The notes beneath the pieces were generated by a model. It worked only from the letters and a program-made list of their open reading frames with translations, searched no databases and had not been told where the DNA came from. Positions 1-64,000 of a DNA stretch of 64,000 bases are shown here, piece by piece. The translations under genes and the position numbers were made by a program. The stretch comes from an uncultured Olsenella sp. (GTDB lineage: Bacteria; Actinomycetota; Coriobacteriia; Coriobacteriales; Atopobiaceae), in assembly GCA_949287905.1 (NCBI GenBank), contig CASEHX010000018.1, forward strand, positions 124,001 to 188,000, written 5' to 3'. Position 1 is the first letter of the stretch, and every line of letters starts with the position of its first letter.

Positions 1-4
1 TTGG

Positions 5-1678
5 CTAGAACAGACCGACGATCTTGCCGTCGGGCGTGACGTCGATCTTCTCGGCTGCCGGCACCTTGGGCAGGCCGGGCATGGTCATGATGTCGCCGGT
101 GAGGGCCACGATGAAGCCGGCGCCCGCCGAGACGCGGAGGTTGCGGACCGTGATGCGGAAGCCCTCGGGCGCGCCGAGCTTGGTCTGGTCGTCGGTGAAG
201 GAGTACTGGGTCTTGGCCATGCAGATGGGCAGGTTGCCATAGCCGAGCTCCTCGAGCTGGGCGAGCTGGCGCTTAGCGGGGGCGGTGAAGTCGACCCCGT
301 CTGCGTGATAGACCTTGGTTGCGATGGCCTCGACCTTCTCGGCGATGCCTCCCTCAAGATCGTACGCGTAGCGGAAGTCGGACGGCTCCTCACAGAGACG
401 GACGACCTCGTTGGCGAGCGCAACGCCGCCCTCGCCGCCCTTGGCCCAGACCTCGGAGAGCGCGACGTTGACGCCGAGCTCGTTGCAGCGACGCTCGACG
501 AGGGAGAGCTCCGCCTCGGTGTCCGTGGGGAAGGCGTTGATGGCCACCACGACGGGCAGGCCCCAGACGTCCTTGATGTTGGAGACGTGACGCAGAAGGT
601 TGGGCAGGCCGGCCTCGAGCGCCTCGAGGTTCTCCGTGGTGAGCTCGGCCTTGGGAACGCCGCCGTTGTACTTGAGGGCTCGGACCGTGGCAACAAGAAC
701 CACCGCTGAGGGCGCGACCCCCGTGGCGCGGCACTTGATGTCGAGGAACTTCTCGGCGCCCAGGTCCGCGCCGAAGCCGGCCTCGGTGACCACGTAGTCG
801 GCGAGCTTGAGCGCCGTCATCGTGGCCTCGACGGAGTTGCAGCCGTGGGCGATGTTGGCGAAGGGGCCGCCGTGGACGAAAGCGGGGTTGCCCTCGAGCG
901 TCTGAACGAGGTTGGGCTTGATGGCGTCCTTGAGAAGGGCCGTCATGGCACCCTCGGCGTGGATGTCGGAGACGGTGACGGGCCTCCTGTCGTAGGTGTA
1001 GGCGATCACCATGCGGCCGAGGCGCGCCTTGAGGTCGGCGAGGTCGGTGGCGAGGCAGAAGACGGCCATGACCTCGGAGGCAACCGTGATGTCGAACCCG
1101 TCCTGGCGCGGCATGCCGTCGGCGATGCCGCCGAGGCCGTCGACGACGTTGCGGAGCTGGCGGTCGTTCATGTCCACGCAGCGCTTCCACACGATGCGGC
1201 GCGGGTCGATGCCGAGTGCGTTGCCCTGCTTGATGTGGTTGTCGAGCATGGCGGCACAGAGGTTGTTGGCCGCACCGATGGCGTGGAAGTCGCCCGTGAA
1301 GTGGAGATTGATGTCCTCCATGGGGACCACCTGCGCGTATCCGCCGCCCGCGGCGCCGCCCTTGACGCCAAAGACAGGGCCGAGCGAGGGCTCGCGCAGG
1401 CAGAGCATGGTCTGGTGGCCCAGGCGGTTCATCGCGTCGGCGAGGCCGACGGACGTGGTCGTCTTGCCCTCGCCGGCGGGCGTGGGGTTGATTGCGGTCA
1501 CCAGGACGAGCTTGCCCTTGTTCGGGAGACCGGCGAGCGAGTGGATGTCGACCTTGGCCTTGGTTCGGCCATAGGGCTCGAGCATGTCCTCGGTGAGGCC
1601 CGCGCGCGCGGCGACCTCGGCAATGGGCAGCATCTCTGCCTCTTGGGCGATTTCGATGTCAGACTTGTACTCCGCCAT
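5..1678 (-). CDS. fhs: Formate-tetrahydrofolate ligase
   Basis: 557 aa, the usual full length. This cytosolic enzyme makes 10-formyl-tetrahydrofolate from formate, THF and ATP, feeding purine synthesis and the one-carbon branch. The P-loop PAGEGKTTT lies at about residues 66-75, followed by the glycine-rich [15 protein letters not shown] stretch typical of the family. The stop is 5 bases from the window edge, so the gene is complete. The ATG at 1678 is preceded by GAGGGGAAG. A possible -10 (TATAGT) lies about 40 bases upstream with no clear -35. The gene stands alone, divergent from nothing in the window. Confidence 0.97.
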
Positions 1679-1753
1679 TTTCGCTTCCCCTCGAACGGCG
1701 CCATAGGAACCTCTACTATACCGCGGAGGCCGCCGGCGCGTATCGGACGGGAA

Positions 1754-2779
1754 TCAGCGCGCGAGGCTTACGCTGTCGCGCTCGACGAGCACGGGAGCGA
1801 TGCGAATCGTCGCGGGACGATACCCGGGCGCGGATCCGAGCAGCGCGTGCTCGACCGCGGTCCTGCCCCGCTCGAAGAGGTCAAAGCGAACGGTCGTCAG
1901 ATGCACGTTGGGCATCATCCTGCTCAGCGAGTCGTCCACGCCCACGACGCTCACGTCCTCTGGAACGCGACTGCCGGCGTTCTCCAGGGCCGCGACGACG
2001 CCGATGGCCATCTGGTCGTTGGCGGCATAGACCGCCGTCACCCGCGGATCCAGGGCAAGCCGCTCCCCCGCCGCATAGCCGCTGTCAGCGGTCCAGTCGC
2101 CGCGCAGAGGCTCCGCGACATAGAGGCCGCGCCCCTCGAGGGACTCGCGCCAGCCCTTCTCGCGGAAGACGGAGTCGACCGAGTAGCCCGGGCCGCTCAC
2201 GAACCTGATCTCCCGGTGACCGTGTTCAAAGAGGTGATCCATCAGAAGGGTCGAGCAGGCGTACTGGTCGGAGTCCACGGTCGTGCAGAGCGGGTGCTCG
2301 TACATCGAGAGGAGCACCGTCGAGAGCCCGGGCTGCGGGGAGAACTCCTCGAAGTCACGGGCCTTTATGCTCATGCTGATGATGAGGGCGTCTATGGGAA
2401 GCGCCATCATCCGGCGCGTTGCCTCCGAGAGCGAGAGCGGGACCCGATCGTCCATCTCAACGGTCGTGACGGCGTAACCCATGTCGCTCGCAGCGGAGAG
2501 GATGCCCTTGATCGTCGCGAGGTTCCCGAACTGGTCGACGTTGTAGAGGCAGAGCCCGAGCGAGTTGTACCGCCCGCTCCTCAAAGACTTGCCGGCAAAG
2601 TTGGGCCTGAAGCCAAGGTCCCTGATCGCGTCGAGCACGCGCCTCCTGGTCTGCTCGCTCACGTTGGGTCGCCCGTTGACCACGCGTGACACCGTCTGCT
2701 GGGAGACGCCGGCTGCACTCGCCACCTCGGCCATCGAGACGGGCCTCTGATCACGACAATCAACCAGCGGGTTGCCCAT
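1754..2779 (-). CDS. LacI/GalR-family transcriptional regulator
   Basis: 341 aa from the ATG at 2779, which has GGGGGTG upstream; the open frame extends further but the extra part is low-complexity arginine-rich. An N-terminal LacI helix-turn-helix (MAEVASAAGVSQQTVSRVVN, about residues 15-35) and hinge helix precede a periplasmic-binding-protein-like sensor domain ending with the family's GVDDS and LTTVR motifs. It is divergent from galM and close to the mgl sugar importer, so a galactose-type regulon is inferred. The intergenic region holds two candidate operators. The ligand is unknown. Confidence 0.9.
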   Translation of the reverse strand: MGNPLVDCRDQRPVSMAEVASAAGVSQQTVSRVVNGRPNVSEQTRRRVLDAIRDLGFRPNFAGKSLRSGRYNSLGLCLYNVDQFGNLATIKGILSAASDMGYAVTTVEMDDRVPLSLSEATRRMMALPIDALIISMSIKARDFEEFSPQPGLSTVLLSMYEHPLCTTVDSDQYACSTLLMDHLFEHGHREIRFVSGPGYSVDSVFREKGWRESLEGRGLYVAEPLRGDWTADSGYAAGERLALDPRVTAVYAANDQMAIGVVAALENAGSRVPEDVSVVGVDDSLSRMMPNVHLTTVRFDLFERGRTAVEHALLGSAPGYRPATIRIAPVLVERDSVSLAR

Positions 2780-2831
2780 CTCACACCCCCGACCGTTCAC
2801 AAGCAGATTGGACTCCGACGTCGAATAATCG

Positions 2832-2868
2832 CGTTTCCTGAAAGGGAAACGATATGTGTACGTTAACA
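2832..2868. promoter_or_regulatory. Candidate LacI-type operators between lacI and galM
   Basis: Two symmetric elements lie in the divergent intergenic region. CGTTTCC (2832-2838) and GGAAACG (2845-2851) form an inverted repeat. Just downstream GTACGTTAACA (2858-2868) is an 11-base sequence found again exactly upstream of mglB (8844-8854). Extended, the second reads TGTTAACGTACACA on the minus strand, an even-length imperfect palindrome with central CG, as in LacI-family operators. Assignment to this regulator is inference. Confidence 0.55.
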
Positions 2869-2943
2869 TCTGCGATAGGCTCGTATGCGAGCAGGCGGCG
2901 AACGGTCCCCTAATGGACCGTCTGCGAGAAGAAGGGGGCTCCC

Positions 2944-4020
2944 GTGATCGAGAAATCATCGTTCGGCCAGACGGGCGAGGGCATCGAGGCCAGCGCCTAC
3001 ACCCTCTCGTGCGATCGGGCGCACGTGCGCGTGAGCGACTTCGGCGCCACCCTGCTCGGAATCGAGTGCCCCGGGAGCGACGGCGCGACGGCGGACGTCG
3101 TCCTTGGTTACGAGTCGGTCCAGGGCTACGCCGGCACCAACGGCGCCTGCTACGGTGGAACGATCGGGCCGGTTGCCAACAGGACCGACAGGGCCGAGGT
3201 GCCCCTCGGGGATAAGGTGTACCACCTTCCCGGCAACGACGGACCGGACCACGCAAACAACCTTCACAGCGACCTCGAGCAGGGGCTTCACAAGAGGCTC
3301 TGGGAGACCGCGGTCGACGAGGGCTCCAACTCGGTGACCTTCTCGTGCGTGCTTGAGGACGGCGAGCTCGGACTGCCCGGAAACAAGACCTTCTCGGTGA
3401 CCTACGCGCTTGAGGACGACGGGGACGACGCCGTCCTCACCCTCACGCAGAGCTGCACCACGGATGCCGCGACCTACGTGAACATGACCAACCACGCCTA
3501 CTTCAACCTTGCCGGTCACGACGCGGGCACCGTTCTCGACCAGGAGGTCTCGGTCGACGCCGACGCCTTCCTGCCCGTCAGGGAGGACTCCGTCTCGGAG
3601 GGCGGGGTCCGGCCTGTGGAGGGGACGCCGTTTGACTTCAGAGATGCCAAGCCCCTGGGACGCGACATTTCCGAGAAGGACGTGCAGCTCGAGAGAGCCC
3701 GCGGCTACGACCACTGCTTCTGCGTGAGAGGGTACGTGCCGGGAGCAGATCCCCGTCATGCCCTGCGGGCCGTTGACCGAACGAGCGGGCGCGCGCTCGA
3801 CATCTTCGTGACTACCCCGGGCGCCCACCTCTACACCGGCAACTGGCTCGATGACGCCTGCGGAGTTAAGGACGGCGCCGCGTACGCACCGCGCTCGGGA
3901 TTTGCCTTCGAGCCCGAGTTCTATCCCGACTGCGTGCATCACCCCGAGTGGGACCAAAGCGTCTGCGAACCCGGCAGGCCCTATTCCTCCACGATCGTCT
4001 ACCGCCTCTCCACAATCTAG
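2944..4020 (+). CDS. galM: Aldose 1-epimerase (galactose mutarotase)
   Basis: 358 aa, GTG start at 2944 with GAAGGGGG upstream. It interconverts alpha and beta anomers of galactose/glucose at the entry of the Leloir pathway. Family landmarks are in order: GPVANRTD (GRYANRI-like), NNLHSD (NHLHGG-like), TNHAYFNL carrying the catalytic histidine, and FAFEPEFYPD carrying the catalytic glutamate near the C-terminus. It is divergent from the LacI regulator and convergent with mglC. A strong terminator follows. No signal peptide is seen. Confidence 0.93.
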   Translation: MIEKSSFGQTGEGIEASAYTLSCDRAHVRVSDFGATLLGIECPGSDGATADVVLGYESVQGYAGTNGACYGGTIGPVANRTDRAEVPLGDKVYHLPGNDGPDHANNLHSDLEQGLHKRLWETAVDEGSNSVTFSCVLEDGELGLPGNKTFSVTYALEDDGDDAVLTLTQSCTTDAATYVNMTNHAYFNLAGHDAGTVLDQEVSVDADAFLPVREDSVSEGGVRPVEGTPFDFRDAKPLGRDISEKDVQLERARGYDHCFCVRGYVPGADPRHALRAVDRTSGRALDIFVTTPGAHLYTGNWLDDACGVKDGAAYAPRSGFAFEPEFYPDCVHHPEWDQSVCEPGRPYSSTIVYRLSTI

Positions 4021-4048
4021 GCCACGTCGAACGCTCGCTCTAGCATCG

Positions 4049-4083
4049 GGCGCCCGGGCAGAAATCTGCTCGGGCGCCTTTCT
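4049..4083 (+). terminator. Intrinsic terminator of galM
   Basis: A 14-bp stem with one mismatch (4049-4062 with 4065-4078) is followed by TTTCT on the plus strand. Confidence 0.8.
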
Positions 4084-4111
4084 CGTGGGATGCGCGAGGA
4101 GCTCCGGATCA

Positions 4112-4152
4112 GAAAAGGGGGCCCGCCCGGGCAACGGGGTACCCGGGCGGGC
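4112..4152 (-). terminator. Intrinsic terminator of the mgl operon
   Basis: GCCCGCCCGGG pairs with CCCGGGCGGGC (4121-4131 with 4142-4152). Read on the minus strand, the stem is followed by CCCCTTTTCT. It lies 30 bases past the mglC stop and faces the galM terminator. Confidence 0.8.
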
Positions 4153-4182
4153 GAAGAGAGCAATCCCTCCGTGGAGGACGCG

Positions 4183-5829
4183 CTACTTCTTCTGGATGTA
4201 CTTCAGGCAGTCGAGGGTGACGGCGAGAAGGATGATGATGCCGGAGAAGACGAACTGGAGGTTCGTGTCAACGCCAAGGATCGTGAGCGAGTAGGTCAGC
4301 GCGGTGAAGATGAGAACGCCGATCGTGACGCCCGAGATCTTGCCGATGCCACCGGTGAAGGAGACGCCGCCGACGACGCAGGCAGCGATGGCGTCGGTCT
4401 CCCAGCCCTGGCCGTAGGCAGCGGCGCCGGAGCCGACCATGCGCATGCACTCGAGCCAGGAGCCAAAGCCGTAGAGGATGCCGGCCATGATGAAGGTGCA
4501 GAACATGACCTTGAAGACGCTGATGCCGGAGACGGCAGCGGCCTCGGGGTTGCCGCCGACGGCGTACATGTTCTTACCGAAGGTGGTCTTGTTCCAGATG
4601 AACCAGACGATGGCGATGGCAGCGACGGCCCAGAGGATGATCGTCGGGAAGGACCCGATCTTGGGGATCATCATGTTGGGGATGCTGGTCTCGATGGAGC
4701 CGAAGGAGACGCCCTTGGTCGCATAGGTGAGCAGGCCGAAGATGATCAGCATGTTGGCCATCGTGGAGATGAACCAGTGCATCTTGAACTTGGCCGTGAA
4801 GAATCCGGCGAACGCAGCGAATGCCGTGCACAGCACGATGCAGACGACGAGCGCGAGGATGATGCGGCCGACGACGGGCATCGTGGAGAAGTCGAAGGCA
4901 ACGCCGAAGACGGTGCCGGTGTTGGGGCCGGCGTGCATGATGATCGTGGCGGCGGTCATGCCCATGCCGACCATACGGCCGATGGACAGGTCGGTACCGG
5001 TCTGAAGGATGAGGCCGGCGACGCCGAGCGCGAGGAACATGCGCGGGGAGGCCTGCTGCAGGATGTTGAGGACGTTGTTGGCCGTCAGCAGCTGCGTGCC
5101 ACGGACGATGGGCGCGGCGATGCACAGCGCGATGAAGACGCAGAGGATCGCGATGTAGAGGCCGTTCTTGAGGAGGAACTGACGACGGTCGAACGTGTAC
5201 TTGTAGTTCTCCCAGCGCTGGGCCTGAGACTCGCCGAAGGTGAACTTGGAGAGGCGCAGCATGTCGATCAGGTGATAGCGGTGCGAGAAGGCCTCGTGCC
5301 CGCGGTCCTTGATCATCTGGAGGTTCTTCTCGAAGTCGATCTTCGCGTCGAAGCGCCTGTTCTTGTAGACGTAGTTCTCGTCCTTGATCTCAGAGGCGTC
5401 CGAGAGCTTGGAGAGGTTGGCCTGGTGCTCCTTCTCGAGCTCGGCGAGGCGCTTCTCGTACTTCTGCTTGGCGACGACCTTCTCTGCCGCGCAGCTCTGC
5501 TTCACGGCGTCGAGATAGTCCTTGTCGTAGTGGGCGGAGAGATAGTCCACGGCGTCCTTGACGAGTGAGTCGACCTTGGACTTGTTGGCGCTCTCGACGG
5601 ACTTGGCCTTCTCCAGATCCCTCTGGTAGGCAGAGATCGCGCGGTCGCGCTCGTCCTTGGTGAGGATCTTGTCGCGCTTGGTGTCCTCGATGGAGCCCTG
5701 GAGGGCCACTACCTTCGTGGTGCCGTCAGCGCGCAGGGCGTCGACCTTGGCCTGGATGCCTCCGACGTAGTCGTCGATGGGCTTGCGCAGGGCGAGCTCC
5801 GCCTCGGGCGTGAGAATTGCGTTTGCCAT
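4183..5829 (-). CDS. mglC: Galactose/methylgalactoside ABC permease with long N-terminal extension
   Basis: 548 aa against about 336 for typical MglC. The C-terminal part (from about residue 215) is the polytopic BPD_transp_2-type permease with many hydrophobic helices and the segment GVAGLILQTGTDLSIGR. The N-terminal ~210 residues are hydrophilic, lysine/glutamate-rich and heptad-like (KYEKRLAELEKEHQ), with no signal peptide, so probably a cytoplasmic coiled coil. It follows mglA by 12 bases; GGGGGACAAGC precedes the ATG. It forms the importer with MglA and MglB. The role of the extension is unknown. Confidence 0.9.
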   Translation of the reverse strand: MANAILTPEAELALRKPIDDYVGGIQAKVDALRADGTTKVVALQGSIEDTKRDKILTKDERDRAISAYQRDLEKAKSVESANKSKVDSLVKDAVDYLSAHYDKDYLDAVKQSCAAEKVVAKQKYEKRLAELEKEHQANLSKLSDASEIKDENYVYKNRRFDAKIDFEKNLQMIKDRGHEAFSHRYHLIDMLRLSKFTFGESQAQRWENYKYTFDRRQFLLKNGLYIAILCVFIALCIAAPIVRGTQLLTANNVLNILQQASPRMFLALGVAGLILQTGTDLSIGRMVGMGMTAATIIMHAGPNTGTVFGVAFDFSTMPVVGRIILALVVCIVLCTAFAAFAGFFTAKFKMHWFISTMANMLIIFGLLTYATKGVSFGSIETSIPNMMIPKIGSFPTIILWAVAAIAIVWFIWNKTTFGKNMYAVGGNPEAAAVSGISVFKVMFCTFIMAGILYGFGSWLECMRMVGSGAAAYGQGWETDAIAACVVGGVSFTGGIGKISGVTIGVLIFTALTYSLTILGVDTNLQFVFSGIIILLAVTLDCLKYIQKK

Positions 5830-5841
5830 TGCTTGTCCCCC

Positions 5842-7350
5842 TTACAGATACTTGGCGCTGAGACGAAGGAGCTCCTCCTGGTTCGTCTCCTTGGTGTTGA
5901 CGATGCCGGAGAGCCTGCCGTTGGACATGACTCCGATGCGGTTGGTGATGCCGAGAATCTCGGGCATCTCGGAGGAGACCACGATGATGGTCTTCCCCTC
6001 CTTGGCCATCTTGATGATGAGCTCGTAGATCTCGTACTTCGCGCCGACGTCGATGCCTCGGGTGGGCTCGTCCATCATGAAGACCTGGGGCGAGCGCTCG
6101 AGCCACTTGCCGAAGATGACCTTCTGCTGGTTGCCGCCGGAAAGCGAGGAGATGAGGTCATCGGGACCCATGCACTTGGTGTGCATGGTCTTGATCTCTT
6201 CGTTGGTGGCCGTGACCATCTTGGGCTTGGAGAGCGCGAGACCGGTCTTGTAGTGGTTGAGGTTGGCGATCGTGGTGTTGAACGTGAGGTCGCCCTTGAG
6301 GAAGAGGCCGTTGGCCTTGCGCTCCTCGGTGATGAGGGCAAAGCCGTAGTCCATGGCCTCCTGAGCGTTCGAGAAGTTCATGAGCTTGTCGCGGAAGTAC
6401 ACGCGACCAGAGGCGCGCGTGCGGATTCCGAAGATCGTCTCGAGCAGCTCGGTACGACCTGCGCCGACAAGGCCGTAGAGGCCAAAGATCTCTCCCTTGC
6501 GAACGTCGAAGGAGATGTCGGAGAGGTTGGGAGCGTACTTGGTGGAGAGGTGCTGGATCGAGAGGACCGGCTCGCCGGGCGTGTTGTCAACGGGCGGGAA
6601 GCGGTTGTCGAGGGAACGACCGACCATGGCGGCGATGAGCTCGTTCATGTTCGTGTCCTCGATGCGCTTGGTCATGACGAGCTCGCCGTCGCGCAGGACC
6701 GAGACGTCGTCGCAGATCGTGAAGATCTCGTCCATCTTGTGGGAGATGTAGATCAGCGAGATGCCCTGGCTCTTGAGCATGTTCATCATCTCGAAGAGCT
6801 TGTCGACCTCCTGGCTCATGAGCGAGGAGGTGGGCTCGTCGAGAACGATGACCTGGGCGTTGTACGAGATGGCCTTGGCGATCTCGCACATCTGGCGCTG
6901 GGACACGGACATGTTGCGCATCGGCGTGTTCAGGTTGACCGTGAGGCCGAGCTTGCGGAAGAGCTCAGCGGCCTCCTTGCGCATACGGCCCTCGTCGATC
7001 ATGCCGAGGGCGTTCGTGGGATAGCGGCCGAGGAACAGGTTGTCCTTGACGTTGCGATCCAGGCACTGGTTGAGCTCCTGGTGGACCATCGCGATGCCGT
7101 TCTCAAGAGCGTCCTTGGGCCCAGAGAAGGCGACCTCGCGGCCATTGAGCAGGACGGTGCCCTCATCCTTCTGATAGGTGCCGAACAGGCAGTTCATCAT
7201 CGTCGACTTGCCGGCGCCGTTCTCGCCCATGAGACCCATGACGGTACCGCGACGGACGTTGAGGTTGATGTGGTTCAGAACGCGGTTGCGACCGAACGAC
7301 TTGCTCATGCCCTGGATCGAAAGGATGATGTCATCTTTCTTGTCAGCCAA
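5842..7350 (-). CDS. mglA: Galactose/methylgalactoside ABC importer, ATP-binding protein
   Basis: 502 aa with two ABC domains, as in MglA/RbsA. Domain 1 has Walker A GENGAGKST, the degenerate signature SVSQRQ and Walker B VIVLDEPTSSL. Domain 2 has the atypical Walker A GLVGAGRTE, signature SGGNQQK and VFMMDEPTRGIDVG. This asymmetry is normal for the family. The start is TTG at 7350 with AAGGGGTG nine bases upstream; no better ATG is near. It energises sugar uptake through MglC. The gene lies between mglB and mglC. Confidence 0.94.
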   Translation of the reverse strand: MADKKDDIILSIQGMSKSFGRNRVLNHINLNVRRGTVMGLMGENGAGKSTMMNCLFGTYQKDEGTVLLNGREVAFSGPKDALENGIAMVHQELNQCLDRNVKDNLFLGRYPTNALGMIDEGRMRKEAAELFRKLGLTVNLNTPMRNMSVSQRQMCEIAKAISYNAQVIVLDEPTSSLMSQEVDKLFEMMNMLKSQGISLIYISHKMDEIFTICDDVSVLRDGELVMTKRIEDTNMNELIAAMVGRSLDNRFPPVDNTPGEPVLSIQHLSTKYAPNLSDISFDVRKGEIFGLYGLVGAGRTELLETIFGIRTRASGRVYFRDKLMNFSNAQEAMDYGFALITEERKANGLFLKGDLTFNTTIANLNHYKTGLALSKPKMVTATNEEIKTMHTKCMGPDDLISSLSGGNQQKVIFGKWLERSPQVFMMDEPTRGIDVGAKYEIYELIIKMAKEGKTIIVVSSEMPEILGITNRIGVMSNGRLSGIVNTKETNQEELLRLSAKYL

Positions 7351-7429
7351 TATGTTTCACCCCTTACGTTGGTCGTGACGCATGTGCGTCTCCAGAGAAG
7401 CAACACTAAGCTAAATGCCTCTTACGCAC

Positions 7430-7460
7430 GTGGAGGGAGGAGAAGCTCTCCTCCCTCCAC
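7430..7460 (-). promoter_or_regulatory. mglB-mglA intergenic hairpin
   Basis: A perfect 14-bp stem (7430-7443 with 7447-7460, loop AGC) lies between mglB and mglA. It has no T-run on the minus-strand side, so it is more likely a transcript-stabilising or processing hairpin than a full terminator. This would favour high binding-protein output over the ATPase and permease, as seen in many binding-protein operons. Confidence 0.6.
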
Positions 7461-7500
7461 TGAGACCTATCTAGCCTTATGACGCCATGAGAAGTCGATA

Positions 7501-8784
7501 CTAGCCGAGCAGCGAGGTGTAGGAGGCACCGTTGTCGGTCTTGATCATGTTGATGGCGAAGGCGTCGTACTCGTCAGGGTTGCCGAGGCGGTTGGTGACG
7601 GAGGACTCGGACTGGCCGTCGCCGTCGACGTAGTCAACCGTGAGGTTGAGGAGGTCGTCATACTTCTCGAGGAGCGGCTTGTAGGTGGAGCCGAGGAAGT
7701 TGTCGGCCGCGTTGTAGGTGTTCAGCCAGACGCGCTTGTTGGGGCTGGAGGCCTCGTCGAGCTGGGTCTGAGCGGTCTCGTACACGGCGGTGGCGTCGAG
7801 GAAGTCCTCGTAGTTGTCGGCGGTGACGGCGAGGTTCATCGCGTAGTAGGAGCGGTGATCGGCGTCATAGGTGAAGTCCTCGGCAGCGATGACGTTGCCG
7901 GCCTCGTCCGCGGTGCCAATGCCGGTGTCGATGTCGACGCCGTCGAGGAGGTTGCGGATGAGACGGAGGGTGAGGTAGGCCTGGACGGCGGGGTTCTGGG
8001 AGATGGTGCCCGCATAGCCGTCGGCGATGGCCGCGACGGCGTCGGAGTTGGCGTCGTAGCCGAAGGTCGGGACGTTCTCGCCGCCGGACCAGGAGTTGAA
8101 CATGGACATGCCCATGCCGTCGTTGTTGGAAACGACGACGTCGATCTGGTCACCGAAGGAGGAGGCCCAGGAGGTGAGGGTGTTGCCGGCGGTGGCGGCG
8201 TCCCAGGTGGCACCCGTCTGGTTCTTCATCTCCTGCGAGGCGAGCTCGCGGATGGTGTAGGTCGTGCCGTCGACGTCGAGGGTGGCGTCCTGGACGGTGG
8301 CGGAGGAGCCGTCGGTGTTCACGCCGACGGGATCGGACAGGATGTTGCCGTCCTGCTCGACACCGGTGCCGAGAGCGCGACGGACGCCGCGCGTACGGGC
8401 GATGGAGTCGTTGTGGCCGATGTCACCGATGGCGAGGACGTAGCCGATGACGCCGTCGCCGTTGCGGTCGAGCTCGGCAGCGTGGGCCTTGATGTAGTCG
8501 AGGACCATGGTGCCCTGGAGGTCGCCACCCTGCGTGGCGTCAAAGCCGACGTAGTAGGTGTTCTCGTTGTAGTTGAGCGTCTCCATGTCGAGCTCGCCCG
8601 TGGTGGAGTTGGACGGCTGACGGTTGTAGAAGATGACCGGCTTGGCGGTGCTGGCGTCACCCTCGTTTTGCGTGGTGTCATCCGCCGGCTGCTCCTCGCC
8701 ACCGCAGCCCACGAGAGCGACGGTCCCGGCGCCGGCCAGACCGAGGCCGCAGACCTTGACGAAGTTGCGACGAGTCAGATCCAT
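7501..8784 (-). CDS. mglB: Galactose/glucose-binding lipoprotein
   Basis: 427 aa from the ATG at 8784 (GGAAAGGAA upstream); the longer open frame is rejected because the signal peptide starts here. The N-terminus has a twin-arginine motif (TRRNFVK) followed by a hydrophobic run and the lipobox LVGC, so a Tat-exported lipoprotein is predicted. The mature part is a periplasmic-binding-protein fold (VVSNNDGMGMSM, DANSDAVAAI). It captures sugar for MglA/MglC. A GTACGTTAACA operator candidate lies 60 bases upstream. Confidence 0.92.
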   Translation of the reverse strand: MDLTRRNFVKVCGLGLAGAGTVALVGCGGEEQPADDTTQNEGDASTAKPVIFYNRQPSNSTTGELDMETLNYNENTYYVGFDATQGGDLQGTMVLDYIKAHAAELDRNGDGVIGYVLAIGDIGHNDSIARTRGVRRALGTGVEQDGNILSDPVGVNTDGSSATVQDATLDVDGTTYTIRELASQEMKNQTGATWDAATAGNTLTSWASSFGDQIDVVVSNNDGMGMSMFNSWSGGENVPTFGYDANSDAVAAIADGYAGTISQNPAVQAYLTLRLIRNLLDGVDIDTGIGTADEAGNVIAAEDFTYDADHRSYYAMNLAVTADNYEDFLDATAVYETAQTQLDEASSPNKRVWLNTYNAADNFLGSTYKPLLEKYDDLLNLTVDYVDGDGQSESSVTNRLGNPDEYDAFAINMIKTDNGASYTSLLG

Positions 8785-8843
8785 AACGATTCCTTTCCCC
8801 GTTTTCCCAGACACATGGGTATCCACGCGTCCATTTCTTGTGA

Positions 8844-8854
8844 GTACGTTAACA
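8844..8854. promoter_or_regulatory. Candidate LacI-type operator upstream of mglB
   Basis: GTACGTTAACA matches exactly the element at 2858-2868 between lacI and galM. The shared site suggests the neighbouring LacI-type regulator controls the importer as well as galM. No convincing -35/-10 pair was found here. Confidence 0.5.
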
Positions 8855-8951
8855 CCCCAATCTGAAATCTCGCTTAGGTGTTGCGGCATTCATCGACCGA
8901 CGGTCGTATGGCGGGCGTGAGCGGTTTACAAAACCTTCACATGTGAGAGGG

Positions 8952-8996
8952 CCAAAAAGAGCGGTTGAGGCGCATGGGTGCGTACGCCTCAACCGC
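8952..8996 (-). terminator. Intrinsic terminator of the ior/ligase operon
   Basis: GCGGTTGAGGCG (8961-8972) pairs with CGCCTCAACCGC (8985-8996). On the minus strand it is followed by TCTTTTTGG. It ends the iorA-iorB-ligase transcript before mglB. Confidence 0.8.
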
Positions 8997-9029
8997 TGTC
9001 TCTGACATGCGGAAATTTGAGTTTGAGTG

Positions 9030-10265
9030 CTACTCGTAGCGCTCGTCGAACACGCGCTTGGTCTTCTTCTCGCTCCTGGGCAGGACGCCGAGCTCGACCA
9101 CCTTGACCAGCGGCGTAAAGCCGATGCGTCGCTTCACCTCCTGGGCGACGGCGTCCGCCGTGTCGAGGAAGTCCTGCGTGCCGTCCGTCTCGACGTAGAC
9201 GCGCATGGTGTCGCGTCCCTCGAGGTGCGAGAGGCGGATCTGGTACTCGCTCGAGAGCGCCGGGAACGTCTGGAGGATCTCCTCGATCTGGCGCGGGAAG
9301 ACGTTGACGCCGTGGATCTTGACCATGTCGTCGGAGCGTCCCTGCAGCGCGTCGATGCGCGGGAAGGGACAGCCGCAGGGGCAGGCGCCCGGAATGATGC
9401 GGCTGAGGTCGTGCGTGCGGAAGCGAATGAGCGGCGCGCCCTCCTTGACGAGCGTGGTGATGACGATCTCCCCCCACTCCCCGTCCGGGAGCGGCTCGCC
9501 CGTAACGGGATCGACGATCTCTATGTAGAGGTAGTCGTCCCAGTAGTGCATGCCGTCCTCGGCATCGCAGGAGATGCCGATGCCCGGGCCGTAGACCTCG
9601 GTGAGACCGTAGATGTCGTAGATGGAGATGCCGAGACCCGACTTCACGCGGTCGCGCATCTTCTTGCCCCAGCGCTCGGAGCCTATGACGCCCTTGGTGA
9701 GGGCGATCTGATCCTTCATGCCGCGCTTCTCGATCTCCTCGGCAAGCAGGAGCGCATAGCTCGAGGTGGCGCCGACGACCGTTGTCTGGAGGTCAACCAT
9801 GAATTGCAGCTGCTTCTCCGTGTTGCCGGGACCCATGGGAACGACCATCGCGCCGAGCTTCTCCGCTCCCGCCTGGAAGCCGATGCCCGCGGTCCAGAGG
9901 CCGTAGCCGGGCGTGATCTGGATGCGGTCGTCGGCCGTGATGCCGGCGAGCTCGTAGCAGCGCTTGAACTGTTCCGCCCAGTCGTCTATGTCCTTGGCGG
10001 TGTAGGGAATGATGACCGGCGTGCCCGTGGTGCCCGAGCTCGAGTGGATGCGCACGATCTCCCGCTCGTCCACGGCGGAGACGCCGAGCGGGTAGCAGTT
10101 GCGGAGGTCCTCCTTCTCGGAGAACGGCAGCGCGAGGAAGTCCTCCTCGGTGAGGACCTCGGTGACGCCCGCCTCCTCGAGGCGCTGACCGAAGTAGTTG
10201 CCCGATGCCACGAGACGCTGAACCTGATTGTTGACGAGCTTGAGCTGTGACTCGCTGATCTTCAT
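9030..10265 (-). CDS. PaaK-like aryl-acid (phenylacetate) CoA ligase
   Basis: 411 aa. An adenylate-forming enzyme of the PaaK family with the ATP-binding signature HSSSGTTGTPV at about residues 93-103, YGLTEVYGPG in the middle and a C-terminal RFRTHDLSR...GRSDDMVKIHGVNVFP block. It converts an aryl acid, ATP and CoA to the aryl-CoA, or runs in reverse. Position just after iorB suggests it acts on aryl-acetates or aryl-acetyl-CoA made by IorAB from aromatic amino acids. The exact substrate (phenyl- or indoleacetate) cannot be read from sequence. Confidence 0.85.
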   Translation of the reverse strand: MKISESQLKLVNNQVQRLVASGNYFGQRLEEAGVTEVLTEEDFLALPFSEKEDLRNCYPLGVSAVDEREIVRIHSSSGTTGTPVIIPYTAKDIDDWAEQFKRCYELAGITADDRIQITPGYGLWTAGIGFQAGAEKLGAMVVPMGPGNTEKQLQFMVDLQTTVVGATSSYALLLAEEIEKRGMKDQIALTKGVIGSERWGKKMRDRVKSGLGISIYDIYGLTEVYGPGIGISCDAEDGMHYWDDYLYIEIVDPVTGEPLPDGEWGEIVITTLVKEGAPLIRFRTHDLSRIIPGACPCGCPFPRIDALQGRSDDMVKIHGVNVFPRQIEEILQTFPALSSEYQIRLSHLEGRDTMRVYVETDGTQDFLDTADAVAQEVKRRIGFTPLVKVVELGVLPRSEKKTKRVFDERYE

Positions 10266-10285
10266 GCTTGACTCCTAAGTGAGGT

Positions 10286-10358
10286 GATTCAATTGGGGAC
10301 AGACCCCTTTTGAATCATTGGCCCGATGATTCAAAAGGGGTCTGTCCCCAATTGAATC
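10286..10358. repeat. Long perfect palindrome, GGGACAGTCCC-type repeat family
   Basis: Two 33-base arms (10286-10318 and 10326-10358) are perfect reverse complements around a 7-base loop (TGGCCCG). Each arm itself contains AATTGGGGACAGACCCCTTT. It overlaps the 3' end of iorB, whose last 13 residues are encoded in it. Related palindromes lie at 52950-52964, 62798-62830 and 63163-63191. Confidence 0.9.
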
Positions 10359-10935
10359 TCGCGATTGACAGGGCGGAGAGGTCGAGGTCGAGGAAGCGGG
10401 GGTTCACGAGGGAACGTACGGCAGAGGCGAGGTCGTCCACGGTGACGGGGCCGAGCGCGCCGGCACGGGCAGCGGCGCCGAGCAAAACGACGTTCAGCGC
10501 CTTCGCAGTGCCGAGCGCTTCCGTCGCCGCGGCGGCATCAACGACGACGAGGTTCTTCTCGCCAACGCGCTCACGCAGGTAGGACATGATGGCAGGCAGG
10601 TCGTACGCCGGACCGCCCGTGGCGGCAGAGACGGGGACGACGGGCGCGTCGCTCGTGACGACCATGCCGTCCGGACGAAGGAACGGCAGCTGGCGAACGG
10701 CCTCTGCGGGCTCGAAGGCAACGATCGCGTCAGCCCGGCCTCGACCGACGAGGGGCGAGTGCGCGCCCTCCCCCATCCGCACGTGGCTGAACACGGAACC
10801 GCCGCGCTGCGCCATGCCGATGGTCTCGGCGGTCTTGACGGGGAGGCCGCGATCCATTGCGGCACGGGCGAGGAGCTTTGAGGCCAGGACGGCGCCCTGC
10901 CCGCCCACGCCGGCGAGAATGACGTTGGTGCTCAC
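10315..10935 (-). CDS. iorB: Indolepyruvate:ferredoxin oxidoreductase, beta subunit
   Basis: 206 aa. This subunit of the 2-oxoacid:ferredoxin oxidoreductase oxidatively decarboxylates aryl-pyruvates to aryl-acetyl-CoA with IorA. The family N-terminus is clear (ILAGVGGQGAVLASKLLA, then AETIGMAQRGGSVFSHVR). Its ATG overlaps the iorA stop by 4 bases (ATGA), so the two are translationally coupled. The C-terminal FNWGQTPFESSGQ and the stop are encoded by the palindromic repeat, so the natural C-terminus was probably replaced. Confidence 0.92.
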   Translation of the reverse strand: MSTNVILAGVGGQGAVLASKLLARAAMDRGLPVKTAETIGMAQRGGSVFSHVRMGEGAHSPLVGRGRADAIVAFEPAEAVRQLPFLRPDGMVVTSDAPVVPVSAATGGPAYDLPAIMSYLRERVGEKNLVVVDAAAATEALGTAKALNVVLLGAAARAGALGPVTVDDLASAVRSLVNPRFLDLDLSALSIARFNWGQTPFESSGQ

Positions 10936-12851
10936 AGGCGCTCACCTCCTGAAATGGCGTGCGTGGGACAGATCTGCTCGCAGAGCGTGCATCCCGTGCA
11001 CTGCGTGGCGTCGATGCGCACCTTGCCCGTGGCGGCGTCGGGCACAAGGGCGGGGCACCCCAGCTCGCGCACGCAACGCTGGCAGCCAATGCACTTCTCG
11101 GCATCCACCGTGCTTCTCGTCTGCGGTTTGGCGAGAACCACGCACGGGCTCCGGAAGATGATCGCCTTGACACCCGGCTCGTCCGCGACGCGGCGCACGG
11201 TCTCGACGGCGGCCTCGTGGTCGAGCGGGTCGACGGTCTCCACGACCGTGAGGCCGATGGCGCGCAGCACCCGCTCGATCGAGACCCTCTCCACGACCTG
11301 CCCCATCATCGTGCGACCGGTGCCCGGGTGCGGCTGGTGACCGGTCATCGCCGTGGTGGAGTTGTCGAGCACGACGAGCGTCATGTTGGCCTGGTTGTAG
11401 AACGCGTTCACCACGCCGGTGATGCCCGAGGCAAAGAACGTTGAGTCACCCACGAACGCGAAGGCAGCGGTGTCCGGCTCCACGTGCGTCACGCCCTGCG
11501 CGATGTTGATACCCGCACCCATGCACAGGCAGGTGTCCACCATGTCGAGCGGCTTGGCGTTGCCGAGCGTGTAGCAGCCGATGTCGCCGCAGAAGAGCGT
11601 CTTGCGACCGCGCATGGCCTTCTTGACGGCGTAGAAGCTCGCACGATGCGGGCACCCGGCGCAGAGGACGGGCGGGCGGATGGGGAGCTGCGGGGGCGCT
11701 GGGAGGTCCTTCTCCGCGCTCAAACAGTCCTCTGCGCACGGACGAGCCACCGGCTCGTCCGGCTCATGCGGAACTGCGCACGGAGAAGGACCTCCCGGCA
11801 CGAGCTCGTCAGCCACTTCCCTACCGAGGAAGCTATCGATGGCACGACCGACCGATTCGACGGTGTTCTCTCCCGACGGCTGGATGTCACCGGTGAGCTT
11901 GCCGCGAATCTTGACGTTTATGCCGCGACGGCCGCAGGTGGCGATGAGGGCGCGCTCGATCACGGGGTCGAGCTCCTCCACGCAGAGCACCTCATCGAGG
12001 CCCTCGAGGAAGTCGGCGGCAAGGTCCTCCGGGAACGGGTACGGGGTCGCCACGCGGAGCACTCGCACGTCGTCCTTCTCGCTCAGATTCTCGGCGACGT
12101 AGGTGGCGTTGATGCCGTGGGTGGCGATGCCGAGGCGCGGGCGGGCGGCAGGTCCCGCCGACTGTGTCACGGTGTTTCTCGCGTAGCCAGACAGGCGCTT
12201 GGCAAGCTCCGCATCGCGCCTCTCTATGGCGGCGTGGGCGCGTACGGAGAGCGCGGGGAAGATGACCCAGCGGGACGGGTCGCGCACGAAGCCCTCGGGC
12301 TCGTTGACGCGCCACTCCCCGGGGTCCGCCACCTCCACGTCCTCATAGCCGTGGTCCACGCGCGTGGTCGGGCGGACGATCACGGGGCAGCCCAGCTCCT
12401 CGGAGAGGGCGAAGGCCTCCCCCATCATCGCGTAGGCCTCGGACGGACTCGACGGATCAAAAATCGGCAGCTTGGCATAGGCGGCGAAGGTGCGCGTGTC
12501 CTGCTCGGTCTGAGAAGAGATGGGACCGGGGTCGTCGGCCACGAGCACCACCATGCCGCCCTTGACGCCGATGTAGGAGAGGCTCATGAGCGGGTCAGAA
12601 GCAACGTTGAGACCCACCTGCTTCATCGTCACGAGCGCGCGGGCGCCGGCGTAGGCGGCACCGGCGGCGACCTCGAGCGCGGCCTTCTCGTTGACCGACC
12701 ACTCCACGTAGACGCCCTCGCCGCGGCGACGCGCAACGGCCTCCAGGACCTCGGTCGACGGCGTGCCCGGATAGCCGGCCACCACGTTTACTCCCGCCGC
12801 AAGCGCACCGACGGCCATGGCCTCGTTGCCCATCAGGAACTCTCTGTGCAT
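10932..12851 (-). CDS. iorA: Indolepyruvate:ferredoxin oxidoreductase, alpha subunit
   Basis: 639 aa from the ATG at 12851 (GAGGGGG upstream). The N-terminal part is a pyrimidine domain (GNEAMAVGALAAGVNVVAGYPGTPSTEV). The middle holds the thiamine-diphosphate domain (GDIGCYTLG, FVGDSTFFASG). The C-terminus carries two 4Fe-4S clusters: CIGCQRCVRELGCP and CTGCTLCEQICP. With IorB it feeds electrons from aromatic 2-oxoacids to ferredoxin. A longer open frame upstream has no family similarity and was not used. Confidence 0.94.
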   Translation of the reverse strand: MHREFLMGNEAMAVGALAAGVNVVAGYPGTPSTEVLEAVARRRGEGVYVEWSVNEKAALEVAAGAAYAGARALVTMKQVGLNVASDPLMSLSYIGVKGGMVVLVADDPGPISSQTEQDTRTFAAYAKLPIFDPSSPSEAYAMMGEAFALSEELGCPVIVRPTTRVDHGYEDVEVADPGEWRVNEPEGFVRDPSRWVIFPALSVRAHAAIERRDAELAKRLSGYARNTVTQSAGPAARPRLGIATHGINATYVAENLSEKDDVRVLRVATPYPFPEDLAADFLEGLDEVLCVEELDPVIERALIATCGRRGINVKIRGKLTGDIQPSGENTVESVGRAIDSFLGREVADELVPGGPSPCAVPHEPDEPVARPCAEDCLSAEKDLPAPPQLPIRPPVLCAGCPHRASFYAVKKAMRGRKTLFCGDIGCYTLGNAKPLDMVDTCLCMGAGINIAQGVTHVEPDTAAFAFVGDSTFFASGITGVVNAFYNQANMTLVVLDNSTTAMTGHQPHPGTGRTMMGQVVERVSIERVLRAIGLTVVETVDPLDHEAAVETVRRVADEPGVKAIIFRSPCVVLAKPQTRSTVDAEKCIGCQRCVRELGCPALVPDAATGKVRIDATQCTGCTLCEQICPTHAISGGERL

Positions 12852-12963
12852 GGAATCCCCCTCAGTCTTGATGGACGCAGTGTAGTCGAGGGGCGCACCG
12901 TTTGGCGGAAGCGTCGCAAACCGGTAACGTAGGACGAGCAAGGCGAGAAGAACGGGGAGGCAC

Positions 12964-13689
12964 GTGGAAGAGACGGCAACGGACAGGTTGAGGCTCGTCA
13001 TCGGTGACGAGGGGCTCGAGCGGCTCGCGGCGGCTCGCGTCGCCGTGATCGGCCTTGGCGGCGTCGGCTCAAGCTGCGCGGAGGCACTCGCCCGCGGAGG
13101 CGTGGGCGACCTCGTCCTTCTCGACCGTGACGTGGTGGCGCCGAGCAACATCAACCGCCAGGCGCTCGCGTTCCAGAGCACCATCGGTCGGCCCAAGGCA
13201 GAGGTCATGCGCGCTATGGTGCTCGACATCAACCCTGAGGCCAACGTCACCGCCGTGACCGCGTTTCTCGACAAGGACGCGCTCCCCCAGCAGATGGACG
13301 AGCTCGGGCATCTTGACTACGTTGTCGACGCCATCGACACCGTGGCGCAGAAGCTCCGCCTGGCGCAGTGGTGCCAGGAACGCGGCGTCCCCGAGCTCTC
13401 CGCGATGGGAGGCGCCAACAAGCTCGACCCGTGCCGCCTGCGCTTCGCGCGCATCGAGGACACCGTCAACTGCCCGCTCGCGCGCATCATGCGCAAGGAG
13501 TGCCGTCGTCGCGGCATCCACGGCCTGCGCGTGCTCTTCTCGGACGAGGAGCCCGTGCGCATGGAGGCCATCTCCGACGAGCAGTGGATGCGCGAAGGCT
13601 CGCTTCTGGGCACGATGAGCTACCTGCCGCCCATCATGGGCCAGATGCTCGCCAGCCGCGTGATCCGCGACCTTCTGGGGTGGGGGTAG
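12964..13689 (+). CDS. tcdA: tRNA threonylcarbamoyladenosine dehydratase (TcdA/CsdL, ThiF/MoeB family)
   Basis: 241 aa, GTG start with GGGGAGG upstream. An E1-like adenylating enzyme that cyclises t6A37 to ct6A in tRNAs. The nucleotide-binding motif GLGGVGSSCAEALARGGVG and DRDVVAPSNINRQ lie in the first 65 residues; VVDAIDTVAQK follows. Cysteines C176 region (EDTVNCPLAR) match the TcdA subgroup better than MoeB (no CxxC zinc ribbon seen). Divergent from iorA and convergent with the exporter permease. Confidence 0.85.
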   Translation: MEETATDRLRLVIGDEGLERLAAARVAVIGLGGVGSSCAEALARGGVGDLVLLDRDVVAPSNINRQALAFQSTIGRPKAEVMRAMVLDINPEANVTAVTAFLDKDALPQQMDELGHLDYVVDAIDTVAQKLRLAQWCQERGVPELSAMGGANKLDPCRLRFARIEDTVNCPLARIMRKECRRRGIHGLRVLFSDEEPVRMEAISDEQWMREGSLLGTMSYLPPIMGQMLASRVIRDLLGWG

Positions 13690-13741
13690 CAAGCTCGCAG
13701 CGTCTCTTGACAAATCCCAGCACCCGAGACCTCACATGCTT

Positions 13742-15223
13742 CTACAGAAGCGTTCTCGCGAGAAGAACGTCGGCGAGAAGCGCGCACGCGAGTGCCGGCA
13801 CGGGACCAAACAGTGACGCCACCCCCACGAGAAAGAACGCGACCACCGCACCGGCAAAGCCGGTCACGAGCACGGAGCCCAGCCGAACCGGCGCGGACGG
13901 GTCATCGAGCCCGCTGGACAGCGCAAGCAGCAGGTCCAAGGCGCTGGCGAGAAGCACGGCGAGAAGCGCGTCCGCCCCCAGCGCCGGGGCAGCAGCGGCC
14001 GTCACCGCAACCGAGGACGCAAGCGTCACCGCAAGTGCCGGCAGCGCGTCGAGCGCCAGAAGCTCGAGGCGACCAAACGGCAGAAGCGAGCGAACGAGGC
14101 GGTTTCTGCAGTCGTCCCGGAAAACGCGCCCCAGCTCAAGCGGGGTGCGCAGCGAGAAGCACGCGCAGACGAACCACGTGAGCAGCACGCCGACCCCCAC
14201 GTTCGAGACCATGAGGAGCGCCCCCATGGGAACGAGCAGCGCACCCCACGAGAGCAGGCCGAGGACGGACGCGGGATGCCGGACGAGGCTCAGCAGCCCA
14301 TGGGAGACGGCGGCGGCTCGCCCCGTGCCAAAACGCCAGGTCCTTCTTGACTGTCTGCCGCGACGGGCGCGACGGCGGCGACAGGCCTCCTTGTACGCAC
14401 CGGAGTCAACTAGGGCCAGGAAGCGCATGGCGCTGCGCGCGGCGTACAGCTCGTTGTCATCGACGACAAAGGCCATGTTGACCTTTCCCGACCAGTTCAA
14501 CGCTCCCGTGAGGAGAAACCCATTCGCGATGATCGCCACGCAGAACGCGTACGGCGTGAATAGCCGGGGCACAAGCGCGGCGAGAAACCCCGAGGCGGCG
14601 ACGAGCCCAACTCCCAGGGCCACAACCGTGACTCCGGCGAGCATGGTGACAGCACGGCGGGCGTGCGGCTCTGCGGCGCTTCTCGGCAGCACGGCATCGA
14701 GCGCAAAGAGCCGCGCGGTGAGCAGCGCGAGCGGCGATGCCGTCACCCATACGGGCCAGGGCTCGCCGGCAAGGGCGGCGAGCAGCGTGCCGGCAAGCGC
14801 GCCCACAAAAACGATTCCCACGGCAGACCCCACAAGCTGCACCACGAAGAGCTCCTCCGGGCGCGCCACCCGCGCAAGCCAGGCGATGTCCGGGCCCGTG
14901 AGGCGAATCGGCGTCTCCCTGATGCCGGAAACGCCCCACGCAAGGAAGGCGACCGCTGGCGCGAGTATGAGCAGCGTGCACGCAAGCCACGAGGAGGTGC
15001 CCGCGCCGAGCGTCTCGCGCAGCCCCTCGATGATGTCGATCACCTGCGCCCACGAGAGCGCGAGCGATACGGCAAAGATGATGACAAGGTAGACCTGATA
15101 GGTCCGCTCGAGAAATCCGCGGTCCTCGTCGATGTCCGCACCAACCGCAAAGAGGAGGAAGCGCGCGTCGCTGCGAAGGTGACGGACGCGCAGCCGGGCA
15201 AGAAGCCCCAGGTGGCCGGCCAT
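13742..15223 (-). CDS. Polytopic ABC exporter permease, ABC-2-like
   Basis: 493 aa, with about ten hydrophobic segments spread over the whole length (for example TLLILAPAVAFLAWGV and VTVVALGVGLVAASGFLAAL). I do not recognise the exact family. It starts one base after the stop of the ATPase gene and shares its transcript, so it is the membrane partner. Substrate unknown; ABC exporters of this arrangement handle lipids, peptides or drugs. Convergent with tcdA; no clear terminator is seen in the 52-base gap. Confidence 0.75.
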   Translation of the reverse strand: MAGHLGLLARLRVRHLRSDARFLLFAVGADIDEDRGFLERTYQVYLVIIFAVSLALSWAQVIDIIEGLRETLGAGTSSWLACTLLILAPAVAFLAWGVSGIRETPIRLTGPDIAWLARVARPEELFVVQLVGSAVGIVFVGALAGTLLAALAGEPWPVWVTASPLALLTARLFALDAVLPRSAAEPHARRAVTMLAGVTVVALGVGLVAASGFLAALVPRLFTPYAFCVAIIANGFLLTGALNWSGKVNMAFVVDDNELYAARSAMRFLALVDSGAYKEACRRRRARRGRQSRRTWRFGTGRAAAVSHGLLSLVRHPASVLGLLSWGALLVPMGALLMVSNVGVGVLLTWFVCACFSLRTPLELGRVFRDDCRNRLVRSLLPFGRLELLALDALPALAVTLASSVAVTAAAAPALGADALLAVLLASALDLLLALSSGLDDPSAPVRLGSVLVTGFAGAVVAFFLVGVASLFGPVPALACALLADVLLARTLL

Positions 15224-15224
15224 G

Positions 15225-15872
15225 CTAGCGCTCCTGAACCAGGGTGGCGTCGCGCAGCGAGAACATGACGTCCGGCGTGAGCCCGGGCACGTCGTGATGG
15301 CAGCTCAGGAGCACGGCCGTCCCCTCGCCCGCCACGGCGGCAAGCTCCTCGGAGAGAACGAGCGAGGCGTCGCGGTCGAGCGGGCCGTGCGGCTCGTCAA
15401 GCAGCAGCACGCGCGGGCGGAGCATGAGGGCGAGGGCGAGGGCAAGCTTCTCGCGCATGCCCCGCGAGTACGCGGAGGGCAGTAGGGTCTCGTGCCCGGT
15501 GAGGCCAAAGCGCTCGAGCAGGCGCTCCGCGCGCGGCCGGGCAGCCTCTGCCCTGTTGGCCGCCAGCACGAGCTCGACGTGTTCCGCGGCGGTGAGATCG
15601 TCATAGAAGCTGGGAACATCGGGCACAAAGGCAAGCGTCCCGGGCACGAGTCGAGAGCGCCCCGTGAAAGGCTTGCCGGCAAGCAGCACCTCGCCCTCGT
15701 CAGGCTCGAGCCAGCCCGCCAGACAGCGAAAGAGCGTCGACTTTCCGGCGCCGTTGGGCCCGGTCAGAAACGCCACCTGCCCCGGTGCCAACGAGAAGGA
15801 CACGTCTTCCCACACCGGAACGTCCCCGTATCCAAAGCAGAGGTTGCGCACCTCGAGCGCCGCACCGGCCAT
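15225..15872 (-). CDS. ABC transporter ATP-binding protein
   Basis: 215 aa from the ATG at 15872 (GAAGGGGG upstream); upstream codons in the same frame do not belong to the domain. One ABC domain: Walker A GPNGAGKST, signature in degenerate form YSRGMREK, Walker B VLLLDEPHGPLD and the switch histidine in LSCHHD. It is the first gene of a two-gene exporter operon with the downstream permease. Confidence 0.9.
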   Translation of the reverse strand: MAGAALEVRNLCFGYGDVPVWEDVSFSLAPGQVAFLTGPNGAGKSTLFRCLAGWLEPDEGEVLLAGKPFTGRSRLVPGTLAFVPDVPSFYDDLTAAEHVELVLAANRAEAARPRAERLLERFGLTGHETLLPSAYSRGMREKLALALALMLRPRVLLLDEPHGPLDRDASLVLSEELAAVAGEGTAVLLSCHHDVPGLTPDVMFSLRDATLVQER

Positions 15873-15936
15873 ACGAGCCCCCTTCCGTGATGTAAAGATG
15901 ATAGCCGCCCGGCTGCCCGTTCTTCTCGTCTCTTCC

Positions 15937-16006
15937 AACCATCGCGTCCAAACGGACAAAAATGGCCGGAATTCGTAAGCAAACTGGTCGTTTTGACGCG
16001 ATGGTT
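15937..16006. repeat. Imperfect inverted repeat upstream of the ABC ATPase
   Basis: AACCATCGCGTC at 15937-15948 recurs as GACGCGATGGTT at 15995-16006, and the pairing continues imperfectly inward (CAAACGGAC against GTCGTTTTG). The loop is about 30 bases. It sits just past the valS terminator and upstream of the exporter operon. Function unknown: operator or small mobile palindrome. Confidence 0.6.
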
Positions 16007-16055
16007 TGCAAGCAGCGACCACGCTCACACCCACCCCAGCCCGAGCGAGGATAGA

Positions 16056-16135
16056 AACAAAAAGGCCCGCCGGCACTTCTCGGCCAGCGACTTTTGGGCG
16101 AAGCCCAATGAGCTGGCGAGAAGTGCCGGCGGGCC
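16056..16135 (-). terminator. valS terminator with branched hairpin
   Basis: A ~24-bp stem (arms from 16064 and up to 16135, one bulged G) encloses a second small hairpin, TTGGGCGAAGCCCAA. On the minus strand the stem is followed by CTTTTTGTTT. It lies 17 bases past the valS stop. Confidence 0.85.
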
Positions 16136-16152
16136 GTCAGGTACGTGAGAGC

Positions 16153-18849
<2,697 letters not shown>

Positions 18850-18883
18850 AAGCTCTCTTCTTATCTCTCAACTGGGGTTTTTC

Positions 18884-18912
18884 ATTCTATCAGTCTCGCA
18901 AGCCTGTGTAAA
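18884..18912 (-). promoter_or_regulatory. Phage-borne promoter reading into valS
   Basis: Minus strand: TTTACA (18907-18912), a 17-base spacer, then TAGAAT (18884-18889). Each hexamer matches the sigma-70 consensus at 5 of 6. It lies inside the prophage, 34 bases upstream of the valS start codon, and points at valS. It replaces the host promoter displaced to the far side of the prophage. Confidence 0.75.
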
Positions 18913-18922
18913 AACAGAGATT

Positions 18923-18939
18923 GGGACTGTGTCGGGACT
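18923..18939. promoter_or_regulatory. Candidate integrase arm-type sites, left end
   Basis: GGGACT at 18923-18928 and 18934-18939, in direct repeat. The same doublet occurs at the right end (52761-52766 and 52771-52776). In the circular phage these flank the attP core, as arm-type sites for tyrosine recombinases do. Confidence 0.5.
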
Positions 18940-18996
18940 GACGATTCGCCGACAACTCGAAACCATCGCAAGTAACGTTAGGACAAAAGGATGCAC

Positions 18997-19030
18997 AAGA
19001 AAAGGGCCGCGACCCGAAGGCCGTGGCCCT
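18997..19030 (-). terminator. Terminator after hicB
   Basis: On the minus strand GGGCC and GGCCC close a hairpin with a CTTCGG-type loop followed by TTTTCTTG. It isolates the valS promoter from the HicAB transcript. Confidence 0.65.
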
Positions 19031-19069
19031 GCTCGGCGGGATGCCGAGGGAGTTGGTGAGACGATTGTA

Positions 19070-19519
19070 CTACGCTGTGGCGCGCTCGCGCGCCGGGCGC
19101 CCCGGCCTCGGGCCGTGCTCCTTGCGGGCCTCGACGGAGACGCGGGACACCATCCTCTTGGTTCCGTCGCGCCACGAGTCGAGCAGACCCGCCTTGACGA
19201 GCTGCGCGACGCGCGCCGTGCTGACGCCGAGCTCGCGGGCGGCGTCGGCGGCGGTCATGGCCGGGATGTCACCGAGCTCGCGCGAGACGGCGACTGCGAT
19301 GACGCGACCGCCGTGCTCCGGCACGTGACCGAAGCTCATGGGCGGCATGTCCTCGCCGCTCATCAGATGCTCGTCGACGACGCAGGCGAGCCAGTCTGCC
19401 GCGCTCTCAACCGCATCCTCCAAGCCATCACCGAACGTGCCCTCGCCGTCAAAAGTGAGTGGCACCGCATCGACGTAACCGCCCGAGTCAAAGAACTCGA
19501 ACTCGCAGACGTACACCAT
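19070..19519 (-). CDS. hicB: HicB-family antitoxin with C-terminal DNA-binding domain
   Basis: 149 aa. The N-terminal ~90 residues form the degraded RNase-H-like HicB fold (YVCEFEFFDSGGYVDAVPLT, then DGLEDAVESAADWL). The C-terminal ~50 residues are a helix-turn-helix (MTAADAARELGVSTARVAQL) that would autorepress the operon. AGGAGGAAATC precedes the ATG. It follows hicA in the canonical toxin-antitoxin order and neutralises HicA. Carried at the prophage edge beyond the lysis genes, as a maintenance or defence cargo. Confidence 0.82.
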   Translation of the reverse strand: MVYVCEFEFFDSGGYVDAVPLTFDGEGTFGDGLEDAVESAADWLACVVDEHLMSGEDMPPMSFGHVPEHGGRVIAVAVSRELGDIPAMTAADAARELGVSTARVAQLVKAGLLDSWRDGTKRMVSRVSVEARKEHGPRPGRPARERATA

Positions 19520-19585
19520 GATTTCCTCCTTTTGTTCGCCGGTTTCATGGCGACCGGCATATGAGACGCCCCGAAGGGGGCGGGG

Positions 19586-19757
19586 CTACCTGAGCCCCGC
19601 CTGTTTGAGAATCCTCTTCGCTATCTGGTCTTCAATCTCCCGGTGCCTCTTGACCCTCACCGTGACGCCTCCGTTCGTGAAGGTCTCGTGCTTGGTGCCG
19701 CCCTTGGAGACGAAGCCCGCGTCGAGGAGGATTCTCACCAACTCCCGTCGTTGCATC
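19586..19757 (-). CDS. hicA: HicA-family mRNA interferase toxin
   Basis: 57 aa double-stranded-RNA-binding-fold toxin: RRELVRILLDAGFVSKGGTKHETF with the active histidine, ending RILKQAGL. The GTG at 19772-19774 opens the frame, but the Shine-Dalgarno AAGGAGGTGAG lies inside it and directly precedes the ATG at 19757, so the ATG is chosen. It cleaves mRNA when free of HicB. The gap to hicB is 66 bases. Confidence 0.85.
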
Positions 19758-19778
19758 TCACCTCCTTTCGACACGTAT

Positions 19779-19787
19779 ATATTAGCA
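19779..19787 (-). promoter_or_regulatory. hicA promoter, extended -10
   Basis: TGCTAATAT on the minus strand (TGn plus TAATAT) lies about 20 bases before the hicA start in an AT-rich stretch that contrasts with the G+C-rich surroundings. No strong -35, as is common with extended -10 sites. Confidence 0.55.
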
Positions 19788-19845
19788 CATGCTTATAGTT
19801 AGAGATGCGAGAATCTTAGCGAATGTGAATATTTTTCTGAATCAC

Positions 19846-19884
19846 GAAAAACGCCCCTCCCCCGCCCGAAGGCAGGAGAGGGGC
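19846..19884 (-). terminator. Late-operon terminator after the endolysin
   Basis: GCCCCTCTCC pairs with GGGGAGGGGC around CTTCGGG, followed on the minus strand by GTTTTTCGTG. It separates phage late transcription from hicAB. Confidence 0.8.
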
Positions 19885-19918
19885 CTCGTCCGTCACGGGG
19901 CGCATTGAGATATACGGG

Positions 19919-20851
19919 CTACTTGAACACGCCCCTGAAGAGGCCCTTGGCCGTGCCACGGCACGTCTTGGGACCGGCGTAGCTGTCGATCTCACCGTCA
20001 TAGAGACCATGCTTCTTCAGCCACTCCTGATAGTGCGCCCAGAAGTTGACGCCGGCCCATCCGTCAACCGTGGCACCGGTCAGCCTCTGGAGGCTCTTGA
20101 CCATCTCGGAGCCTTCGGCGATGTCGCCGCAGAAGTCCCACGACTCGCGCTCGCAGTTCACGCAGTACTTCTCGTTGGCATAAGGCTGTGCCGACACGAC
20201 GCCGTCCACGGTCGTGCCGCGCTGCTTCTGCATGGCACGCGTGAACTTCGGGCCCCAGTACTCCGGGTCGCCGTATGCCGTGGACCAGTCCTGAGCCGGC
20301 TCCTGCATCACTGGCTCGGACGGTGCGCTGGACCCCTTTCGCGCCGGCCCGCAGTAGCGCAGGATGCCGTCCCACGGGTATCCGTAGTAGCCCTTGACGT
20401 TGGACTCGTAGCCGGTCTGGTCGCCGCGCGTGCCGTGCGTGGTGCCGCGCTCGGAGATTGAGAACTGCCCGAGTTTGCCGTCGCCGAGGTACACCGCAGC
20501 GTGATGGCTCTCGTTGAGCAGGATGTCTCCCCTGCGCCGCTGCGAGAGGTCCGTTATCCACTTGAAGTTGCCCGTGCCGACCATGCACTTGCACATGTTG
20601 CCCGTGTAGCTCGCGCCTCCGCAGTCCACACCGAGCGCGGCGTAGCATTCGATTGACGCGGACGAGCAGTCGCGGTCACCGTTGGAGATCTTCACCTTGG
20701 TGCCGTCGCTGAGCGTGATGGTCTCGTTCCCCGGCCCGCCCGTGCCCACACCCGCGCGGTTGGGCTGCGAGTAGCCGTGGCCGCCGCTGCCGTCGTGCGA
20801 GCACAGGTGCTCCATGATTTCGGCGGCGGCGTCTGCGTATGACAGTGCCAT
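19919..20851 (-). CDS. Phage endolysin, NlpC/P60- or CHAP-like peptidase with C-terminal wall-binding region
   Basis: 310 aa from the ATG at 20851 (AAGGAGG upstream). The N-terminal ~160 residues contain a cysteine in DRDCSSASIE and a histidine in HHAAVYLGDGKLGQF, a Cys/His amidase/peptidase pair. The C-terminal part (WGPKFTRAMQKQRGTTVDGV and SLQRLTGATVDGWAG) looks like two peptidoglycan-binding-like units. No signal peptide, so release depends on the holin upstream. Last gene of the late operon. Confidence 0.85.
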   Translation of the reverse strand: MALSYADAAAEIMEHLCSHDGSGGHGYSQPNRAGVGTGGPGNETITLSDGTKVKISNGDRDCSSASIECYAALGVDCGGASYTGNMCKCMVGTGNFKWITDLSQRRRGDILLNESHHAAVYLGDGKLGQFSISERGTTHGTRGDQTGYESNVKGYYGYPWDGILRYCGPARKGSSAPSEPVMQEPAQDWSTAYGDPEYWGPKFTRAMQKQRGTTVDGVVSAQPYANEKYCVNCERESWDFCGDIAEGSEMVKSLQRLTGATVDGWAGVNFWAHYQEWLKKHGLYDGEIDSYAGPKTCRGTAKGLFRGVFK

Positions 20852-20870
20852 TTGTGCCTCCTTACGGCAT

Positions 20871-20892
20871 GAAAAAGGGGCCCGCAGGCCCC
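20871..20892 (-). terminator. Hairpin between holin and endolysin
   Basis: GGGGCC CGCA GGCCCC followed on the minus strand by TTTTT. It lies immediately upstream of the endolysin ribosome-binding site and could lower or time endolysin expression. Confidence 0.6.
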
Positions 20893-20917
20893 TGGTCGTG
20901 CTCATGTGTTCCGATCG

Positions 20918-21172
20918 CTACTCGGCGTCCTCGTCGCCCTCGCCCGTGGCGTCCACGGTCCCGTCCTCGGGGTTGCCCGTGCGCATCATCGCCATGATTG
21001 GCGAGAGCACGCACATGATGGCGGCGGTGGCGATGGATGCCCACGTCGCGTCCTCGATGACGCCGCCGAGCACGAGCGGCACGGCGACGATGAGGACCGA
21101 CAGCAGGCCCTGCACCACCGAGCGCGCGAGGCGCATCTCTGTCTTCTCGGATGTCAGAAAATCGTCGAGCAT
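20918..21172 (-). CDS. Phage holin
   Basis: 84 aa with two hydrophobic helices (SVLIVAVPLVLGGVIE and IATAAIMCVLSPIMAM) and a short charged C-terminus rich in acidic residues. Size, topology and position directly before the endolysin fit a class II holin. Confidence 0.8.
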   Translation of the reverse strand: MLDDFLTSEKTEMRLARSVVQGLLSVLIVAVPLVLGGVIEDATWASIATAAIMCVLSPIMAMMRTGNPEDGTVDATGEGDEDAE

Positions 21173-21174
21173 GT

Positions 21175-21522
21175 CTATCTCTCCTCTCTGCCGCCCACGT
21201 AGGCGGCCATCAGCTCGTAGTGTACGTGAGTCCCCGTGCCGTTACCACCGAGGGAGTGGTAGACGGCATAGACGCTGTCGGCCCGCTCCTTCTCGTCGTA
21301 TGGCATCGGGCGCCCCTCCACGACGTACCTCGTGTGCATGTCGTAGAGCTCGCGGCGCATGATCTCGCGCATCCCCGCCATGAGGGCGGCGTGCTCGGCG
21401 TCGCGGCGGGCGTCGTGCTCCCGCTCTCTCCCCCGCGCCGCGCGCAGGCTCGCGCCGAGCCACGCTATGAGCGCGGTGGCCACCGGCCCGGCGATCCACC
21501 CGCACACCGTCACCCAGTCCAT
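21175..21522 (-). CDS. Small membrane protein of the lysis cassette
   Basis: 115 aa from the ATG at 21522 (AGGAGGTG upstream). One N-terminal hydrophobic helix (VCGWIAGPVATALIAWLGA) is followed by a long charged, probably helical tail. It ends two bases before the holin start. Could be a second holin, anti-holin or spanin-like protein; family not recognised. Confidence 0.65.
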   Translation of the reverse strand: MDWVTVCGWIAGPVATALIAWLGASLRAARGREREHDARRDAEHAALMAGMREIMRRELYDMHTRYVVEGRPMPYDEKERADSVYAVYHSLGGNGTGTHVHYELMAAYVGGREER

Positions 21523-21538
21523 GCGACACCTCCTGGGT

Positions 21539-22090
21539 CTAGGCGAGTTCCAGGCATATGTACTCCGCGACCGCCGAGTGGGCGCTCGCGCCGGCGTTGA
21601 AGCACCCCGCGACAAACCCCGAGGCGGTCACGTCCGTCGCCTCCCGCGCCTCGACCCAGCCCGTCGAGACTGGGATCACGATCGGGGCCGACAGGCACCC
21701 TCGGTCGGATATGTCTACGGACGTCTCCGCGAAGGCGTTGGGCTGGACGGAGCCGAAGCTCACGCGCTTCGAAAAGACCTGACGTATCGATGCCAATCGG
21801 TCGAGGCTGTTCGCCATGACGCTCGTTACGATCGGGGCCCCGCGGAAGGTCTCGACGAGGACCGTGTCGCCGACGGAGACCCCGGAACACGCCGTCGTGC
21901 ACCGCACCCCGACCGTCGGCGCGTCGTCGCCGTCGCAGAGCACGCTCAGACGTGCCTGGTCGGTGTCGACCGACCTTACCACCCCGGTCTTCCTGGTGAC
22001 GGCTGCCACGGGTCGCTGTGAGAAGTTCCGCTTCAGCACGTCGCCGAAGCGATGGAGCGCGTCGCGCTCCTCCCTCGTGATGTCAGACAA
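21539..22090 (-). CDS. Phage tail-tip/baseplate-associated protein
   Basis: 183 aa. The middle (VGVRCTTACSGVSVGDTVLV) resembles the small OB/beta-barrel segment seen in phage tail-tip proteins; the C-terminal part is beta-rich. It overlaps the upstream tail gene by 8 bases. Specific role unknown; adsorption or baseplate assembly is inferred from position. Confidence 0.55.
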   Translation of the reverse strand: MSDITREERDALHRFGDVLKRNFSQRPVAAVTRKTGVVRSVDTDQARLSVLCDGDDAPTVGVRCTTACSGVSVGDTVLVETFRGAPIVTSVMANSLDRLASIRQVFSKRVSFGSVQPNAFAETSVDISDRGCLSAPIVIPVSTGWVEAREATDVTASGFVAGCFNAGASAHSAVAEYICLELA

Positions 22091-23129
22091 AGTCCCTGAC
22101 CTCCATGGTCTCGAGGCAGCCGGCGCCGAGCTCGGTCGTGATCTTCCTCACGGCGAAAGTCCCGGATATCCCCTGCGACGGGTACGAGAGCGTCGTGGTG
22201 TCGCCCACGTCGAGCGGGCAGTGGATGGTGCTCAGCAGGAGCTTCCTGACGGCCCTCTGCTCCTCGAGGAGCTGCCTCGCCTTCGCGTCCGCCTCCGACT
22301 GGGTCGCCGCCTGAGAGTAGTCGTAGCGCTTCGTGACGCGCCGCCCGAGCGCCGAGATGCCGTAGGCGCCGTCATGGTCCTCGGCGATGCCGACGGTGAC
22401 GGACTCCCCGTCCGAGAAGACCGCCTTCACCACGTTCGCGACGCTCGAGGCGTCGACCTCGTCGGTGACCTCGCGCAGGAATCGCGATCCGCGGCCCTCG
22501 ACGAGGCTCCACGAGGGGGCCCTCTCGCTCGGGGACCTGTAGCGCCTCAGCGTGACGACGCCGAGCGCGTCGGTCTCGGCCGACGAGAAGCCCGCGAGGT
22601 CGAGGAGCTGGTTGACGCACGCGAGCTTCGAGGGGTCCGAGCCGTCGTCGAAGGTCCACACGTCCGAGGTGACATAGCTGTCGTGCGAGTCGGCGCGGAC
22701 GGGCAGCCCGACGCCGGAGACTATCTCTATCGCCGCCGCGACGGGGTCGGACCCGGCGGGCAGCGAGTACGTGCCCTCGAACTGGTCGTCGGCCAGCTCC
22801 TGAAGCCTCCCGGAGAGGCTCACGCTCCTCGGGGAGGCAACCCCGCCGACCTTCCTGCTCGTCACGGACGGGAGGTACGTCCCCAGCGCCTCGTTCACGA
22901 TCGTGCCGTCCTCGAACCTGGCGCGCAGGTAGACCCTGAGCAGGTCCGGCCCGACGTCCAGGTCCTCCACGACGGACAGCGTCCCGGTGTCCTTTACGGA
23001 CGTGTCCTGGTTGCGCTCGAGGGAGCCGCCGAGCTCGACGCCGTCGACGACGCCCAGCTCGTATCCCGTCTCGCGAGACACGCGCATCAGGTAGTAGGAC
23101 GAGACGAAGCTCCGTGTCCAGTCAACCAA
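22083..23129 (-). CDS. Phage tail-tip hub-like protein
   Basis: 348 aa, beta-rich with features of siphovirus tail-associated (gp27-like/endopeptidase-tail) proteins: an N-terminal YELGVVDGVELGGSLERN, central modules and a C-terminal DVGDTTTLSYPSQGISGTF. Overlaps both neighbours by 8 bases, indicating coupled translation. Position after the FN3 protein fits the tail hub. Confidence 0.6.
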   Translation of the reverse strand: MVDWTRSFVSSYYLMRVSRETGYELGVVDGVELGGSLERNQDTSVKDTGTLSVVEDLDVGPDLLRVYLRARFEDGTIVNEALGTYLPSVTSRKVGGVASPRSVSLSGRLQELADDQFEGTYSLPAGSDPVAAAIEIVSGVGLPVRADSHDSYVTSDVWTFDDGSDPSKLACVNQLLDLAGFSSAETDALGVVTLRRYRSPSERAPSWSLVEGRGSRFLREVTDEVDASSVANVVKAVFSDGESVTVGIAEDHDGAYGISALGRRVTKRYDYSQAATQSEADAKARQLLEEQRAVRKLLLSTIHCPLDVGDTTTLSYPSQGISGTFAVRKITTELGAGCLETMEVRDFV

Positions 23130-25317
23130 CGCGGGCCTCCTCGAATGCGACCTCGGTCGTCGACACGCTCACGGACACGAGCCCGGGGGTCAAGTCGCCG
23201 GACAGGTCTATCTCTATCGCGGCGCGCTGCCGCGTCCCGAACGGGCTCCTGACCCACCCGACTACCGACATCCCCCTCGCGATCTCCCAAAGCTCGCGCG
23301 CCTTGTCGGGCTCGTCGAGCAGCGAGAAGGACTGGCTGCCCGAGCACGAGAGCACCTCGGCCTCGTACGCGACCGGCAGGCCCCCGTTCTCGCCGCCGTC
23401 CGCGAAGTCGTAGAGCTCGTACGAGCGCCTGGGCGAGGCACTCCACTTCTGGTCGTCCGAGAGCAGCACGCACCTGGACGCGTCGACCCCGAAGTTGTAG
23501 GCCCATCCCGTCGAGAGCACGGCCACCGAGACTCTGGTCTCGGACGTCGCGCCCGCCTCGGAGTGGGCGGTGACGACGTAGTCCGTGACCTCGTTGAGAG
23601 GGGGCAGCCGGTCTATGACCGTCTCTCCCCCCGCGAGCCCGTCGCCGACCGTCCACGTGGACCCGTCCGCGTTGACGCGCTGGACGGTGAGCGAGACCGT
23701 GGGCGGCACGCCGTCGGAGCCCTCGCCGGCGCTGACGGTCAGCTCGACGGACAGATCCTCCTCGCCCACCTCGTGGGCCACGACGGGCTCCGCTGGCGGC
23801 GTCCACTCGGTCGCGAAGTCGCGCTCCGCCGTCGTCTGGAGCGTGGAGCCGCCCGTGACGGTGAGCCGCAGCGAGTAGTCCGTGAGGTTGGAGAGCAGGT
23901 AGGTCGACGCGTCGAGGGTGTACGACCGCGCCGAGCCGTCGAGGCGGGCCGTGTGGAGCGTCAAGCCGTCGGCGTCGAGCAGCGCCAGCGCCTGCGACGC
24001 GACTCCCGTCTGGTCGTCGGCCACCCACGCCACGACGAGAGGCAGGTCCGTGACCGTCGAGCCGTCCGTGGCGGGCGACGTGATCGCGACCAGGGGCGGT
24101 TCCGCCACGGCGAGCGTGACGGGCTCGCTCCACGCGCCCCAGTCCTCGTCCGCGCCGTGCGTGCGCACGCGCACCGAGATGGTCGCGGGGCCTGACAGCG
24201 CGGCGTCCGGCAGCTCGTAGGAGGTCGCCGGGCCGCCCACGTCGACCGTGGTCGGCGAGCCGGTCCCGACGGCGTACTCCACCTGCGCCTGCGTCTGCGC
24301 GGAGCCGTCGGGGTGGCTCGGCACCCACGAGACCGTAACCTCCGCGAAGGTCGGCACGACGCCGGACGGCTCGAGCGTGACGGTCGGCGCGAGGGGCGGG
24401 CAGATGGTCGTGATCGTGGCGCTGGCCTTCCACGCGGAGGCCAGCGAGCCGCGCTTGGCGCGGGCGCGCACGGCGACGGTGCCGCCGCCGAGGTCCACGG
24501 TCTGGGGGAAGGTGCTATACGTGCCGACGGCCTGCCACTCGCCGCCGTTGAGCTGGCTCTGGACCTCCCACTCGGTGGCGTAGGGGGCGTTGGAGCCGTC
24601 CACGTCGACGGTGCAGGTCGTGCCCGTGGCCACGGCCACGCTCACCGACTTCGGCGCGGCGGGCGTGGTGTAGATGTAGCCTGAGGTCGCGTAGCCCGAG
24701 TAGCCGCCGCTTCCGTATGCGCGGACGCGGTAGCGGTAGCGGTGGTTCGCGCTGATGCCGTTGTCGGTGTACGACTTGACCGACGCGCCGACCGAGGCCA
24801 CCTGCACCCACGAGCCGCCGTCCGTCTGGCGCTCGACCTTGGTTGAAGAGCGCGGGCGCGTGGTGGACGTGCTGCCGTTGGCCCACGTGATCTTGGCCTG
24901 TGTGTCGCTCGTGCGCGATGCGGAGCAGGAGCTTGGCGCGTTGGGCGCGTCGTAGTCGATGGCCGGGATGGTCACGCTGCCGCTGGCGGTCGAGCCCGTC
25001 GTGTAGGCGGAGACGCCCGTGGCCCACACCCTGCCGGAGACCTTTATCGACTTGGACGAGGAGCCGCGCGCCACCGTCCACGAGTGCGTGAGGACGGTCT
25101 TGGTCTGGTTGGTCGACCACCCGAAGCCGTCAGTGGAGTACGTCGAGTCGTTGACCGTGGCGCTCGCGTGGCCGGTCGTGTTGACGACGCCGAAGATGGA
25201 CTGGACCTTGAGGGTGACGCTGACGGTGCACTGGGTGGCCGACGTGTTGGAGACGCTGACGTCGAGGACGGCGCGGAAGTCGTCCGTCGCGACCCAGGGG
25301 CCGTAGAAGGTTGCCAT
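23122..25317 (-). CDS. Tail protein with fibronectin type III repeats
   Basis: 731 aa. After an N-terminal beta domain (about residues 1-120), there are several FN3-like modules of about 90 residues, each starting with a proline-rich boundary (DAPNAPSSCSASRTS, PAAPKSVSVAVATG, CPPLAPTVTLEPSG). The C-terminus is a further beta domain. Such proteins decorate tail tips and bind surface glycans. Likely the host-recognition or distal tail component. Confidence 0.75.
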   Translation of the reverse strand: MATFYGPWVATDDFRAVLDVSVSNTSATQCTVSVTLKVQSIFGVVNTTGHASATVNDSTYSTDGFGWSTNQTKTVLTHSWTVARGSSSKSIKVSGRVWATGVSAYTTGSTASGSVTIPAIDYDAPNAPSSCSASRTSDTQAKITWANGSTSTTRPRSSTKVERQTDGGSWVQVASVGASVKSYTDNGISANHRYRYRVRAYGSGGYSGYATSGYIYTTPAAPKSVSVAVATGTTCTVDVDGSNAPYATEWEVQSQLNGGEWQAVGTYSTFPQTVDLGGGTVAVRARAKRGSLASAWKASATITTICPPLAPTVTLEPSGVVPTFAEVTVSWVPSHPDGSAQTQAQVEYAVGTGSPTTVDVGGPATSYELPDAALSGPATISVRVRTHGADEDWGAWSEPVTLAVAEPPLVAITSPATDGSTVTDLPLVVAWVADDQTGVASQALALLDADGLTLHTARLDGSARSYTLDASTYLLSNLTDYSLRLTVTGGSTLQTTAERDFATEWTPPAEPVVAHEVGEEDLSVELTVSAGEGSDGVPPTVSLTVQRVNADGSTWTVGDGLAGGETVIDRLPPLNEVTDYVVTAHSEAGATSETRVSVAVLSTGWAYNFGVDASRCVLLSDDQKWSASPRRSYELYDFADGGENGGLPVAYEAEVLSCSGSQSFSLLDEPDKARELWEIARGMSVVGWVRSPFGTRQRAAIEIDLSGDLTPGLVSVSVSTTEVAFEEARVG

Positions 25318-25327
25318 TCGCCCCTCC

Positions 25328-27607
25328 CTATCTCGCCCTCGACACTCGGTCGGTGTAGTCCGCGAGCTCCTCGATCAGGGTGACGAGGCGCCCGTCCGAG
25401 CTCACGGAGCGGCCGTCGATGTAGGTGTTGTAGGTGGTCGCCACGGAGGCCGTGCCGCGCCCCCCGCCACCGGTGGAGTAGGACAGGGGCGCCGACGGGG
25501 ACAGCGCGACGCTCGCGGCGGTCCCCCGCGCGTCGAAGCGCATCGGGACCGACACGCCCGACGCGACGTCGGAGGCTATTGAGCCGGCCATTCCGGAGAC
25601 CTCGGAGCGCACCTCGCGGAAGCCGTCGGTGAGGCCCCTGAGGAGGCCACCCATGATGGCCTCGCCCGCCGGGATGAGGAGCTTGCGGTCGTAGGGTATG
25701 GGGCCCTTGAGGCTGGCGATCGTGTCGGCAATGCCGCCCACCCACGAGAAGAGTCCCTCGGCGGCGCTCTTGAGGCCGCCGAGGAGGCCGTCGATGATCG
25801 AGGTGCCGGCGTCCCACAGGAGCGAGCCGACGTCGCCGAGGGCGCCGAGTATCCTGTCGGGGAGCCCGGTGAAGAAGTCGACGACGCCGTTGACGGCGCT
25901 CTCCAGGGCGTCGGTGATGCCGTTCCAGCAGTCCTCGAGGAAGCTCCCGATGGCGTCCCACGCGCTCTCCCATGCGGAGGAGATGGCGTCGAGCGTGTCG
26001 CTGATGATGTCGGAGACGAGATTGATTGCCGCCTCGACCACGCCCTGGATGCCCTCCCAGATGCTCTCGGCGACCTGCTGGATGCCCTCCCAGACCTCGC
26101 TCCAGTCCCCCTCGATGATGCCGAGGACGGTCGTGATGACGCCGTTGATCACCCCCATGACGGTCTCCACGACAGCCTGGATGGCTGGCCAGACGTAGTT
26201 CCAGACGGTCTGGATCACGTTGAGGGCAGCCTCCACGACCGACTGGATGATCGTCATCGCGTTGGTGACCGTCTCCTGGATCAGCGGCATGTTCGTCTGG
26301 ATGAAAGAGACGATCTGTGTGACGATCGGTATGACCACGGCCGCAATCTGCGTCGCGATGTCAATGACCGTCGTTGCCACTGTCTGGATGATCGGGGCCA
26401 TCGCGGTCATGACCGACATGACCTGCTGCAGGAGCGGGACGAGCAGCGGGGCGAGCTGCGTCGCGGCGTTTAGCACGGACGTGACGATCGCCGAGAGGAC
26501 CGGTGCCATCGCCGACACGACCGTCATGAGCTGCGTAAGTAGCGGCATGAGTGACGGTCCAATCGTCTCGACGAGCGCCTGTACCGCAGGGCCCACAGTC
26601 GAGAACGCCGCCGTGAACGCATCTCCGACCGGGGCGAGGACGGACATGAGACCCTCGAATAGCGCCGGCAGCTGCGAGACACCAGCGGTAAGCTGCGTTA
26701 GGGTGCCAGTGATGAACGGGTTGAGCGCCGTAATGGCCTGCGATCCCACGCCGACGATAGCGGCGTTGAGATTGCCGAGCGCTCCCTCGATGGTCGTGGT
26801 CGAGGTCGCTGCCTGGACTGCCACGTCCTGCATGCCGAGCTTCATCACGGCGGCGTTGAACTCCTCCGCCGAGATCTGCCCCTTCTCCATCGCCTCGCGG
26901 AAGTTGCCCTCGAAGGCGCCCGCGTCCTTCATGGCCTGCTGCAGCGCGCCCGAGGCGCCGGGGATGGCGTCGGTGAGCTGATTCCAGTTCTCGGTGGTGA
27001 GCTTGCCGGCGCCCGCCGTCTGCGTCATGACCATCGCCACGGACTTGAAGGTGTCGGCGTTGCCTCCCGCCACGGCGTTGAGGTTGCCTGCCGCCTCGGC
27101 GAGCTGCGCGTAGTCGCTCACGCCGTTGGCGGCGAGCTGCGCGGTCGCGTTTCGGATGTCCGCGAGGTCGTAGACCGTGGCGTCGGCGTAGGCCTGCGTG
27201 CTCTTGGTGAGCTCGTCGATGGTCCCGGTGTCGATGCCCGCGAAGCTCAGCGTGCTCGCGAACTTCTGCGCACTGTCCGACGCCTCGACCATCTCGGAGC
27301 CGAGCGAGGCCACGTAGTCGATCGCCTTCCCCGCCAGGCTCGCGATGAGGCTGCCGGCGGCGACCGTGAGCGCCGAGACCTTCGAGGTGAAGGCAGATGC
27401 TCCGCTTGCGGCGGCCTTGCACCTGTCGCCGAAGCCCTTTATGCCGTTGCCGCCGCTCTGGGACTTCTTCCCGACCCCCTCGGCGTCGTCCCCGGCCTTC
27501 CTGCACTTGCTCTGGAATCCGGAGAGCGAGCTCTCGGCCTTGGAGACCCCGCTCGTGAAGCCGGAGACGTCGGCGTTGATGTCGGCGGAGAGCGTCATGT
27601 CGGCCAC
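25328..27607 (-). CDS. Tail tape measure protein
   Basis: 759 aa, the longest phage gene, directly after the tail chaperone pair. The N-terminal ~280 residues are helical with the typical SGVSKAESSLSGFQSKCRKA start and an ATAQLAANGVSDYAQLAEAAG region found in TMPs. The middle is a long hydrophobic valine/isoleucine-rich stretch (TVISA-like repeats). Its length sets tail length, and it guides DNA ejection. Confidence 0.9.
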   Translation of the reverse strand: MADMTLSADINADVSGFTSGVSKAESSLSGFQSKCRKAGDDAEGVGKKSQSGGNGIKGFGDRCKAAASGASAFTSKVSALTVAAGSLIASLAGKAIDYVASLGSEMVEASDSAQKFASTLSFAGIDTGTIDELTKSTQAYADATVYDLADIRNATAQLAANGVSDYAQLAEAAGNLNAVAGGNADTFKSVAMVMTQTAGAGKLTTENWNQLTDAIPGASGALQQAMKDAGAFEGNFREAMEKGQISAEEFNAAVMKLGMQDVAVQAATSTTTIEGALGNLNAAIVGVGSQAITALNPFITGTLTQLTAGVSQLPALFEGLMSVLAPVGDAFTAAFSTVGPAVQALVETIGPSLMPLLTQLMTVVSAMAPVLSAIVTSVLNAATQLAPLLVPLLQQVMSVMTAMAPIIQTVATTVIDIATQIAAVVIPIVTQIVSFIQTNMPLIQETVTNAMTIIQSVVEAALNVIQTVWNYVWPAIQAVVETVMGVINGVITTVLGIIEGDWSEVWEGIQQVAESIWEGIQGVVEAAINLVSDIISDTLDAISSAWESAWDAIGSFLEDCWNGITDALESAVNGVVDFFTGLPDRILGALGDVGSLLWDAGTSIIDGLLGGLKSAAEGLFSWVGGIADTIASLKGPIPYDRKLLIPAGEAIMGGLLRGLTDGFREVRSEVSGMAGSIASDVASGVSVPMRFDARGTAASVALSPSAPLSYSTGGGGRGTASVATTYNTYIDGRSVSSDGRLVTLIEELADYTDRVSRAR

Positions 27608-27636
27608 GGCGGCACCCCCCTATTCGGTTGTCAGGC

Positions 27637-28011
27637 CTAGCGCACCTTCAGCCGCTGCGCGGACTCCTCGATGCGCCTGAGCTTCTTCTTGCTGAGCTTC
27701 TTTTTCTTCTCGTCGGCCCTCCTGGGCCTCTTCCGGAAGAGCGGCTGGGGCTTCTTGCCCTTCTTCCTCATCGCGTTGGCCACCGCGTTCTGCACGGCGT
27801 CTCGCACGAGGTTCCCGAGCTCGACCGTGCGGCGCTCGTCCTCCCTGCGAAGGAGCGCGACCTGGGCGGGCGTGAGCGCGCGGAACTGGTCCGGCGTCCA
27901 GCCGAACCGCACCGCCGCCCACGCCCAGTCCCCGTCGGTCGCGTTCGGGCCTAGGTCCGGCCCCGGCTCCCCCGGTCGGAAGTACTCGTACTCGACGGCG
28001 ACTAGCGGAAT
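27637..28011 (-). CDS. Tail chaperone T-part, expressed by -1 frameshift
   Basis: This frame has no good independent start with a ribosome-binding site (GTG at 27912 only) but is in register with a -1 slip at the heptamer 28011-28017. After the slip it adds 124 residues, lysine/arginine-rich at the end (RKKGKKPQPLFRKRPRRADE), to the G-part, for a total of 219 aa. This matches lambda gpGT-type chaperones that load the tape measure protein. Confidence 0.8.
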   Translation of the reverse strand: MPLVAVEYEYFRPGEPGPDLGPNATDGDWAWAAVRFGWTPDQFRALTPAQVALLRREDERRTVELGNLVRDAVQNAVANAMRKKGKKPQPLFRKRPRRADEKKKKLSKKKLRRIEESAQRLKVR

Positions 28012-28295
28012 AAAAAACCGCAGTCGCGGTCGAGCGCCTCCGTGACCTCCTGGTAGGCGGTCATGAGGCCAGCCTCCTCGACGTGCGCCTCGGCGACGGC
28101 GAGCGCCTGCTTGGGGTTCATCCAGTTGGACTCCCCCTCTCGGCGCATGCCGCAGGCCATGACGCTCACGAGCTGGCGGATGGTCGGCATGGATCGGAAC
28201 GTCTGGATCACGGAGCCGCCGATCATGGCCTCGGCGCTCTCGAGGCGCTTGCGGCCGTATGCGAGCTCGTAGGTGGTCCCGTCGTGGTCGAACAT
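28002..28295 (-). CDS. Tail assembly chaperone (gpG-like)
   Basis: 97 aa, short form ending DRDCGFLFR. Located between tail tube and tape measure, the universal place for the tail chaperone pair. Its last codons contain the slippery heptamer T TTT TTA. Contains the QTFRSMPTIRQLVSVMACGMR helix typical of small tail chaperones. Confidence 0.8.
   Translation of the reverse strand: MFDHDGTTYELAYGRKRLESAEAMIGGSVIQTFRSMPTIRQLVSVMACGMRREGESNWMNPKQALAVAEAHVEEAGLMTAYQEVTEALDRDCGFLFR
28011..28017 (-). other. Programmed -1 frameshift site
   Basis: Minus-strand T TTT TTA is in the exact X XXY YYZ register of the upstream frame (GGT TTT TTA), three codons before its stop. The -1 frame stays open to 27637. 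A G+C-rich, structured stretch follows that could act as stimulator. Confidence 0.8.
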
Positions 28296-28311
28296 CTATG
28301 CCTCCCTAGGA

Positions 28312-28848
28312 CTACTGAACGGCCGAGTTGCCGCGGTTGGACGGGACCGCGGTCGCGCTCGCGGCGGCGGTCGTGTCGATGTCGAACCACGTGAGCTTGC
28401 CGGTGCCGGTGAGCGAGATCGAGGCGGTCGCGACGTCGTCGGACGGGGCGCCCTGCTCGTAGGAGGTCACGTAGCACGAGCCGCCGCAGATGGGCGTGTA
28501 GTCGTCGTCGTCGTAGACCTGCTTCATGCAGAGCTTCGTGCCGTCCTCGAACGCCTGGCGGATGACCTTGTTGGACTCGGCGTCGCGGATGATCGCGGCG
28601 TCGAGGTCGAGCGACCACGACTTGGTGGACGGCTTGGCCTTCTGCCAGCCGCCCTTCTCGTCCTTCGTGGACACCTCGGAGGTCTCCGCCTCCATCGACA
28701 GGGTGGACTCCTGCTCGCCGTCGACGGCGAGGAGCTTGGTGCCGTCCGCCGAGAAGACGCAGGTGAGGATCTCGTTGCCCGCGACGGCCTCGACGCCGTC
28801 GGAGCCGGTGGCGCAGTACGCGCCGGAATCGAAGTCGGTATCGGCCAT
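28312..28848 (-). CDS. Major tail tube protein
   Basis: 178 aa, beta-rich, with ADGTKLLAVDGEQESTLSME and EVSTKDEKGGWQKAKPSTKSW patterns typical of siphovirus tail tube proteins (TP901-1-like). Lies between the tail completion gene and the tail chaperone pair. Confidence 0.8.
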   Translation of the reverse strand: MADTDFDSGAYCATGSDGVEAVAGNEILTCVFSADGTKLLAVDGEQESTLSMEAETSEVSTKDEKGGWQKAKPSTKSWSLDLDAAIIRDAESNKVIRQAFEDGTKLCMKQVYDDDDYTPICGGSCYVTSYEQGAPSDDVATASISLTGTGKLTWFDIDTTAAASATAVPSNRGNSAVQ

Positions 28849-28863
28849 TGTCGGCCTCCATTT

Positions 28864-29280
28864 CTACTTGACCTTCAGCCCGTAGCTGACTCTGAACGTG
28901 TAGGCGGTGACGGCGTGCCACTCGCCGGTGGGGTCCCGCTTGACCCGCTGGATGCCGTCCTCGGTCTGGAGCACGAGGTGGAACGGCGCCGGAAGCGTCA
29001 CGCCCGCCTCCATGGCCTCCTCCATCGAGGCGACCATCTCGAGGACCGCCTGCTGGCTCTCGCTCGGCACCGAGACCGCGTGGACGTAGCAGGTGAAGTC
29101 CTCCAGCCACATCGAGCGGCTCTTGGCTGGCCTGCTGCCGGCGAACTCGACGAAGTAGTAGGGGCTCTCCTCGACCTGCGGGCTCGTGCCGCAGGTCGTG
29201 CCCGTCCCGTCCTCGACGAGGCGCGCGGCGGCGCCCAGGAGGACGACCGGCGAGAGCCTGACGAGCTTCTTGCCCCTCAT
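28864..29280 (-). CDS. Tail completion/terminator protein
   Basis: 138 aa from the ATG at 29280, overlapping the previous stop by 4 bases. Alpha/beta with SPYYFVEFAGSRPAKSRSMW and a C-terminal TAYTFRVSYGLKVK. Position between HK97gp10-like and the tail tube identifies it as the tail terminator/completion subunit (gpU/gp17-like). Confidence 0.65.
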   Translation of the reverse strand: MRGKKLVRLSPVVLLGAAARLVEDGTGTTCGTSPQVEESPYYFVEFAGSRPAKSRSMWLEDFTCYVHAVSVPSESQQAVLEMVASMEEAMEAGVTLPAPFHLVLQTEDGIQRVKRDPTGEWHAVTAYTFRVSYGLKVK

Positions 29281-29693
29281 CGCGCCGCCCTCTCGATCGC
29301 CTGCTCGATCCTGCTTCTGAACCCATCCCGAGCCCGCTCGACGCACGGTCGGAAGAAGTTCTGGCCAGGTATGAACGGCTTCACGAGCCTGCGCCCGCTC
29401 CCGTCGTCTCCGAGGCCCTTGACGAACTGCCCGACGTTCTGACGGTGCCCGTACTCTACGTGCGGAGCGTAGTCGGCCGTGTAACCCACCGTGGCCGACG
29501 TGTCCCGAACCTCCACGCGCACGGAGTTGGCGAGCCCGCCGGTGTCGCGCGGGGCGGCCGACTTCGCGTCAGTCGCGAGCTTGTTCGCGGTCTCTATGAC
29601 GACCCTGTTCATGTAGTTCGGGAGCTGCTGGAGAAGCTCCAGATGCTCGGTCACGGTGTCCTCGTCGATGCTGATGGAGAAGCCCCTACCCAT
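29277..29693 (-). CDS. HK97 gp10-like head-tail component
   Basis: 138 aa. The motif AAPRDTGGLANSVRVEV followed by GYTADYAPHVEYGHR and a conserved C-terminal helix is the signature of the HK97gp10 family, which joins head and tail. Confidence 0.85.
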   Translation of the reverse strand: MGRGFSISIDEDTVTEHLELLQQLPNYMNRVVIETANKLATDAKSAAPRDTGGLANSVRVEVRDTSATVGYTADYAPHVEYGHRQNVGQFVKGLGDDGSGRRLVKPFIPGQNFFRPCVERARDGFRSRIEQAIERAAR

Positions 29694-30006
29694 CGCGCTC
29701 CCCCTTCTCGAGCTGGAGCGTGAGCACGCGCCAGCGACCGAGGTCGGCGCGTCCGGTCACCCGGTACGCCCTCCCGTCGAGCTCGGCCAGCGCCGCGCGG
29801 CGGACGGTCGCGATCGGCGCAGGCGTCACGAACGTCATGGGCGCGTCCTCGTAGGCGTTTCCGTCGCTGTCGGCGCGCTCCCCGCCGTAGGGCGTGTGAC
29901 GCACCAGCGTCTCGCCGAGGCTCCTGCGCTCGCGGACGGGGTTGTTGAGCGCGTCGCGCGCCCCCGTGTCCGCCAGCTCGAAGAGCTCGGCCCTCACCCA
30001 CCTCAC
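29686..30006 (-). CDS. Head closure / head-tail joining protein
   Basis: 106 aa from GTG at 30006, which overlaps the upstream stop (GTGA). Contains LFELADTGARDALNNPVRER and a C-terminal beta part (DLGRWRVLTLQLEKGE), as in SPP1 gp16-like stoppers. The long upstream open frame has no support. Confidence 0.65.
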   Translation of the reverse strand: MRWVRAELFELADTGARDALNNPVRERRSLGETLVRHTPYGGERADSDGNAYEDAPMTFVTPAPIATVRRAALAELDGRAYRVTGRADLGRWRVLTLQLEKGERDG

Positions 30007-30362
30007 AGGAACCTCACCGTCGGCACGGACGCGTCGGCGCCCTCGGCCGCGAGCATGTCGGCGATACCCGCGAGGTCCTCGTCGTACTCGGCGAGGACCT
30101 TCTCGAAGAAGGACGTCGTGACGCTGCCGGACTGCCCCTCGCTCTCGGAGCTGATGCCCTCGTAGAGCCTTCGGCGCACGACCTTCACGGCCGCGTCCAC
30201 CACGACGCTCTCGGCGAGGTCGGGCAGCTCGCGGACGCGCAGGCGCATGCACACGCGGTCGGAGAGGCCGCGCACGATCTCGGAGAGCTCGGGGTCACCG
30301 GGCACCTCGGAGAGGTCCGTGAGGCGCACCTTCAGGCGCGACAGCGCCGTCTCGTCGGCCAT
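30003..30362 (-). CDS. Head-tail connector (gp6-like adaptor)
   Basis: 119 aa, mainly helical: SRLKVRLTDLSEVPGDPELS at the start and VVVDAAVKVVRRRLYEG in the middle, as in the phage gp6/gp15 adaptor fold that docks on the portal. Confidence 0.7.
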   Translation of the reverse strand: MADETALSRLKVRLTDLSEVPGDPELSEIVRGLSDRVCMRLRVRELPDLAESVVVDAAVKVVRRRLYEGISSESEGQSGSVTTSFFEKVLAEYDEDLAGIADMLAAEGADASVPTVRFL

Positions 30363-30365
30363 TCG

Positions 30366-30473
30366 TCACTCCCCCTCGATGGCGGCGAGCATCTGGGCCT
30401 TGGTCGCCCTGGACGGCACGTCGATGCCGTGCTCCTCGGCGTAGGCGCGGATCTCCGCCGCCGTGTTGCTCAT
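30366..30473 (-). CDS. Tiny SAP/HeH-like helical protein
   Basis: 35 aa: AAEIRAYAEEHGIDVPSRAT, then KAQMLAAIEG. This is a HeH/LEM-type helix-extension-helix often found as a separate mini-ORF or capsid tail between capsid and connector genes. Weak ribosome-binding site; it ends 3 bases before the adaptor start. Confidence 0.6.
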   Translation of the reverse strand: MSNTAAEIRAYAEEHGIDVPSRATKAQMLAAIEGE

Positions 30474-30489
30474 GGTTGGCGTCGCGGCA

Positions 30490-30515
30490 GGGGCGGCGCT
30501 GAGCGACGCCGCCCC
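30490..30515 (-). promoter_or_regulatory. Hairpin downstream of the capsid gene
   Basis: GGGGCGGCG (30490-30498) pairs with CGCCGCCCC (30507-30515). No T-run, so probably 3'-end protection or partial attenuation that keeps capsid mRNA above connector mRNA. Confidence 0.5.
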
Positions 30516-30538
30516 CTCTGCGTGGCCGCTAGCCTCGG

Positions 30539-31519
30539 CTAGGAAGACTCCACGGTGGTCATCTGGATGGGCTGGCCGGTGATGGAGACCGGCTGAGCCG
30601 GCGCGGTGCCGGAGATGGTGCCCTTCAGGACGGCGTCGGTGATCTCCGGGAAGATCTTCCAGCCGCCCATGGCCAGCGTGTCGATGGAGGCGTTCGTGGA
30701 GACGACGTCGTGGGTCATGCCGATGAGGCCGGTGGCGTCGCCGGTGAGCCCGAAGGTCTCCGCGAGGTCGCCGCCGGTGGCGGGGACGTAGGCGATGTTG
30801 ATGTTCTGCGCGGCGGTGCCGAAGATGGTGCCCTTGGTCACCTTGGCCGTGGTGAACGTGTTGCCCAGTCCGAGGAAGTTCTTGATGTAGGACATCCCGA
30901 AGGCGGTCTGGGTGGTGATGGACGCCTGCCCGAGGTACTCGGCGACGTCGAGCGGGTTCACGAAGAACACGAAGCGGCCGTCGGCCTGGTCGTCGTCGGG
31001 GTCGGCGAAGCCGTCGTAGTCCTCGAAGATCTGCGTGAGGGCGCCCCACATGTTGGCGAGCGCCGCCTGGAGGTTGAAGCCCGCGGCGGAGGTCTTGGTG
31101 GCGCCGGTGATGGCGGCAAGGAGGTCGCTCTTGACCTCGTTCTGGAGGGCGGCGATGAACCTGCCGTCGGTCTCGTTGATGGCGACGGCGCGGCCCTTGC
31201 TCTGGATGGCCTCGGCGGTGGTGTTGCGGCGCCACTTGCTGAGGGACAGCGTGTAGGTCTGGTCGACCGTCTTGGTGACCTTGGAGAGCGGGATGTACTC
31301 GCCCTCGGCCACGTTGCCGTCCTTGATGTCGGTCGTGTACTTGTAGGTCTTGATGGTGCCGCCGGACGCGACGGGCATGAGCGCGGTGACGCCGAGCAGC
31401 TTCTGCAGCTTCCTGATGCCGGTCGCGAAGCGGTTGGTGTAGTCGATGGTGATCTCGGGGGCGAGGTCCGCCGCCTTGGTCACGTTGGTCTCGGGGTAGG
31501 AGACGTTGGTGGATGCCAT
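30539..31519 (-). CDS. Major capsid protein
   Basis: 326 aa. N-terminal arm rich in polar residues, then LLGVTALMPVASGGTIKTYKY and SKWRRNTTAEAIQSKGRAVAI, the pattern of an HK97-fold coat protein of the kind paired with DUF4355-type scaffolds. It follows the scaffold gene by 12 bases and precedes the connectors. Confidence 0.85.
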   Translation of the reverse strand: MASTNVSYPETNVTKAADLAPEITIDYTNRFATGIRKLQKLLGVTALMPVASGGTIKTYKYTTDIKDGNVAEGEYIPLSKVTKTVDQTYTLSLSKWRRNTTAEAIQSKGRAVAINETDGRFIAALQNEVKSDLLAAITGATKTSAAGFNLQAALANMWGALTQIFEDYDGFADPDDDQADGRFVFFVNPLDVAEYLGQASITTQTAFGMSYIKNFLGLGNTFTTAKVTKGTIFGTAAQNINIAYVPATGGDLAETFGLTGDATGLIGMTHDVVSTNASIDTLAMGGWKIFPEITDAVLKGTISGTAPAQPVSITGQPIQMTTVESS

Positions 31520-31531
31520 GTCTGGCCCTCC

Positions 31532-32116
31532 TTACTGTCTGAACTTCTTCATGTTCTCCTTGATGGCTCTCTGACGCTCCATGGGGTCCTTGATGGCGAG
31601 GATCTGCTCGGCGGTCATGCCCGACGCGTCGACGCCGGAGCGCGGCGCTCCTCCGGCGAGCCTGCGCTTGACCTCGGCCTCGACCGCGTCCCTGAACGCC
31701 GCGGCGAAGCCGTCGACGGCGGCCTTGGTGGCCTCCGCGTCCTCGCCGACGAGCATGGACACGACGTCGTCAGGCACGTCCACGCCGGCATCGCGCAGCT
31801 GCCTGCGGCTCTCGTCGGTCATCTGGCGCACTGCGTCGCGGCGCTCGTACTCGGCGAGCCTCTTGTTCGCCTGGTCGCGCTCGTACTCGAGCCTCTGCGT
31901 GGCGTTCATCTCGGCGAGCTTGGCGGCCTCGGCCACCTCCTGCTCCCGCTGCTTCCTCCAGCGGGCGAGCTTGCGCTCGACGATGGCGTCTACCTCCTCG
32001 TCGGTGTAGGTCCGGGCGCCCTTGGGCCTCTGGTCCTCGCCGCCCTGCTGGTCCTGATCGGCGTTCTTGAGCTGCTCGTCCTGCTGCGCCTGGGAGGCGC
32101 CCTCAGTCTCGGCCAT
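31532..32116 (-). CDS. Phage scaffolding protein (DUF4355-like)
   Basis: 194 aa, highly charged, glutamine-rich N-terminus followed by a coiled coil (YTDEEVDAIVERKLARWRKQ) and a C-terminal MERQRAIKENMKKFRQ. These are hallmarks of DUF4355 scaffolds. Immediately upstream of the capsid gene. Confidence 0.85.
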   Translation of the reverse strand: MAETEGASQAQQDEQLKNADQDQQGGEDQRPKGARTYTDEEVDAIVERKLARWRKQREQEVAEAAKLAEMNATQRLEYERDQANKRLAEYERRDAVRQMTDESRRQLRDAGVDVPDDVVSMLVGEDAEATKAAVDGFAAAFRDAVEAEVKRRLAGGAPRSGVDASGMTAEQILAIKDPMERQRAIKENMKKFRQ

Positions 32117-32181
32117 TCGGCCCCCATTTCCCCGCTGTCACGGGCCAGCGGCCAGCCCTTTCCACGGTGCTTTTAGCGTCC

Positions 32182-32451
32182 TCACGGCTCGGACGTATCG
32201 GCTGCGTCGCCCAGGAGGGCGCGCGTCGCCTCCTCGCTCGGGTAGCCCCTGCACGTGACGCGCGGCCCGTCGCCCTCGGCGACGAGCGTCGGCAGGTACG
32301 CGATCCGCGCGTCGCGCGCGGCGCAGGGGTGGCGCTCGACGTCCATCAGGACGACCTCGCAGCCCTCCTCGCGCAGCTCGGGAACGACGTCGCGGATGAC
32401 GGCCTCGCACGGGCCGCAGCCCCTGCGGTGCCACACGGTCACGGTGCGCAC
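32182..32451 (-). CDS. Thioredoxin/glutaredoxin-like protein
   Basis: 89 aa thioredoxin-fold protein with CGPC at residues 12-15, followed by a VVLMDVERHP strand and the cis-proline site AYLPTLV. Small thiol-disulfide protein encoded inside the head operon. Could support thiol redox control for a phage or host reductase; partner unknown. Confidence 0.75.
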   Translation of the reverse strand: MRTVTVWHRRGCGPCEAVIRDVVPELREEGCEVVLMDVERHPCAARDARIAYLPTLVAEGDGPRVTCRGYPSEEATRALLGDAADTSEP

Positions 32452-32469
32452 GGCTCACCTCGACATGAG

Positions 32470-32488
32470 AAAGGCCCCTTGCGGGGCC
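32470..32488 (-). terminator. Hairpin before the thioredoxin-like gene
   Basis: GGCCCC TTGC GGGGCC with TTTC after it on the minus strand. It may attenuate late transcription between DUF2513 and the thioredoxin-like gene. Confidence 0.5.
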
Positions 32489-32519
32489 TCGGTTGTCACT
32501 TCAGTTTTTCGACCTGGTC

Positions 32520-32888
32520 TTAGGCGCCGAGCTGGCTCAGCACCATCATCTCCGCCGCCTTCACGCAGGCGGTCTTCACGACGCCCATCGTGGTCGAGCC
32601 GACGGCCTCGCGTATGGCGGCCTTGGCCCGCTCCCACACCCGGTCGTCGCGTATCGCGTCGAGATAGTCGCACCCGTCCCACGTGAGGCCGAGCACGACG
32701 GCGCTCGTCGCGCCCTTCGTCCTCGTCACCCTCGCGTCTACGAGGCCGTGGGCGTGGAGCAGCTCGATGTGGTACAGGACCTCGTCAAAGGTGCGGTCGT
32801 CTCCGACCAGCTCTCTCGCCCTGACGGGGCCGTCGGCGTCCTCGACCTCGCTGAGGATGTGTCTCACGAGGTCCATGTCGCGCCTCAT
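32520..32888 (-). CDS. DUF2513-family protein
   Basis: 122 aa. Matches the DUF2513 pattern: N-terminal RRDMDLVRHILSEVED, then YHIELLHAHGLVDAR (winged-helix-like), LTWDGCDYLDAIRDDRVWER, and a short hydrophobic tail. Common in prophages; function unknown. Starts overlapping the previous stop by 4 bases. In its place between MuF and scaffold it is probably cargo. Confidence 0.75.
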   Translation of the reverse strand: MRRDMDLVRHILSEVEDADGPVRARELVGDDRTFDEVLYHIELLHAHGLVDARVTRTKGATSAVVLGLTWDGCDYLDAIRDDRVWERAKAAIREAVGSTTMGVVKTACVKAAEMMVLSQLGA

Positions 32889-33130
32889 CTGTCGAGCTCC
32901 CCGTAGACGCCAAGGCCGTCGGCGATGGCGATGGACCCGAGGATGATGTCTCCATACGTGAACGCGTCGTCGTGTTCGCTCGCGTAGTCGATGATGCGGA
33001 CAAGCTCCTCCACCTGAGCGTCTGAGCTCAGCCTGTCGAGCACACTGAACACGAAGTCGTCGTTGTCGTAGTAGTCGCGGAGGACTGGCTCAAGTTCTGC
33101 CTTCAGCCCCGCATACTGCCTCGCGGCCAT
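32885..33130 (-). CDS. Small acidic protein coupled to the MuF gene; candidate immunity protein
   Basis: 81 aa, acidic and helical (YYDNDDFVFSVLDRLSSDAQ, EELVRIIDYASEHDDAF). Its ATG shares one base with the MuF stop (TAATG), so translation is coupled. No recognised family. Small acidic proteins directly downstream of toxin domains are often immunity proteins; that role here is inference from position, size and charge. Confidence 0.6.
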   Translation of the reverse strand: MAARQYAGLKAELEPVLRDYYDNDDFVFSVLDRLSSDAQVEELVRIIDYASEHDDAFTYGDIILGSIAIADGLGVYGELDR

Positions 33131-34425
33131 TACTCGAGCTCCTCCCTCCTGATGATTACGTAGTCATCGAACTCGCGGACGATAAACGTGTAGCGGTAGT
33201 TTCCTATCGCCCTTGTCGATACCCCGGCGTCAATCTCGCGCTGCGTTATGTTCGAGTTTATCTCACTGATCACATGGGCATATTCGTCTCTCTGAAGCCA
33301 CACCTGACCGTATCCGCGCACCGACTCGTTTAGTCGGCGTCGCTCCAGATACTCGTCGCTGGTGAGCCTTCCGGTCTTAAAGTGGACGCCGAAGATTCTT
33401 CTGGGCTTCTTGCCGGAGGATTCCTCGGATTTCGGCATGAACCGCTTGGCGACCGTTTCGCGGGACTCGCCGCGCATCGCCGCTAGGTCCGCATCCAGCG
33501 CCTCGTTGACCCATGCGTCCCAGTCGACGGCAGGGTTCACCTCGCAGCGGCAGCGCGGGTGGATGGGCGGGTAGTTGGTGCCGACCTCCATCTCGTCAAA
33601 GCGGAACGGCGTCTCGTGGCTCTGGCGCCCGAGGCTCCGGCACTCCTCGCAGGTGCGCTTGTCGCCGAGCGGATCGATGTAGTACTCCTCGAAGCCCTCG
33701 CGCCGCATCTCGGCGCCCTGCGCCTGGCGCGCGACGTAGGTTCCCTCGGTCTGGATCACGCGCATGATGTTCGAGACGCTCTGGCCCTCGAACCTCCTCT
33801 GCATCTCGCGGCACAGCCTCTGGTAGCTCTCCCCTCGCACGAGAGCCTTCGCGAGGTCTCGCTCGACGTAGGAGGCGACCTTGCGCGCGTCGTCCCAGAT
33901 GCTGTCGCTGTAGCTCTTGCCGTCGCTCCACGCGGTCCCGACGAACTGCCTCACGGCCTCGGAGTCCACCGAGTAGAACGACGAGCCGTAGCCCATCGTC
34001 TCGGCGACGGCGTTCATTGCGTCAGCCGCGTCCTGGGCGAAGTGCGCGTCGAGCCCGTCTGTCGCCTCGGCGGTCGCCTGGGCGAGGTGGTATCGGACCG
34101 AGACTCGCAGCCCCTCCAGGCGGTCGAGCTTGTAGATGCTCTTCCTGATCTCGACCATGTCGGCGAGCTCGGGGTGCTGTCGCGCGAACTCCTCGCAGTT
34201 CTCGATGAGCAGGCGCCTGTCGGCCTCGTCCATCGTCTGCAGCATGTCGCGGTAGCGAAGGACGCCGTCCACGCCGTATCGCTCGTAGTAGTCGGCTATC
34301 TCACGCTCGAGGTCGCGCAGCTGCCTCTCGTAGATGCGGCGGACTCGGCCCTCCATGGCCTTCTCGCGCTTGGCCATACGCTCGTCGGAGCGCCGCTGAC
34401 GGCGCTGCCAGTAGGTGTCGGCCAC
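33130..34425 (-). CDS. MuF-type minor head protein with C-terminal candidate toxin domain
   Basis: 431 aa. Residues ~1-330 are the SPP1 gp7/Mu gpF-like minor head protein; the MuF core ends with KRTCEECRSLGRQSHETPFR and YPPIHPRCRCEVNP. A linker (SEESSGKKPRR) leads to ~95 residues not needed for the head role: GVHFKTGRLTSDEYLERRRL, then EYAHVISEINSN and GNYRYTFIVREFDDYVIIRR. The C-terminal coding stretch has lower G+C (60 of 120 bases at 33181-33300, against 40 of 60 at 33541-33600). MuF proteins with exchangeable C-terminal nuclease-like toxins are a known temperate-phage class. The domain type (a BECR-like RNase is my guess) is not proven. Confidence 0.8.
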   Translation of the reverse strand: MADTYWQRRQRRSDERMAKREKAMEGRVRRIYERQLRDLEREIADYYERYGVDGVLRYRDMLQTMDEADRRLLIENCEEFARQHPELADMVEIRKSIYKLDRLEGLRVSVRYHLAQATAEATDGLDAHFAQDAADAMNAVAETMGYGSSFYSVDSEAVRQFVGTAWSDGKSYSDSIWDDARKVASYVERDLAKALVRGESYQRLCREMQRRFEGQSVSNIMRVIQTEGTYVARQAQGAEMRREGFEEYYIDPLGDKRTCEECRSLGRQSHETPFRFDEMEVGTNYPPIHPRCRCEVNPAVDWDAWVNEALDADLAAMRGESRETVAKRFMPKSEESSGKKPRRIFGVHFKTGRLTSDEYLERRRLNESVRGYGQVWLQRDEYAHVISEINSNITQREIDAGVSTRAIGNYRYTFIVREFDDYVIIRREELE

Positions 34426-35810
34426 TAGGCCTCCTCACCGCCCTCGTCGTCCGGCTTCGCCGTCTCGCGCGGGAACGTGACCGCGGACGCCGCGTCCTCG
34501 GCCTCCGAGGCCTTGCGCGCGATCTCGTCGGCGGGACTCTCCACGCACGAGAGCACGGAGAGCTGCGTCTCCTCGGAGACGATGCCGGAGAGCTGAGCGG
34601 CCACCTGGGCCTCCTCGACGAGGTTCGCCGGGAGGTTGCGCGTGAAGTGCGGCGTGACCGTGAGCCACGCGTCGTCCGGGACCGCCGTGTTCGCGGCGTA
34701 TCCGCACAGGAGGCGCCAGCGCTCGCGCAGGCCGCGGCGGAACTTTCGCTCCTTGACGAGCGCGAGGTCGCTCATGGCCTGCAGGCGGTAGCGGATGGCG
34801 ATGCCGGAGGCGGTCCCGAACTCGTCGTCGGAGATGTCGGCGACCATCGAGAGCGAGTAGATCAGACGCTCGAGGCGGCTCAGGAGGTTCTCCTGCGTGC
34901 CGTCCGCCTCGGGCTTGGAGAGGAACTGCACGAGCACCTTCTCCGCGTCGCTTCCGGCGAGGTTGATGATGCGGCTGTCGCGCAGCGCGGAGAGCGTCTC
35001 CTCGTCGAGCTTGGCACCGAGGACGGAGAGGTAGGCGTCGGCGTAGTAGTCGACGTCGTTGGCCTTCTCGCTGAGCGCGTCCTCGTATGCCTCGATGAGG
35101 CTCTCGACGCCCTCGAAGAGGCCGCGCCGCTCCTCGTTCTCGACGTACTCGACCACGGGTACGCCGGGAAACCCGTGTGGCGCCGGGTCTCCGAAGCGGA
35201 TGCCGCCGCGGTCCTCGAAGGGAACCTCCTCGGTCGGCGTGTAGAGCGTGCCGCGAAGGCAGTCGGCCTCGCCGTCGAAGCGGTTGGTGTCCAGGAAGAA
35301 GCGGGCGGCGTACATCGGCCGGCGGGCGACCGTGTCGTCGAACACCATGAGGCAGCCCATGGGCGACGCAGCGCTCGACCTCGGCGTCGCGTCTGAGTCT
35401 CGCCACATCACCTCGTAGGCGCTGCCGTAGATGTCGCAGGTCTTGGACAGCTCCGCGTCGAGGTCGTCGGAGCCGACCACCGCGCCCCAGTCGTCGAGCC
35501 ACGCGACGGCCGCGTCGGACCCCGGCGTGCCGTCGCCGCTGAGGCGGACCGGGACGCCAAGGAAGTAGCCGACCATGGTGTCGACGATCTGGCGCTGGAA
35601 GTTCGTCACGAGCCGGTTGTCGGGCTTGTACTTAGCCTTCGGGGGCTTCGCGAGGATCGGGTGGTTGCCCTCGTACGCGTCGCGGAGATCGTGGAGCCTG
35701 TCGAGCTGGCGGTTTCGGTAGTCCGCGAGGATCTCGCCGAGCAGCCGCGCGGTCATCTCCGTGCCCGCCGGGAGGCGGTAGCCGAGGTGCGGCTCGTAGT
35801 ACTGCTGCAT
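34425..35810 (-). CDS. Phage portal protein (SPP1-like)
   Basis: 461 aa from the ATG at 35810, sharing one base with the TerL stop. Landmarks: YKPDNRLVTNFQRQIVDTMV near the N-terminus, AYEVMWRD, SGIAIRYRLQAMSDLALVKE late. These are typical of the SPP1 gp6 portal family. Forms the dodecameric DNA gateway and docks TerL and the adaptor. The longer open frame upstream overlaps TerL in another register and is rejected. Confidence 0.9.
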   Translation of the reverse strand: MQQYYEPHLGYRLPAGTEMTARLLGEILADYRNRQLDRLHDLRDAYEGNHPILAKPPKAKYKPDNRLVTNFQRQIVDTMVGYFLGVPVRLSGDGTPGSDAAVAWLDDWGAVVGSDDLDAELSKTCDIYGSAYEVMWRDSDATPRSSAASPMGCLMVFDDTVARRPMYAARFFLDTNRFDGEADCLRGTLYTPTEEVPFEDRGGIRFGDPAPHGFPGVPVVEYVENEERRGLFEGVESLIEAYEDALSEKANDVDYYADAYLSVLGAKLDEETLSALRDSRIINLAGSDAEKVLVQFLSKPEADGTQENLLSRLERLIYSLSMVADISDDEFGTASGIAIRYRLQAMSDLALVKERKFRRGLRERWRLLCGYAANTAVPDDAWLTVTPHFTRNLPANLVEEAQVAAQLSGIVSEETQLSVLSCVESPADEIARKASEAEDAASAVTFPRETAKPDDEGGEEA

Positions 35811-37102
35811 CAGATGCCCCCCTTGAAGAGACGGACGGTGACGCCGGAGCCTCGCATGCGGATCGCGCACGCGAGGCTGTCGGGCGCGTCGTCGTGCGGC
35901 GCGCCGCTCGTGTAGTCGCAGACCTCGTCCCAGTAGGCGCAGCACGCCCCGCTCGCGTCGTCGAGGCGACGGAGGAGCGGCCACGCGCCGCGGGCGTGGG
36001 TCGAGATCTTGATGTGCTTGTTCTGGTGCTCCTGGTAGGTCTCCACCGGCAGGCCGCGCGCCCGGAAGGCCTCGGCCAGGTAGCCCTTGTCGGCGTTGCG
36101 CTCCATGCGCAGCGTCCCGAGCCTGAGACGGTCGTGCAGCTCGCAGATGGCGTCCATGCAGCGGTCCACGTGCGTCTCGGGCCACAGCGACCCGTGCACG
36201 TACGGCACGTCGTCGTGCCACGCTATGCAGGTGACCGCGGTGCCGTCCTCGCCGCCGTAGGCCGCGTCGACGTGCATCTCGCCGTCCGCCAGAAGCGACG
36301 GGTCCGAGAAGGACTCGGGCTCGCCCTCGAAGATCGCGCCCTCGGCCGCGACGTGGCGCAGCTCGTAGTTCGCCGCGAAGAGCGAGCGCGTCATGGACCT
36401 CTGCAGCGACGAGACCTCGTCGGCGGACAGCAGGCCGGTGTCGCGCCACGTCCAGCGCTCGGGCTCGGGCATGAGGTCGAAGGCGTCGCCCCTGTGCCAC
36501 GGCGTGCCGGTGTTGACGATGCGGCCGCCCGGGTTGCGGACGTTCTGCAGCTCCATGTAGACGCCGCGCGTGCGCTCGCGCTCGGCCCGGCTCGCCCGGT
36601 CGCGGATGGTGACGATGTCGTCGGTGTAGACGCGGTCGAAGTGCTTGCCGGTGAGCGAGCCGCCGATGCCGTAGCCGGATACCTGAGGCTCGCCCGAGAC
36701 GTTGCACGCGAGGTCCGTGGAGACGCTCGTCGAGGTGGCCTCTGTGACGCGCGCGGCGCGCCCGTAGATCGTCTCGGAGACCATCGCCGAGACGTCGCTC
36801 TCGAGCATCGCCGAGACCGACTCCATGACGCTCTCGACGTCGTCGGAGGCCTTGCGCAGGAAGCCGCAGGTGACGGAGGGCTGCGTGAGCGCCACGAGCC
36901 ACAGCGCGACCTTGAGACACGTCGTCTTGTACGAGCCTCGGTGCGCCTGCAGCGTCATGTCACCGCGCCCGAAGGCTAGCTCGCGGATCCATCGGTCGTG
37001 CAGGCCCTCGACGAGCCTGTCGTAGCCCATCTCGCGGGCCAGCCTCACGGGGTGGTTCCGGACGAGCGTGGCGAGAGCGCGGCGGTCGTCAGCCGTCGCC
37101 AT
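35810..37102 (-). CDS. Terminase large subunit
   Basis: 430 aa from the ATG at 37102, overlapping TerS by 14 bases. ATPase part: a Walker-A-like HRGSYKTT near residue 53, Walker B RVYTDDIV in the middle, then GRIVNTGTPWHRGDAF. The nuclease part starts near MHVDAAYGGEDGTA and ends with HDDAPDSLACA acidic residues. Packages phage DNA through the portal. Confidence 0.9.
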   Translation of the reverse strand: MATADDRRALATLVRNHPVRLAREMGYDRLVEGLHDRWIRELAFGRGDMTLQAHRGSYKTTCLKVALWLVALTQPSVTCGFLRKASDDVESVMESVSAMLESDVSAMVSETIYGRAARVTEATSTSVSTDLACNVSGEPQVSGYGIGGSLTGKHFDRVYTDDIVTIRDRASRAERERTRGVYMELQNVRNPGGRIVNTGTPWHRGDAFDLMPEPERWTWRDTGLLSADEVSSLQRSMTRSLFAANYELRHVAAEGAIFEGEPESFSDPSLLADGEMHVDAAYGGEDGTAVTCIAWHDDVPYVHGSLWPETHVDRCMDAICELHDRLRLGTLRMERNADKGYLAEAFRARGLPVETYQEHQNKHIKISTHARGAWPLLRRLDDASGACCAYWDEVCDYTSGAPHDDAPDSLACAIRMRGSGVTVRLFKGGI

Positions 37103-37493
37103 CCGAGGCCTCGTCGCGGACCTCGTCGAGCATGGCCATGAACGCGTCGGCGGCCTCCCTCGTCGGGGCCTTGACCTCCACCGACTGGCTCGGCCGCTGG
37201 CCGCTCGTGTCACGCACGAATTCGGCGGCTCGCACGTCGCCTCCCATCGCGTCGCGGATCATCCGCATCGCGATCGCCTCGCCCACGGTCATGTTCTTGC
37301 CCTCGGCCCCCTCCAGGGTGCCGAAGCTCGTCATGCCGCCGGGCTTCAGGGGCATGTCGAGCAGCTCCCGGAGCGTCTCGCGCATGTCGCGCTTGGCGCG
37401 GCGCGCCCTGCCGGAGGCCTTGCCTCCCCTGCGGCCCTTGGCGCGCGCCTCCTCGGTGGTCCTGACGGGCCTCAGGTTGTCGGTTCCCGCCAT
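37089..37493 (-). CDS. Terminase small subunit
   Basis: 134 aa. Basic N-terminus (RRGGKASGRARRAKRDMRET), a conserved GGMTSFGTLEGAEGKNMTVG core and an acidic C-terminal tail, as in DUF5681-type small terminases. First gene of the late operon, directly upstream of TerL. Binds the packaging site. Confidence 0.75.
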   Translation of the reverse strand: MAGTDNLRPVRTTEEARAKGRRGGKASGRARRAKRDMRETLRELLDMPLKPGGMTSFGTLEGAEGKNMTVGEAIAMRMIRDAMGGDVRAAEFVRDTSGQRPSQSVEVKAPTREAADAFMAMLDEVRDEASDGDG

Positions 37494-37511
37494 CGCCCAC
37501 CTCCCGGCACG

Positions 37512-37538
37512 GAAAAGGCCCCGACGTCTGCCGGGGCC
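37512..37538 (-). terminator. Early/late boundary terminator
   Basis: GGCCCCG (37517-37523) pairs with CGGGGCC (37532-37538); followed on the minus strand by TTTTCC. It lies between the late-regulator gene and TerS and would need to be bypassed for late expression. Confidence 0.65.
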
Positions 37539-37586
37539 TCATCGTCTCGCGCTCGTGCGCAGAATAGTCATATCACGCGGACCATG

Positions 37587-37626
37587 GGGTTTCATAGGGT
37601 CGGACGGGGTCGCGTGGGGTCGATTT
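37587..37626. repeat. Four phased 10-bp repeats upstream of terS
   Basis: GGGT recurs at exactly 10-base steps: 37587, 37597, 37607 and 37617. The last three read GGGTCG. The array fills the space between the stop of the regulator gene and the terminator. Helically phased repeats of this type are usual for a cooperative activator or for a TerS packaging site. Confidence 0.7.
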
Positions 37627-37627
37627 C

Positions 37628-38272
37628 TCATCCCTCCGCGTCCCCCCTCCCCCCGATCACGTTCGCCCAGCCGAGGAAGTCGATGCAGTCGAAGCCCTGG
37701 TCGCAGAGCGCCCGCAGCGACTTCGCGCTGTCGGCCGAGTATCCGAGAGCGGCCGCGACCTCCGACCACGGGCGGGCGTCGACGTAGCGGAAGCTGATCG
37801 CGTCGGCCACGGCCGAGCCCATGAGCCGGTCCACTCCGCCCTTGCCCGACTCCTCGCCGTAGAGCACGCGGCACGCGAGGTCGATCAGCTCGTAGCCCTC
37901 CTCCATGCGCCGGCGCGCCCTCTCCTCGAAGTCCAGGCGGGCGTCCGTCGCGGCCGTGCGGTCTGAGACGGAGCCCGAGCGCCCCTGCGCCTCGTAGCCC
38001 TGGGCGCGGACGCCCTCGCGGGCCTCCATGCGCAGGAGCGCCTGGCGGGTGCGCTCGAGGTCCACGGAGACGCCGCGCACCGTCTCGAAGAAGCTGCGGG
38101 CGTCGGCGTAGGACGAGAGGTCCGTGAGCGACGGCGCGCGAGGCCCCCGTGGGGCGCCCTCGTCCGCTCTCGCGCCCTCTGTCGGCACATCGGCCACAGT
38201 TGCCCACTCGGCGCACGAGCGGGGCGCAGAATCGCCCTCAGGCCCTCGCTTCGCCCTCGCTTCGACCGTCAC
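37628..38272 (-). CDS. Putative phage late transcription regulator (ArpU/sigma-like)
   Basis: 214 aa from the GTG at 38272 (overlaps upstream gene). Alanine/arginine-rich N-terminus, helical middle (RLDFEERARRRMEEGYELID), and a C-terminal sigma-4/HTH-like block YVDARPWSEVAAALGYSADS. Proteins of this build directly upstream of terS (ArpU, RinA, phage sigma-like) switch on late genes. Phased repeats lie right after it. Confidence 0.65.
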   Translation of the reverse strand: MTVEARAKRGPEGDSAPRSCAEWATVADVPTEGARADEGAPRGPRAPSLTDLSSYADARSFFETVRGVSVDLERTRQALLRMEAREGVRAQGYEAQGRSGSVSDRTAATDARLDFEERARRRMEEGYELIDLACRVLYGEESGKGGVDRLMGSAVADAISFRYVDARPWSEVAAALGYSADSAKSLRALCDQGFDCIDFLGWANVIGGRGDAEG

Positions 38273-38403
38273 GACAGCGCCCCGGAGACGGCGTCGGCCA
38301 TGACCCCAAGCGCCCAGGCGAGCGCCGCCACCGCAAGGGCGATGACGGCGGCGGTCAGGAGCGCGGCGATGACCTCGGCCATGAGCTGCTTCCAATCTCT
38401 CAC
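38269..38403 (-). CDS. Single-pass membrane mini-protein
   Basis: 44 aa from the GTG at 38403 with GGAGGTGG upstream, overlapping its neighbour by 4 bases. One hydrophobic helix (AALLTAAVIALAVAALAWAL). No family recognised. Confidence 0.55.
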   Translation of the reverse strand: MRDWKQLMAEVIAALLTAAVIALAVAALAWALGVMADAVSGALS

Positions 38404-38600
38404 GCGACCACCTCCACGCCGACGCGCACGACCGCTCCCACCGACGGGGCCTCGGCCTCCGGGCACACCCACGCGACCCCGCCCGGCCCGCCGGAGCGGT
38501 CGCACGAGACGAGCACGAGCCCCGTGTCCTCCCCGTCGGGGCCGTCCACCCGGCCGAGCGAGCAGACGCGGGAGATGAAGTCGTTCCTCAATCGGACCAC
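38400..38600 (-). CDS. Small phage protein of unknown function
   Basis: 66 aa, GTG start. Beta-rich with GRVDGPDGEDTGLVLVSCDR; overlaps the next gene by 4 bases. No recognised family. Confidence 0.55.
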   Translation of the reverse strand: MVRLRNDFISRVCSLGRVDGPDGEDTGLVLVSCDRSGGPGGVAWVCPEAEAPSVGAVVRVGVEVVA

Positions 38601-38629
38601 CCCTAACCTCTCTTGTGAGTCAACCTTTC

Positions 38630-38690
38630 GGCCGTGGCGCGTGTGGCGTGTGGAACACGCCCCACGGCCTCAGTCTCTTTTTCTCTCTTC
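38630..38690. other. Intergenic hairpin and polypyrimidine tract
   Basis: GGCCGTGG (38630-38637) pairs with CCACGGCC (38662-38669), enclosing GCGTGT/ACACGC. On the plus strand it is followed by a long T/C-only tract (TCTCTTTTTCTCTCTTCTC). It lies between the DUF4373 gene and the 66-aa gene; it would terminate antisense transcription, or act as a leader structure on the minus strand. Confidence 0.5.
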
Positions 38691-38713
38691 TCTTCTTATT
38701 GGTTGAGCACCCG

Positions 38714-38752
38714 TTTAGCTTTGCTAGAGCTGTGCTTTAGCTTTGCTAGAGC
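38714..38752. repeat. 22-bp tandem duplication at the end of the DUF4373 gene
   Basis: TTTAGCTTTGCTAGAGC occurs at 38714-38730 and again at 38736-38752. The 22-base period changes frame at the end of the upstream gene, giving the C-terminus SSKAKAQL instead of SSKAKRVLNQ. Confidence 0.75.
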
Positions 38753-39122
38753 CTCCCTTTCTTCCTGCGACCCTCCTCCGACCGAATGCCTCGGCGTTCT
38801 CGTCCATCCGCCTCGACCTCAGCACGCCGTCTGAGCAGGAGACGAGTCCGACCTCCTCAAGGAACGAGACGAACTCGGCGGCGTCGGAGGCGCTCTCTGA
38901 GTCGATGATGGCCGCGAGGTTCTCCGCATCGTTGTCGGTCTCTAGCGGTATCCCGTGGCCCTGCTCCGACGCGAGAGCCTCGCAGAGCAGCCACCAGCGA
39001 CCGTATCCGGCGACGCCGTACCTGCGAATCAGGCGCTTGCACTTCGGGTCGCCAGACGCGTCCGCATCGTGCGGAAAGTACCTGAGCGGCTTTGCCGCGA
39101 GCTCGGAGACCTCGTCCGCCAT
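38724..39122 (-). CDS. DUF4373 (Lin1244/Lin1753-like) protein, short form
   Basis: 132 aa. KPLRYFPHDADASGDPKCKR and RRYGVAGYGRWWLLCEALAS match the N-terminal domain of phage replication-initiation proteins of this family, which continue with a DnaD-like or other C-terminal half. Here it stops after GRKGGSSKAKAQL. The end is altered by a 22-base tandem duplication. Could be complete as a small regulator or truncated. Confidence 0.7.
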   Translation of the reverse strand: MADEVSELAAKPLRYFPHDADASGDPKCKRLIRRYGVAGYGRWWLLCEALASEQGHGIPLETDNDAENLAAIIDSESASDAAEFVSFLEEVGLVSCSDGVLRSRRMDENAEAFGRRRVAGRKGGSSKAKAQL

Positions 39123-39126
39123 CCGA

Positions 39127-39348
39127 TCACCTCCTCAACTGGGATGAACAGTCGAGGTCGCGGCAGAGGGCGCCGAGCGCCCCCGTGTCGGCCGTCTTGG
39201 ACATCAGGGCGGCGAGGGCCCGCGCGGCCCCTCCCGGTGCCTGCGAGAGGCCCCTGCGGTCGCAGCCGAGGGCCGCGCACAGCACCTCGGTCGCGGTGGC
39301 GTCGGCCGGCAGGGCGCGGAGGCGCGAGGCCGCGTCACGGGCGCTCAC
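39127..39348 (-). CDS. Small phage protein
   Basis: 73 aa from the GTG at 39348, overlapping the lipoprotein stop by 4 bases. Helical; one cysteine pair (LCAALGCDRRG, LCRDLDC). No recognised family. Confidence 0.5.
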   Translation of the reverse strand: MSARDAASRLRALPADATATEVLCAALGCDRRGLSQAPGGAARALAALMSKTADTGALGALCRDLDCSSQLRR

Positions 39349-39647
39349 TCCCCCGCCTCCAGCACCAGCAGGGGCGTCCCGTCGGCGTCGAGCAGCGGCG
39401 TGATGCCGTACTTGTACCGGTATAGGTACTGGGCCCCGGTGCTGTGGTCCACGATGACCTCCCAGTACGCGAGGTTGGTGCCGTGCGCCGAGAAGCGGCC
39501 CTGCCCGGTCTCGAGCGTCGAGAACTCGGCCGAATCGGGCCATCCGGCGGAGTCGGGCGCCGCGCACCCGGTCAGAGCCAGTACGAGCAGCCCGAAGGCG
39601 ACGCCAAGGAGAAACGCCGCGACCATCGTCTTCGCGAGCTTCCTCAT
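39345..39647 (-). CDS. Phage-encoded lipoprotein, DUF6440-like
   Basis: 100 aa from the ATG at 39647. Signal peptide with lipobox LTGC, then a mature domain with VIVDHSTGAQYLYRYKYG and ITPLLDADGTPLL, the DUF6440 pattern. A surface lipoprotein in the early operon; lipoproteins in lysogens sometimes block superinfection, but no direct evidence is visible. Confidence 0.7.
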   Translation of the reverse strand: MRKLAKTMVAAFLLGVAFGLLVLALTGCAAPDSAGWPDSAEFSTLETGQGRFSAHGTNLAYWEVIVDHSTGAQYLYRYKYGITPLLDADGTPLLVLEAGE

Positions 39648-40117
39648 GATGCCTCCCCTCCCGTCTCCCCTATCGCATCCATGATCTCGTCTGCTATCTC
39701 CCGCGCGGCGCCGGCCGAGAGGACCTCGCGGTCGCCGAGCGAGCGCAGGCCGGACGCGACGGCTCGCAGCGCCTCGCGGTCCACGGGACGCGCGGTCCTC
39801 GCCGTCACGCGCTCGGGATGCCTGTACTCCTCGATGGCGGACATGATGGAGCAGTAGAGGAAGTCCTCCGCACCGTCCGCTCCCTCCAGGCGCTCGAAGC
39901 ACCACTCGTGGATGGAGTCGATGCCGCGCTCGGTCGGGTCGGATGCGACAGCGTCGCGACAGTTATGCGACGTGTCGCCCGGGTCGATGAGGTCGGCGAG
40001 GCGGGAGAACAGGCGCCCACCCCCCACGCCGAGCACGCACATCAGCACCGTCAGCGACGGGCCGCTCTCCGCCCTCAGCGCCGCCGCCACGCGCCGTCTC
40101 TCGTCGTCAGTAGCCAC
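39644..40117 (-). CDS. Phage protein of unknown function
   Basis: 157 aa, helical, with a central HEWCFERLEGADGAEDFLYC. Overlaps the lipoprotein start by 4 bases and the upstream gene by 11. No recognised family. Confidence 0.6.
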   Translation of the reverse strand: MATDDERRRVAAALRAESGPSLTVLMCVLGVGGGRLFSRLADLIDPGDTSHNCRDAVASDPTERGIDSIHEWCFERLEGADGAEDFLYCSIMSAIEEYRHPERVTARTARPVDREALRAVASGLRSLGDREVLSAGAAREIADEIMDAIGETGGEAS

Positions 40118-40301
40118 TCTCGTCCTCCTCCACTCCCTGCCTCACGCAGTCGCACGCGAGGCGCCTCGCCTCCATCTCGGCGCGGTACAGCCAGCCCGCC
40201 GCCGAGTCCCAGTCCACGCCCGGCCTCGACAGCAGCCGCATCGCGCGGCGCAGGTCGGCGCGTATCTCGCCCACGCGGTCGCGGGCCTCGTCGGCGGTCA
40301 A
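40107..40301 (-). CDS. Small phage helical protein
   Basis: 64 aa from TTG at 40301, which overlaps the upstream stop (TTGA). Mainly helical (DEARDRVGEIRADLRRAMRL). No recognised family. The start codon is a best guess. Confidence 0.5.
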   Translation of the reverse strand: MTADEARDRVGEIRADLRRAMRLLSRPGVDWDSAAGWLYRAEMEARRLACDCVRQGVEEDESGY

Positions 40302-40501
40302 ACCCTCACCGCCTTCCCGATGTGCAGCCTCCTGCCGCAGCCCGGGCACGCCGGGCGCGGGCGGCTCTCGTCGGCACCGCAGCGCAGCAGCTCGGCGATG
40401 GTGAACGGCACCCTCGAGCCGCACTCCGGGCAGGTCGAGAACACCTTCTTGCTGTCCAGCTCGTCGTTTCCGACGGCGATGTACGGGACCTCGTCTTTCA
40501 T
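40298..40501 (-). CDS. Zinc-ribbon phage protein
   Basis: 67 aa from the ATG at 40501. Two CxxC knuckles (CPECG near residue 24, CPGCG near residue 53) suggest a zinc ribbon. Overlaps neighbours by 4 bases on each side. Confidence 0.6.
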   Translation of the reverse strand: MKDEVPYIAVGNDELDSKKVFSTCPECGSRVPFTIAELLRCGADESRPRPACPGCGRRLHIGKAVRV

Positions 40502-40974
40502 GCGTCCTCCCTCTCGTAGCGCGCGCCGTACGACTCCTTCGCGATCCTCCATATGGCCTCGGCGGCCGCCATCTTGCGGCGCCAGCGGCACGACTCGGGC
40601 GGCTGCGGCACGGCCTCCACGAGCCGGCCCCAGGACGCGTCGGGGCAGAGGACGCCCGCGAAGCTCGGCGCCATGCCCTCGTCCCTGAGCTCGGCGAGCA
40701 GCTCGCGGGTGCACACCAGCCAGTTGACGTCCCCGACGAAGTTGAGCCCGTGGCCGCTGTCGAAGTCGGCCATGCAGCTCTTGACCTCCATGCACGTGAG
40801 AAGCCCGCGCTCGATTGAGGCGGCGTCAGGGCGCTCGCCGTAAGGGCTGAAGCCCATGAGGTCGACCCTTCCGCCCCCGGGGACCTCCACCTCGGGCGCC
40901 CACAGGCGGAATCGGCGGCGCATCCGCGTCTCGGCGAGGGCGGTTAGGGCCTCGGTGGTCTCGGACCTAGTCAT
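40498..40974 (-). CDS. PD-(D/E)XK-type nuclease-like protein
   Basis: 158 aa from the ATG at 40974. RVDLMGFSPYGERP and LLTCMEVKSCMADFDSG contain the D...ExK pair of the PD-(D/E)XK superfamily (MmcB/RecB-nuclease-like). Overlaps the upstream gene by 8 bases. May act in phage recombination or DNA processing. Confidence 0.6.
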   Translation of the reverse strand: MTRSETTEALTALAETRMRRRFRLWAPEVEVPGGGRVDLMGFSPYGERPDAASIERGLLTCMEVKSCMADFDSGHGLNFVGDVNWLVCTRELLAELRDEGMAPSFAGVLCPDASWGRLVEAVPQPPESCRWRRKMAAAEAIWRIAKESYGARYEREDA

Positions 40975-41263
40975 CGGCCTCACGTCCCCTGCAGGACGCG
41001 AAGCACGCGCCCGGGTCGTAGTCGGGGCACCCGCCCTCGTCAAAGCGGTGATGGCCGATGCGCTCGTCCGGAACGAGGTCGGGGAACCTCTCGGGGTCGT
41101 ACGGCTCAAGCATCTCGATGGCCGTCATGGCTGCCGTGCATCCATGCGTGTAGCACACGAAGCAGGCGTTCGTTTCGACGTTCACGCTCGCCACGCGACC
41201 GATCTCCGGGCTCTCGTAGCCCGGAGCGAACACCACCCAGTCTCCCCTCTTGAACTCGGCCAT
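40967..41263 (-). CDS. Small phage protein
   Basis: 98 aa from the ATG at 41263. N-terminal beta-barrel-like start (FKRGDWVVFAPGYESPEIGR) resembling small SH3-like/KOW folds; several cysteines. No recognised family. Confidence 0.55.
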   Translation of the reverse strand: MAEFKRGDWVVFAPGYESPEIGRVASVNVETNACFVCYTHGCTAAMTAIEMLEPYDPERFPDLVPDERIGHHRFDEGGCPDYDPGACFASCRGREADD

Positions 41264-41421
41264 CACTTTCCCCTCTCGTCCGGGTACCTCTCCATGTACT
41301 CGCGGGTTATCGGGCCGACCATCGCGTCGGCCTCGGCCTCGCCGCGCTCGCGCGCCGCCCTGTTGCGGAGACGCCACGCCGTGCGGGCGAACCACCGCTC
41401 GAATCGCTCCATGACCCCCAT
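41263..41421 (-). CDS. Small basic phage protein
   Basis: 52 aa from the ATG at 41421, directly coupled (TGATG) to the HNH gene stop. Basic N-terminus (RFERWFARTAWRLRNRAARE). No recognised family. Confidence 0.5.
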   Translation of the reverse strand: MGVMERFERWFARTAWRLRNRAARERGEAEADAMVGPITREYMERYPDERGK

Positions 41422-41711
41422 CACTTCCCCCTCTCCGCCAGCTTGCGCCGACGTCTCGTCTCCGCATGGTGCGCCGCGTCGTAGCGCAGGTGACACGGAG
41501 CGCACAGCGCGCGCAGGTTCTCACGGCTGCAGTCCGACGGGTCGTGGTTGACATGCGACACGGTGAGCGTCCTCCTGTGCGTGTCGAACGGCTCGCCGGG
41601 TCTGCGGCACTGCTTGCCGCACTGCTCGCAGCGCCACCCGGCCTCGTCCTTGACCTCGCGGGCGATGCGCTCCCAGTCATCGGGGTACTTCCATCGCTCC
41701 ATCGGCATCAT
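41421..41711 (-). CDS. HNH endonuclease
   Basis: 96 aa. Zinc-binding CEQCGKQC and CAPCHLRY flank the beta-beta-alpha metal core with SHVNHDPSDCSRENLRALC. A small HNH nuclease. In phages such enzymes help packaging or act as homing nucleases; here it lies in the early operon, so recombination or host-DNA cleavage are equally possible. Confidence 0.85.
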   Translation of the reverse strand: MMPMERWKYPDDWERIAREVKDEAGWRCEQCGKQCRRPGEPFDTHRRTLTVSHVNHDPSDCSRENLRALCAPCHLRYDAAHHAETRRRRKLAERGK

Positions 41712-42916
41712 CGGTCACGCTCCGCCAGCGCCCTCGCGCGGCGCACGAGGCTATCGAGCGCAGCGCCCAGCGTGTTCTCGCCGACGCACCCAGCGGCGGC
41801 CTCTTGGGCGTCGAAGAGGTCTTGATTCGAACGCCATGCCACCACCATCGCACTGATGTCCTCAGCCAATCGGTCTAGGCTGTCGGGGCGCTCGTGGGTG
41901 AGGTCGGACGGGCAGTAGTTGAAGATGACCGGCGTGCCGAAGGCCTCAGTGCCATCCGAGCAGCCGACAAGACCAACGACGCTCGTCACAAGATGCATGA
42001 CTGTGAGCCTCTTTCCATTCGTCCTTTTCCACACCGTCTCCCCCTCGCGCAGCGGCAGGCCGTCCGCCGCGAGGACGGGTGCGCGGTGGGTGATCTGGTC
42101 TGGGCGGTAGTCGCACACTGCACCGCCACCGACAGTAACGAACCCATCTGAGACACTGGCGACCGACAGCGGCGTTCCGCAGCCGTCGACCTCGTACACC
42201 GTGTCCCCCACGCGAATCGCCACCCCGTCCGCGTCGAGCACCTTGGGCGCGGGGCGCTTGACGCGCTCGCCGTAGTCTGCCTTGAACTGCGGCTTCTCGT
42301 CGCAGAAGTCGTAGAGGCTGAAGTAGCACCCCATGAATCGAATCTGCTTGACGGTATAGGTCTTGCCGTCCTTGCCCATGAACTCGTCCCCGACACGCAC
42401 AGGCTCGCCGTCCTCGAACCTCGGCCACTCCATGCCCTCGGGCATGAGGCGCGGGCGCATGTCGTCAATGGTCTTGCCCAGCTCCTCGATGGTCTCGCGA
42501 CGCTCGGCACACTTGCGCTCAAGCTCCCACGCGTGCGCCTTAAGGCGGTCGCACCTCTGCTCGTGTCTGCTCTTTGCCTCTTCGAGCCACGCCGCGGGAA
42601 CGTATCCCTTCCAGCGGCGCTTCACCGCGTCAAGCCCGCCATGCTCGCGCACCCACGCGATTGCGTCGCGCTCCTCCTGCGGCAGGAGGTCGTAGGCGCT
42701 CATGGAGACGTCGGCGGCTCGCTCGCCCATCCTGAAGCAGTCCTCGGCGTGCTCGCGCTCGATCTGGTCGGCGATGTCGTTGAGCACGTCTCGCATCCTC
42801 CCGCCTTTATTGTCTTTACTCAAGTCATGGCCCGTGCAATAGTGCGTGTCTGTACAGGCCCACACCGAGCAATTGACCCCGTTCGCCAGCTCGCGCAGGC
42901 GCTCGATTCCGGTCAT
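41708..42916 (-). CDS. Multi-repeat phage protein
   Basis: 402 aa. After a helical N-terminal half with cysteines (ANGVNCSVWACTDTHYCTGH), the C-terminal half contains three diverged copies of a ~60-residue unit: FEDGEPVRVGDEFMGKDG, LDADGVAIRVGDTVYEVDG and LAADGLPLREGETVWKRTNG. Each looks like a small beta-barrel. No functional annotation is possible. Overlaps the HNH gene by 4 bases. Confidence 0.65.
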   Translation of the reverse strand: MTGIERLRELANGVNCSVWACTDTHYCTGHDLSKDNKGGRMRDVLNDIADQIEREHAEDCFRMGERAADVSMSAYDLLPQEERDAIAWVREHGGLDAVKRRWKGYVPAAWLEEAKSRHEQRCDRLKAHAWELERKCAERRETIEELGKTIDDMRPRLMPEGMEWPRFEDGEPVRVGDEFMGKDGKTYTVKQIRFMGCYFSLYDFCDEKPQFKADYGERVKRPAPKVLDADGVAIRVGDTVYEVDGCGTPLSVASVSDGFVTVGGGAVCDYRPDQITHRAPVLAADGLPLREGETVWKRTNGKRLTVMHLVTSVVGLVGCSDGTEAFGTPVIFNYCPSDLTHERPDSLDRLAEDISAMVVAWRSNQDLFDAQEAAAGCVGENTLGAALDSLVRRARALAERDR

Positions 42917-43173
42917 CTCGCACCGCCCTTCGCGTAGAGTCCATTAGGGCTGAAGGCAAAACGCCTGTACTCGTCCACCTTCCCGCCCGTTGTCACGACC
43001 TCGCCCCTGAGCGCGCGACTGCGCCTCTGGCTCACGATCTCGGCCACGGTCGAGTCCTTCCTGCTCGCCGCGTATCCCAGGGTGACCCCCTCTTCCCTGG
43101 CGATTTGCTTGAGCTGCTTGAGCGTGAGCCCCATGAGGCGCTCGCGCATCTCGTCCCAGACTTCCTCGCTCAT
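42913..43173 (-). CDS. SAP-like small DNA-binding protein
   Basis: 86 aa from the ATG at 43173. LTLKQLKQIAREEGVTLGYA with the following helix is a SAP/Rho-N-like nucleic-acid-binding motif. Early operon. Confidence 0.6.
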   Translation of the reverse strand: MSEEVWDEMRERLMGLTLKQLKQIAREEGVTLGYAASRKDSTVAEIVSQRRSRALRGEVVTTGGKVDEYRRFAFSPNGLYAKGGAR

Positions 43174-43183
43174 GTCTCCCCCC

Positions 43184-43399
43184 TCATCGCCCGGAGGCGC
43201 CTCGCGCACGCCTCCGGGCCGTCGTCTCGTCCCCGCCCGCGGCCCCGGGGCGCGGGGGCCGCGCGAGCGGCCCCTCCCTGCCCCTCAGGACCGACGCGGC
43301 CCAGCACTCTCGCTCCCACAGGCACCCCGCGCACTCGCCCTCGCGGTGCCAGCCGAGGCAGCGCGGCGCGTCACGCCCCGGCACGGGGACCGCCCCCAT
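43184..43399 (-). CDS. Cysteine-rich small phage protein
   Basis: 71 aa. CLGWHREGECAGCLWERECW gives a C-x8-C-x2-C-x5-C pattern, likely a metal site. Weak ribosome-binding site and 29-base overlap with the previous gene lower confidence. Confidence 0.45.
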   Translation of the reverse strand: MGAVPVPGRDAPRCLGWHREGECAGCLWERECWAASVLRGREGPLARPPRPGAAGGDETTARRRARGASGR

Positions 43400-43580
43400 C
43401 CCCGCCCGCGTGGCGGCGGAGGTACCTGCGCACGGTCCTCTCGGTCAGCGAGAAGCGCATGGAGATCTCCTCCAGGCTCGCGCCGCGTCTGCGCATCATG
43501 AGCAGCTCGTCGACCTCCCAGTCGGAGAGGGCGGGCTTCGCCCCGGCGCCGGGCCTCCGCCCGCCGCGCCCCGCCGTCAC
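43371..43580 (-). CDS. Small helix-turn-helix protein
   Basis: 69 aa from the GTG at 43580 (GTGA overlap). C-terminal HTH RRGASLEEISMRFSLTERTV of the resolvase/sigma-4 kind; glycine-rich N-terminus (GRGGRRPGAGAKP) like phage TerS/DNA-binding tails. Possible early regulator. Confidence 0.6.
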   Translation of the reverse strand: MTAGRGGRRPGAGAKPALSDWEVDELLMMRRRGASLEEISMRFSLTERTVRRYLRRHAGGDGGGPRAGA

Positions 43581-43849
43581 GCCGCCCCCGTCCAGCAGTC
43601 CTCCCAGTCGTGCCACTGGTCGAGCGGCACGAGGCGGGGCTCGTCGCCCTCGTACGCGCAGATGCCGTACCCGGCGTCGAGCTCCTCGCGCAGGCGGTCG
43701 CCCGCCTCGTCGAAGCAGCCCTCGGCGCAGTGGGCGCACTCGCGGCACGTCCCGCCGCTCGGGTGGTCCTCGCCCTCCGCCATGTGCCGCTCGGCCGCCG
43801 CGAGGGTGCAGCCCTCGACGGCGAGGTCCACGGCCTCGTCGCTCTGCAT
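43577..43849 (-). CDS. Cysteine-rich phage protein
   Basis: 90 aa from the ATG at 43849 (GGGGAGGCGAG upstream). CRECAHCAEGCFDEAG and two further cysteines suggest a zinc-binding fold. No recognised family. Confidence 0.55.
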   Translation of the reverse strand: MQSDEAVDLAVEGCTLAAAERHMAEGEDHPSGGTCRECAHCAEGCFDEAGDRLREELDAGYGICAYEGDEPRLVPLDQWHDWEDCWTGAA

Positions 43850-43866
43850 GTCCGCTCGCCTCCCCG

Positions 43867-44709
43867 CTACCACGACTGGTCGGCCTCGTAGAGGTCGGGC
43901 TCGAGTCCCATGACCTCCCCGGTGTTCGGCTCGACAGTCGGGACGTCGCAGGTCTCCCCGTCGCCGCCCGCGGCGCCCATCTTGGAGTCGATCCACGCGG
44001 CGGCGCGGTCGGCCTGATCCTGCGTCATGGACTCCATGGACGCGGCCCCGACCTCATGGCAGATGACGGCCATGCCCTGCTGCGGCGTGAGGCGGTACAG
44101 GCTCGTGTAGGCCTTGAAGCGCGCCCGCACGGCGGACAGGTCTGCGGCGGGGGCCACCTTGGCCGCGACGGGCCGCGGCTCCGGCTGCGCGTACTGCGGC
44201 ATGTCCTCGATGTCCTGGGTGAAGACGTCGCTCGCTGCGGTCGTGCTCTTCACGGCGTCGACGAATGCGCGCTTCTTCGCCATCTTGAGGCAGGTGTTCC
44301 ACACGTCCGCGATGTCCGGGTTCTCGACGCGCCTGCGCTCGCGACCGTAGCCCTCCCAGCGGTAGCGGTACTTGCTCTCCATCGTGGAGCACTCGCCCAC
44401 GCCGAAGCCCATGACCTCCCCGGTGTCCCGGCTGGTGAGCGTGCACTCGACGGCGTACTCGCGGTGCCCGTTGCCCAGGTGCTCCCGGTCGACCTTGTAG
44501 GACGGCACGAGCTTGAACATGTAGGCGATCTTCTCCGCGCCGGGCTGCAGGAGCGTCGGCTTGTCGCCGCAGCCCTTGATGGTGCCGTAGTGCGTCCCGT
44601 CCTGGAGGACGGACTTCATGAGGTACTGGATCTGGTTCACCTGCTCGCGGACCGCGAGCGCCGGCTCCTGGTCCTGCGGCGTTCCCTTCGCCAGCTGGTT
44701 GTCTGCCAT
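43867..44709 (-). CDS. Putative Rad52-like single-strand annealing protein
   Basis: 280 aa. VLQDGTHYGTIKGCGDKPTL and LQPGAEKIAYMFKLVPSY form a conserved N-terminal block common in phage proteins of actinobacteria and firmicutes. WNTCLKMAKKRAFVDAVKST resembles the KMAKKRA helix of Rad52/Sak-type annealases. C-terminal ~70 residues are disordered-like and acidic. It lies 3 bases after the DUF1351 gene, a usual neighbour of phage annealing proteins. Assignment is by pattern only. Confidence 0.55.
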   Translation of the reverse strand: MADNQLAKGTPQDQEPALAVREQVNQIQYLMKSVLQDGTHYGTIKGCGDKPTLLQPGAEKIAYMFKLVPSYKVDREHLGNGHREYAVECTLTSRDTGEVMGFGVGECSTMESKYRYRWEGYGRERRRVENPDIADVWNTCLKMAKKRAFVDAVKSTTAASDVFTQDIEDMPQYAQPEPRPVAAKVAPAADLSAVRARFKAYTSLYRLTPQQGMAVICHEVGAASMESMTQDQADRAAAWIDSKMGAAGGDGETCDVPTVEPNTGEVMGLEPDLYEADQSW

Positions 44710-44712
44710 TCC

Positions 44713-45705
44713 CTACTCCTTTCTCAGGAGGCGCCCGTGCGTCCCCAGCCGCTTCATCTCGACCAGGAACCTCGGCATGAGGCCCTCGGCCACCTTCACC
44801 TCGTACACGTAGACCGTCTCGCAGCCCTGAGGGCCCGCCTGCGCCGCCGGTGCGGCCTCGTCGGGCGTCGGCACCGGCTCGACCGCGACGGGGGCGGAGG
44901 CGGGCTCAGGCTCCGTCTCCGGTGCGCCCGCGGGCGGCCGCGTCTCGGCGTCCATCTCGAGGGCCGCCTGTCGCGCCCTCTGCTCGGCCTCCCACGCGGC
45001 GCGCTCCGCCTCGGCGCGCCTCAGGGCCTCGCGCTGCTCCACGCGCTGCTGCGTCATGCGCAGCGCCGACGCCATGTCCAGCGTGCGCAGGTACTCGGCG
45101 ACGAGGTCGGTCCTGTCCTCCTCCGTGAGCGCCGTGCCGTTGACGTGGGTCTGCGCGCCGACGGTCGAGAGGTCCGCCGCGACGGACTCGCAGGCGTCCT
45201 CGACGCCCTTCCAGATCGCCGCCTCCTTGGTGCCGTAGTTGCCCGCCTTCCAGTCGGCGCCGAAGCGCTCCCTCAGGCGGTCGTAGGGCACCTGCGCCGC
45301 GAGGTCCGGGTACTCCTCGCGGTAGCGGGCCTCGACCCGGGCGTCGCGGTCGAGCACGACCTGGCGCTCCCAGCGGTCGATCTCGCTCTTGTACTGGACG
45401 TCCTCCTCGCGCAGGCCGTCGAGGATGCCGGAGACCTCGGAGTTGAAGCGGTTGAGCGTGTCGCGCAGCTGCGCGGTCATGCGCTTCTTGTCGCCGTCGA
45501 CCTCCGCGATGAGCGCTCTCAGGGCCTTGCGCTGGGCCTTGGCGTCGCGGTACTGCTCGGGCGTGGTGATGTCGAAGGCCTCGAAGTCCGCAGCCCTCGC
45601 GGCGACCCTCTCGCGCTGCTCGGCGAGCCACCTGTCGGCCTCGGTGAGCGTGGCCGGGGCGTCGATGACCTCCGGCTCCACGTCGATTACCTTGTCCTCT
45701 GCCAT
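44713..45705 (-). CDS. DUF1351 protein
   Basis: 330 aa from the ATG at 45705 (GGGGGGAGTGA upstream). A long coiled coil (LRALIAEVDGDKKRMTAQLR and EREALRRAEAERAAWEAEQR-like heptads) with the KSEIDRWERQVVLDRDARVE core of the DUF1351 family. These phage proteins accompany recombinases or annealing proteins; function unknown. Confidence 0.7.
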   Translation of the reverse strand: MAEDKVIDVEPEVIDAPATLTEADRWLAEQRERVAARAADFEAFDITTPEQYRDAKAQRKALRALIAEVDGDKKRMTAQLRDTLNRFNSEVSGILDGLREEDVQYKSEIDRWERQVVLDRDARVEARYREEYPDLAAQVPYDRLRERFGADWKAGNYGTKEAAIWKGVEDACESVAADLSTVGAQTHVNGTALTEEDRTDLVAEYLRTLDMASALRMTQQRVEQREALRRAEAERAAWEAEQRARQAALEMDAETRPPAGAPETEPEPASAPVAVEPVPTPDEAAPAAQAGPQGCETVYVYEVKVAEGLMPRFLVEMKRLGTHGRLLRKE

Positions 45706-45710
45706 GTCCG

Positions 45711-46058
45711 TCACTCCCCCCCGATCCCGAATACCTCGCACAGGAGCGCCCCGATGCCCTTTTCGAGGTCACCCGAGAGCCTCTCCTCGACGTCCTTGCG
45801 GGCGTCCTCTACGGCGTCGTCGGGGAGCTTGGCGAGGAGGGCCTCGCACAGCGCGATCATGTCGAGCGCCGAGCTCGCGAGGTTCCGCCTGAACTTCTCG
45901 CCCCTCTCGCTGACGACGCTCTTCTTGAGCGCCCCCTCGATGTCGAGGATCATGGCGTTGTCGGACAGCAGCGCCGCGACGTCGCGCAGCCTGCCGTGGA
46001 GACCGTACAGGCTGCGGTCCATGTACGCGTTCTTCTCGAAGTACCTTGCGTCTTTCAT
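45711..46058 (-). CDS. Phage protein of unknown function
   Basis: 115 aa, helical (YGLHGRLRDVAALLSDNAMI). Five bases upstream of DUF1351. No recognised family. Confidence 0.55.
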   Translation of the reverse strand: MKDARYFEKNAYMDRSLYGLHGRLRDVAALLSDNAMILDIEGALKKSVVSERGEKFRRNLASSALDMIALCEALLAKLPDDAVEDARKDVEERLSGDLEKGIGALLCEVFGIGGE

Positions 46059-46068
46059 GTCTCTCCTC

Positions 46069-46506
46069 CTACTCGTCGATGAGGGCGCACAGCTCGGCGA
46101 GGGTCATGGAGACCCACGAGCCGTCCGCCTCCTCCATGAATCCGTCGTTCACCCTCAGCGGGCGCGAGAGCCTCGCGAGGTCTCGCAGCGTCACGTGCGC
46201 CACGGCGTCCGCCGCCGGGTGGTTGTAGCGCCACGTGACGAGGACCCCGACGCCCGCCCCGGCGTTCTCGCGCTCGGCGAGCGTCTGCCTCCTGTACTCG
46301 GCCACGAGCGACCTCGCGAGGTCGCGCTTGGCCTTGACCTCCACGACGCACTCGAAGCCGCGGGCCACGAGGCCCCTGAGGTCACCCTCGTCGCGGCTGC
46401 CGCGCAGGGGCTGCCGGTCTATGCCCGGCTGCCCGAGCGCCTCGCGCATGTAGTCGCGCACCTTGACCTCGACGGCGGTGCCGCGCTTCTTCGCCCTCGT
46501 GCTCAC
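46069..46506 (-). CDS. Holliday-junction-resolvase-like nuclease
   Basis: 145 aa from the GTG at 46506. N-terminal TRAKKRGTAVEVKVRDYM, then DRQPLRGSRDEGDLRG and CVVEVKAKRDLARSL. This E...D...ExK arrangement is that of PD-(D/E)XK resolvases (Hjc/RuvC-replacement type). Likely resolves phage recombination intermediates with the annealing protein downstream. Confidence 0.7.
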   Translation of the reverse strand: MSTRAKKRGTAVEVKVRDYMREALGQPGIDRQPLRGSRDEGDLRGLVARGFECVVEVKAKRDLARSLVAEYRRQTLAERENAGAGVGVLVTWRYNHPAADAVAHVTLRDLARLSRPLRVNDGFMEEADGSWVSMTLAELCALIDE

Positions 46507-46874
46507 GAGACCACCTCGCCCCTGAGCCCCAGCCTCTGCATCGCGGCCTCGGCGACGGCGTCGGCCATCTCCGGGTCGTGGGTGTCCGCGAAGACCGCCA
46601 CGGTGACCCCGGCGAGCATCGGGACGCCCGCGGCCGACTCCGGCGCGAGCCGGTAGCAGACGCGGATGGGCCTCACCGGGCTCGGCCTCGCCGCCGTCTC
46701 CGGCCGTCGCGCCGGCACCCTCACGCCCTCGTTGCCGGGGATGCGCCTCAGCTCCTCCAGCTCCTCGGGCGTCACCGAGCCCAGCCCGCTCGACACGGGG
46801 CGCGGGGCGCCCTGCGCCGCCACGCACGCCCGCATCGCGGCCTCGGCCCTCTCCATCAGCGACGTCCCGCTCAT
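46503..46874 (-). CDS. Phage protein of unknown function
   Basis: 123 aa from the ATG at 46874. Helical N-terminus, proline-rich middle (RRPETAARPSPVRPIR), beta-rich end. Overlaps both neighbours by 4 bases. Confidence 0.5.
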   Translation of the reverse strand: MSGTSLMERAEAAMRACVAAQGAPRPVSSGLGSVTPEELEELRRIPGNEGVRVPARRPETAARPSPVRPIRVCYRLAPESAAGVPMLAGVTVAVFADTHDPEMADAVAEAAMQRLGLRGEVVS

Positions 46875-47200
46875 GCGACGCTCTCCTCCATCCATCTGTC
46901 CATCTCCTCGACGCGGATCACCGCGCCCCTCTCGGCGCCGCGCGGCGCCACGAAGTCGAGCCGCCCGGCCTCGTGCTCGGCGTAGAGCGCCGAGCGGCTC
47001 ACCCCGGTGTAGCGGGCCGTCTCCGCGACCGTGTAGGCCATCTGGGGCGGCAGCCCCGCCTCCACTGCCATCGCGAGGCACCTGCTGCCCCCGCGCACCA
47101 TGCGCGAGCCCGTGAGGCTCCGCTGCGCCTCGGCGGCGAGCTGCATCACGCCCGAGAAGAACGCGCTCAGAACGTCCGTCTCGGTCCCCTGCCCCGCCAT
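46871..47200 (-). CDS. Excisionase-like helix-turn-helix protein
   Basis: 109 aa from the ATG at 47200. The C-terminal half YTVAETARYTGVSRSALYAE, then RVEEMDRWME, is a MerR/AlpA-type winged HTH as in Xis proteins. The N-terminal half is helical. It may direct excision or regulate early genes; not adjacent to the integrase. Confidence 0.6.
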   Translation of the reverse strand: MAGQGTETDVLSAFFSGVMQLAAEAQRSLTGSRMVRGGSRCLAMAVEAGLPPQMAYTVAETARYTGVSRSALYAEHEAGRLDFVAPRGAERGAVIRVEEMDRWMEESVA

Positions 47201-47202
47201 CG

Positions 47203-47331
47203 CTACCACCACCCGTCGGCGGTGCTCACCGCGAGGGCGAGCAGCGCCATGAGCGCGAGCGCCGCCCAGTCGTGCTCCTCCGCGTACCCGGCGAGCGCGT
47301 CGAGCGCCTCGCCGATTCGTCGTACAATCAC
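47203..47331 (-). CDS. Membrane mini-protein
   Basis: 42 aa from GTG at 47331 with GGAGG eight bases upstream. One hydrophobic helix (WAALALMALLALAVSTADGW). Ends two bases before the HTH gene start. Confidence 0.5.
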   Translation of the reverse strand: MIVRRIGEALDALAGYAEEHDWAALALMALLALAVSTADGWW

Positions 47332-47710
47332 CTTGACCACCTCCGGATGGTCGTGGGCCCCGCCGCGATGCCGCGCGACGGGGCCGCTCTCTTTCGCTTC
47401 GTCTTGTCCATGGAACCGCCCCGCGACCGCCGCCGCCACGGGCCAGCCCGCCCGCCAGAAAGGAGGATGGCGTTGCTGGTGGCGCGTTGGTGGCGCCGTC
47501 ATCGCGACGGGCTTGCTCCGCCTACCGCGGCGGCAGAAGGCGTCGAAGAGCGCCGTCTCGGCGGAGCCGTGGCGGCGGCGGTCGCGGGGCGGTCCCCCTC
47601 GTGACGGCCCCGAGCGACCATCCGCGCGCGGGCCTTCCACGCAGACCCCACGTCCGCACCCGCGCCCTTCAGGGCGGATGGCCGCCGGGGGCCGTCACGA
47701 CGTCTCGCCT
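47332..47710. other. Gene-poor G+C-rich stretch in the early region
   Basis: No coding region can be supported. Visible structure: GGCCCCG/CGGGGCC hairpin near 47355-47385 and a 12-base inverted repeat, GTGACGGCCCC (about 47601-47611) against GGGGCCGTCAC (about 47688-47698). Open frames on both strands exist but lack ribosome-binding sites or domains. A leader, an origin or a regulatory RNA could lie here; nothing proves it. Confidence 0.4.
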
Positions 47711-47977
47711 CTACGGGAAGAGCGCCATCTGCAGGCCTATCGCGAGCCCCTGAGTCAGCGCCTCGTCCTCGTATTCCTCGTTCCGCGCCAGCCCCGCGAG
47801 TATGGCGTGCACCAGCTCGTGGAGGTACGTCTGAGCCTCCTCCTCCGGGCACATGCCCTCCCTCAGGCGTATGGTTCTCGTCGACGGGCTACACGTCCCG
47901 TTCTCGTCCGGCTCGACCCCGCCGCGCTCGACCGTGTACGGCACGCCGAGCACGGTCACCCTGTCCGGAATGTTCAT
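47711..47977 (-). CDS. Small HExxH metallopeptidase-like protein
   Basis: 88 aa from the ATG at 47977 with GGAGGAGA upstream. AQTYLHELVHAILAGLARNE carries the HExxH zinc-protease motif, with a downstream acidic residue (EEYEDEALTQG) as possible third ligand. Small phage members of the SprT/ImmA-like group; ImmA-type proteases cleave phage repressors. Position next to the switch region makes a role in induction possible, but the protein lacks the usual ImmA length. Confidence 0.7.
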   Translation of the reverse strand: MNIPDRVTVLGVPYTVERGGVEPDENGTCSPSTRTIRLREGMCPEEEAQTYLHELVHAILAGLARNEEYEDEALTQGLAIGLQMALFP

Positions 47978-47995
47978 CAATGTCTCCTCCCTCTG

Positions 47996-48181
47996 TCAGA
48001 GAATCAGGCACAGTGAGACAATGACCGCATATGCCGCCCACACGAGCCCGAGCGCCGTGACCCCGACGTTCCCCGTCGCAGCGCCGAACGCCGAGAGGGC
48101 GAGCGACGCGACGGACGTGACGACGAGGAGAGTGCTCGTGAGCGAGAGCTTCGGAAGCTGGACGTGGGAGACCGAGGACAT
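47996..48181 (-). CDS. Possible small two-helix membrane protein overlapping the rightward gene
   Basis: 61 aa with two hydrophobic segments (TLLVVTSVASLALSAFGA and VTALGLVWAAYAVIVSLCLI) and strong G/C preference at third positions. No ribosome-binding site is seen at the ATG at 48181, which lies inside the rightward gene 48138-48419; the 5' ends would overlap by 44 bases. The true start may be different. Confidence 0.4.
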   Translation of the reverse strand: MSSVSHVQLPKLSLTSTLLVVTSVASLALSAFGAATGNVGVTALGLVWAAYAVIVSLCLIL

Positions 48182-48419
48182 CGACCTGGACGACCGCGCC
48201 GACCTGTCGGACGACCCGGCCTTCATGGAGTCGCTCGCGGCGCTCCGCTCGTCCTCCGAGGCTGTGCGGGAGCAGCTCGCGGCATTCCGCGAGTACGTCT
48301 CGGCCTCTCGAGAGGCCGCGCGACACGACCGCCGCATGGCCGTCCTGTCCCTGTCCATCTCCCTCGTGTCTCTCTGCATCGCGCTCATCTCCCTTCTGAA
48401 CCAGCTCGACGTCATCTGA
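48138..48419 (+). CDS. Tail-anchored coiled-coil membrane protein
   Basis: 93 aa from GTG at 48138 with GAGGAG upstream. An acidic N-terminus, then a helix (FMESLAALRSSSEAVREQLA) and a C-terminal membrane anchor (LSLSISLVSLCIALISLL). Third codon positions are almost all G or C. It is transcribed against the early operon and has its own terminator. Rightward (lysogeny) orientation suggests expression in the lysogen, for example superinfection exclusion; that is inference. Confidence 0.65.
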   Translation: MSESFGSWTWETEDIDLDDRADLSDDPAFMESLAALRSSSEAVREQLAAFREYVSASREAARHDRRMAVLSLSISLVSLCIALISLLNQLDVI

Positions 48420-48424
48420 CTGCG

Positions 48425-48449
48425 CCCCCTTCGCGCACGGAGGGGGTCT
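48425..48449 (+). terminator. Terminator of the tail-anchored protein gene
   Basis: CCCCCT (48425-48430) pairs with AGGGGG (48441-48446), then TCTTTCC. Lies five bases past the stop of the rightward gene. Confidence 0.6.
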
Positions 48450-48563
48450 TTCCACGGCTCGCGAGGTAGCACCCACGGGTGCCCCGCGTCCGGTCCGCCG
48501 CGTCCTCTTCTTGGGGTGTCGCGGCGGCTATTCGGTTGTCAAAGGACGCTTACGAATCGATGG

Positions 48564-48788
48564 CTAGAGGCTCTTGGCTACGGCGACACCGTTACGGTCG
48601 TCGGAAAGGCCGAACAGGTAATCAACCGAGCAGCCAAACATGAGAGCCATCTCACAAGCCTTTGAAGACGGGACTGAGCGCGCGTCCTTCTCCCAGTCAC
48701 GAATCGTTCGAGAAACGACTCCAAGCCGCTCGGCGAGACCTTCCTGCGTAAGCCCGCTCTTGACGCGCTCCGATGCGATGTTGTTCAT
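48564..48788 (-). CDS. Cro/C1-type HTH regulator
   Basis: 74 aa from the ATG at 48788 with AGGAGGTGG upstream; a GTG further out lies within the Shine-Dalgarno. XRE-family HTH: SGLTQEGLAERLGVVSRTIR and DWEKDARSVPSS. Divergent from the LexA-like repressor with the operator region between them, so it is the Cro-equivalent that opens the lytic programme. Confidence 0.82.
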   Translation of the reverse strand: MNNIASERVKSGLTQEGLAERLGVVSRTIRDWEKDARSVPSSKACEMALMFGCSVDYLFGLSDDRNGVAVAKSL

Positions 48789-48925
48789 AACCACCTCCTA
48801 GTAACCACTTCGCGCTTACTAGCTCCATGGTAACCATTTAGCGGATACTTTCAACCCATTTTGAGAAAAAAGTATCCGGTCTGTGGTTATATGTGGTTAC
48901 CGAAAGAAAGCGCGAGGTGGTTACC
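48789..48925. promoter_or_regulatory. Genetic switch: divergent promoters with repeated operators
   Basis: The heptamer GTAACCA/TGGTTAC recurs about six times (near 48788, 48802, 48830, 48885, 48893 and 48917). CGGATACTTT (48842-48851) and AAAGTATCCG (48869-48878) form an inverted repeat between them. Leftward promoter: TTGAAA, 16-base spacer, TACCAT (48827-48854). Rightward: an extended -10 TGGTTATAT (48885-48892). The stretch is AT-rich. Several sites overlap the promoters, as needed for a repressor/Cro switch. Confidence 0.7.
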
Positions 48926-49591
48926 ATGCCTACAAATCCAAGGACCCCGCAGAACAACATGGGAGAAATCCGACGCCAGGCCGGATACACACAGAAAGAG
49001 GCCGCCGAAGCGAGCGGAATACCCCTAGGCACGCTTAGACGTTGGGAGCAGGGACAAAACGACCCTGATATGGGTTCGCTTATGAAGCTCGCCGATCTCT
49101 ATCACACGACACTCGACTCGATGCTCATCTCTAGACAAGTGATGCCGGGGAACGTCATCCCGATGCGCCGCTCCCCCTCCCACCCCATGCCGGTCGTGGG
49201 GCGCATCGCGGCGGGCACCCCGCGCGAGGCCATCTACCAGACCGGCGAGACGCACGAGGCGCCAGAGTCGCTCTGGGAGGCGCACCCCGACGGCTTCTGG
49301 CTGGAGGTCTCCGGCAACTCGATGAATCGCCTCTTCCCCGAGGGGACGCTCGTGCTCGTGGACCCCGACGAGGAGGTTCGCAACGGGGACGTGGGCGTGG
49401 TCTTCGTCAACGGCGAAGACGCGACGCTGAAGCGCGTCTACTACGACGGCGAGAGCGTGAGGCTGCACCCCGAGAGCCACGACCCCGAGTACCAGGACAG
49501 GGTGATAGACCGCGAGGACCCCGACGCGCCAGATGTGCGCGTTCTGGGCCGCGCGGTTGCGTACGCGTCGCCCGAGGGATGGAGGGCGTGA
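48926..49591 (+). CDS. LexA/CI-type repressor with S24 peptidase domain
   Basis: 221 aa from the ATG at 48926 (GAGGTGG upstream). N-terminal XRE HTH (GYTQKEAAEASGIPLGTLRR), then an S24 domain: cleavage site in GRIAAGTP, catalytic serine in VSGNSMNR and lysine in DATLKRVYYDG. RecA-stimulated self-cleavage would induce the prophage. Its gene is in front of four rightward cargo genes. Confidence 0.92.
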   Translation: MPTNPRTPQNNMGEIRRQAGYTQKEAAEASGIPLGTLRRWEQGQNDPDMGSLMKLADLYHTTLDSMLISRQVMPGNVIPMRRSPSHPMPVVGRIAAGTPREAIYQTGETHEAPESLWEAHPDGFWLEVSGNSMNRLFPEGTLVLVDPDEEVRNGDVGVVFVNGEDATLKRVYYDGESVRLHPESHDPEYQDRVIDREDPDAPDVRVLGRAVAYASPEGWRA

Positions 49592-50469
49592 TGGGGCTTT
49601 TCGACAAGGCGAAGCGTATGGCAAAGAACACCGCTCTCAACGTCGCCCAAAAGGCCGTGGAAGCCGCCGCGGACGCCATTGATCAGGCAAAAGGAGAAGT
49701 CCAGGCGACCGACTGGGTCGACTGGGCCAGAAAGCGTCGACAGGCCAGAAGATCCGGATCAGACCCCGACATCGTCTTACCTCCAGCAGAAGGTGACTCA
49801 TTCCAGCCGTTTGGCGACGAGCAGACTCGCGCTCTTGAGGAGCGGTATCGTCGGGAGGCACGCGAAGCCATGTATCGCGATCTTATGCCCATGCGCTTGG
49901 AGATGCCCACTTATGACCTCTCTTGCGCGACATTCCCATTCGGACCCCGCGAGTATGTCACGCTGACGATCCCCCATCGCGACGAGACCACGCAGAAGGT
50001 CCTCTATGAGGAGAAGAGATACTTGGCCGATGACGAGGCGCTTGCTGAGACGTGTAAGGCCATCTCTCTTCTTGAGTTCATCTCCGAGCAGGCCCTCATC
50101 AGCGTCCAAGCCATTCCCGTTCTCAAGACGGACCTAAAGGCTCTGCAGCCAGTCACAGACTGCGAGGATATACCGCCGGGGCATTTCGTCTATATGACCG
50201 TTAACCCGCTTACTCCAACTGGCAGGCCTCCAAAGTACCCTATAAGCATTGCCTTTGACGCTTATGAAGGCGTTGAGTCCGGGTCACACGGGAGCATTGA
50301 CTTCCTCCCAGACGGGACACCCGCGAAAGCGGACATCTCCTATTGGATCAACCGAAGCGGATACAAGGCGAGCTTTCGGCTTGAGAACGGAGGTCCCGTT
50401 TTGACCCTGCTGATGTCCCTTGGGTACACGAACACGGTTGTTTACAGGAGGCCAAAAGCCACAGTTTAG
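49591..50469 (+). CDS. Lysogeny-module protein of unknown function
   Basis: 292 aa from the ATG at 49591, coupled to the repressor stop (TGATG). N-terminal amphipathic helix (GLFDKAKRMAKNTALNVAQK), charged linker, then an alpha/beta domain. No recognised family. Co-transcription with the repressor means it is expressed in the lysogen. Base use is less G+C-rich than the structural genes, suggesting separate origin. Confidence 0.65.
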   Translation: MGLFDKAKRMAKNTALNVAQKAVEAAADAIDQAKGEVQATDWVDWARKRRQARRSGSDPDIVLPPAEGDSFQPFGDEQTRALEERYRREAREAMYRDLMPMRLEMPTYDLSCATFPFGPREYVTLTIPHRDETTQKVLYEEKRYLADDEALAETCKAISLLEFISEQALISVQAIPVLKTDLKALQPVTDCEDIPPGHFVYMTVNPLTPTGRPPKYPISIAFDAYEGVESGSHGSIDFLPDGTPAKADISYWINRSGYKASFRLENGGPVLTLLMSLGYTNTVVYRRPKATV

Positions 50470-50565
50470 ATCGGCACGGTCATCCGGCCCCAGGCGGACC
50501 ACGACGGGTTCGATAGGTGGTAGGAAGCAAAGAGACGGAAACGAGCGAAGATTGGAGACAAAGCG

Positions 50566-50847
50566 ATGGCAGGAAAGAAAACGGTGCAGAGCATTAACCT
50601 CAACCTCGATAGTGACCCAGTGACAAGGAAGGGCGTCATGGCTTCCATCGTCTTGGCGAGCACGGACGGAGGTGTGACCCGCCTAGATTTTGTAAACCCG
50701 GACATCCCCGAAGACGAAGGCTCGATGAGAGCCGTTCTCTCGTCCCGCGTGTACATGTCTAACGAGAACCTGCTCGCCCTTCGCGATATGCTCAACACCC
50801 ACACTGCGACATGGAAGGTAGAAGCCCATGACGCGCAGGGAGAGTAG
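50566..50847 (+). CDS. Small lysogeny-module protein, DUF3467-like pattern
   Basis: 93 aa. GVMASIVLASTDGGVTRLDF and VYMSNENLLALRDMLNTHT give a strand-then-helix order that recalls DUF3467. Overlaps the next gene by 20 bases. Function unknown; in the rightward cargo. Confidence 0.55.
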   Translation: MAGKKTVQSINLNLDSDPVTRKGVMASIVLASTDGGVTRLDFVNPDIPEDEGSMRAVLSSRVYMSNENLLALRDMLNTHTATWKVEAHDAQGE

Positions 50848-51217
50848 CAGCTCGCCGCAAATTGACCCGTTCGACATCGAGTGGGTTGTAGAGGACCCAC
50901 TAAGCCGCGACGTCATAATGTCAAAAAGCATAATCAGGGCAAGAGAGTCGGCGGGAAAGCATCCATTTCCTCCGGAGCATCTAGACGTTTCTGACGTCAA
51001 AGAAGTCGTCTCCGATCCCGATTTCATAGAGCCTTCGATAAGCAAGCCCAAAAGGGACGTCTATTACAAGGTAATCTCAAGCGAGCCTCATCCGTTTTCG
51101 AGAGTGGTGGTTGATTTCTCAAAGGATGCAGGGCGCGGTATAGCTATATCATGGAGTCGTTACAAGCACTCCGCCCAATCAACGGGTAGGAAATGGGAGA
51201 AGGATGAGAAATGCTGA
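50828..51217 (+). CDS. Candidate toxin with BECR/DUF4258-like C-terminal pattern
   Basis: 129 aa. DVKEVVSDPDFIEPSISKPK, RDVYYKVISSEP, VVVDFSKDAGRGIAISW follow the helix / PD-I / YxK / VVV / end-strand order seen in small RNase-like toxins of the BECR/DUF4258 type. G+C is about 50% (61 of 120 bases at 50941-51060). It overlaps by 7 bases the next gene, which looks like a DUF2283 protein. No catalytic residue can be asserted. Confidence 0.55.
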   Translation: MTRRESSSSPQIDPFDIEWVVEDPLSRDVIMSKSIIRARESAGKHPFPPEHLDVSDVKEVVSDPDFIEPSISKPKRDVYYKVISSEPHPFSRVVVDFSKDAGRGIAISWSRYKHSAQSTGRKWEKDEKC

Positions 51218-51480
51218 CCGTGAAGGCCCTAAGGGCCGGATACGCGGACGTGGTTGACATCCTGTATGTCACGTGTTCCGAAGGCGCAGACCTCTCCGCT
51301 TGCTACAGGCTCGAAGACACTCCCTCCGGCATTACCGTCAACTATGACGATTCCGGAAGAGTGCTAGGTGCGGAGATCTCCGATTTCTCATCAAGCTATA
51401 AAGTCCCCGTGAAAATAGTGGTGGATGCCGAGACCCCGTTCATCCTTGACATAGACTCATCGGCTTTCGTTAGCGACTAA
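51211..51480 (+). CDS. DUF2283-like protein, candidate antitoxin
   Basis: 89 aa. DVVDILYVTCSEGADLSACY and GITVNYDDSGRVLGAEISDF match the DUF2283 pattern (Y-D, D-h-Y, Y/D..G.hhGhEI). Its ATG lies inside the preceding gene, so the pair is coupled. DUF2283 proteins commonly sit beside small toxins such as DUF4258; an antitoxin role is inferred. Confidence 0.6.
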   Translation: MLTVKALRAGYADVVDILYVTCSEGADLSACYRLEDTPSGITVNYDDSGRVLGAEISDFSSSYKVPVKIVVDAETPFILDIDSSAFVSD

Positions 51481-51595
51481 AGCGTGACAAAAAACGCGCC
51501 CCCACTCATCCGCCAAGACACCGTGAGGGCGCTTGCCTGCCAACCTTGTACAGGGGGCACCTCTCAGAGGTGACTCGATTGGAGGCTGCTCAATT

Positions 51596-52816
51596 ATGCC
51601 ACGAAGGAGCGCGTTCGGCTCGATCGAGGAGGTCGAGCGCGGGAAGAGGTATCGCGTGCGCTGGTGGGGCGACTCCCACGACGGTGGCGGCTACAGGCGC
51701 CACAGCAGGGTCATTCGCGGCACCCGCAGGGACGCCGAGGAGTTCCGCTCGCTGATGCACGTGAGGCACGGCGAGGACGTGCCCTGCCCCACCGTTGGCG
51801 AGGCGTGGGAGCTGTGGTACAGGCCGGACTGCGACCGGGCGCTGGCCGTCTGGGAGCGCGAGAGGCGCCCCGGAAAGCGCGGCGAGTCCATGAAGCCGCA
51901 GACGCACAGGCAGATCATGTCGACGTGGAGGACGCACGTTGGGCCGAGATGGGCCGACGTCCCGGTGTCCGGGGTGCGCTACAGCGACGTCCAGGACTGG
52001 CTGCTCACCATGAGCGAGTCCGCGGCGAAGAAGAGCATATCGCTCCTCCGCGCGATACTCAGGCTCTGCATGCTGAACGACCGGCTGGAGAAGAACGTCG
52101 CCGAGTACGAGTACCGCATCCCGTCTAGGGCGAGCAGGCGCGAGGACGGTATCTGGACCCTCGAGGAGCTTGACGAGTCGCTGTGGCCGGCCGTGTGGGG
52201 CCGCCCTTGCGAGCCGATGTTCCTGCTCTCCGCCTTCGGCTCCTGCAGGCTCGGGGAGTGCCTGGCCCCCATGCTGGAGGACATCGAGGCGATCGAGACG
52301 CCGGGGATGACGCTCGCCGCCGTGCCCATCATGAGGCAGGTCTACTGCTCCGGTGGCGTCTCGGACGAGGGCGACCTCAAGAACCAGTGGAGCCCGAGGA
52401 CGGTGGTCATACCCGAGCCCTGGAGCCTACGGGTGCTGCAGCTGAGGGACGAGGGCCTCGCGAGGGGCGAGACGTGGCTGTCCGACGACGGCCTGGGCGA
52501 GCCCATATCACAGAAGGTCGCCAGGGACGACTTCTACAGGGCGCTGGAGGCGGCCGGCATACCGGCGATGCAGCCGCGCGCCCTGAGGCGGTCGTGGCGG
52601 TCCTGGACGGCCGTCACGGGAATCTCACGCGAGGTCCTCGAGAAGATGATGGGGCACGTCGGCGAGGGAACCACGGGAAGGCACTACCTGAGAATGGATG
52701 CGGAGCTTATATCTTCCGAGATATGCCGTGCGATGGGCGGGAGCAAGGTCTGCGTCAGTTGGGACTTTTTGGGACTCGGCCCGGAAGGACGCACCGGTTT
52801 ACCTGCGGATACGTGA
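51596..52816 (+). CDS. int: Tyrosine recombinase / integrase
   Basis: 406 aa from the ATG at 51596 (GGAGG ten bases upstream). N-terminal arm-binding and core-binding parts, then the catalytic domain: box I arginine in FGSCRLGECLAP, box II QPRALRRSWRSW (first histidine of HxLR replaced by arginine) and GHVGEGTTGRHYLRM with the tyrosine. Ends 13 bases before attR core. It inserts the phage into valS. Confidence 0.93.
   Translation: MPRRSAFGSIEEVERGKRYRVRWWGDSHDGGGYRRHSRVIRGTRRDAEEFRSLMHVRHGEDVPCPTVGEAWELWYRPDCDRALAVWERERRPGKRGESMKPQTHRQIMSTWRTHVGPRWADVPVSGVRYSDVQDWLLTMSESAAKKSISLLRAILRLCMLNDRLEKNVAEYEYRIPSRASRREDGIWTLEELDESLWPAVWGRPCEPMFLLSAFGSCRLGECLAPMLEDIEAIETPGMTLAAVPIMRQVYCSGGVSDEGDLKNQWSPRTVVIPEPWSLRVLQLRDEGLARGETWLSDDGLGEPISQKVARDDFYRALEAAGIPAMQPRALRRSWRSWTAVTGISREVLEKMMGHVGEGTTGRHYLRMDAELISSEICRAMGGSKVCVSWDFLGLGPEGRTGLPADT
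52761..52776. promoter_or_regulatory. Candidate integrase arm-type sites, right end
   Basis: GGGACT at 52761-52766 and 52771-52776, in the end of the integrase gene and in the same orientation as the left pair (18923 and 18934). Spacing of 10-11 bases places each pair on one DNA face. Confidence 0.5.
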
Positions 52817-52828
52817 AAGGGCATATCC

Positions 52829-52843
52829 CTTGGGCATCTCTTC
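52829..52843. other. attR core
   Basis: Second copy of CTTGGGCATCTCTTC. Phage side is CATATCC; left phage flank after attL is GATATG, so attP has the inverted pair CATATC...GATATG around the core. The host side begins CACGGGG, whose complement supplies the original valS GTG. Confidence 0.88.
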
Positions 52844-52931
52844 CACGGGGCATTCCTCTCCCGGTCGCGTGCATATCAGTCCAACAGGATAGCACGTAGG
52901 CGGTATCATCGCAGGAAGGGAAAGGAGCCAC

Positions 52932-53747
52932 ATGGACCAAAATGATGCGAAGGGACAGTCCCTTTGTCTCATCGATGCGCACTGTCACGTGGGCTGGTTC
53001 GCCGACCCCGTCGCCGTGTCGCGCGACGCGGCAAAGATGGGGCTCGGGCTTCTCGCCGCCACGGTGACCCCCCGGGAGTTCGTATCGCTTCGCGACGCAC
53101 TGGGGGGCGAGAAGAACGTGGCGCTCGGCGCGGGGCTCCATCCCTGGTGGATTCGTAAGGCCGGTGACGCGGACGCCCTCTGTGAGCTGCTGCCCAACGC
53201 CCGCTGGGTCGGCGAGGTCGGGCTTGACGCCTCCGCCCGCCATGCCGCCACGTGGGACGCGCAGCTCTCGGCATTTGAGCGGATCTGTGACGCATGCGCG
53301 CGGACGAGCTCGCCAGACGCACCCAAGGCGCTTTCGATTCACGCAGTGAGGGCTGCCGGCCCCGCGCTCGACGTCCTCGACCGAACGGGTGCGGCAGCGA
53401 GCTGCCGCTGCGTGCTCCACTGGTTCTCCGGTTCCTCGGAGGAGCTCTGGCGGGCCGTGGACCTTGGCTGCCTCTTCTCGCTGGGCGAGCGCTCCCTTGG
53501 CACGCGCCGCGGTCGCGAGTACGCGCGCATCCTGCCTGCGGACCGCCTCCTCACGGAGACTGACCTGCCCGAGCGCGAGGGCTCTCCCGCCACTGCCGGC
53601 GATGTGGCTTCCTCGCTCGAACGCACGGTCTCGGCAATCGCGGCCGCGCGCGGAATCCCCGCGAACGAGGTCCGTCATCTCGTCACAATCAACTCCGCGG
53701 CCCTTCTCGCCCAAAGTGTCCACAACCCGCCCGCACCGTCATGGTAG
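52932..53747 (+). CDS. TatD-family metal-dependent hydrolase
   Basis: 271 aa. DAHCH (residues 16-20) and a GLHPWW, GEVGLD, LHWFSG, ETDLP series give the metal ligands of TatD-type DNases. The 3' side of the family (LVTINSAALL) is intact. GGAAAGGAGCC precedes the ATG. Residues 7-11 (KGQSL) are encoded by a GGGACAGTCCC repeat inserted before the conserved start. Role: DNA repair or nucleic acid turnover; divergent from valS before the prophage came in. Confidence 0.88.
   Translation: MDQNDAKGQSLCLIDAHCHVGWFADPVAVSRDAAKMGLGLLAATVTPREFVSLRDALGGEKNVALGAGLHPWWIRKAGDADALCELLPNARWVGEVGLDASARHAATWDAQLSAFERICDACARTSSPDAPKALSIHAVRAAGPALDVLDRTGAAASCRCVLHWFSGSSEELWRAVDLGCLFSLGERSLGTRRGREYARILPADRLLTETDLPEREGSPATAGDVASSLERTVSAIAAARGIPANEVRHLVTINSAALLAQSVHNPPAPSW
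52950..52964. repeat. GGGACAGTCCC palindrome inside tatD
   Basis: AAGGGACAGTCCCTT, a 15-base palindrome of the same family as 10286, 62798 and 63163. It is within coding sequence and in frame. Confidence 0.7.
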
Positions 53748-53784
53748 AGTGGTCGGGTAGTGCAAACACGCGAACCGAGGTCCC

Positions 53785-54909
53785 ATGAAGCCGCTGCGCA
53801 AGACCACCCATGCGAGAAACCCACTCTCGTCGACGATGCTGGCCAGCACGTCTGGAGATCTTGACCTGCCGCTGAACGACGTGGTCCTCGTCTTTGCATG
53901 CAGCGAGAACTTTGTTCCCTACCTCTCGGTCGCGATTCAGTCAATCATCGACAACGCCAGCCCTGATAGGCGCTACGACATCATCGTCCTCACGAGAGAC
54001 ATCTCTCCCACGAGCATGATCACGCTGACGCGCCAGACGAAGGAAGACAACGTCGGGATTGGCTTTTTGGACGTCGACGCCGCCCTCGGCGACATCGAGC
54101 TCCCCCATCACGGGCACTTTCGTCCGGAGACGTACTTCCGCCTCCTCGCCCCGCAGCTCCTGTCAAACGTCGACAAGGCCATATACCTCGACTCGGACCT
54201 CATCGTAGATGCCGACATCGCCGAGCTCTATGACGTTGACGTAACCGGCTACCCGCTTGCCGCGACCCGTGACGCAGATACCATCGGCCAGATCGACGGC
54301 TACGACACGACGGTTGGCCCCTACCTCAAGTACGAGCTCGGCATGACCGACCCTCACGACTACTTCCAGGCTGGCGTCATCCTCATGAACCTCGCCCAGC
54401 TTCGTGCGACGGTCACACCCGAGGAGTTTCTCGCCCTCTCGACGCAGCGCATGTGGAAGTGGCTCGACCAGGACGTTCTCAACAAGGTCGTGGACGGCAA
54501 CTACGTCCGGGTCCACATGCGCTGGAACTACCTGATGGACTGGCAGCACCTCCGCAAGACGCACATCATCGCAAACGCCCCCGAGGACGTGCGCAGGGAG
54601 TACGACGAGGCGGCTGCGGACCCCGCGATCATCCACTTTGCCGGACCAGACAACCGTCCCTGGCTCTACCCCGACGCCGACCGTGCCGAGCTCTTCTGGC
54701 ACTACGCCATGAGGTCGCCCTATCTCGACGAGATCCGAGGGCAGCTCGAGGAGTCTCGCGCGTCCGTTGCCGGTCTTGCCAAGCGCGTGCAGGTCATGGC
54801 GCTCTACAAGGGCATCATGCCGGCGTTCGACCGCCTCTGCCCTGCCGGGTCCAAGAGACGCGACGCGGTCATTCGCACCTACATGGGCCTGGGGGGTTCA
54901 AACCTCTAG
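53785..54909 (+). CDS. Family 8 glycosyltransferase
   Basis: 374 aa GT-A fold enzyme of the LgtC/GT8 group: VVLVFACSENFVPYLSVAIQ at the start, the DxD metal motif in KAIYLDSDLIVDADI, FQAGVILMNL, and a C-terminal HFAGPDNRPW block. Transfers a sugar from a UDP-sugar to a cell-surface acceptor. 37 bases after tatD, probably separate transcription; convergent with clpX. Confidence 0.88.
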   Translation: MKPLRKTTHARNPLSSTMLASTSGDLDLPLNDVVLVFACSENFVPYLSVAIQSIIDNASPDRRYDIIVLTRDISPTSMITLTRQTKEDNVGIGFLDVDAALGDIELPHHGHFRPETYFRLLAPQLLSNVDKAIYLDSDLIVDADIAELYDVDVTGYPLAATRDADTIGQIDGYDTTVGPYLKYELGMTDPHDYFQAGVILMNLAQLRATVTPEEFLALSTQRMWKWLDQDVLNKVVDGNYVRVHMRWNYLMDWQHLRKTHIIANAPEDVRREYDEAAADPAIIHFAGPDNRPWLYPDADRAELFWHYAMRSPYLDEIRGQLEESRASVAGLAKRVQVMALYKGIMPAFDRLCPAGSKRRDAVIRTYMGLGGSNL

Positions 54910-55049
54910 GCTTTCGCTCCACTTTTGCACGAGCGCCCTTGCCCTTATTCTGCTTCCAGCATCTATATTCGCAGCTAAATGGAACGCACCGCCCCTCTCG
55001 TTTGTCGAGAAGGACGGTGCGCTCGTACAAAAGCCAGGCGATTTGAAAG

Positions 55050-56363
<1,314 letters not shown>

Positions 56364-56366
56364 GCG

Positions 56367-56984
56367 TTACTCCTGGCTCTGGTCGTTGCGGGAGCTGATG
56401 ACCTTGTCGACAAGACCGTAGGCGCATGCCTCGGAGGCGCGCATGTAGTTGTCGCGCTCGGTGTCGGCGTTGACCTTCTCGATGGGCTGGCCCGTCGCCT
56501 CGGAGAGAATCTCGTTCAGGCGCTGGCGAATCCAGCGGGTCTCGTCTGCCACGATCTGGATGTCGGTCTGCTGACCGGAGACACCGGAGCTCGGCTGATG
56601 GATCAGCACCATCGAGTTGGGAAGAGCGAGGCGTTTCCCCTTGGCGCCACAGGCGAGGATGGCGGCGCCCATCGACGCAGCCATGCCCACGCAGATGGTG
56701 GAGACGTCGGGCTTGATGAAGTTCATCGTGTCGATGATGCCCAGACCAGCGTACACGTCGCCGCCCGGAGAGTCGATGTAGAGCGCGATGTCCTTGTCGG
56801 GATCCTGGCTCTCGAGATGAAGGAGCTGGGCGATCACGAGGTTGGCGGAGTCGCGCGTGACCTCCTCGCCGAGAAAGACGATGCGGTCGTTGAGAAGGCG
56901 CGAGTAGATGTCGTAACTGCGCTCGCCACGCGGAGTCTGCTCCACGACGTACGGGATGAGCGGGATGTTCGTAGGCTGGTGCAT
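56367..56984 (-). CDS. clpP: ClpP, ATP-dependent protease proteolytic subunit
   Basis: 205 aa from the ATG at 56984. Catalytic serine in GMAASMGA, histidine in LIHQPSSG and aspartate downstream. Full-length ClpP with a typical [14 protein letters not shown]-type N-terminus. Lies between tig and clpX, the common actinobacterial arrangement. Confidence 0.96.
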
Positions 56985-57007
56985 GTGGTCTCCGTTTCTT
57001 GGACAAA

Positions 57008-57035
57008 CGCCCCGGGCGTGACGTCGCCCGGGGCG
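57008..57035 (-). terminator. Hairpin between tig and clpP
   Basis: CGCCCCGGGCG (57008-57018) pairs with CGCCCGGGGCG (57025-57035), then a short GTTTGT on the minus strand. A partial terminator or processing site that would uncouple tig from clpPX. Confidence 0.5.
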
Positions 57036-57055
57036 CATTGGGAGCCTAGGTGAGG

Positions 57056-58396
57056 CTACTCGGCGTCCGAGGCCTCGTTGGCACGCTCGGCAACCTCGTC
57101 GACGATGTTGACGTCGGCGTTCTCGACGAGCCACTCGAGGGCCTTGGTGCGACGGATGGAGTCACGGATGGCCGGAAGGCGACCCTCCTTCTTCCACTCC
57201 TCGTAGGAGGCGTCGACGTCCTCGACGCCGGCCTTCTCGAACTCGCCCCTGACGTCATCCTCGGTGACCTCGACGCCGAGCTTGGCGGCAAGGGAGTCGA
57301 GGGCGAGGGACTGACGGGCGCGCTCCTCGGCCTGGACGCGAAGGTCAGCGATGAAGTCGTCGGTCTTCACGCCGCGGGCGCGCAGGAACATGTCGAGGCT
57401 GACGTTCTGACGCTGAAGCTGCGCGAGGAACTCCTGCGCGAGCTCGTTGAAGACCTCGTTCTGATAGGCCTCGGGAACGGTCTCGAGCTTGAGGGCCTTG
57501 CCCAGGGCCTCGACGACGCGGTCCTCCTTGAGGTTGGGAAGGGTCGTCTTCTTGTCGGCCTCGATCTCCTCCTTGACGGCGGCGCGGAAGGCGGCAACGT
57601 CGTCGTAGCCGTACTTCTTGGCGACCTCGTCGTCGAGCTCGGGGGTGACGGCCTTCTTGATGGCGTTGAGGGTCACCTTGACGGAGAAGGTGTGGGAGTG
57701 CTCCTCGCCCTCGTGAACGTGGGTGTGGGTCCAGGCGATGGCCTTCTCCTCGCCCTTCTTCATCCCGACGATGCCCTCCTGGAGCTGCTCGGGAACCTGC
57801 TGGCCGTCGAGGGCGAGCAGACGGTTCTTGCCGGCGAGGTGACCGGCACCGTCGACGTTCTCGATGTCGACGGAGACGACGTCGCCGGGCTCGGCGCCGC
57901 GATCCTCCTCGACGTCCTCATAGGTGACCTGGTAGCTGAGGAGCTGGTTGATCTGCCAGTCAATCTCGGCCTCGGTGGCCTCCTCGGGCGGCATGTTGAT
58001 CTTGGGAGCGTCATAGCTCTCGAGCTCGCAGGAGGGGCGAACGCCAATGACGGCGGTCACGACGTAGTCGGTGCCCTCGACGACGAGCTCGGGGTCGGAG
58101 TCCTCGACACCAAAGCTCACGCGGCCGACGGGGGTGACGTCAAGCTCCTCGAGCATCAGCGGCTCGGCGGCGTTGAGGAGGTCGTTGGTGGCCTGCGCGA
58201 GCACGGACTCGCGGCCGACGATGCCATCGATGACGGGACGCGGCGCGTGACCACGACGGAAGCCCTGGAAGTTGTACTTCTTGGCGATCTCCTTGTAGGC
58301 GCTCTTGACGGCGGCGTCGACCTCGGCGGCGGGGATGGTGAGCGTGGCGCCCATCTTCTCGTCGGTCGGCTTCTCAGCGGTGACGGTGATGTTCAA
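57056..58396 (-). CDS. tig: Trigger factor, ribosome-associated chaperone/prolyl isomerase
   Basis: 446 aa from TTG at 58396 (GGAGGAACG upstream). Ribosome-binding signature [13 protein letters not shown], PPIase domain around [13 protein letters not shown], long helical C-terminal arm. Upstream open frame covers the tRNA and is not coding. First gene of the tig-clpP-clpX cluster. Confidence 0.95.
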
Positions 58397-58453
58397 CGTT
58401 CCTCCAGTGTCTCGTGCCCGGCGGGCCTGCCCCGCCATGGTTTTACGTTCGTG

Positions 58454-58540
58454 TGGTGCGGGCGAAAGGACTCGAACCTTCACGGGGTCTCCCCCACTGG
58501 AACCTAAATCCAGCGTGTCTACCAGTTCCACCACGCCCGC
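58454..58540 (-). tRNA. tRNA-Leu(UAG)
   Basis: Acceptor GCGGGCG pairs with CGCCCGC; 3' CCA is encoded (58454-58456). Anticodon stem CTGGA/TCCAG with loop TTTAGGT gives UAG. Long variable arm (GTGGGGGAGACCCC) and TTCGAGTCC T-loop fit a class II leucine tRNA. It precedes tig on the same strand. Confidence 0.93.
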
Positions 58541-58775
58541 ATTCTACACAGCCTTATGAATATACCAAACTTTTGTCTTATACCCAGCGCGGGAGGGACA
58601 TTACCGTCTCTTCACGTTCTTCTCGCGGGACGCTCTGGCGGGCCCCTCTCCGGTACTGATATGTGCCGGCTGGCGGCAAGCCCCAGCCCGAGCTTCTCGA
58701 TTGGCACCGAGAAGAACCCGGCACTCCTTGCCCGTGCTCGTCAAATTTGCCGGCACTCATAGGTGCCAGAATCGG

Positions 58776-59219
58776 CTACCGGTCGCAGACCCTTTGGTAC
58801 ACCTCTTCGAGCTTTTGGACGGCAGAGCCGCCACGTTCCTGGTACCAGGCTCCCTCGACCTGGAAGTAGCGAGCATGCGGCCCCTCGATCACGCAGACCT
58901 CGAGCTTGTCCCTCGTCGTTGTCTCGGCAGTAAAGACAGGCATGGTGCCGTCCATCTCGAGGGACTGGCTGTCAAGGCGGTCTCCGGCAAGTTCCGAGAA
59001 CAGACCGGCAACGTACTCGCGGTCCTCGTCACCGAGCGTGACGTCGGTGAGTCCGTGGTTCTCCGTGAGATGTATGGACACGACCTCATCGGCGCGCAGG
59101 TCCTTGAGCGGGCGATGGGCCGGGAACGCAGCGTGCCAGACAAAGGACGCGAGCGCGGCCGCCCCGCAGAGCGCGACAACGACCACAACCATCCGGCGAC
59201 GGCTCTTCGTCATCTCCAT
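58776..59219 (-). CDS. Membrane-anchored extracytoplasmic protein
   Basis: 147 aa from the ATG at 59219 (GGAGG eight bases upstream). One N-terminal hydrophobic anchor (MVVVVVALCGAAALASFV) and a ~110-residue outside domain with no recognised family. The stretch 58541-58775 downstream of it holds G+C-rich imperfect hairpins (GTGCCGG/CCGGCAC copies) but no gene. Confidence 0.7.
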   Translation of the reverse strand: MEMTKSRRRMVVVVVALCGAAALASFVWHAAFPAHRPLKDLRADEVVSIHLTENHGLTDVTLGDEDREYVAGLFSELAGDRLDSQSLEMDGTMPVFTAETTTRDKLEVCVIEGPHARYFQVEGAWYQERGGSAVQKLEEVYQRVCDR

Positions 59220-59419
59220 GACAGCCACCTCCTCCGAGGGACGTTCGTCTTAATGAGATTGTTTCCCAGGCGGGGGGGCAACCGCACGATTTCGGCCAGC
59301 GGCCAACTCGCAGACGCGAGTGAGGAAGACGTCAAGCACCTCTCGGCAAGCGAGCAGACAGTCACGTTGCCGGAGTCGTCACGCCTTCTCATCACCAAGG
59401 GAGTCGATAATCCAGCCCT

Positions 59420-59779
59420 TTACGCGAGGGTAGTCTTCAACGGCAGTCTTACATCCTTCCCCGCCGCCTGCGCCCAGCCGAGAAGGACACGCGTGAACTC
59501 CGTAGCGTATCCCTGACCCCATGCCCGTGGCGCAAGCACGCAGCCGATCTCAACCGGGGACTCATCGTAGTCGTGGTAGATGACGAAGCCAACGAAGCCA
59601 CTGCCGTCCTCCACGGCGTAGGCGAGCGGAGGTTCCGGCAGCCCGGCTTCATCCAGAAACACACGCGACTGCTCCGACGAGAAGGGAGGCTCGAGATAGC
59701 GCATCACGCGCTCATCCGAGAGGAGCTTGGCCTGTGGCCCGAGATCCTTCTTGGTCATGCGACGAATGGTCAGACTCAA
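59420..59779 (-). pseudogene. Truncated GNAT acetyltransferase
   Basis: 119 aa of a GNAT protein of about 165: start SLTIRRMTKKDLGPQAKLLS and acetyl-CoA motif APRAWGQGYATEF are present, but the last two strands and helix are missing. The end (KDVRLPLKTTLA) has no GNAT character. No continuation in other frames was found. Confidence 0.6.
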
Positions 59780-59809
59780 AGCAGTCCCTCCCGAATGTCG
59801 CCCGCGCGA

Positions 59810-60020
59810 CTATGAGGCAACCGACCCGTTGTAGCTCCTGATGGCAAGCAGGATGACCAACGCCGGAAGCGCTATGCCCGCGGCGCCGATGGCAGCCTGG
59901 GCGCCGCTGGCCGCGCCCCCGCGAAATCGGCGAGGTGGGCCGAGGCAGTGAACGAGACGCCGATCATCAAGAGCGTCAGGCCTTGTACGAGAGATGACAC
60001 GTTTGTCTTCCGTTATCGGC
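59810..60020 (-). pseudogene. Frameshifted small membrane protein remnant
   Basis: One frame gives a helix GLTLLMIGVSFTASAHLADF, the next frame continues with GAASGAQAAIGAAGIALPAL and VILLAIRSYNGSVAS. A one-base shift in a run of G joins them. No start with a ribosome-binding site is left. Could also be a sequence error. Confidence 0.55.
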
Positions 60021-60073
60021 AAACTATCAGACGAGGAAGTATACTTATCTTTCACTTATTCTGCCGTTAACGG
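60010..60073. promoter_or_regulatory. Candidate operators and promoter of the Fic gene
   Basis: CCGTTATCGG (60010-60019) and the perfect palindrome CCGTTAACGG (60064-60073) flank a TATACT -10 candidate (60040-60045). The second site overlaps the ribosome-binding site. Binding by the Fic protein's own HTH is possible. Confidence 0.5.
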
Positions 60074-60082
60074 AGGGTGACG

Positions 60083-60970
60083 ATGGCGTTTCTCACGGTT
60101 GCTGATGCTGCGCAACTCTGGGGCGTCTCTGAGCGCACGGTACGCAACTACTGTGCCGATGGGCGCATCCCCGGCGCCGAGCTCATCGGAAAGACGTGGG
60201 CCATCCCAGAAGACGCCGAGCGCCCAGGCCGCAGGCCGCGCACGCGGACGAAGCCTCGCGCGCTTCTCGACGTGCTGCGCGAGGAGAAGGCCGCAGGCAC
60301 GTCCGGGGGCATCTACCATCACGTACAGGTTGAGTTTGCCTACAACTCCAACCATATTGAGGGGAGCCGGCTCACGCACGAGCAGACCCGGCTCATCTTC
60401 GAGACCAACACAATCGGCGTTACGGACGCAGCGCGCGTGGACGACATCCTGGAGACCGCCAACCACTTCCGCTGCGTCGACACGATCATCGACGTGGCTA
60501 ACAGGCGCCTGACCGAGCGCCTCATAAAGGGACTGCACGCCCAGCTCAAGCAGGGTACGACCGACAGCCGCAAGGGCTGGTTCGCCGTCGGCGACTACAA
60601 GCGCCTCCCCAACGAAGTGGGCGGTCGCGAAACAACAGCCCCCGAGGAGGTCGCGGGCCGCATGGCGGAGCTCATAGAGAGGTACGAGGCGCTGCCGAGA
60701 AGGACGCTCGAGGATGTCGTGGCCTTTCACGCAGAGTTTGAGGCGATCCACCCCTTCCAAGACGGAAATGGCCGCGTGGGCAGGCTCGTCATGTTCAAGG
60801 AGTGCCTGCGCAACGGCATCACGCCCTTCATCATCACAGACGAGGTGAAGTTGTTCTACTATCGCGGACTCTCGCAGTGGCGCCGGGAGCGAGGCTACCT
60901 GCTCGACACATGTCACGCGACTCAGGACGCCTTTGCGGAGCTGCTTCTCCGCTTCCGTATCGAGGGGTAG
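60083..60970 (+). CDS. Fic-domain protein with N-terminal helix-turn-helix
   Basis: 295 aa from the ATG at 60083 (GGAGGGTGACG upstream). Residues ~1-40 are a MerR/excisionase-type HTH (LTVADAAQLWGVSERTVRNY). A class II inhibitory helix SNHIEG precedes the Fic core; the active motif is HPFQDGNGRVGR near residue 225. Transfers AMP (or another nucleotide) to a target protein, held off by the inhibitory glutamate. The HTH could allow autoregulation. Confidence 0.9.
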   Translation: MAFLTVADAAQLWGVSERTVRNYCADGRIPGAELIGKTWAIPEDAERPGRRPRTRTKPRALLDVLREEKAAGTSGGIYHHVQVEFAYNSNHIEGSRLTHEQTRLIFETNTIGVTDAARVDDILETANHFRCVDTIIDVANRRLTERLIKGLHAQLKQGTTDSRKGWFAVGDYKRLPNEVGGRETTAPEEVAGRMAELIERYEALPRRTLEDVVAFHAEFEAIHPFQDGNGRVGRLVMFKECLRNGITPFIITDEVKLFYYRGLSQWRRERGYLLDTCHATQDAFAELLLRFRIEG

Positions 60971-61065
60971 GACACAAAACGTTTCCGCGGGCAAACCCCA
61001 GGTCCTCGTAAAGCGCGCGCATCAACGACGCCCTTCTCTGCCGCACTCCCCTTAGCTTGCGTTCA

Positions 61066-61335
61066 TCATGAGTGGCGAACGAAGCGCGCCACGGCGACAC
61101 CGGAGAAGAGCGTCGCCCAGACCATGAGGAAGGCAGCGCCGAAGAACCAGCCATAGGCCGTGTCCAAAAGCGTCGAAACGTCAGCAACTGTGTTGCCCCA
61201 GAGCACAGATGTGAGGCACAGCGCAAGGAAGAAATAACTCGCCGCAACAAGGCCCAGGGTGCGAGCGCAAGGCCGGACAGCCACAGCAATCACGGGCAGC
61301 ACGAGCACGGGAACGCCGAGGACAAAGGGAAGCAT
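61066..61335 (-). CDS. Small three-helix membrane protein
   Basis: 89 aa from the ATG at 61335 (AAGGAGTG upstream). Three hydrophobic segments (FVLGVPVLVLPVIAVAV, LGLVAASYFFLALCLTSVLW, WFFGAAFLMVWATLFSGVAV). No family recognised. Longer open frame upstream has no support. Confidence 0.65.
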   Translation of the reverse strand: MLPFVLGVPVLVLPVIAVAVRPCARTLGLVAASYFFLALCLTSVLWGNTVADVSTLLDTAYGWFFGAAFLMVWATLFSGVAVARFVRHS

Positions 61336-61531
61336 GGCACTCCTTTCGGTCTGCAACCATCCTTTCGGTCTGCGAACACTATATCTCGAGCCGCGGACAA
61401 GCCACGGAAAAGAATGGCCGAGAAGAACATCGTCCCAGCTCACAGCCATGGCAAAACCTTTTCCATCCTCTCGCCGCCACGCAGTCGCCGCCGGTCGGAC
61501 GGGCGGGTACACTTGCCTCAAAGGAGGCGTC

Positions 61532-62194
61532 ATGGACGAGAAGGCAAGTGAGAGGGTCACTGACCAAGCGACCGCGCAACGGATCATCGGCGCACGCATC
61601 CGCGAGTTCCGAGAAGCCGCCGGGCTCTCCCAGACCGAGCTCGCGCGGCGCGTCTACGTCTCGCGGCAGACGGTCGGGAACTGGGAGTCGGGACGCACGC
61701 TGGCGGACGTGCAGAGCCTCGTCCTTCTCAGCCAGGTTTTTGGAACGACGGTAGACGCGCTCATCGGCGATAAGGGCGCGCGGGCCGTGCGGTCGACCGC
61801 AAACGAGCGCCACGAGCTCCTGCGGCTGCTCGCGCTCTGCGCCGCGCTGCTCGTCGTCTGCATCGCTCTTGTCTTCGTGCGCTATATGCTCTCGCCGCTG
61901 CGAAACACGAGCCCTGCGATCGAGTCCCTACGCGGCCTCATGCTATTGGCAATGGTTGCCTGCGTGGCTATCCTCGCACTCTGTGCCGTTCCCCGCCTCC
62001 GCGCGTTCATGCGAGAGCACGACCTCGCGGGCGCGGTCGCCGCGACGGCGTTTCTCGAGGGCCGCGACCCAACGGAGGAGGTTCCGCGTGACTTCCTGTT
62101 TTGCCGGTTCATCCCCTACTGGAAGCTCTGGATGGTCGCGATCGTTGCCGTAGCGCTGGTTGCCGCCGCGCTCTACGTGGGAGAGCTCCCGTAG
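61532..62194 (+). CDS. HTH regulator with C-terminal membrane helices
   Basis: 220 aa from the ATG at 61532 (AAAGGAGGCG upstream). XRE-type HTH (AGLSQTELARRVYVSRQTVG, NWESGRTLADV), then three or four hydrophobic helices (LLALCAALLVVCIALVFV; LRGLMLLAMVACVAILALCA; LWMVAIVAVALVAAALYVG). A membrane-bound XRE regulator of the kind common in Coriobacteriia and Firmicutes. Confidence 0.82.
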   Translation: MDEKASERVTDQATAQRIIGARIREFREAAGLSQTELARRVYVSRQTVGNWESGRTLADVQSLVLLSQVFGTTVDALIGDKGARAVRSTANERHELLRLLALCAALLVVCIALVFVRYMLSPLRNTSPAIESLRGLMLLAMVACVAILALCAVPRLRAFMREHDLAGAVAATAFLEGRDPTEEVPRDFLFCRFIPYWKLWMVAIVAVALVAAALYVGELP

Positions 62195-62245
62195 GCCACG
62201 TGAGATACTTGTACCGTCGCCACTGCGCGCAGACCGGAGGCCGCC

Positions 62246-62800
62246 ATGTACGCTATCGACTCAAAGCCCACGCCGGACGACCGGCACGTCTGCGTCATCT
62301 GGCTCTCGCGCGCGGGGTACGTGATGGGCGCGGACGGGCGCCCCGTCGAGGTCGAGCCCTCCCCCGCCTCCGTTGTGGCCGAGGTTGCCGAGAAGCACCT
62401 CACGGTGCGGCTCTTTCCTCCCGGGAGGCACTGCATGAGCCGCCTGGAGATCGCGAAGATCTGCTCGCTTCGGGAGGGTCTCAACACATGGCCGGACATG
62501 AAGAGCGTCATCCGGTATTACGAGTCCATCGTGCTCGCCACGCCTGTCTTTGACGGGCGCCTTCCAGGCATTGTCACCGAGGCGCTCACGAAAAATGGGC
62601 CATATGACCTCACGGGCATCACGGTGCTGCCCGTCATCACGCTTGCCGACACCACGGGCGAGCTCGGAGACGCTCTTCTTGCCGACCTGCGCGCCGCTCT
62701 TCACGGCGCCGCGCTCGCCGAGCCGCTCGCGCTTTTCGGCGAGACGCCCGAGGAGATCGCGCCCCAGCTCACGCCCCGTCTCAACGAGCTCGTAAAGTGA
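62246..62800 (+). CDS. Uncharacterised cytosolic protein
   Basis: 184 aa, no signal peptide or membrane helix. KHLTVRLFPPGRHCMSRLEI and LTKNGPYDLTGITVLPVITL stand out but I do not recognise the family. Its TGA stop lies within the palindrome 62798-62830. Confidence 0.65.
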   Translation: MYAIDSKPTPDDRHVCVIWLSRAGYVMGADGRPVEVEPSPASVVAEVAEKHLTVRLFPPGRHCMSRLEIAKICSLREGLNTWPDMKSVIRYYESIVLATPVFDGRLPGIVTEALTKNGPYDLTGITVLPVITLADTTGELGDALLADLRAALHGAALAEPLALFGETPEEIAPQLTPRLNELVK

Positions 62801-62830
62801 TTCAAAAGGGGACAGTCCCCTTTTGAATCA
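62798..62830. repeat. Palindrome forming both stops of convergent genes; likely bidirectional terminator
   Basis: A 33-base perfect palindrome with odd centre: 16-base arms around A62814, with core AAAAGGGGACAGTCCCCTTT. Its first TGA ends the rightward gene and the mirror TGA ends the leftward YbjQ gene. Flanking A and T runs give terminator form in both directions. Confidence 0.85.
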
Positions 62831-63145
62831 TGCGCGACGGAGGCGGACGGCGGTACCGGAGCAGCAGGTCATGATCATGCCCTCAAAGGTCTCATAGCCG
62901 ATGGAGGCACCCACGATGGCGTCGGCCCCGAGCGCGTCCGCACGGGCCCGCATCTCTTCCAGCACCTCGTTGCGAGCGCTCTGGAGCTCCTCCTCGTAGC
63001 CGGCCGAGCGCCCGCCAAAGACGTTGCGAATCCCGGCGCCGAGGTCGCGGAACATGTTGATGCCGCTCACCGCCTCGCCGGTAACGATGCCCAGGTAGTC
63101 CGTGATCTGATAGCCCTCAACGGAGTTGGTGGTCGTGACGATCAT
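62828..63145 (-). CDS. YbjQ/UPF0145 family protein
   Basis: 105 aa. [38 protein letters not shown] and [17 protein letters not shown] are family landmarks. Forms pentamers in the family; function not settled. Stop codon lies in the palindrome. Confidence 0.9.
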
Positions 63146-63162
63146 CTCGTCTCCCTTCTCAA

Positions 63163-63191
63163 TGTTACGAAGGGACTGTCCCTTCGTAACA
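63163..63191. repeat. GGGACAGTCCC-type palindrome, copy 4
   Basis: TGTTACGAAGGGAC (63163-63176) and GTCCCTTCGTAACA (63178-63191) are perfect reverse complements around T63177. Between the YbjQ gene and the histidine kinase stop. Confidence 0.85.
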
Positions 63192-63193
63192 CT

Positions 63194-64000
63194 TTAGACG
63201 GCTCGTGCGACAAGGGTAACGACAAGCTCGGCTCCCTCGAGGTGGGCAGAGAGGTCCATACCCTGAGCGGCAGCGAGCTTGGCGGCAACGGAGAGACCAA
63301 GGCCCGAGCCCGCAGTCGAGCGGGAGGCGTCGGCCTGGTAGAAGCGCTCGAAGAGGCGGTCGGCATCGATGGCTGAAGGGTCGGCCACAGGGTTGGAGAA
63401 CTCCACGATGACGCCGCACTTCTCGGCGTTCTTCTCGCCCGCGAGATGCACGCGCACTGTAAGCGGACCAGAGCCGTGCCGCAGCGCGTTGACCACGAGG
63501 TTCTCGACGATGCGCGTGAGCGCCTCGGCGTTTGCCTCGACGGACACGTCCTCGCAGTCCAGCGTGGGCTCCCAGCCGCGCTGCTCGAACTCAGGGTAAT
63601 GGCCAAGAAGAACTTGCTCCAGCAGCGGTCTTACTGCAACGGGCCCAAGCTCAAGCGGGGTATCCGGGTCCGCCGCGCGGGCATACGAGAAGAGCTCGTT
63701 CAAAAGCCCGGACATCGCAGCCAGACGCGCGTCGGCTGCCGCAAGTTGCTCGTCCTTGCGCACCGGATCCGCCTCCTCGCGCGCAAGCTGCAGGTAGCCC
63801 CGCGCTCCGGTGAGCGGCGTGCGCACGTCGTGGCTAAGCGCGGAGAGCCCCCGGGAGAACTCGTCAGCCGCGCGCAGGGCCTCGACGCGCTCGGCGTCGG
63901 CGGCGTCGATCTCGGCGTTCACGGCATCAACCATGCCCACCATGCCCGGCAGGCGGCTCCCGCAGGTAAGCCGTGCGTTGCTCAGACGCTCGCGGCACCC
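63194..64000 (-). CDS. Sensor histidine kinase (5' end cut by the window edge)
   Basis: At least 268 codons; the frame stays open to the edge beyond the ATG at 63943, so the N-terminal (sensor) part is outside the window. H-box SHDVRTPLTGARGYL, N-box RIVENLVVNALRHG, F/G boxes FERFYQADASRSTAGSGLGL. Phosphorelay kinase; its response regulator would be upstream, outside the window. Confidence 0.9.
   Translation of the reverse strand, partial: GCRERLSNARLTCGSRLPGMVGMVDAVNAEIDAADAERVEALRAADEFSRGLSALSHDVRTPLTGARGYLQLAREEADPVRKDEQLAAADARLAAMSGLLNELFSYARAADPDTPLELGPVAVRPLLEQVLLGHYPEFEQRGWEPTLDCEDVSVEANAEALTRIVENLVVNALRHGSGPLTVRVHLAGEKNAEKCGVIVEFSNPVADPSAIDADRLFERFYQADASRSTAGSGLGLSVAAKLAAAQGMDLSAHLEGAELVVTLVARAV

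Follow-up and report, generated by a model that had tools for sequence, protein, structure and literature searches.

The slippery sequence of the phage lambda G/GT pair is GGGAAAG. A −1 shift near the end of lambda G yields gpG and gpGT, a short and an extended chaperone that connect the tail tube protein with the tape measure protein (PMC5009743). For phage SPP1, a −1 shift has been predicted at UUUUUUC, and the resulting fusion, gp17.5*, has the same N-terminus as the shorter gp17.5 (PMC6316719). Potential −1 fusions ahead of the tape measure gene have likewise been described for the Streptococcus thermophilus phages TP-J34 (orf41/orf42) and TP-778L (orf38/orf39) (PMC3952083), and two phage tail chaperone genes analyzed in a reporter study gave 6 and 7% shifting (PMC3711429). 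When the open-licence literature was searched for a tail-assembly frameshift at TTTTTTC in a phage, only the SPP1 case was returned; a search for tail frameshifts in Olsenella prophages gave a single paper, on enterococci. One paper was considered as a TTTTTTA precedent in a phage and was set aside, since the match falls within a sequencing adapter and the slippery site described there is GGGAAAG, in a capsid gene.

Results

A probable −1 slip site joins two reading frames in the tail region of an actinobacterial prophage

We analyzed a 64-kb stretch of DNA (the window) from an actinobacterium, in which a prophage carries a pair of reading frames, here called G and T, on the minus strand. The features of the pair and its neighbors are as follows.

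28312 to 28848, minus strand: major tail (tube) protein, upstream neighbor (phrog_1407, E 7.5e-35; PF06199, E 2.2e-21)
28002 to 28295, minus strand: G, predicted short tail assembly chaperone, 97 aa, frame 0 (ORF list; phrog_2115)
28011 to 28017, minus strand: slippery heptamer T TTT TTA (sequence; kept in relatives)
27637 to 28011, minus strand: T extension, 124 codons plus stop, frame −1 (ORF reading; phrog_7423)
25328 to 27607, minus strand: tape measure protein, downstream neighbor (phrog_58, E 1.1e-84; PF20155, E 2.3e-32)

A GGGAGG ribosome-binding sequence lies immediately 5′ of the G ATG, and the 3′ end of the gene reads ...GAC TGC GGT TTT TTA TTC CGC TAG. The heptamer at 28017-28011 stands in the X XXY YYZ register, with TTA as the third codon ahead of the G stop. 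A −1 step at this site leads into 124 open codons and a stop ending at 27637, giving a fusion of 219 aa; the first T codon after the slip, ATT, re-reads the final heptamer base. An earlier note on this DNA had described the heptamer as being in exact register three codons before the stop and had given the same codon count, end point, and fusion length, all of which our reading of the ORFs bears out. Because frame −1 is also free of stops backwards across all of G (the previous stop precedes the G start), at 66% G+C, its openness alone is weak evidence.

By profile matches, the pair has the major tail protein gene on one side and the tape measure gene on the other, which is the slot of the lambda-type G/GT pair. 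The surrounding late region encodes an SPP1-type portal (PF05133), terminase, scaffold, capsid, and connector proteins. The portal match is confined to residues 383 to 825 of an 831-aa ORF (34425-36920, minus strand), whose first part overlaps, in another frame, the terminase large subunit ORF (35810-37213, minus strand); the listed start of the 831-aa ORF is thus probably far too early. Elsewhere in the window, a tRNA-Leu gene (anticodon tag) lies at 58540-58454 on the minus strand.

G matched phrog_2115, annotated as "tail protein," at E 1.6e-8, as did all 14 of the 14 aligned family members. T matched phrog_7423, a family with no function assigned, at E 3.3e-15, and Phage_TAC_6 (PF09550) at E 0.005 and 17.7 bits, under the Pfam cut-off of 23.4; within the family, 4 of 14 members matched Phage_TAC_6 at E ≤ 0.1, the best at 0.00034. 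Neither the G nor the T profile found a relative among PDB sequences. The predicted G model had a pLDDT of 92.5, and searches with it gave nothing at E ≤ 0.001 in the PDB or viral structure sets. Its best viral Foldseek match, a protein named tail assembly chaperone, had E 0.012, probability 1.00, and TMq 0.63. The top row of a second look at the PDB was 2OB9, the HK97 tail assembly chaperone (Z 4.9, rmsd 4.0 over 80 of 97 residues), at 8% identity and with a score under the shared-fold level; Foldseek alone gave this pair E 1.9. These weak matches to a predicted model agree with assignment as a tail chaperone and do not prove the fold.

The heptamer is conserved in relatives from two phyla

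TTTTTTA occurs once on the two strands of the 64-kb window, as the G/T heptamer itself, and the 18-mer around it has one copy in the 1.985-Mb assembly. From codon use in the window (TTT 3.16 and TTA 0.56 per thousand; 41 ORFs, 17,734 codons), nnT TTT TTA is expected at ∼2.5e-7 per codon. The host assembly encodes tRNA-Phe(GAA) and tRNA-Leu(UAA). The decisive point for a frameshift is conservation in relatives.

A search with G gave matches in 8 of 200 genomes, its own counted, and seven of these carry T TTT TT[A/C] in register ahead of the stop with T in frame −1. At the eighth locus (L009, genome G054), G is incomplete and contains an ambiguous base, and T is absent; the probable cause is decay of the prophage to a remnant or a fault in the assembly. 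As a single sequence, G had no match in the viral_contigs or phages collection. Further loci were selected through the peptide RDC[GA]F[LF]F, a criterion that sets the amino acids and leaves the codons free. The heptamer was kept in register, with T in frame −1, in 9 of 9 such loci in genome_contigs (Lancefieldella, Olsenella, Slackia, Thermophilibacter, Collinsella, and others) and in 9 of 9 in viral_contigs, the latter being partly the same as the former. A profile of T alone, from which the heptamer peptide was left out, was run against 395 genomes of the order and matched 11. Each of these carries the heptamer in register a short distance ahead of the G stop, with T in frame −1 (TTTTTTA in nine, TTTTTTC in two). 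Of the 11 matches, six are the loci from which the profile was built, one (genome G010) is almost identical to the window, and four were new to the profile.

Among phage records, 19 contain a homologue of the window T (17 Streptococcus and 2 Listeria), and T TTT TT[C/G] is kept in register with T in frame −1 in 18 of them: TTTTTTC in 16 of the 17 Streptococcus records, S. thermophilus phages P738 and D4446 included, and TTTTTTG in both Listeria records. The last heptamer base thus varies among A, C, and G in the relatives, and the six T are retained; this holds even in the Listeria records, where the peptide at the junction changes from DC to DM. The exception is Streptococcus phage Taco (L038, 1474-1520), which reads CCT TTT TCT TCC TAG, with five T and with T in frame +1. 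Either the Taco sequence is in error or another kind of shift operates there, for example of the −2 type, which has been reported for phage 9g at CCCUUUUUUU (PMC4276943). A T of the window family is absent from VroomVroom, LC001, P965, iA2, Arian, and Rasovi, six phages whose tape measure proteins are related. At the presumed G end of four of these six, none has six T; VroomVroom has GGGAAAC. The six-T heptamer thus tracks the chaperone family and not the tape measure type.

Taken together, the heptamer, its register, the −1 frame, the gene slot, and the homology of T are confirmed and conserved, in agreement with the earlier note's proposal of a −1 frameshift in a tail chaperone pair.

Coding constraint changes frame at the heptamer

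The window has a close copy in locus L010 (95% identity in G), which allowed codon differences to be counted on either side of the junction. In G, 15 codons differ in frame 0, 10 synonymously and 5 nonsynonymously. In T, 12 codons differ in frame −1, 10 synonymously and 2 nonsynonymously; the remaining two frames give synonymous/nonsynonymous counts of 0/12 and 3/9. This substitution pattern indicates that the coding frame switches at the heptamer and that both frames are under purifying selection.

For comparison of junctions, we assembled 25 loci, made up of 14 non-duplicate genome and viral-contig loci, 10 of the 16 heptamer-bearing Streptococcus records, and 1 of the 2 Listeria records, with duplicates (identical contigs or junctions) judged by eye. 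In nine of the 25, the overlap of frames 0 and −1 is limited to 25 nt at the heptamer, and any shift in these nine loci is therefore pinned to it.

In the window, an independent start would not yield the whole T domain

Alternatively, T could be translated alone from an internal start, perhaps coupled to the end of G. A GTG is indeed present at 27912, the first ATG, GTG, or TTG in frame −1 of the window after the previous stop. It corresponds to T residue 33, numbered from the junction proline, and is preceded by a Shine-Dalgarno match of only 3/6. The codon lies downstream of the conserved residues A29 and A32 and within a predicted helix spanning residues 25 to 35 (mean pLDDT 83 to 87 in the helix blocks, in a T model that averages only 74 as a whole), so initiation there would not yield the whole T domain, and an independent T start was rejected for the window. 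Relatives offer possible starts in some cases: 8 of the 25 loci have an ATG, GTG, or TTG that follows the heptamer and precedes the first conserved residue of T, at differing positions, and in 4 the sole candidate is a TTG 6 nt ahead of the heptamer. In the other 13, no start precedes the conserved T domain. Independent initiation thus cannot be the general mode, since these 13 loci lack a start and the others have theirs at non-constant positions. Translation from GTG 27912 would also leave the conservation of the heptamer unexplained, and we regard it as very improbable.

The earlier note had stated that T lacks a convincing start of its own, which the position of GTG 27912 corroborates, and that annotation would miss the fusion. 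The latter holds as well, a joined G-T gene being annotated in none of the 17 Streptococcus phage records with a T homologue. In these records, the annotated T begins 5′ of the heptamer or at an internal start, or it is split; in two actinophage records belonging to other chaperone families, the gene is annotated as joined. We also observed that several Streptococcus prophage records (L034, L040, and L078 to L085) name the product in the major tail protein slot "LmaA-like protein," after a Listeria antigen.

No stimulatory element is shared among the loci

We examined 19 loci for elements that might stimulate shifting. No downstream RNA structure was conserved over them, and no Shine-Dalgarno-like site 5′ of the heptamer was shared at constant spacing, the best such site in the window being 25 nt ahead of the heptamer. 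Compared with shuffles, the downstream region of the window gave z values of +1.0 over 60 nt and −1.3 over 90 nt and is not clearly more stable. Values of z ≤ −2 over 90 nt were obtained for three of the 19 loci (L014, −4.85; L012, −5.00; L024, −2.04), the window not among them. L014 and L012, both with TTTTTTC, have strong hairpins 3′ of the slip site, unlike the TTTTTTA loci; L022, a third TTTTTTC locus, has no strong hairpin (z −1.2).

On the 5′ side, a terminator-like hairpin abuts the T run of the window (28031-28016, minus strand), within the late operon. Its full pairing (6 of 6 pairs) is found in 3 of the 19 loci only, two of which are near copies, with 2 to 5 pairs in the others, and it was rejected as a conserved element. 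A terminator-like hairpin followed by a T run is a setting in which RNA polymerase slippage can occur. The hairpin and the six consecutive T could accordingly be taken to mean that polymerase slips on the run, giving some mRNAs with one base more or two bases fewer. The run of six is, however, below the length that a published survey gives for transcriptional realignment (Tn, n > 8; PMC3711429), the hairpin is not conserved, and the conserved codon phase NNT TTT TTZ suits tandem tRNA slippage and is unneeded for polymerase; slippage of this kind has very little probability as the source of the fusion. That the two ORFs reflect a sequencing error, or a gene broken by a point frameshift as the prophage decays, is least probable of all: homopolymer runs are error-prone and the relative L009 has an incomplete G without T, but this reading is already contradicted, since other genomes of the order, as well as phages of Streptococcus and Listeria, have the arrangement at this same position, and both frames are under purifying selection.

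Discussion

The sequence evidence makes it very probable that the prophage produces two tail assembly chaperones, G and GT, from one start by means of a −1 slip. Most ribosomes would terminate at the TAG at 28002 and release the 97-aa G. A minority, with tRNA-Phe and tRNA-Leu on UUU UUA, would slip back by one base, the tRNAs re-pairing with UUU UUU, and would then read 124 further codons to give the 219-aa GT. If roles are as in lambda, the G part would bind the tape measure protein and the T part would recruit the tail tube protein; the slip would set the G:GT ratio, which would matter for tail assembly. That the fusion is made, in what amount relative to G, and that the proteins act as chaperones we infer from the sequences and from the lambda analogy.

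More speculatively, and as a reading that is less likely than not, we suggest that a bare U UUU UUZ (Z being A, C, or G) is kept across phages of Actinomycetota and Bacillota without a conserved stimulator. The G:GT ratio might then be set mainly by the heptamer, the rare TTA in high-GC hosts, and the close stop, and strong downstream hairpins would have been taken up by some lineages alone (the Thermophilibacter and Slackia TTTTTTC loci, with z near −5).

The pair provides an example, open to experimental test, of a six-U frameshift site that is conserved in phages of two phyla. The data suggest that phrog_7423 represents the T portion of tail chaperones; current annotation of such phages splits or truncates one gene product. 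Understanding of the mechanism itself is unchanged by this case.

Among described systems, lambda G/GT is the prototype, and the window pair resembles it in gene slot, in a predicted −1 shift near the end of the first gene, and in a long −1 extension. The slippery sequences differ, GGGAAAG in lambda and T TTT TTA in the window. TP-J34 and TP-778L share the position of the gene pair with the window, as far as their published descriptions go. HIV-1 gag-pol has the identical heptamer, U UUU UUA, in unrelated genes, and uses a downstream stem-loop (PMC4373837), of which none is evident in the window. The nearest published case is SPP1 gp17.5/gp17.5*, a chaperone pair with a heptamer of the same six-U class, and the window prophage has an SPP1-type portal. 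By its description, the SPP1 site has C as the last heptamer base and 112 residues before the shift, compared with A and 95 residues in the window. Set beside these systems, the G/T pair is a well-supported addition to a known class and is ordinary in kind.
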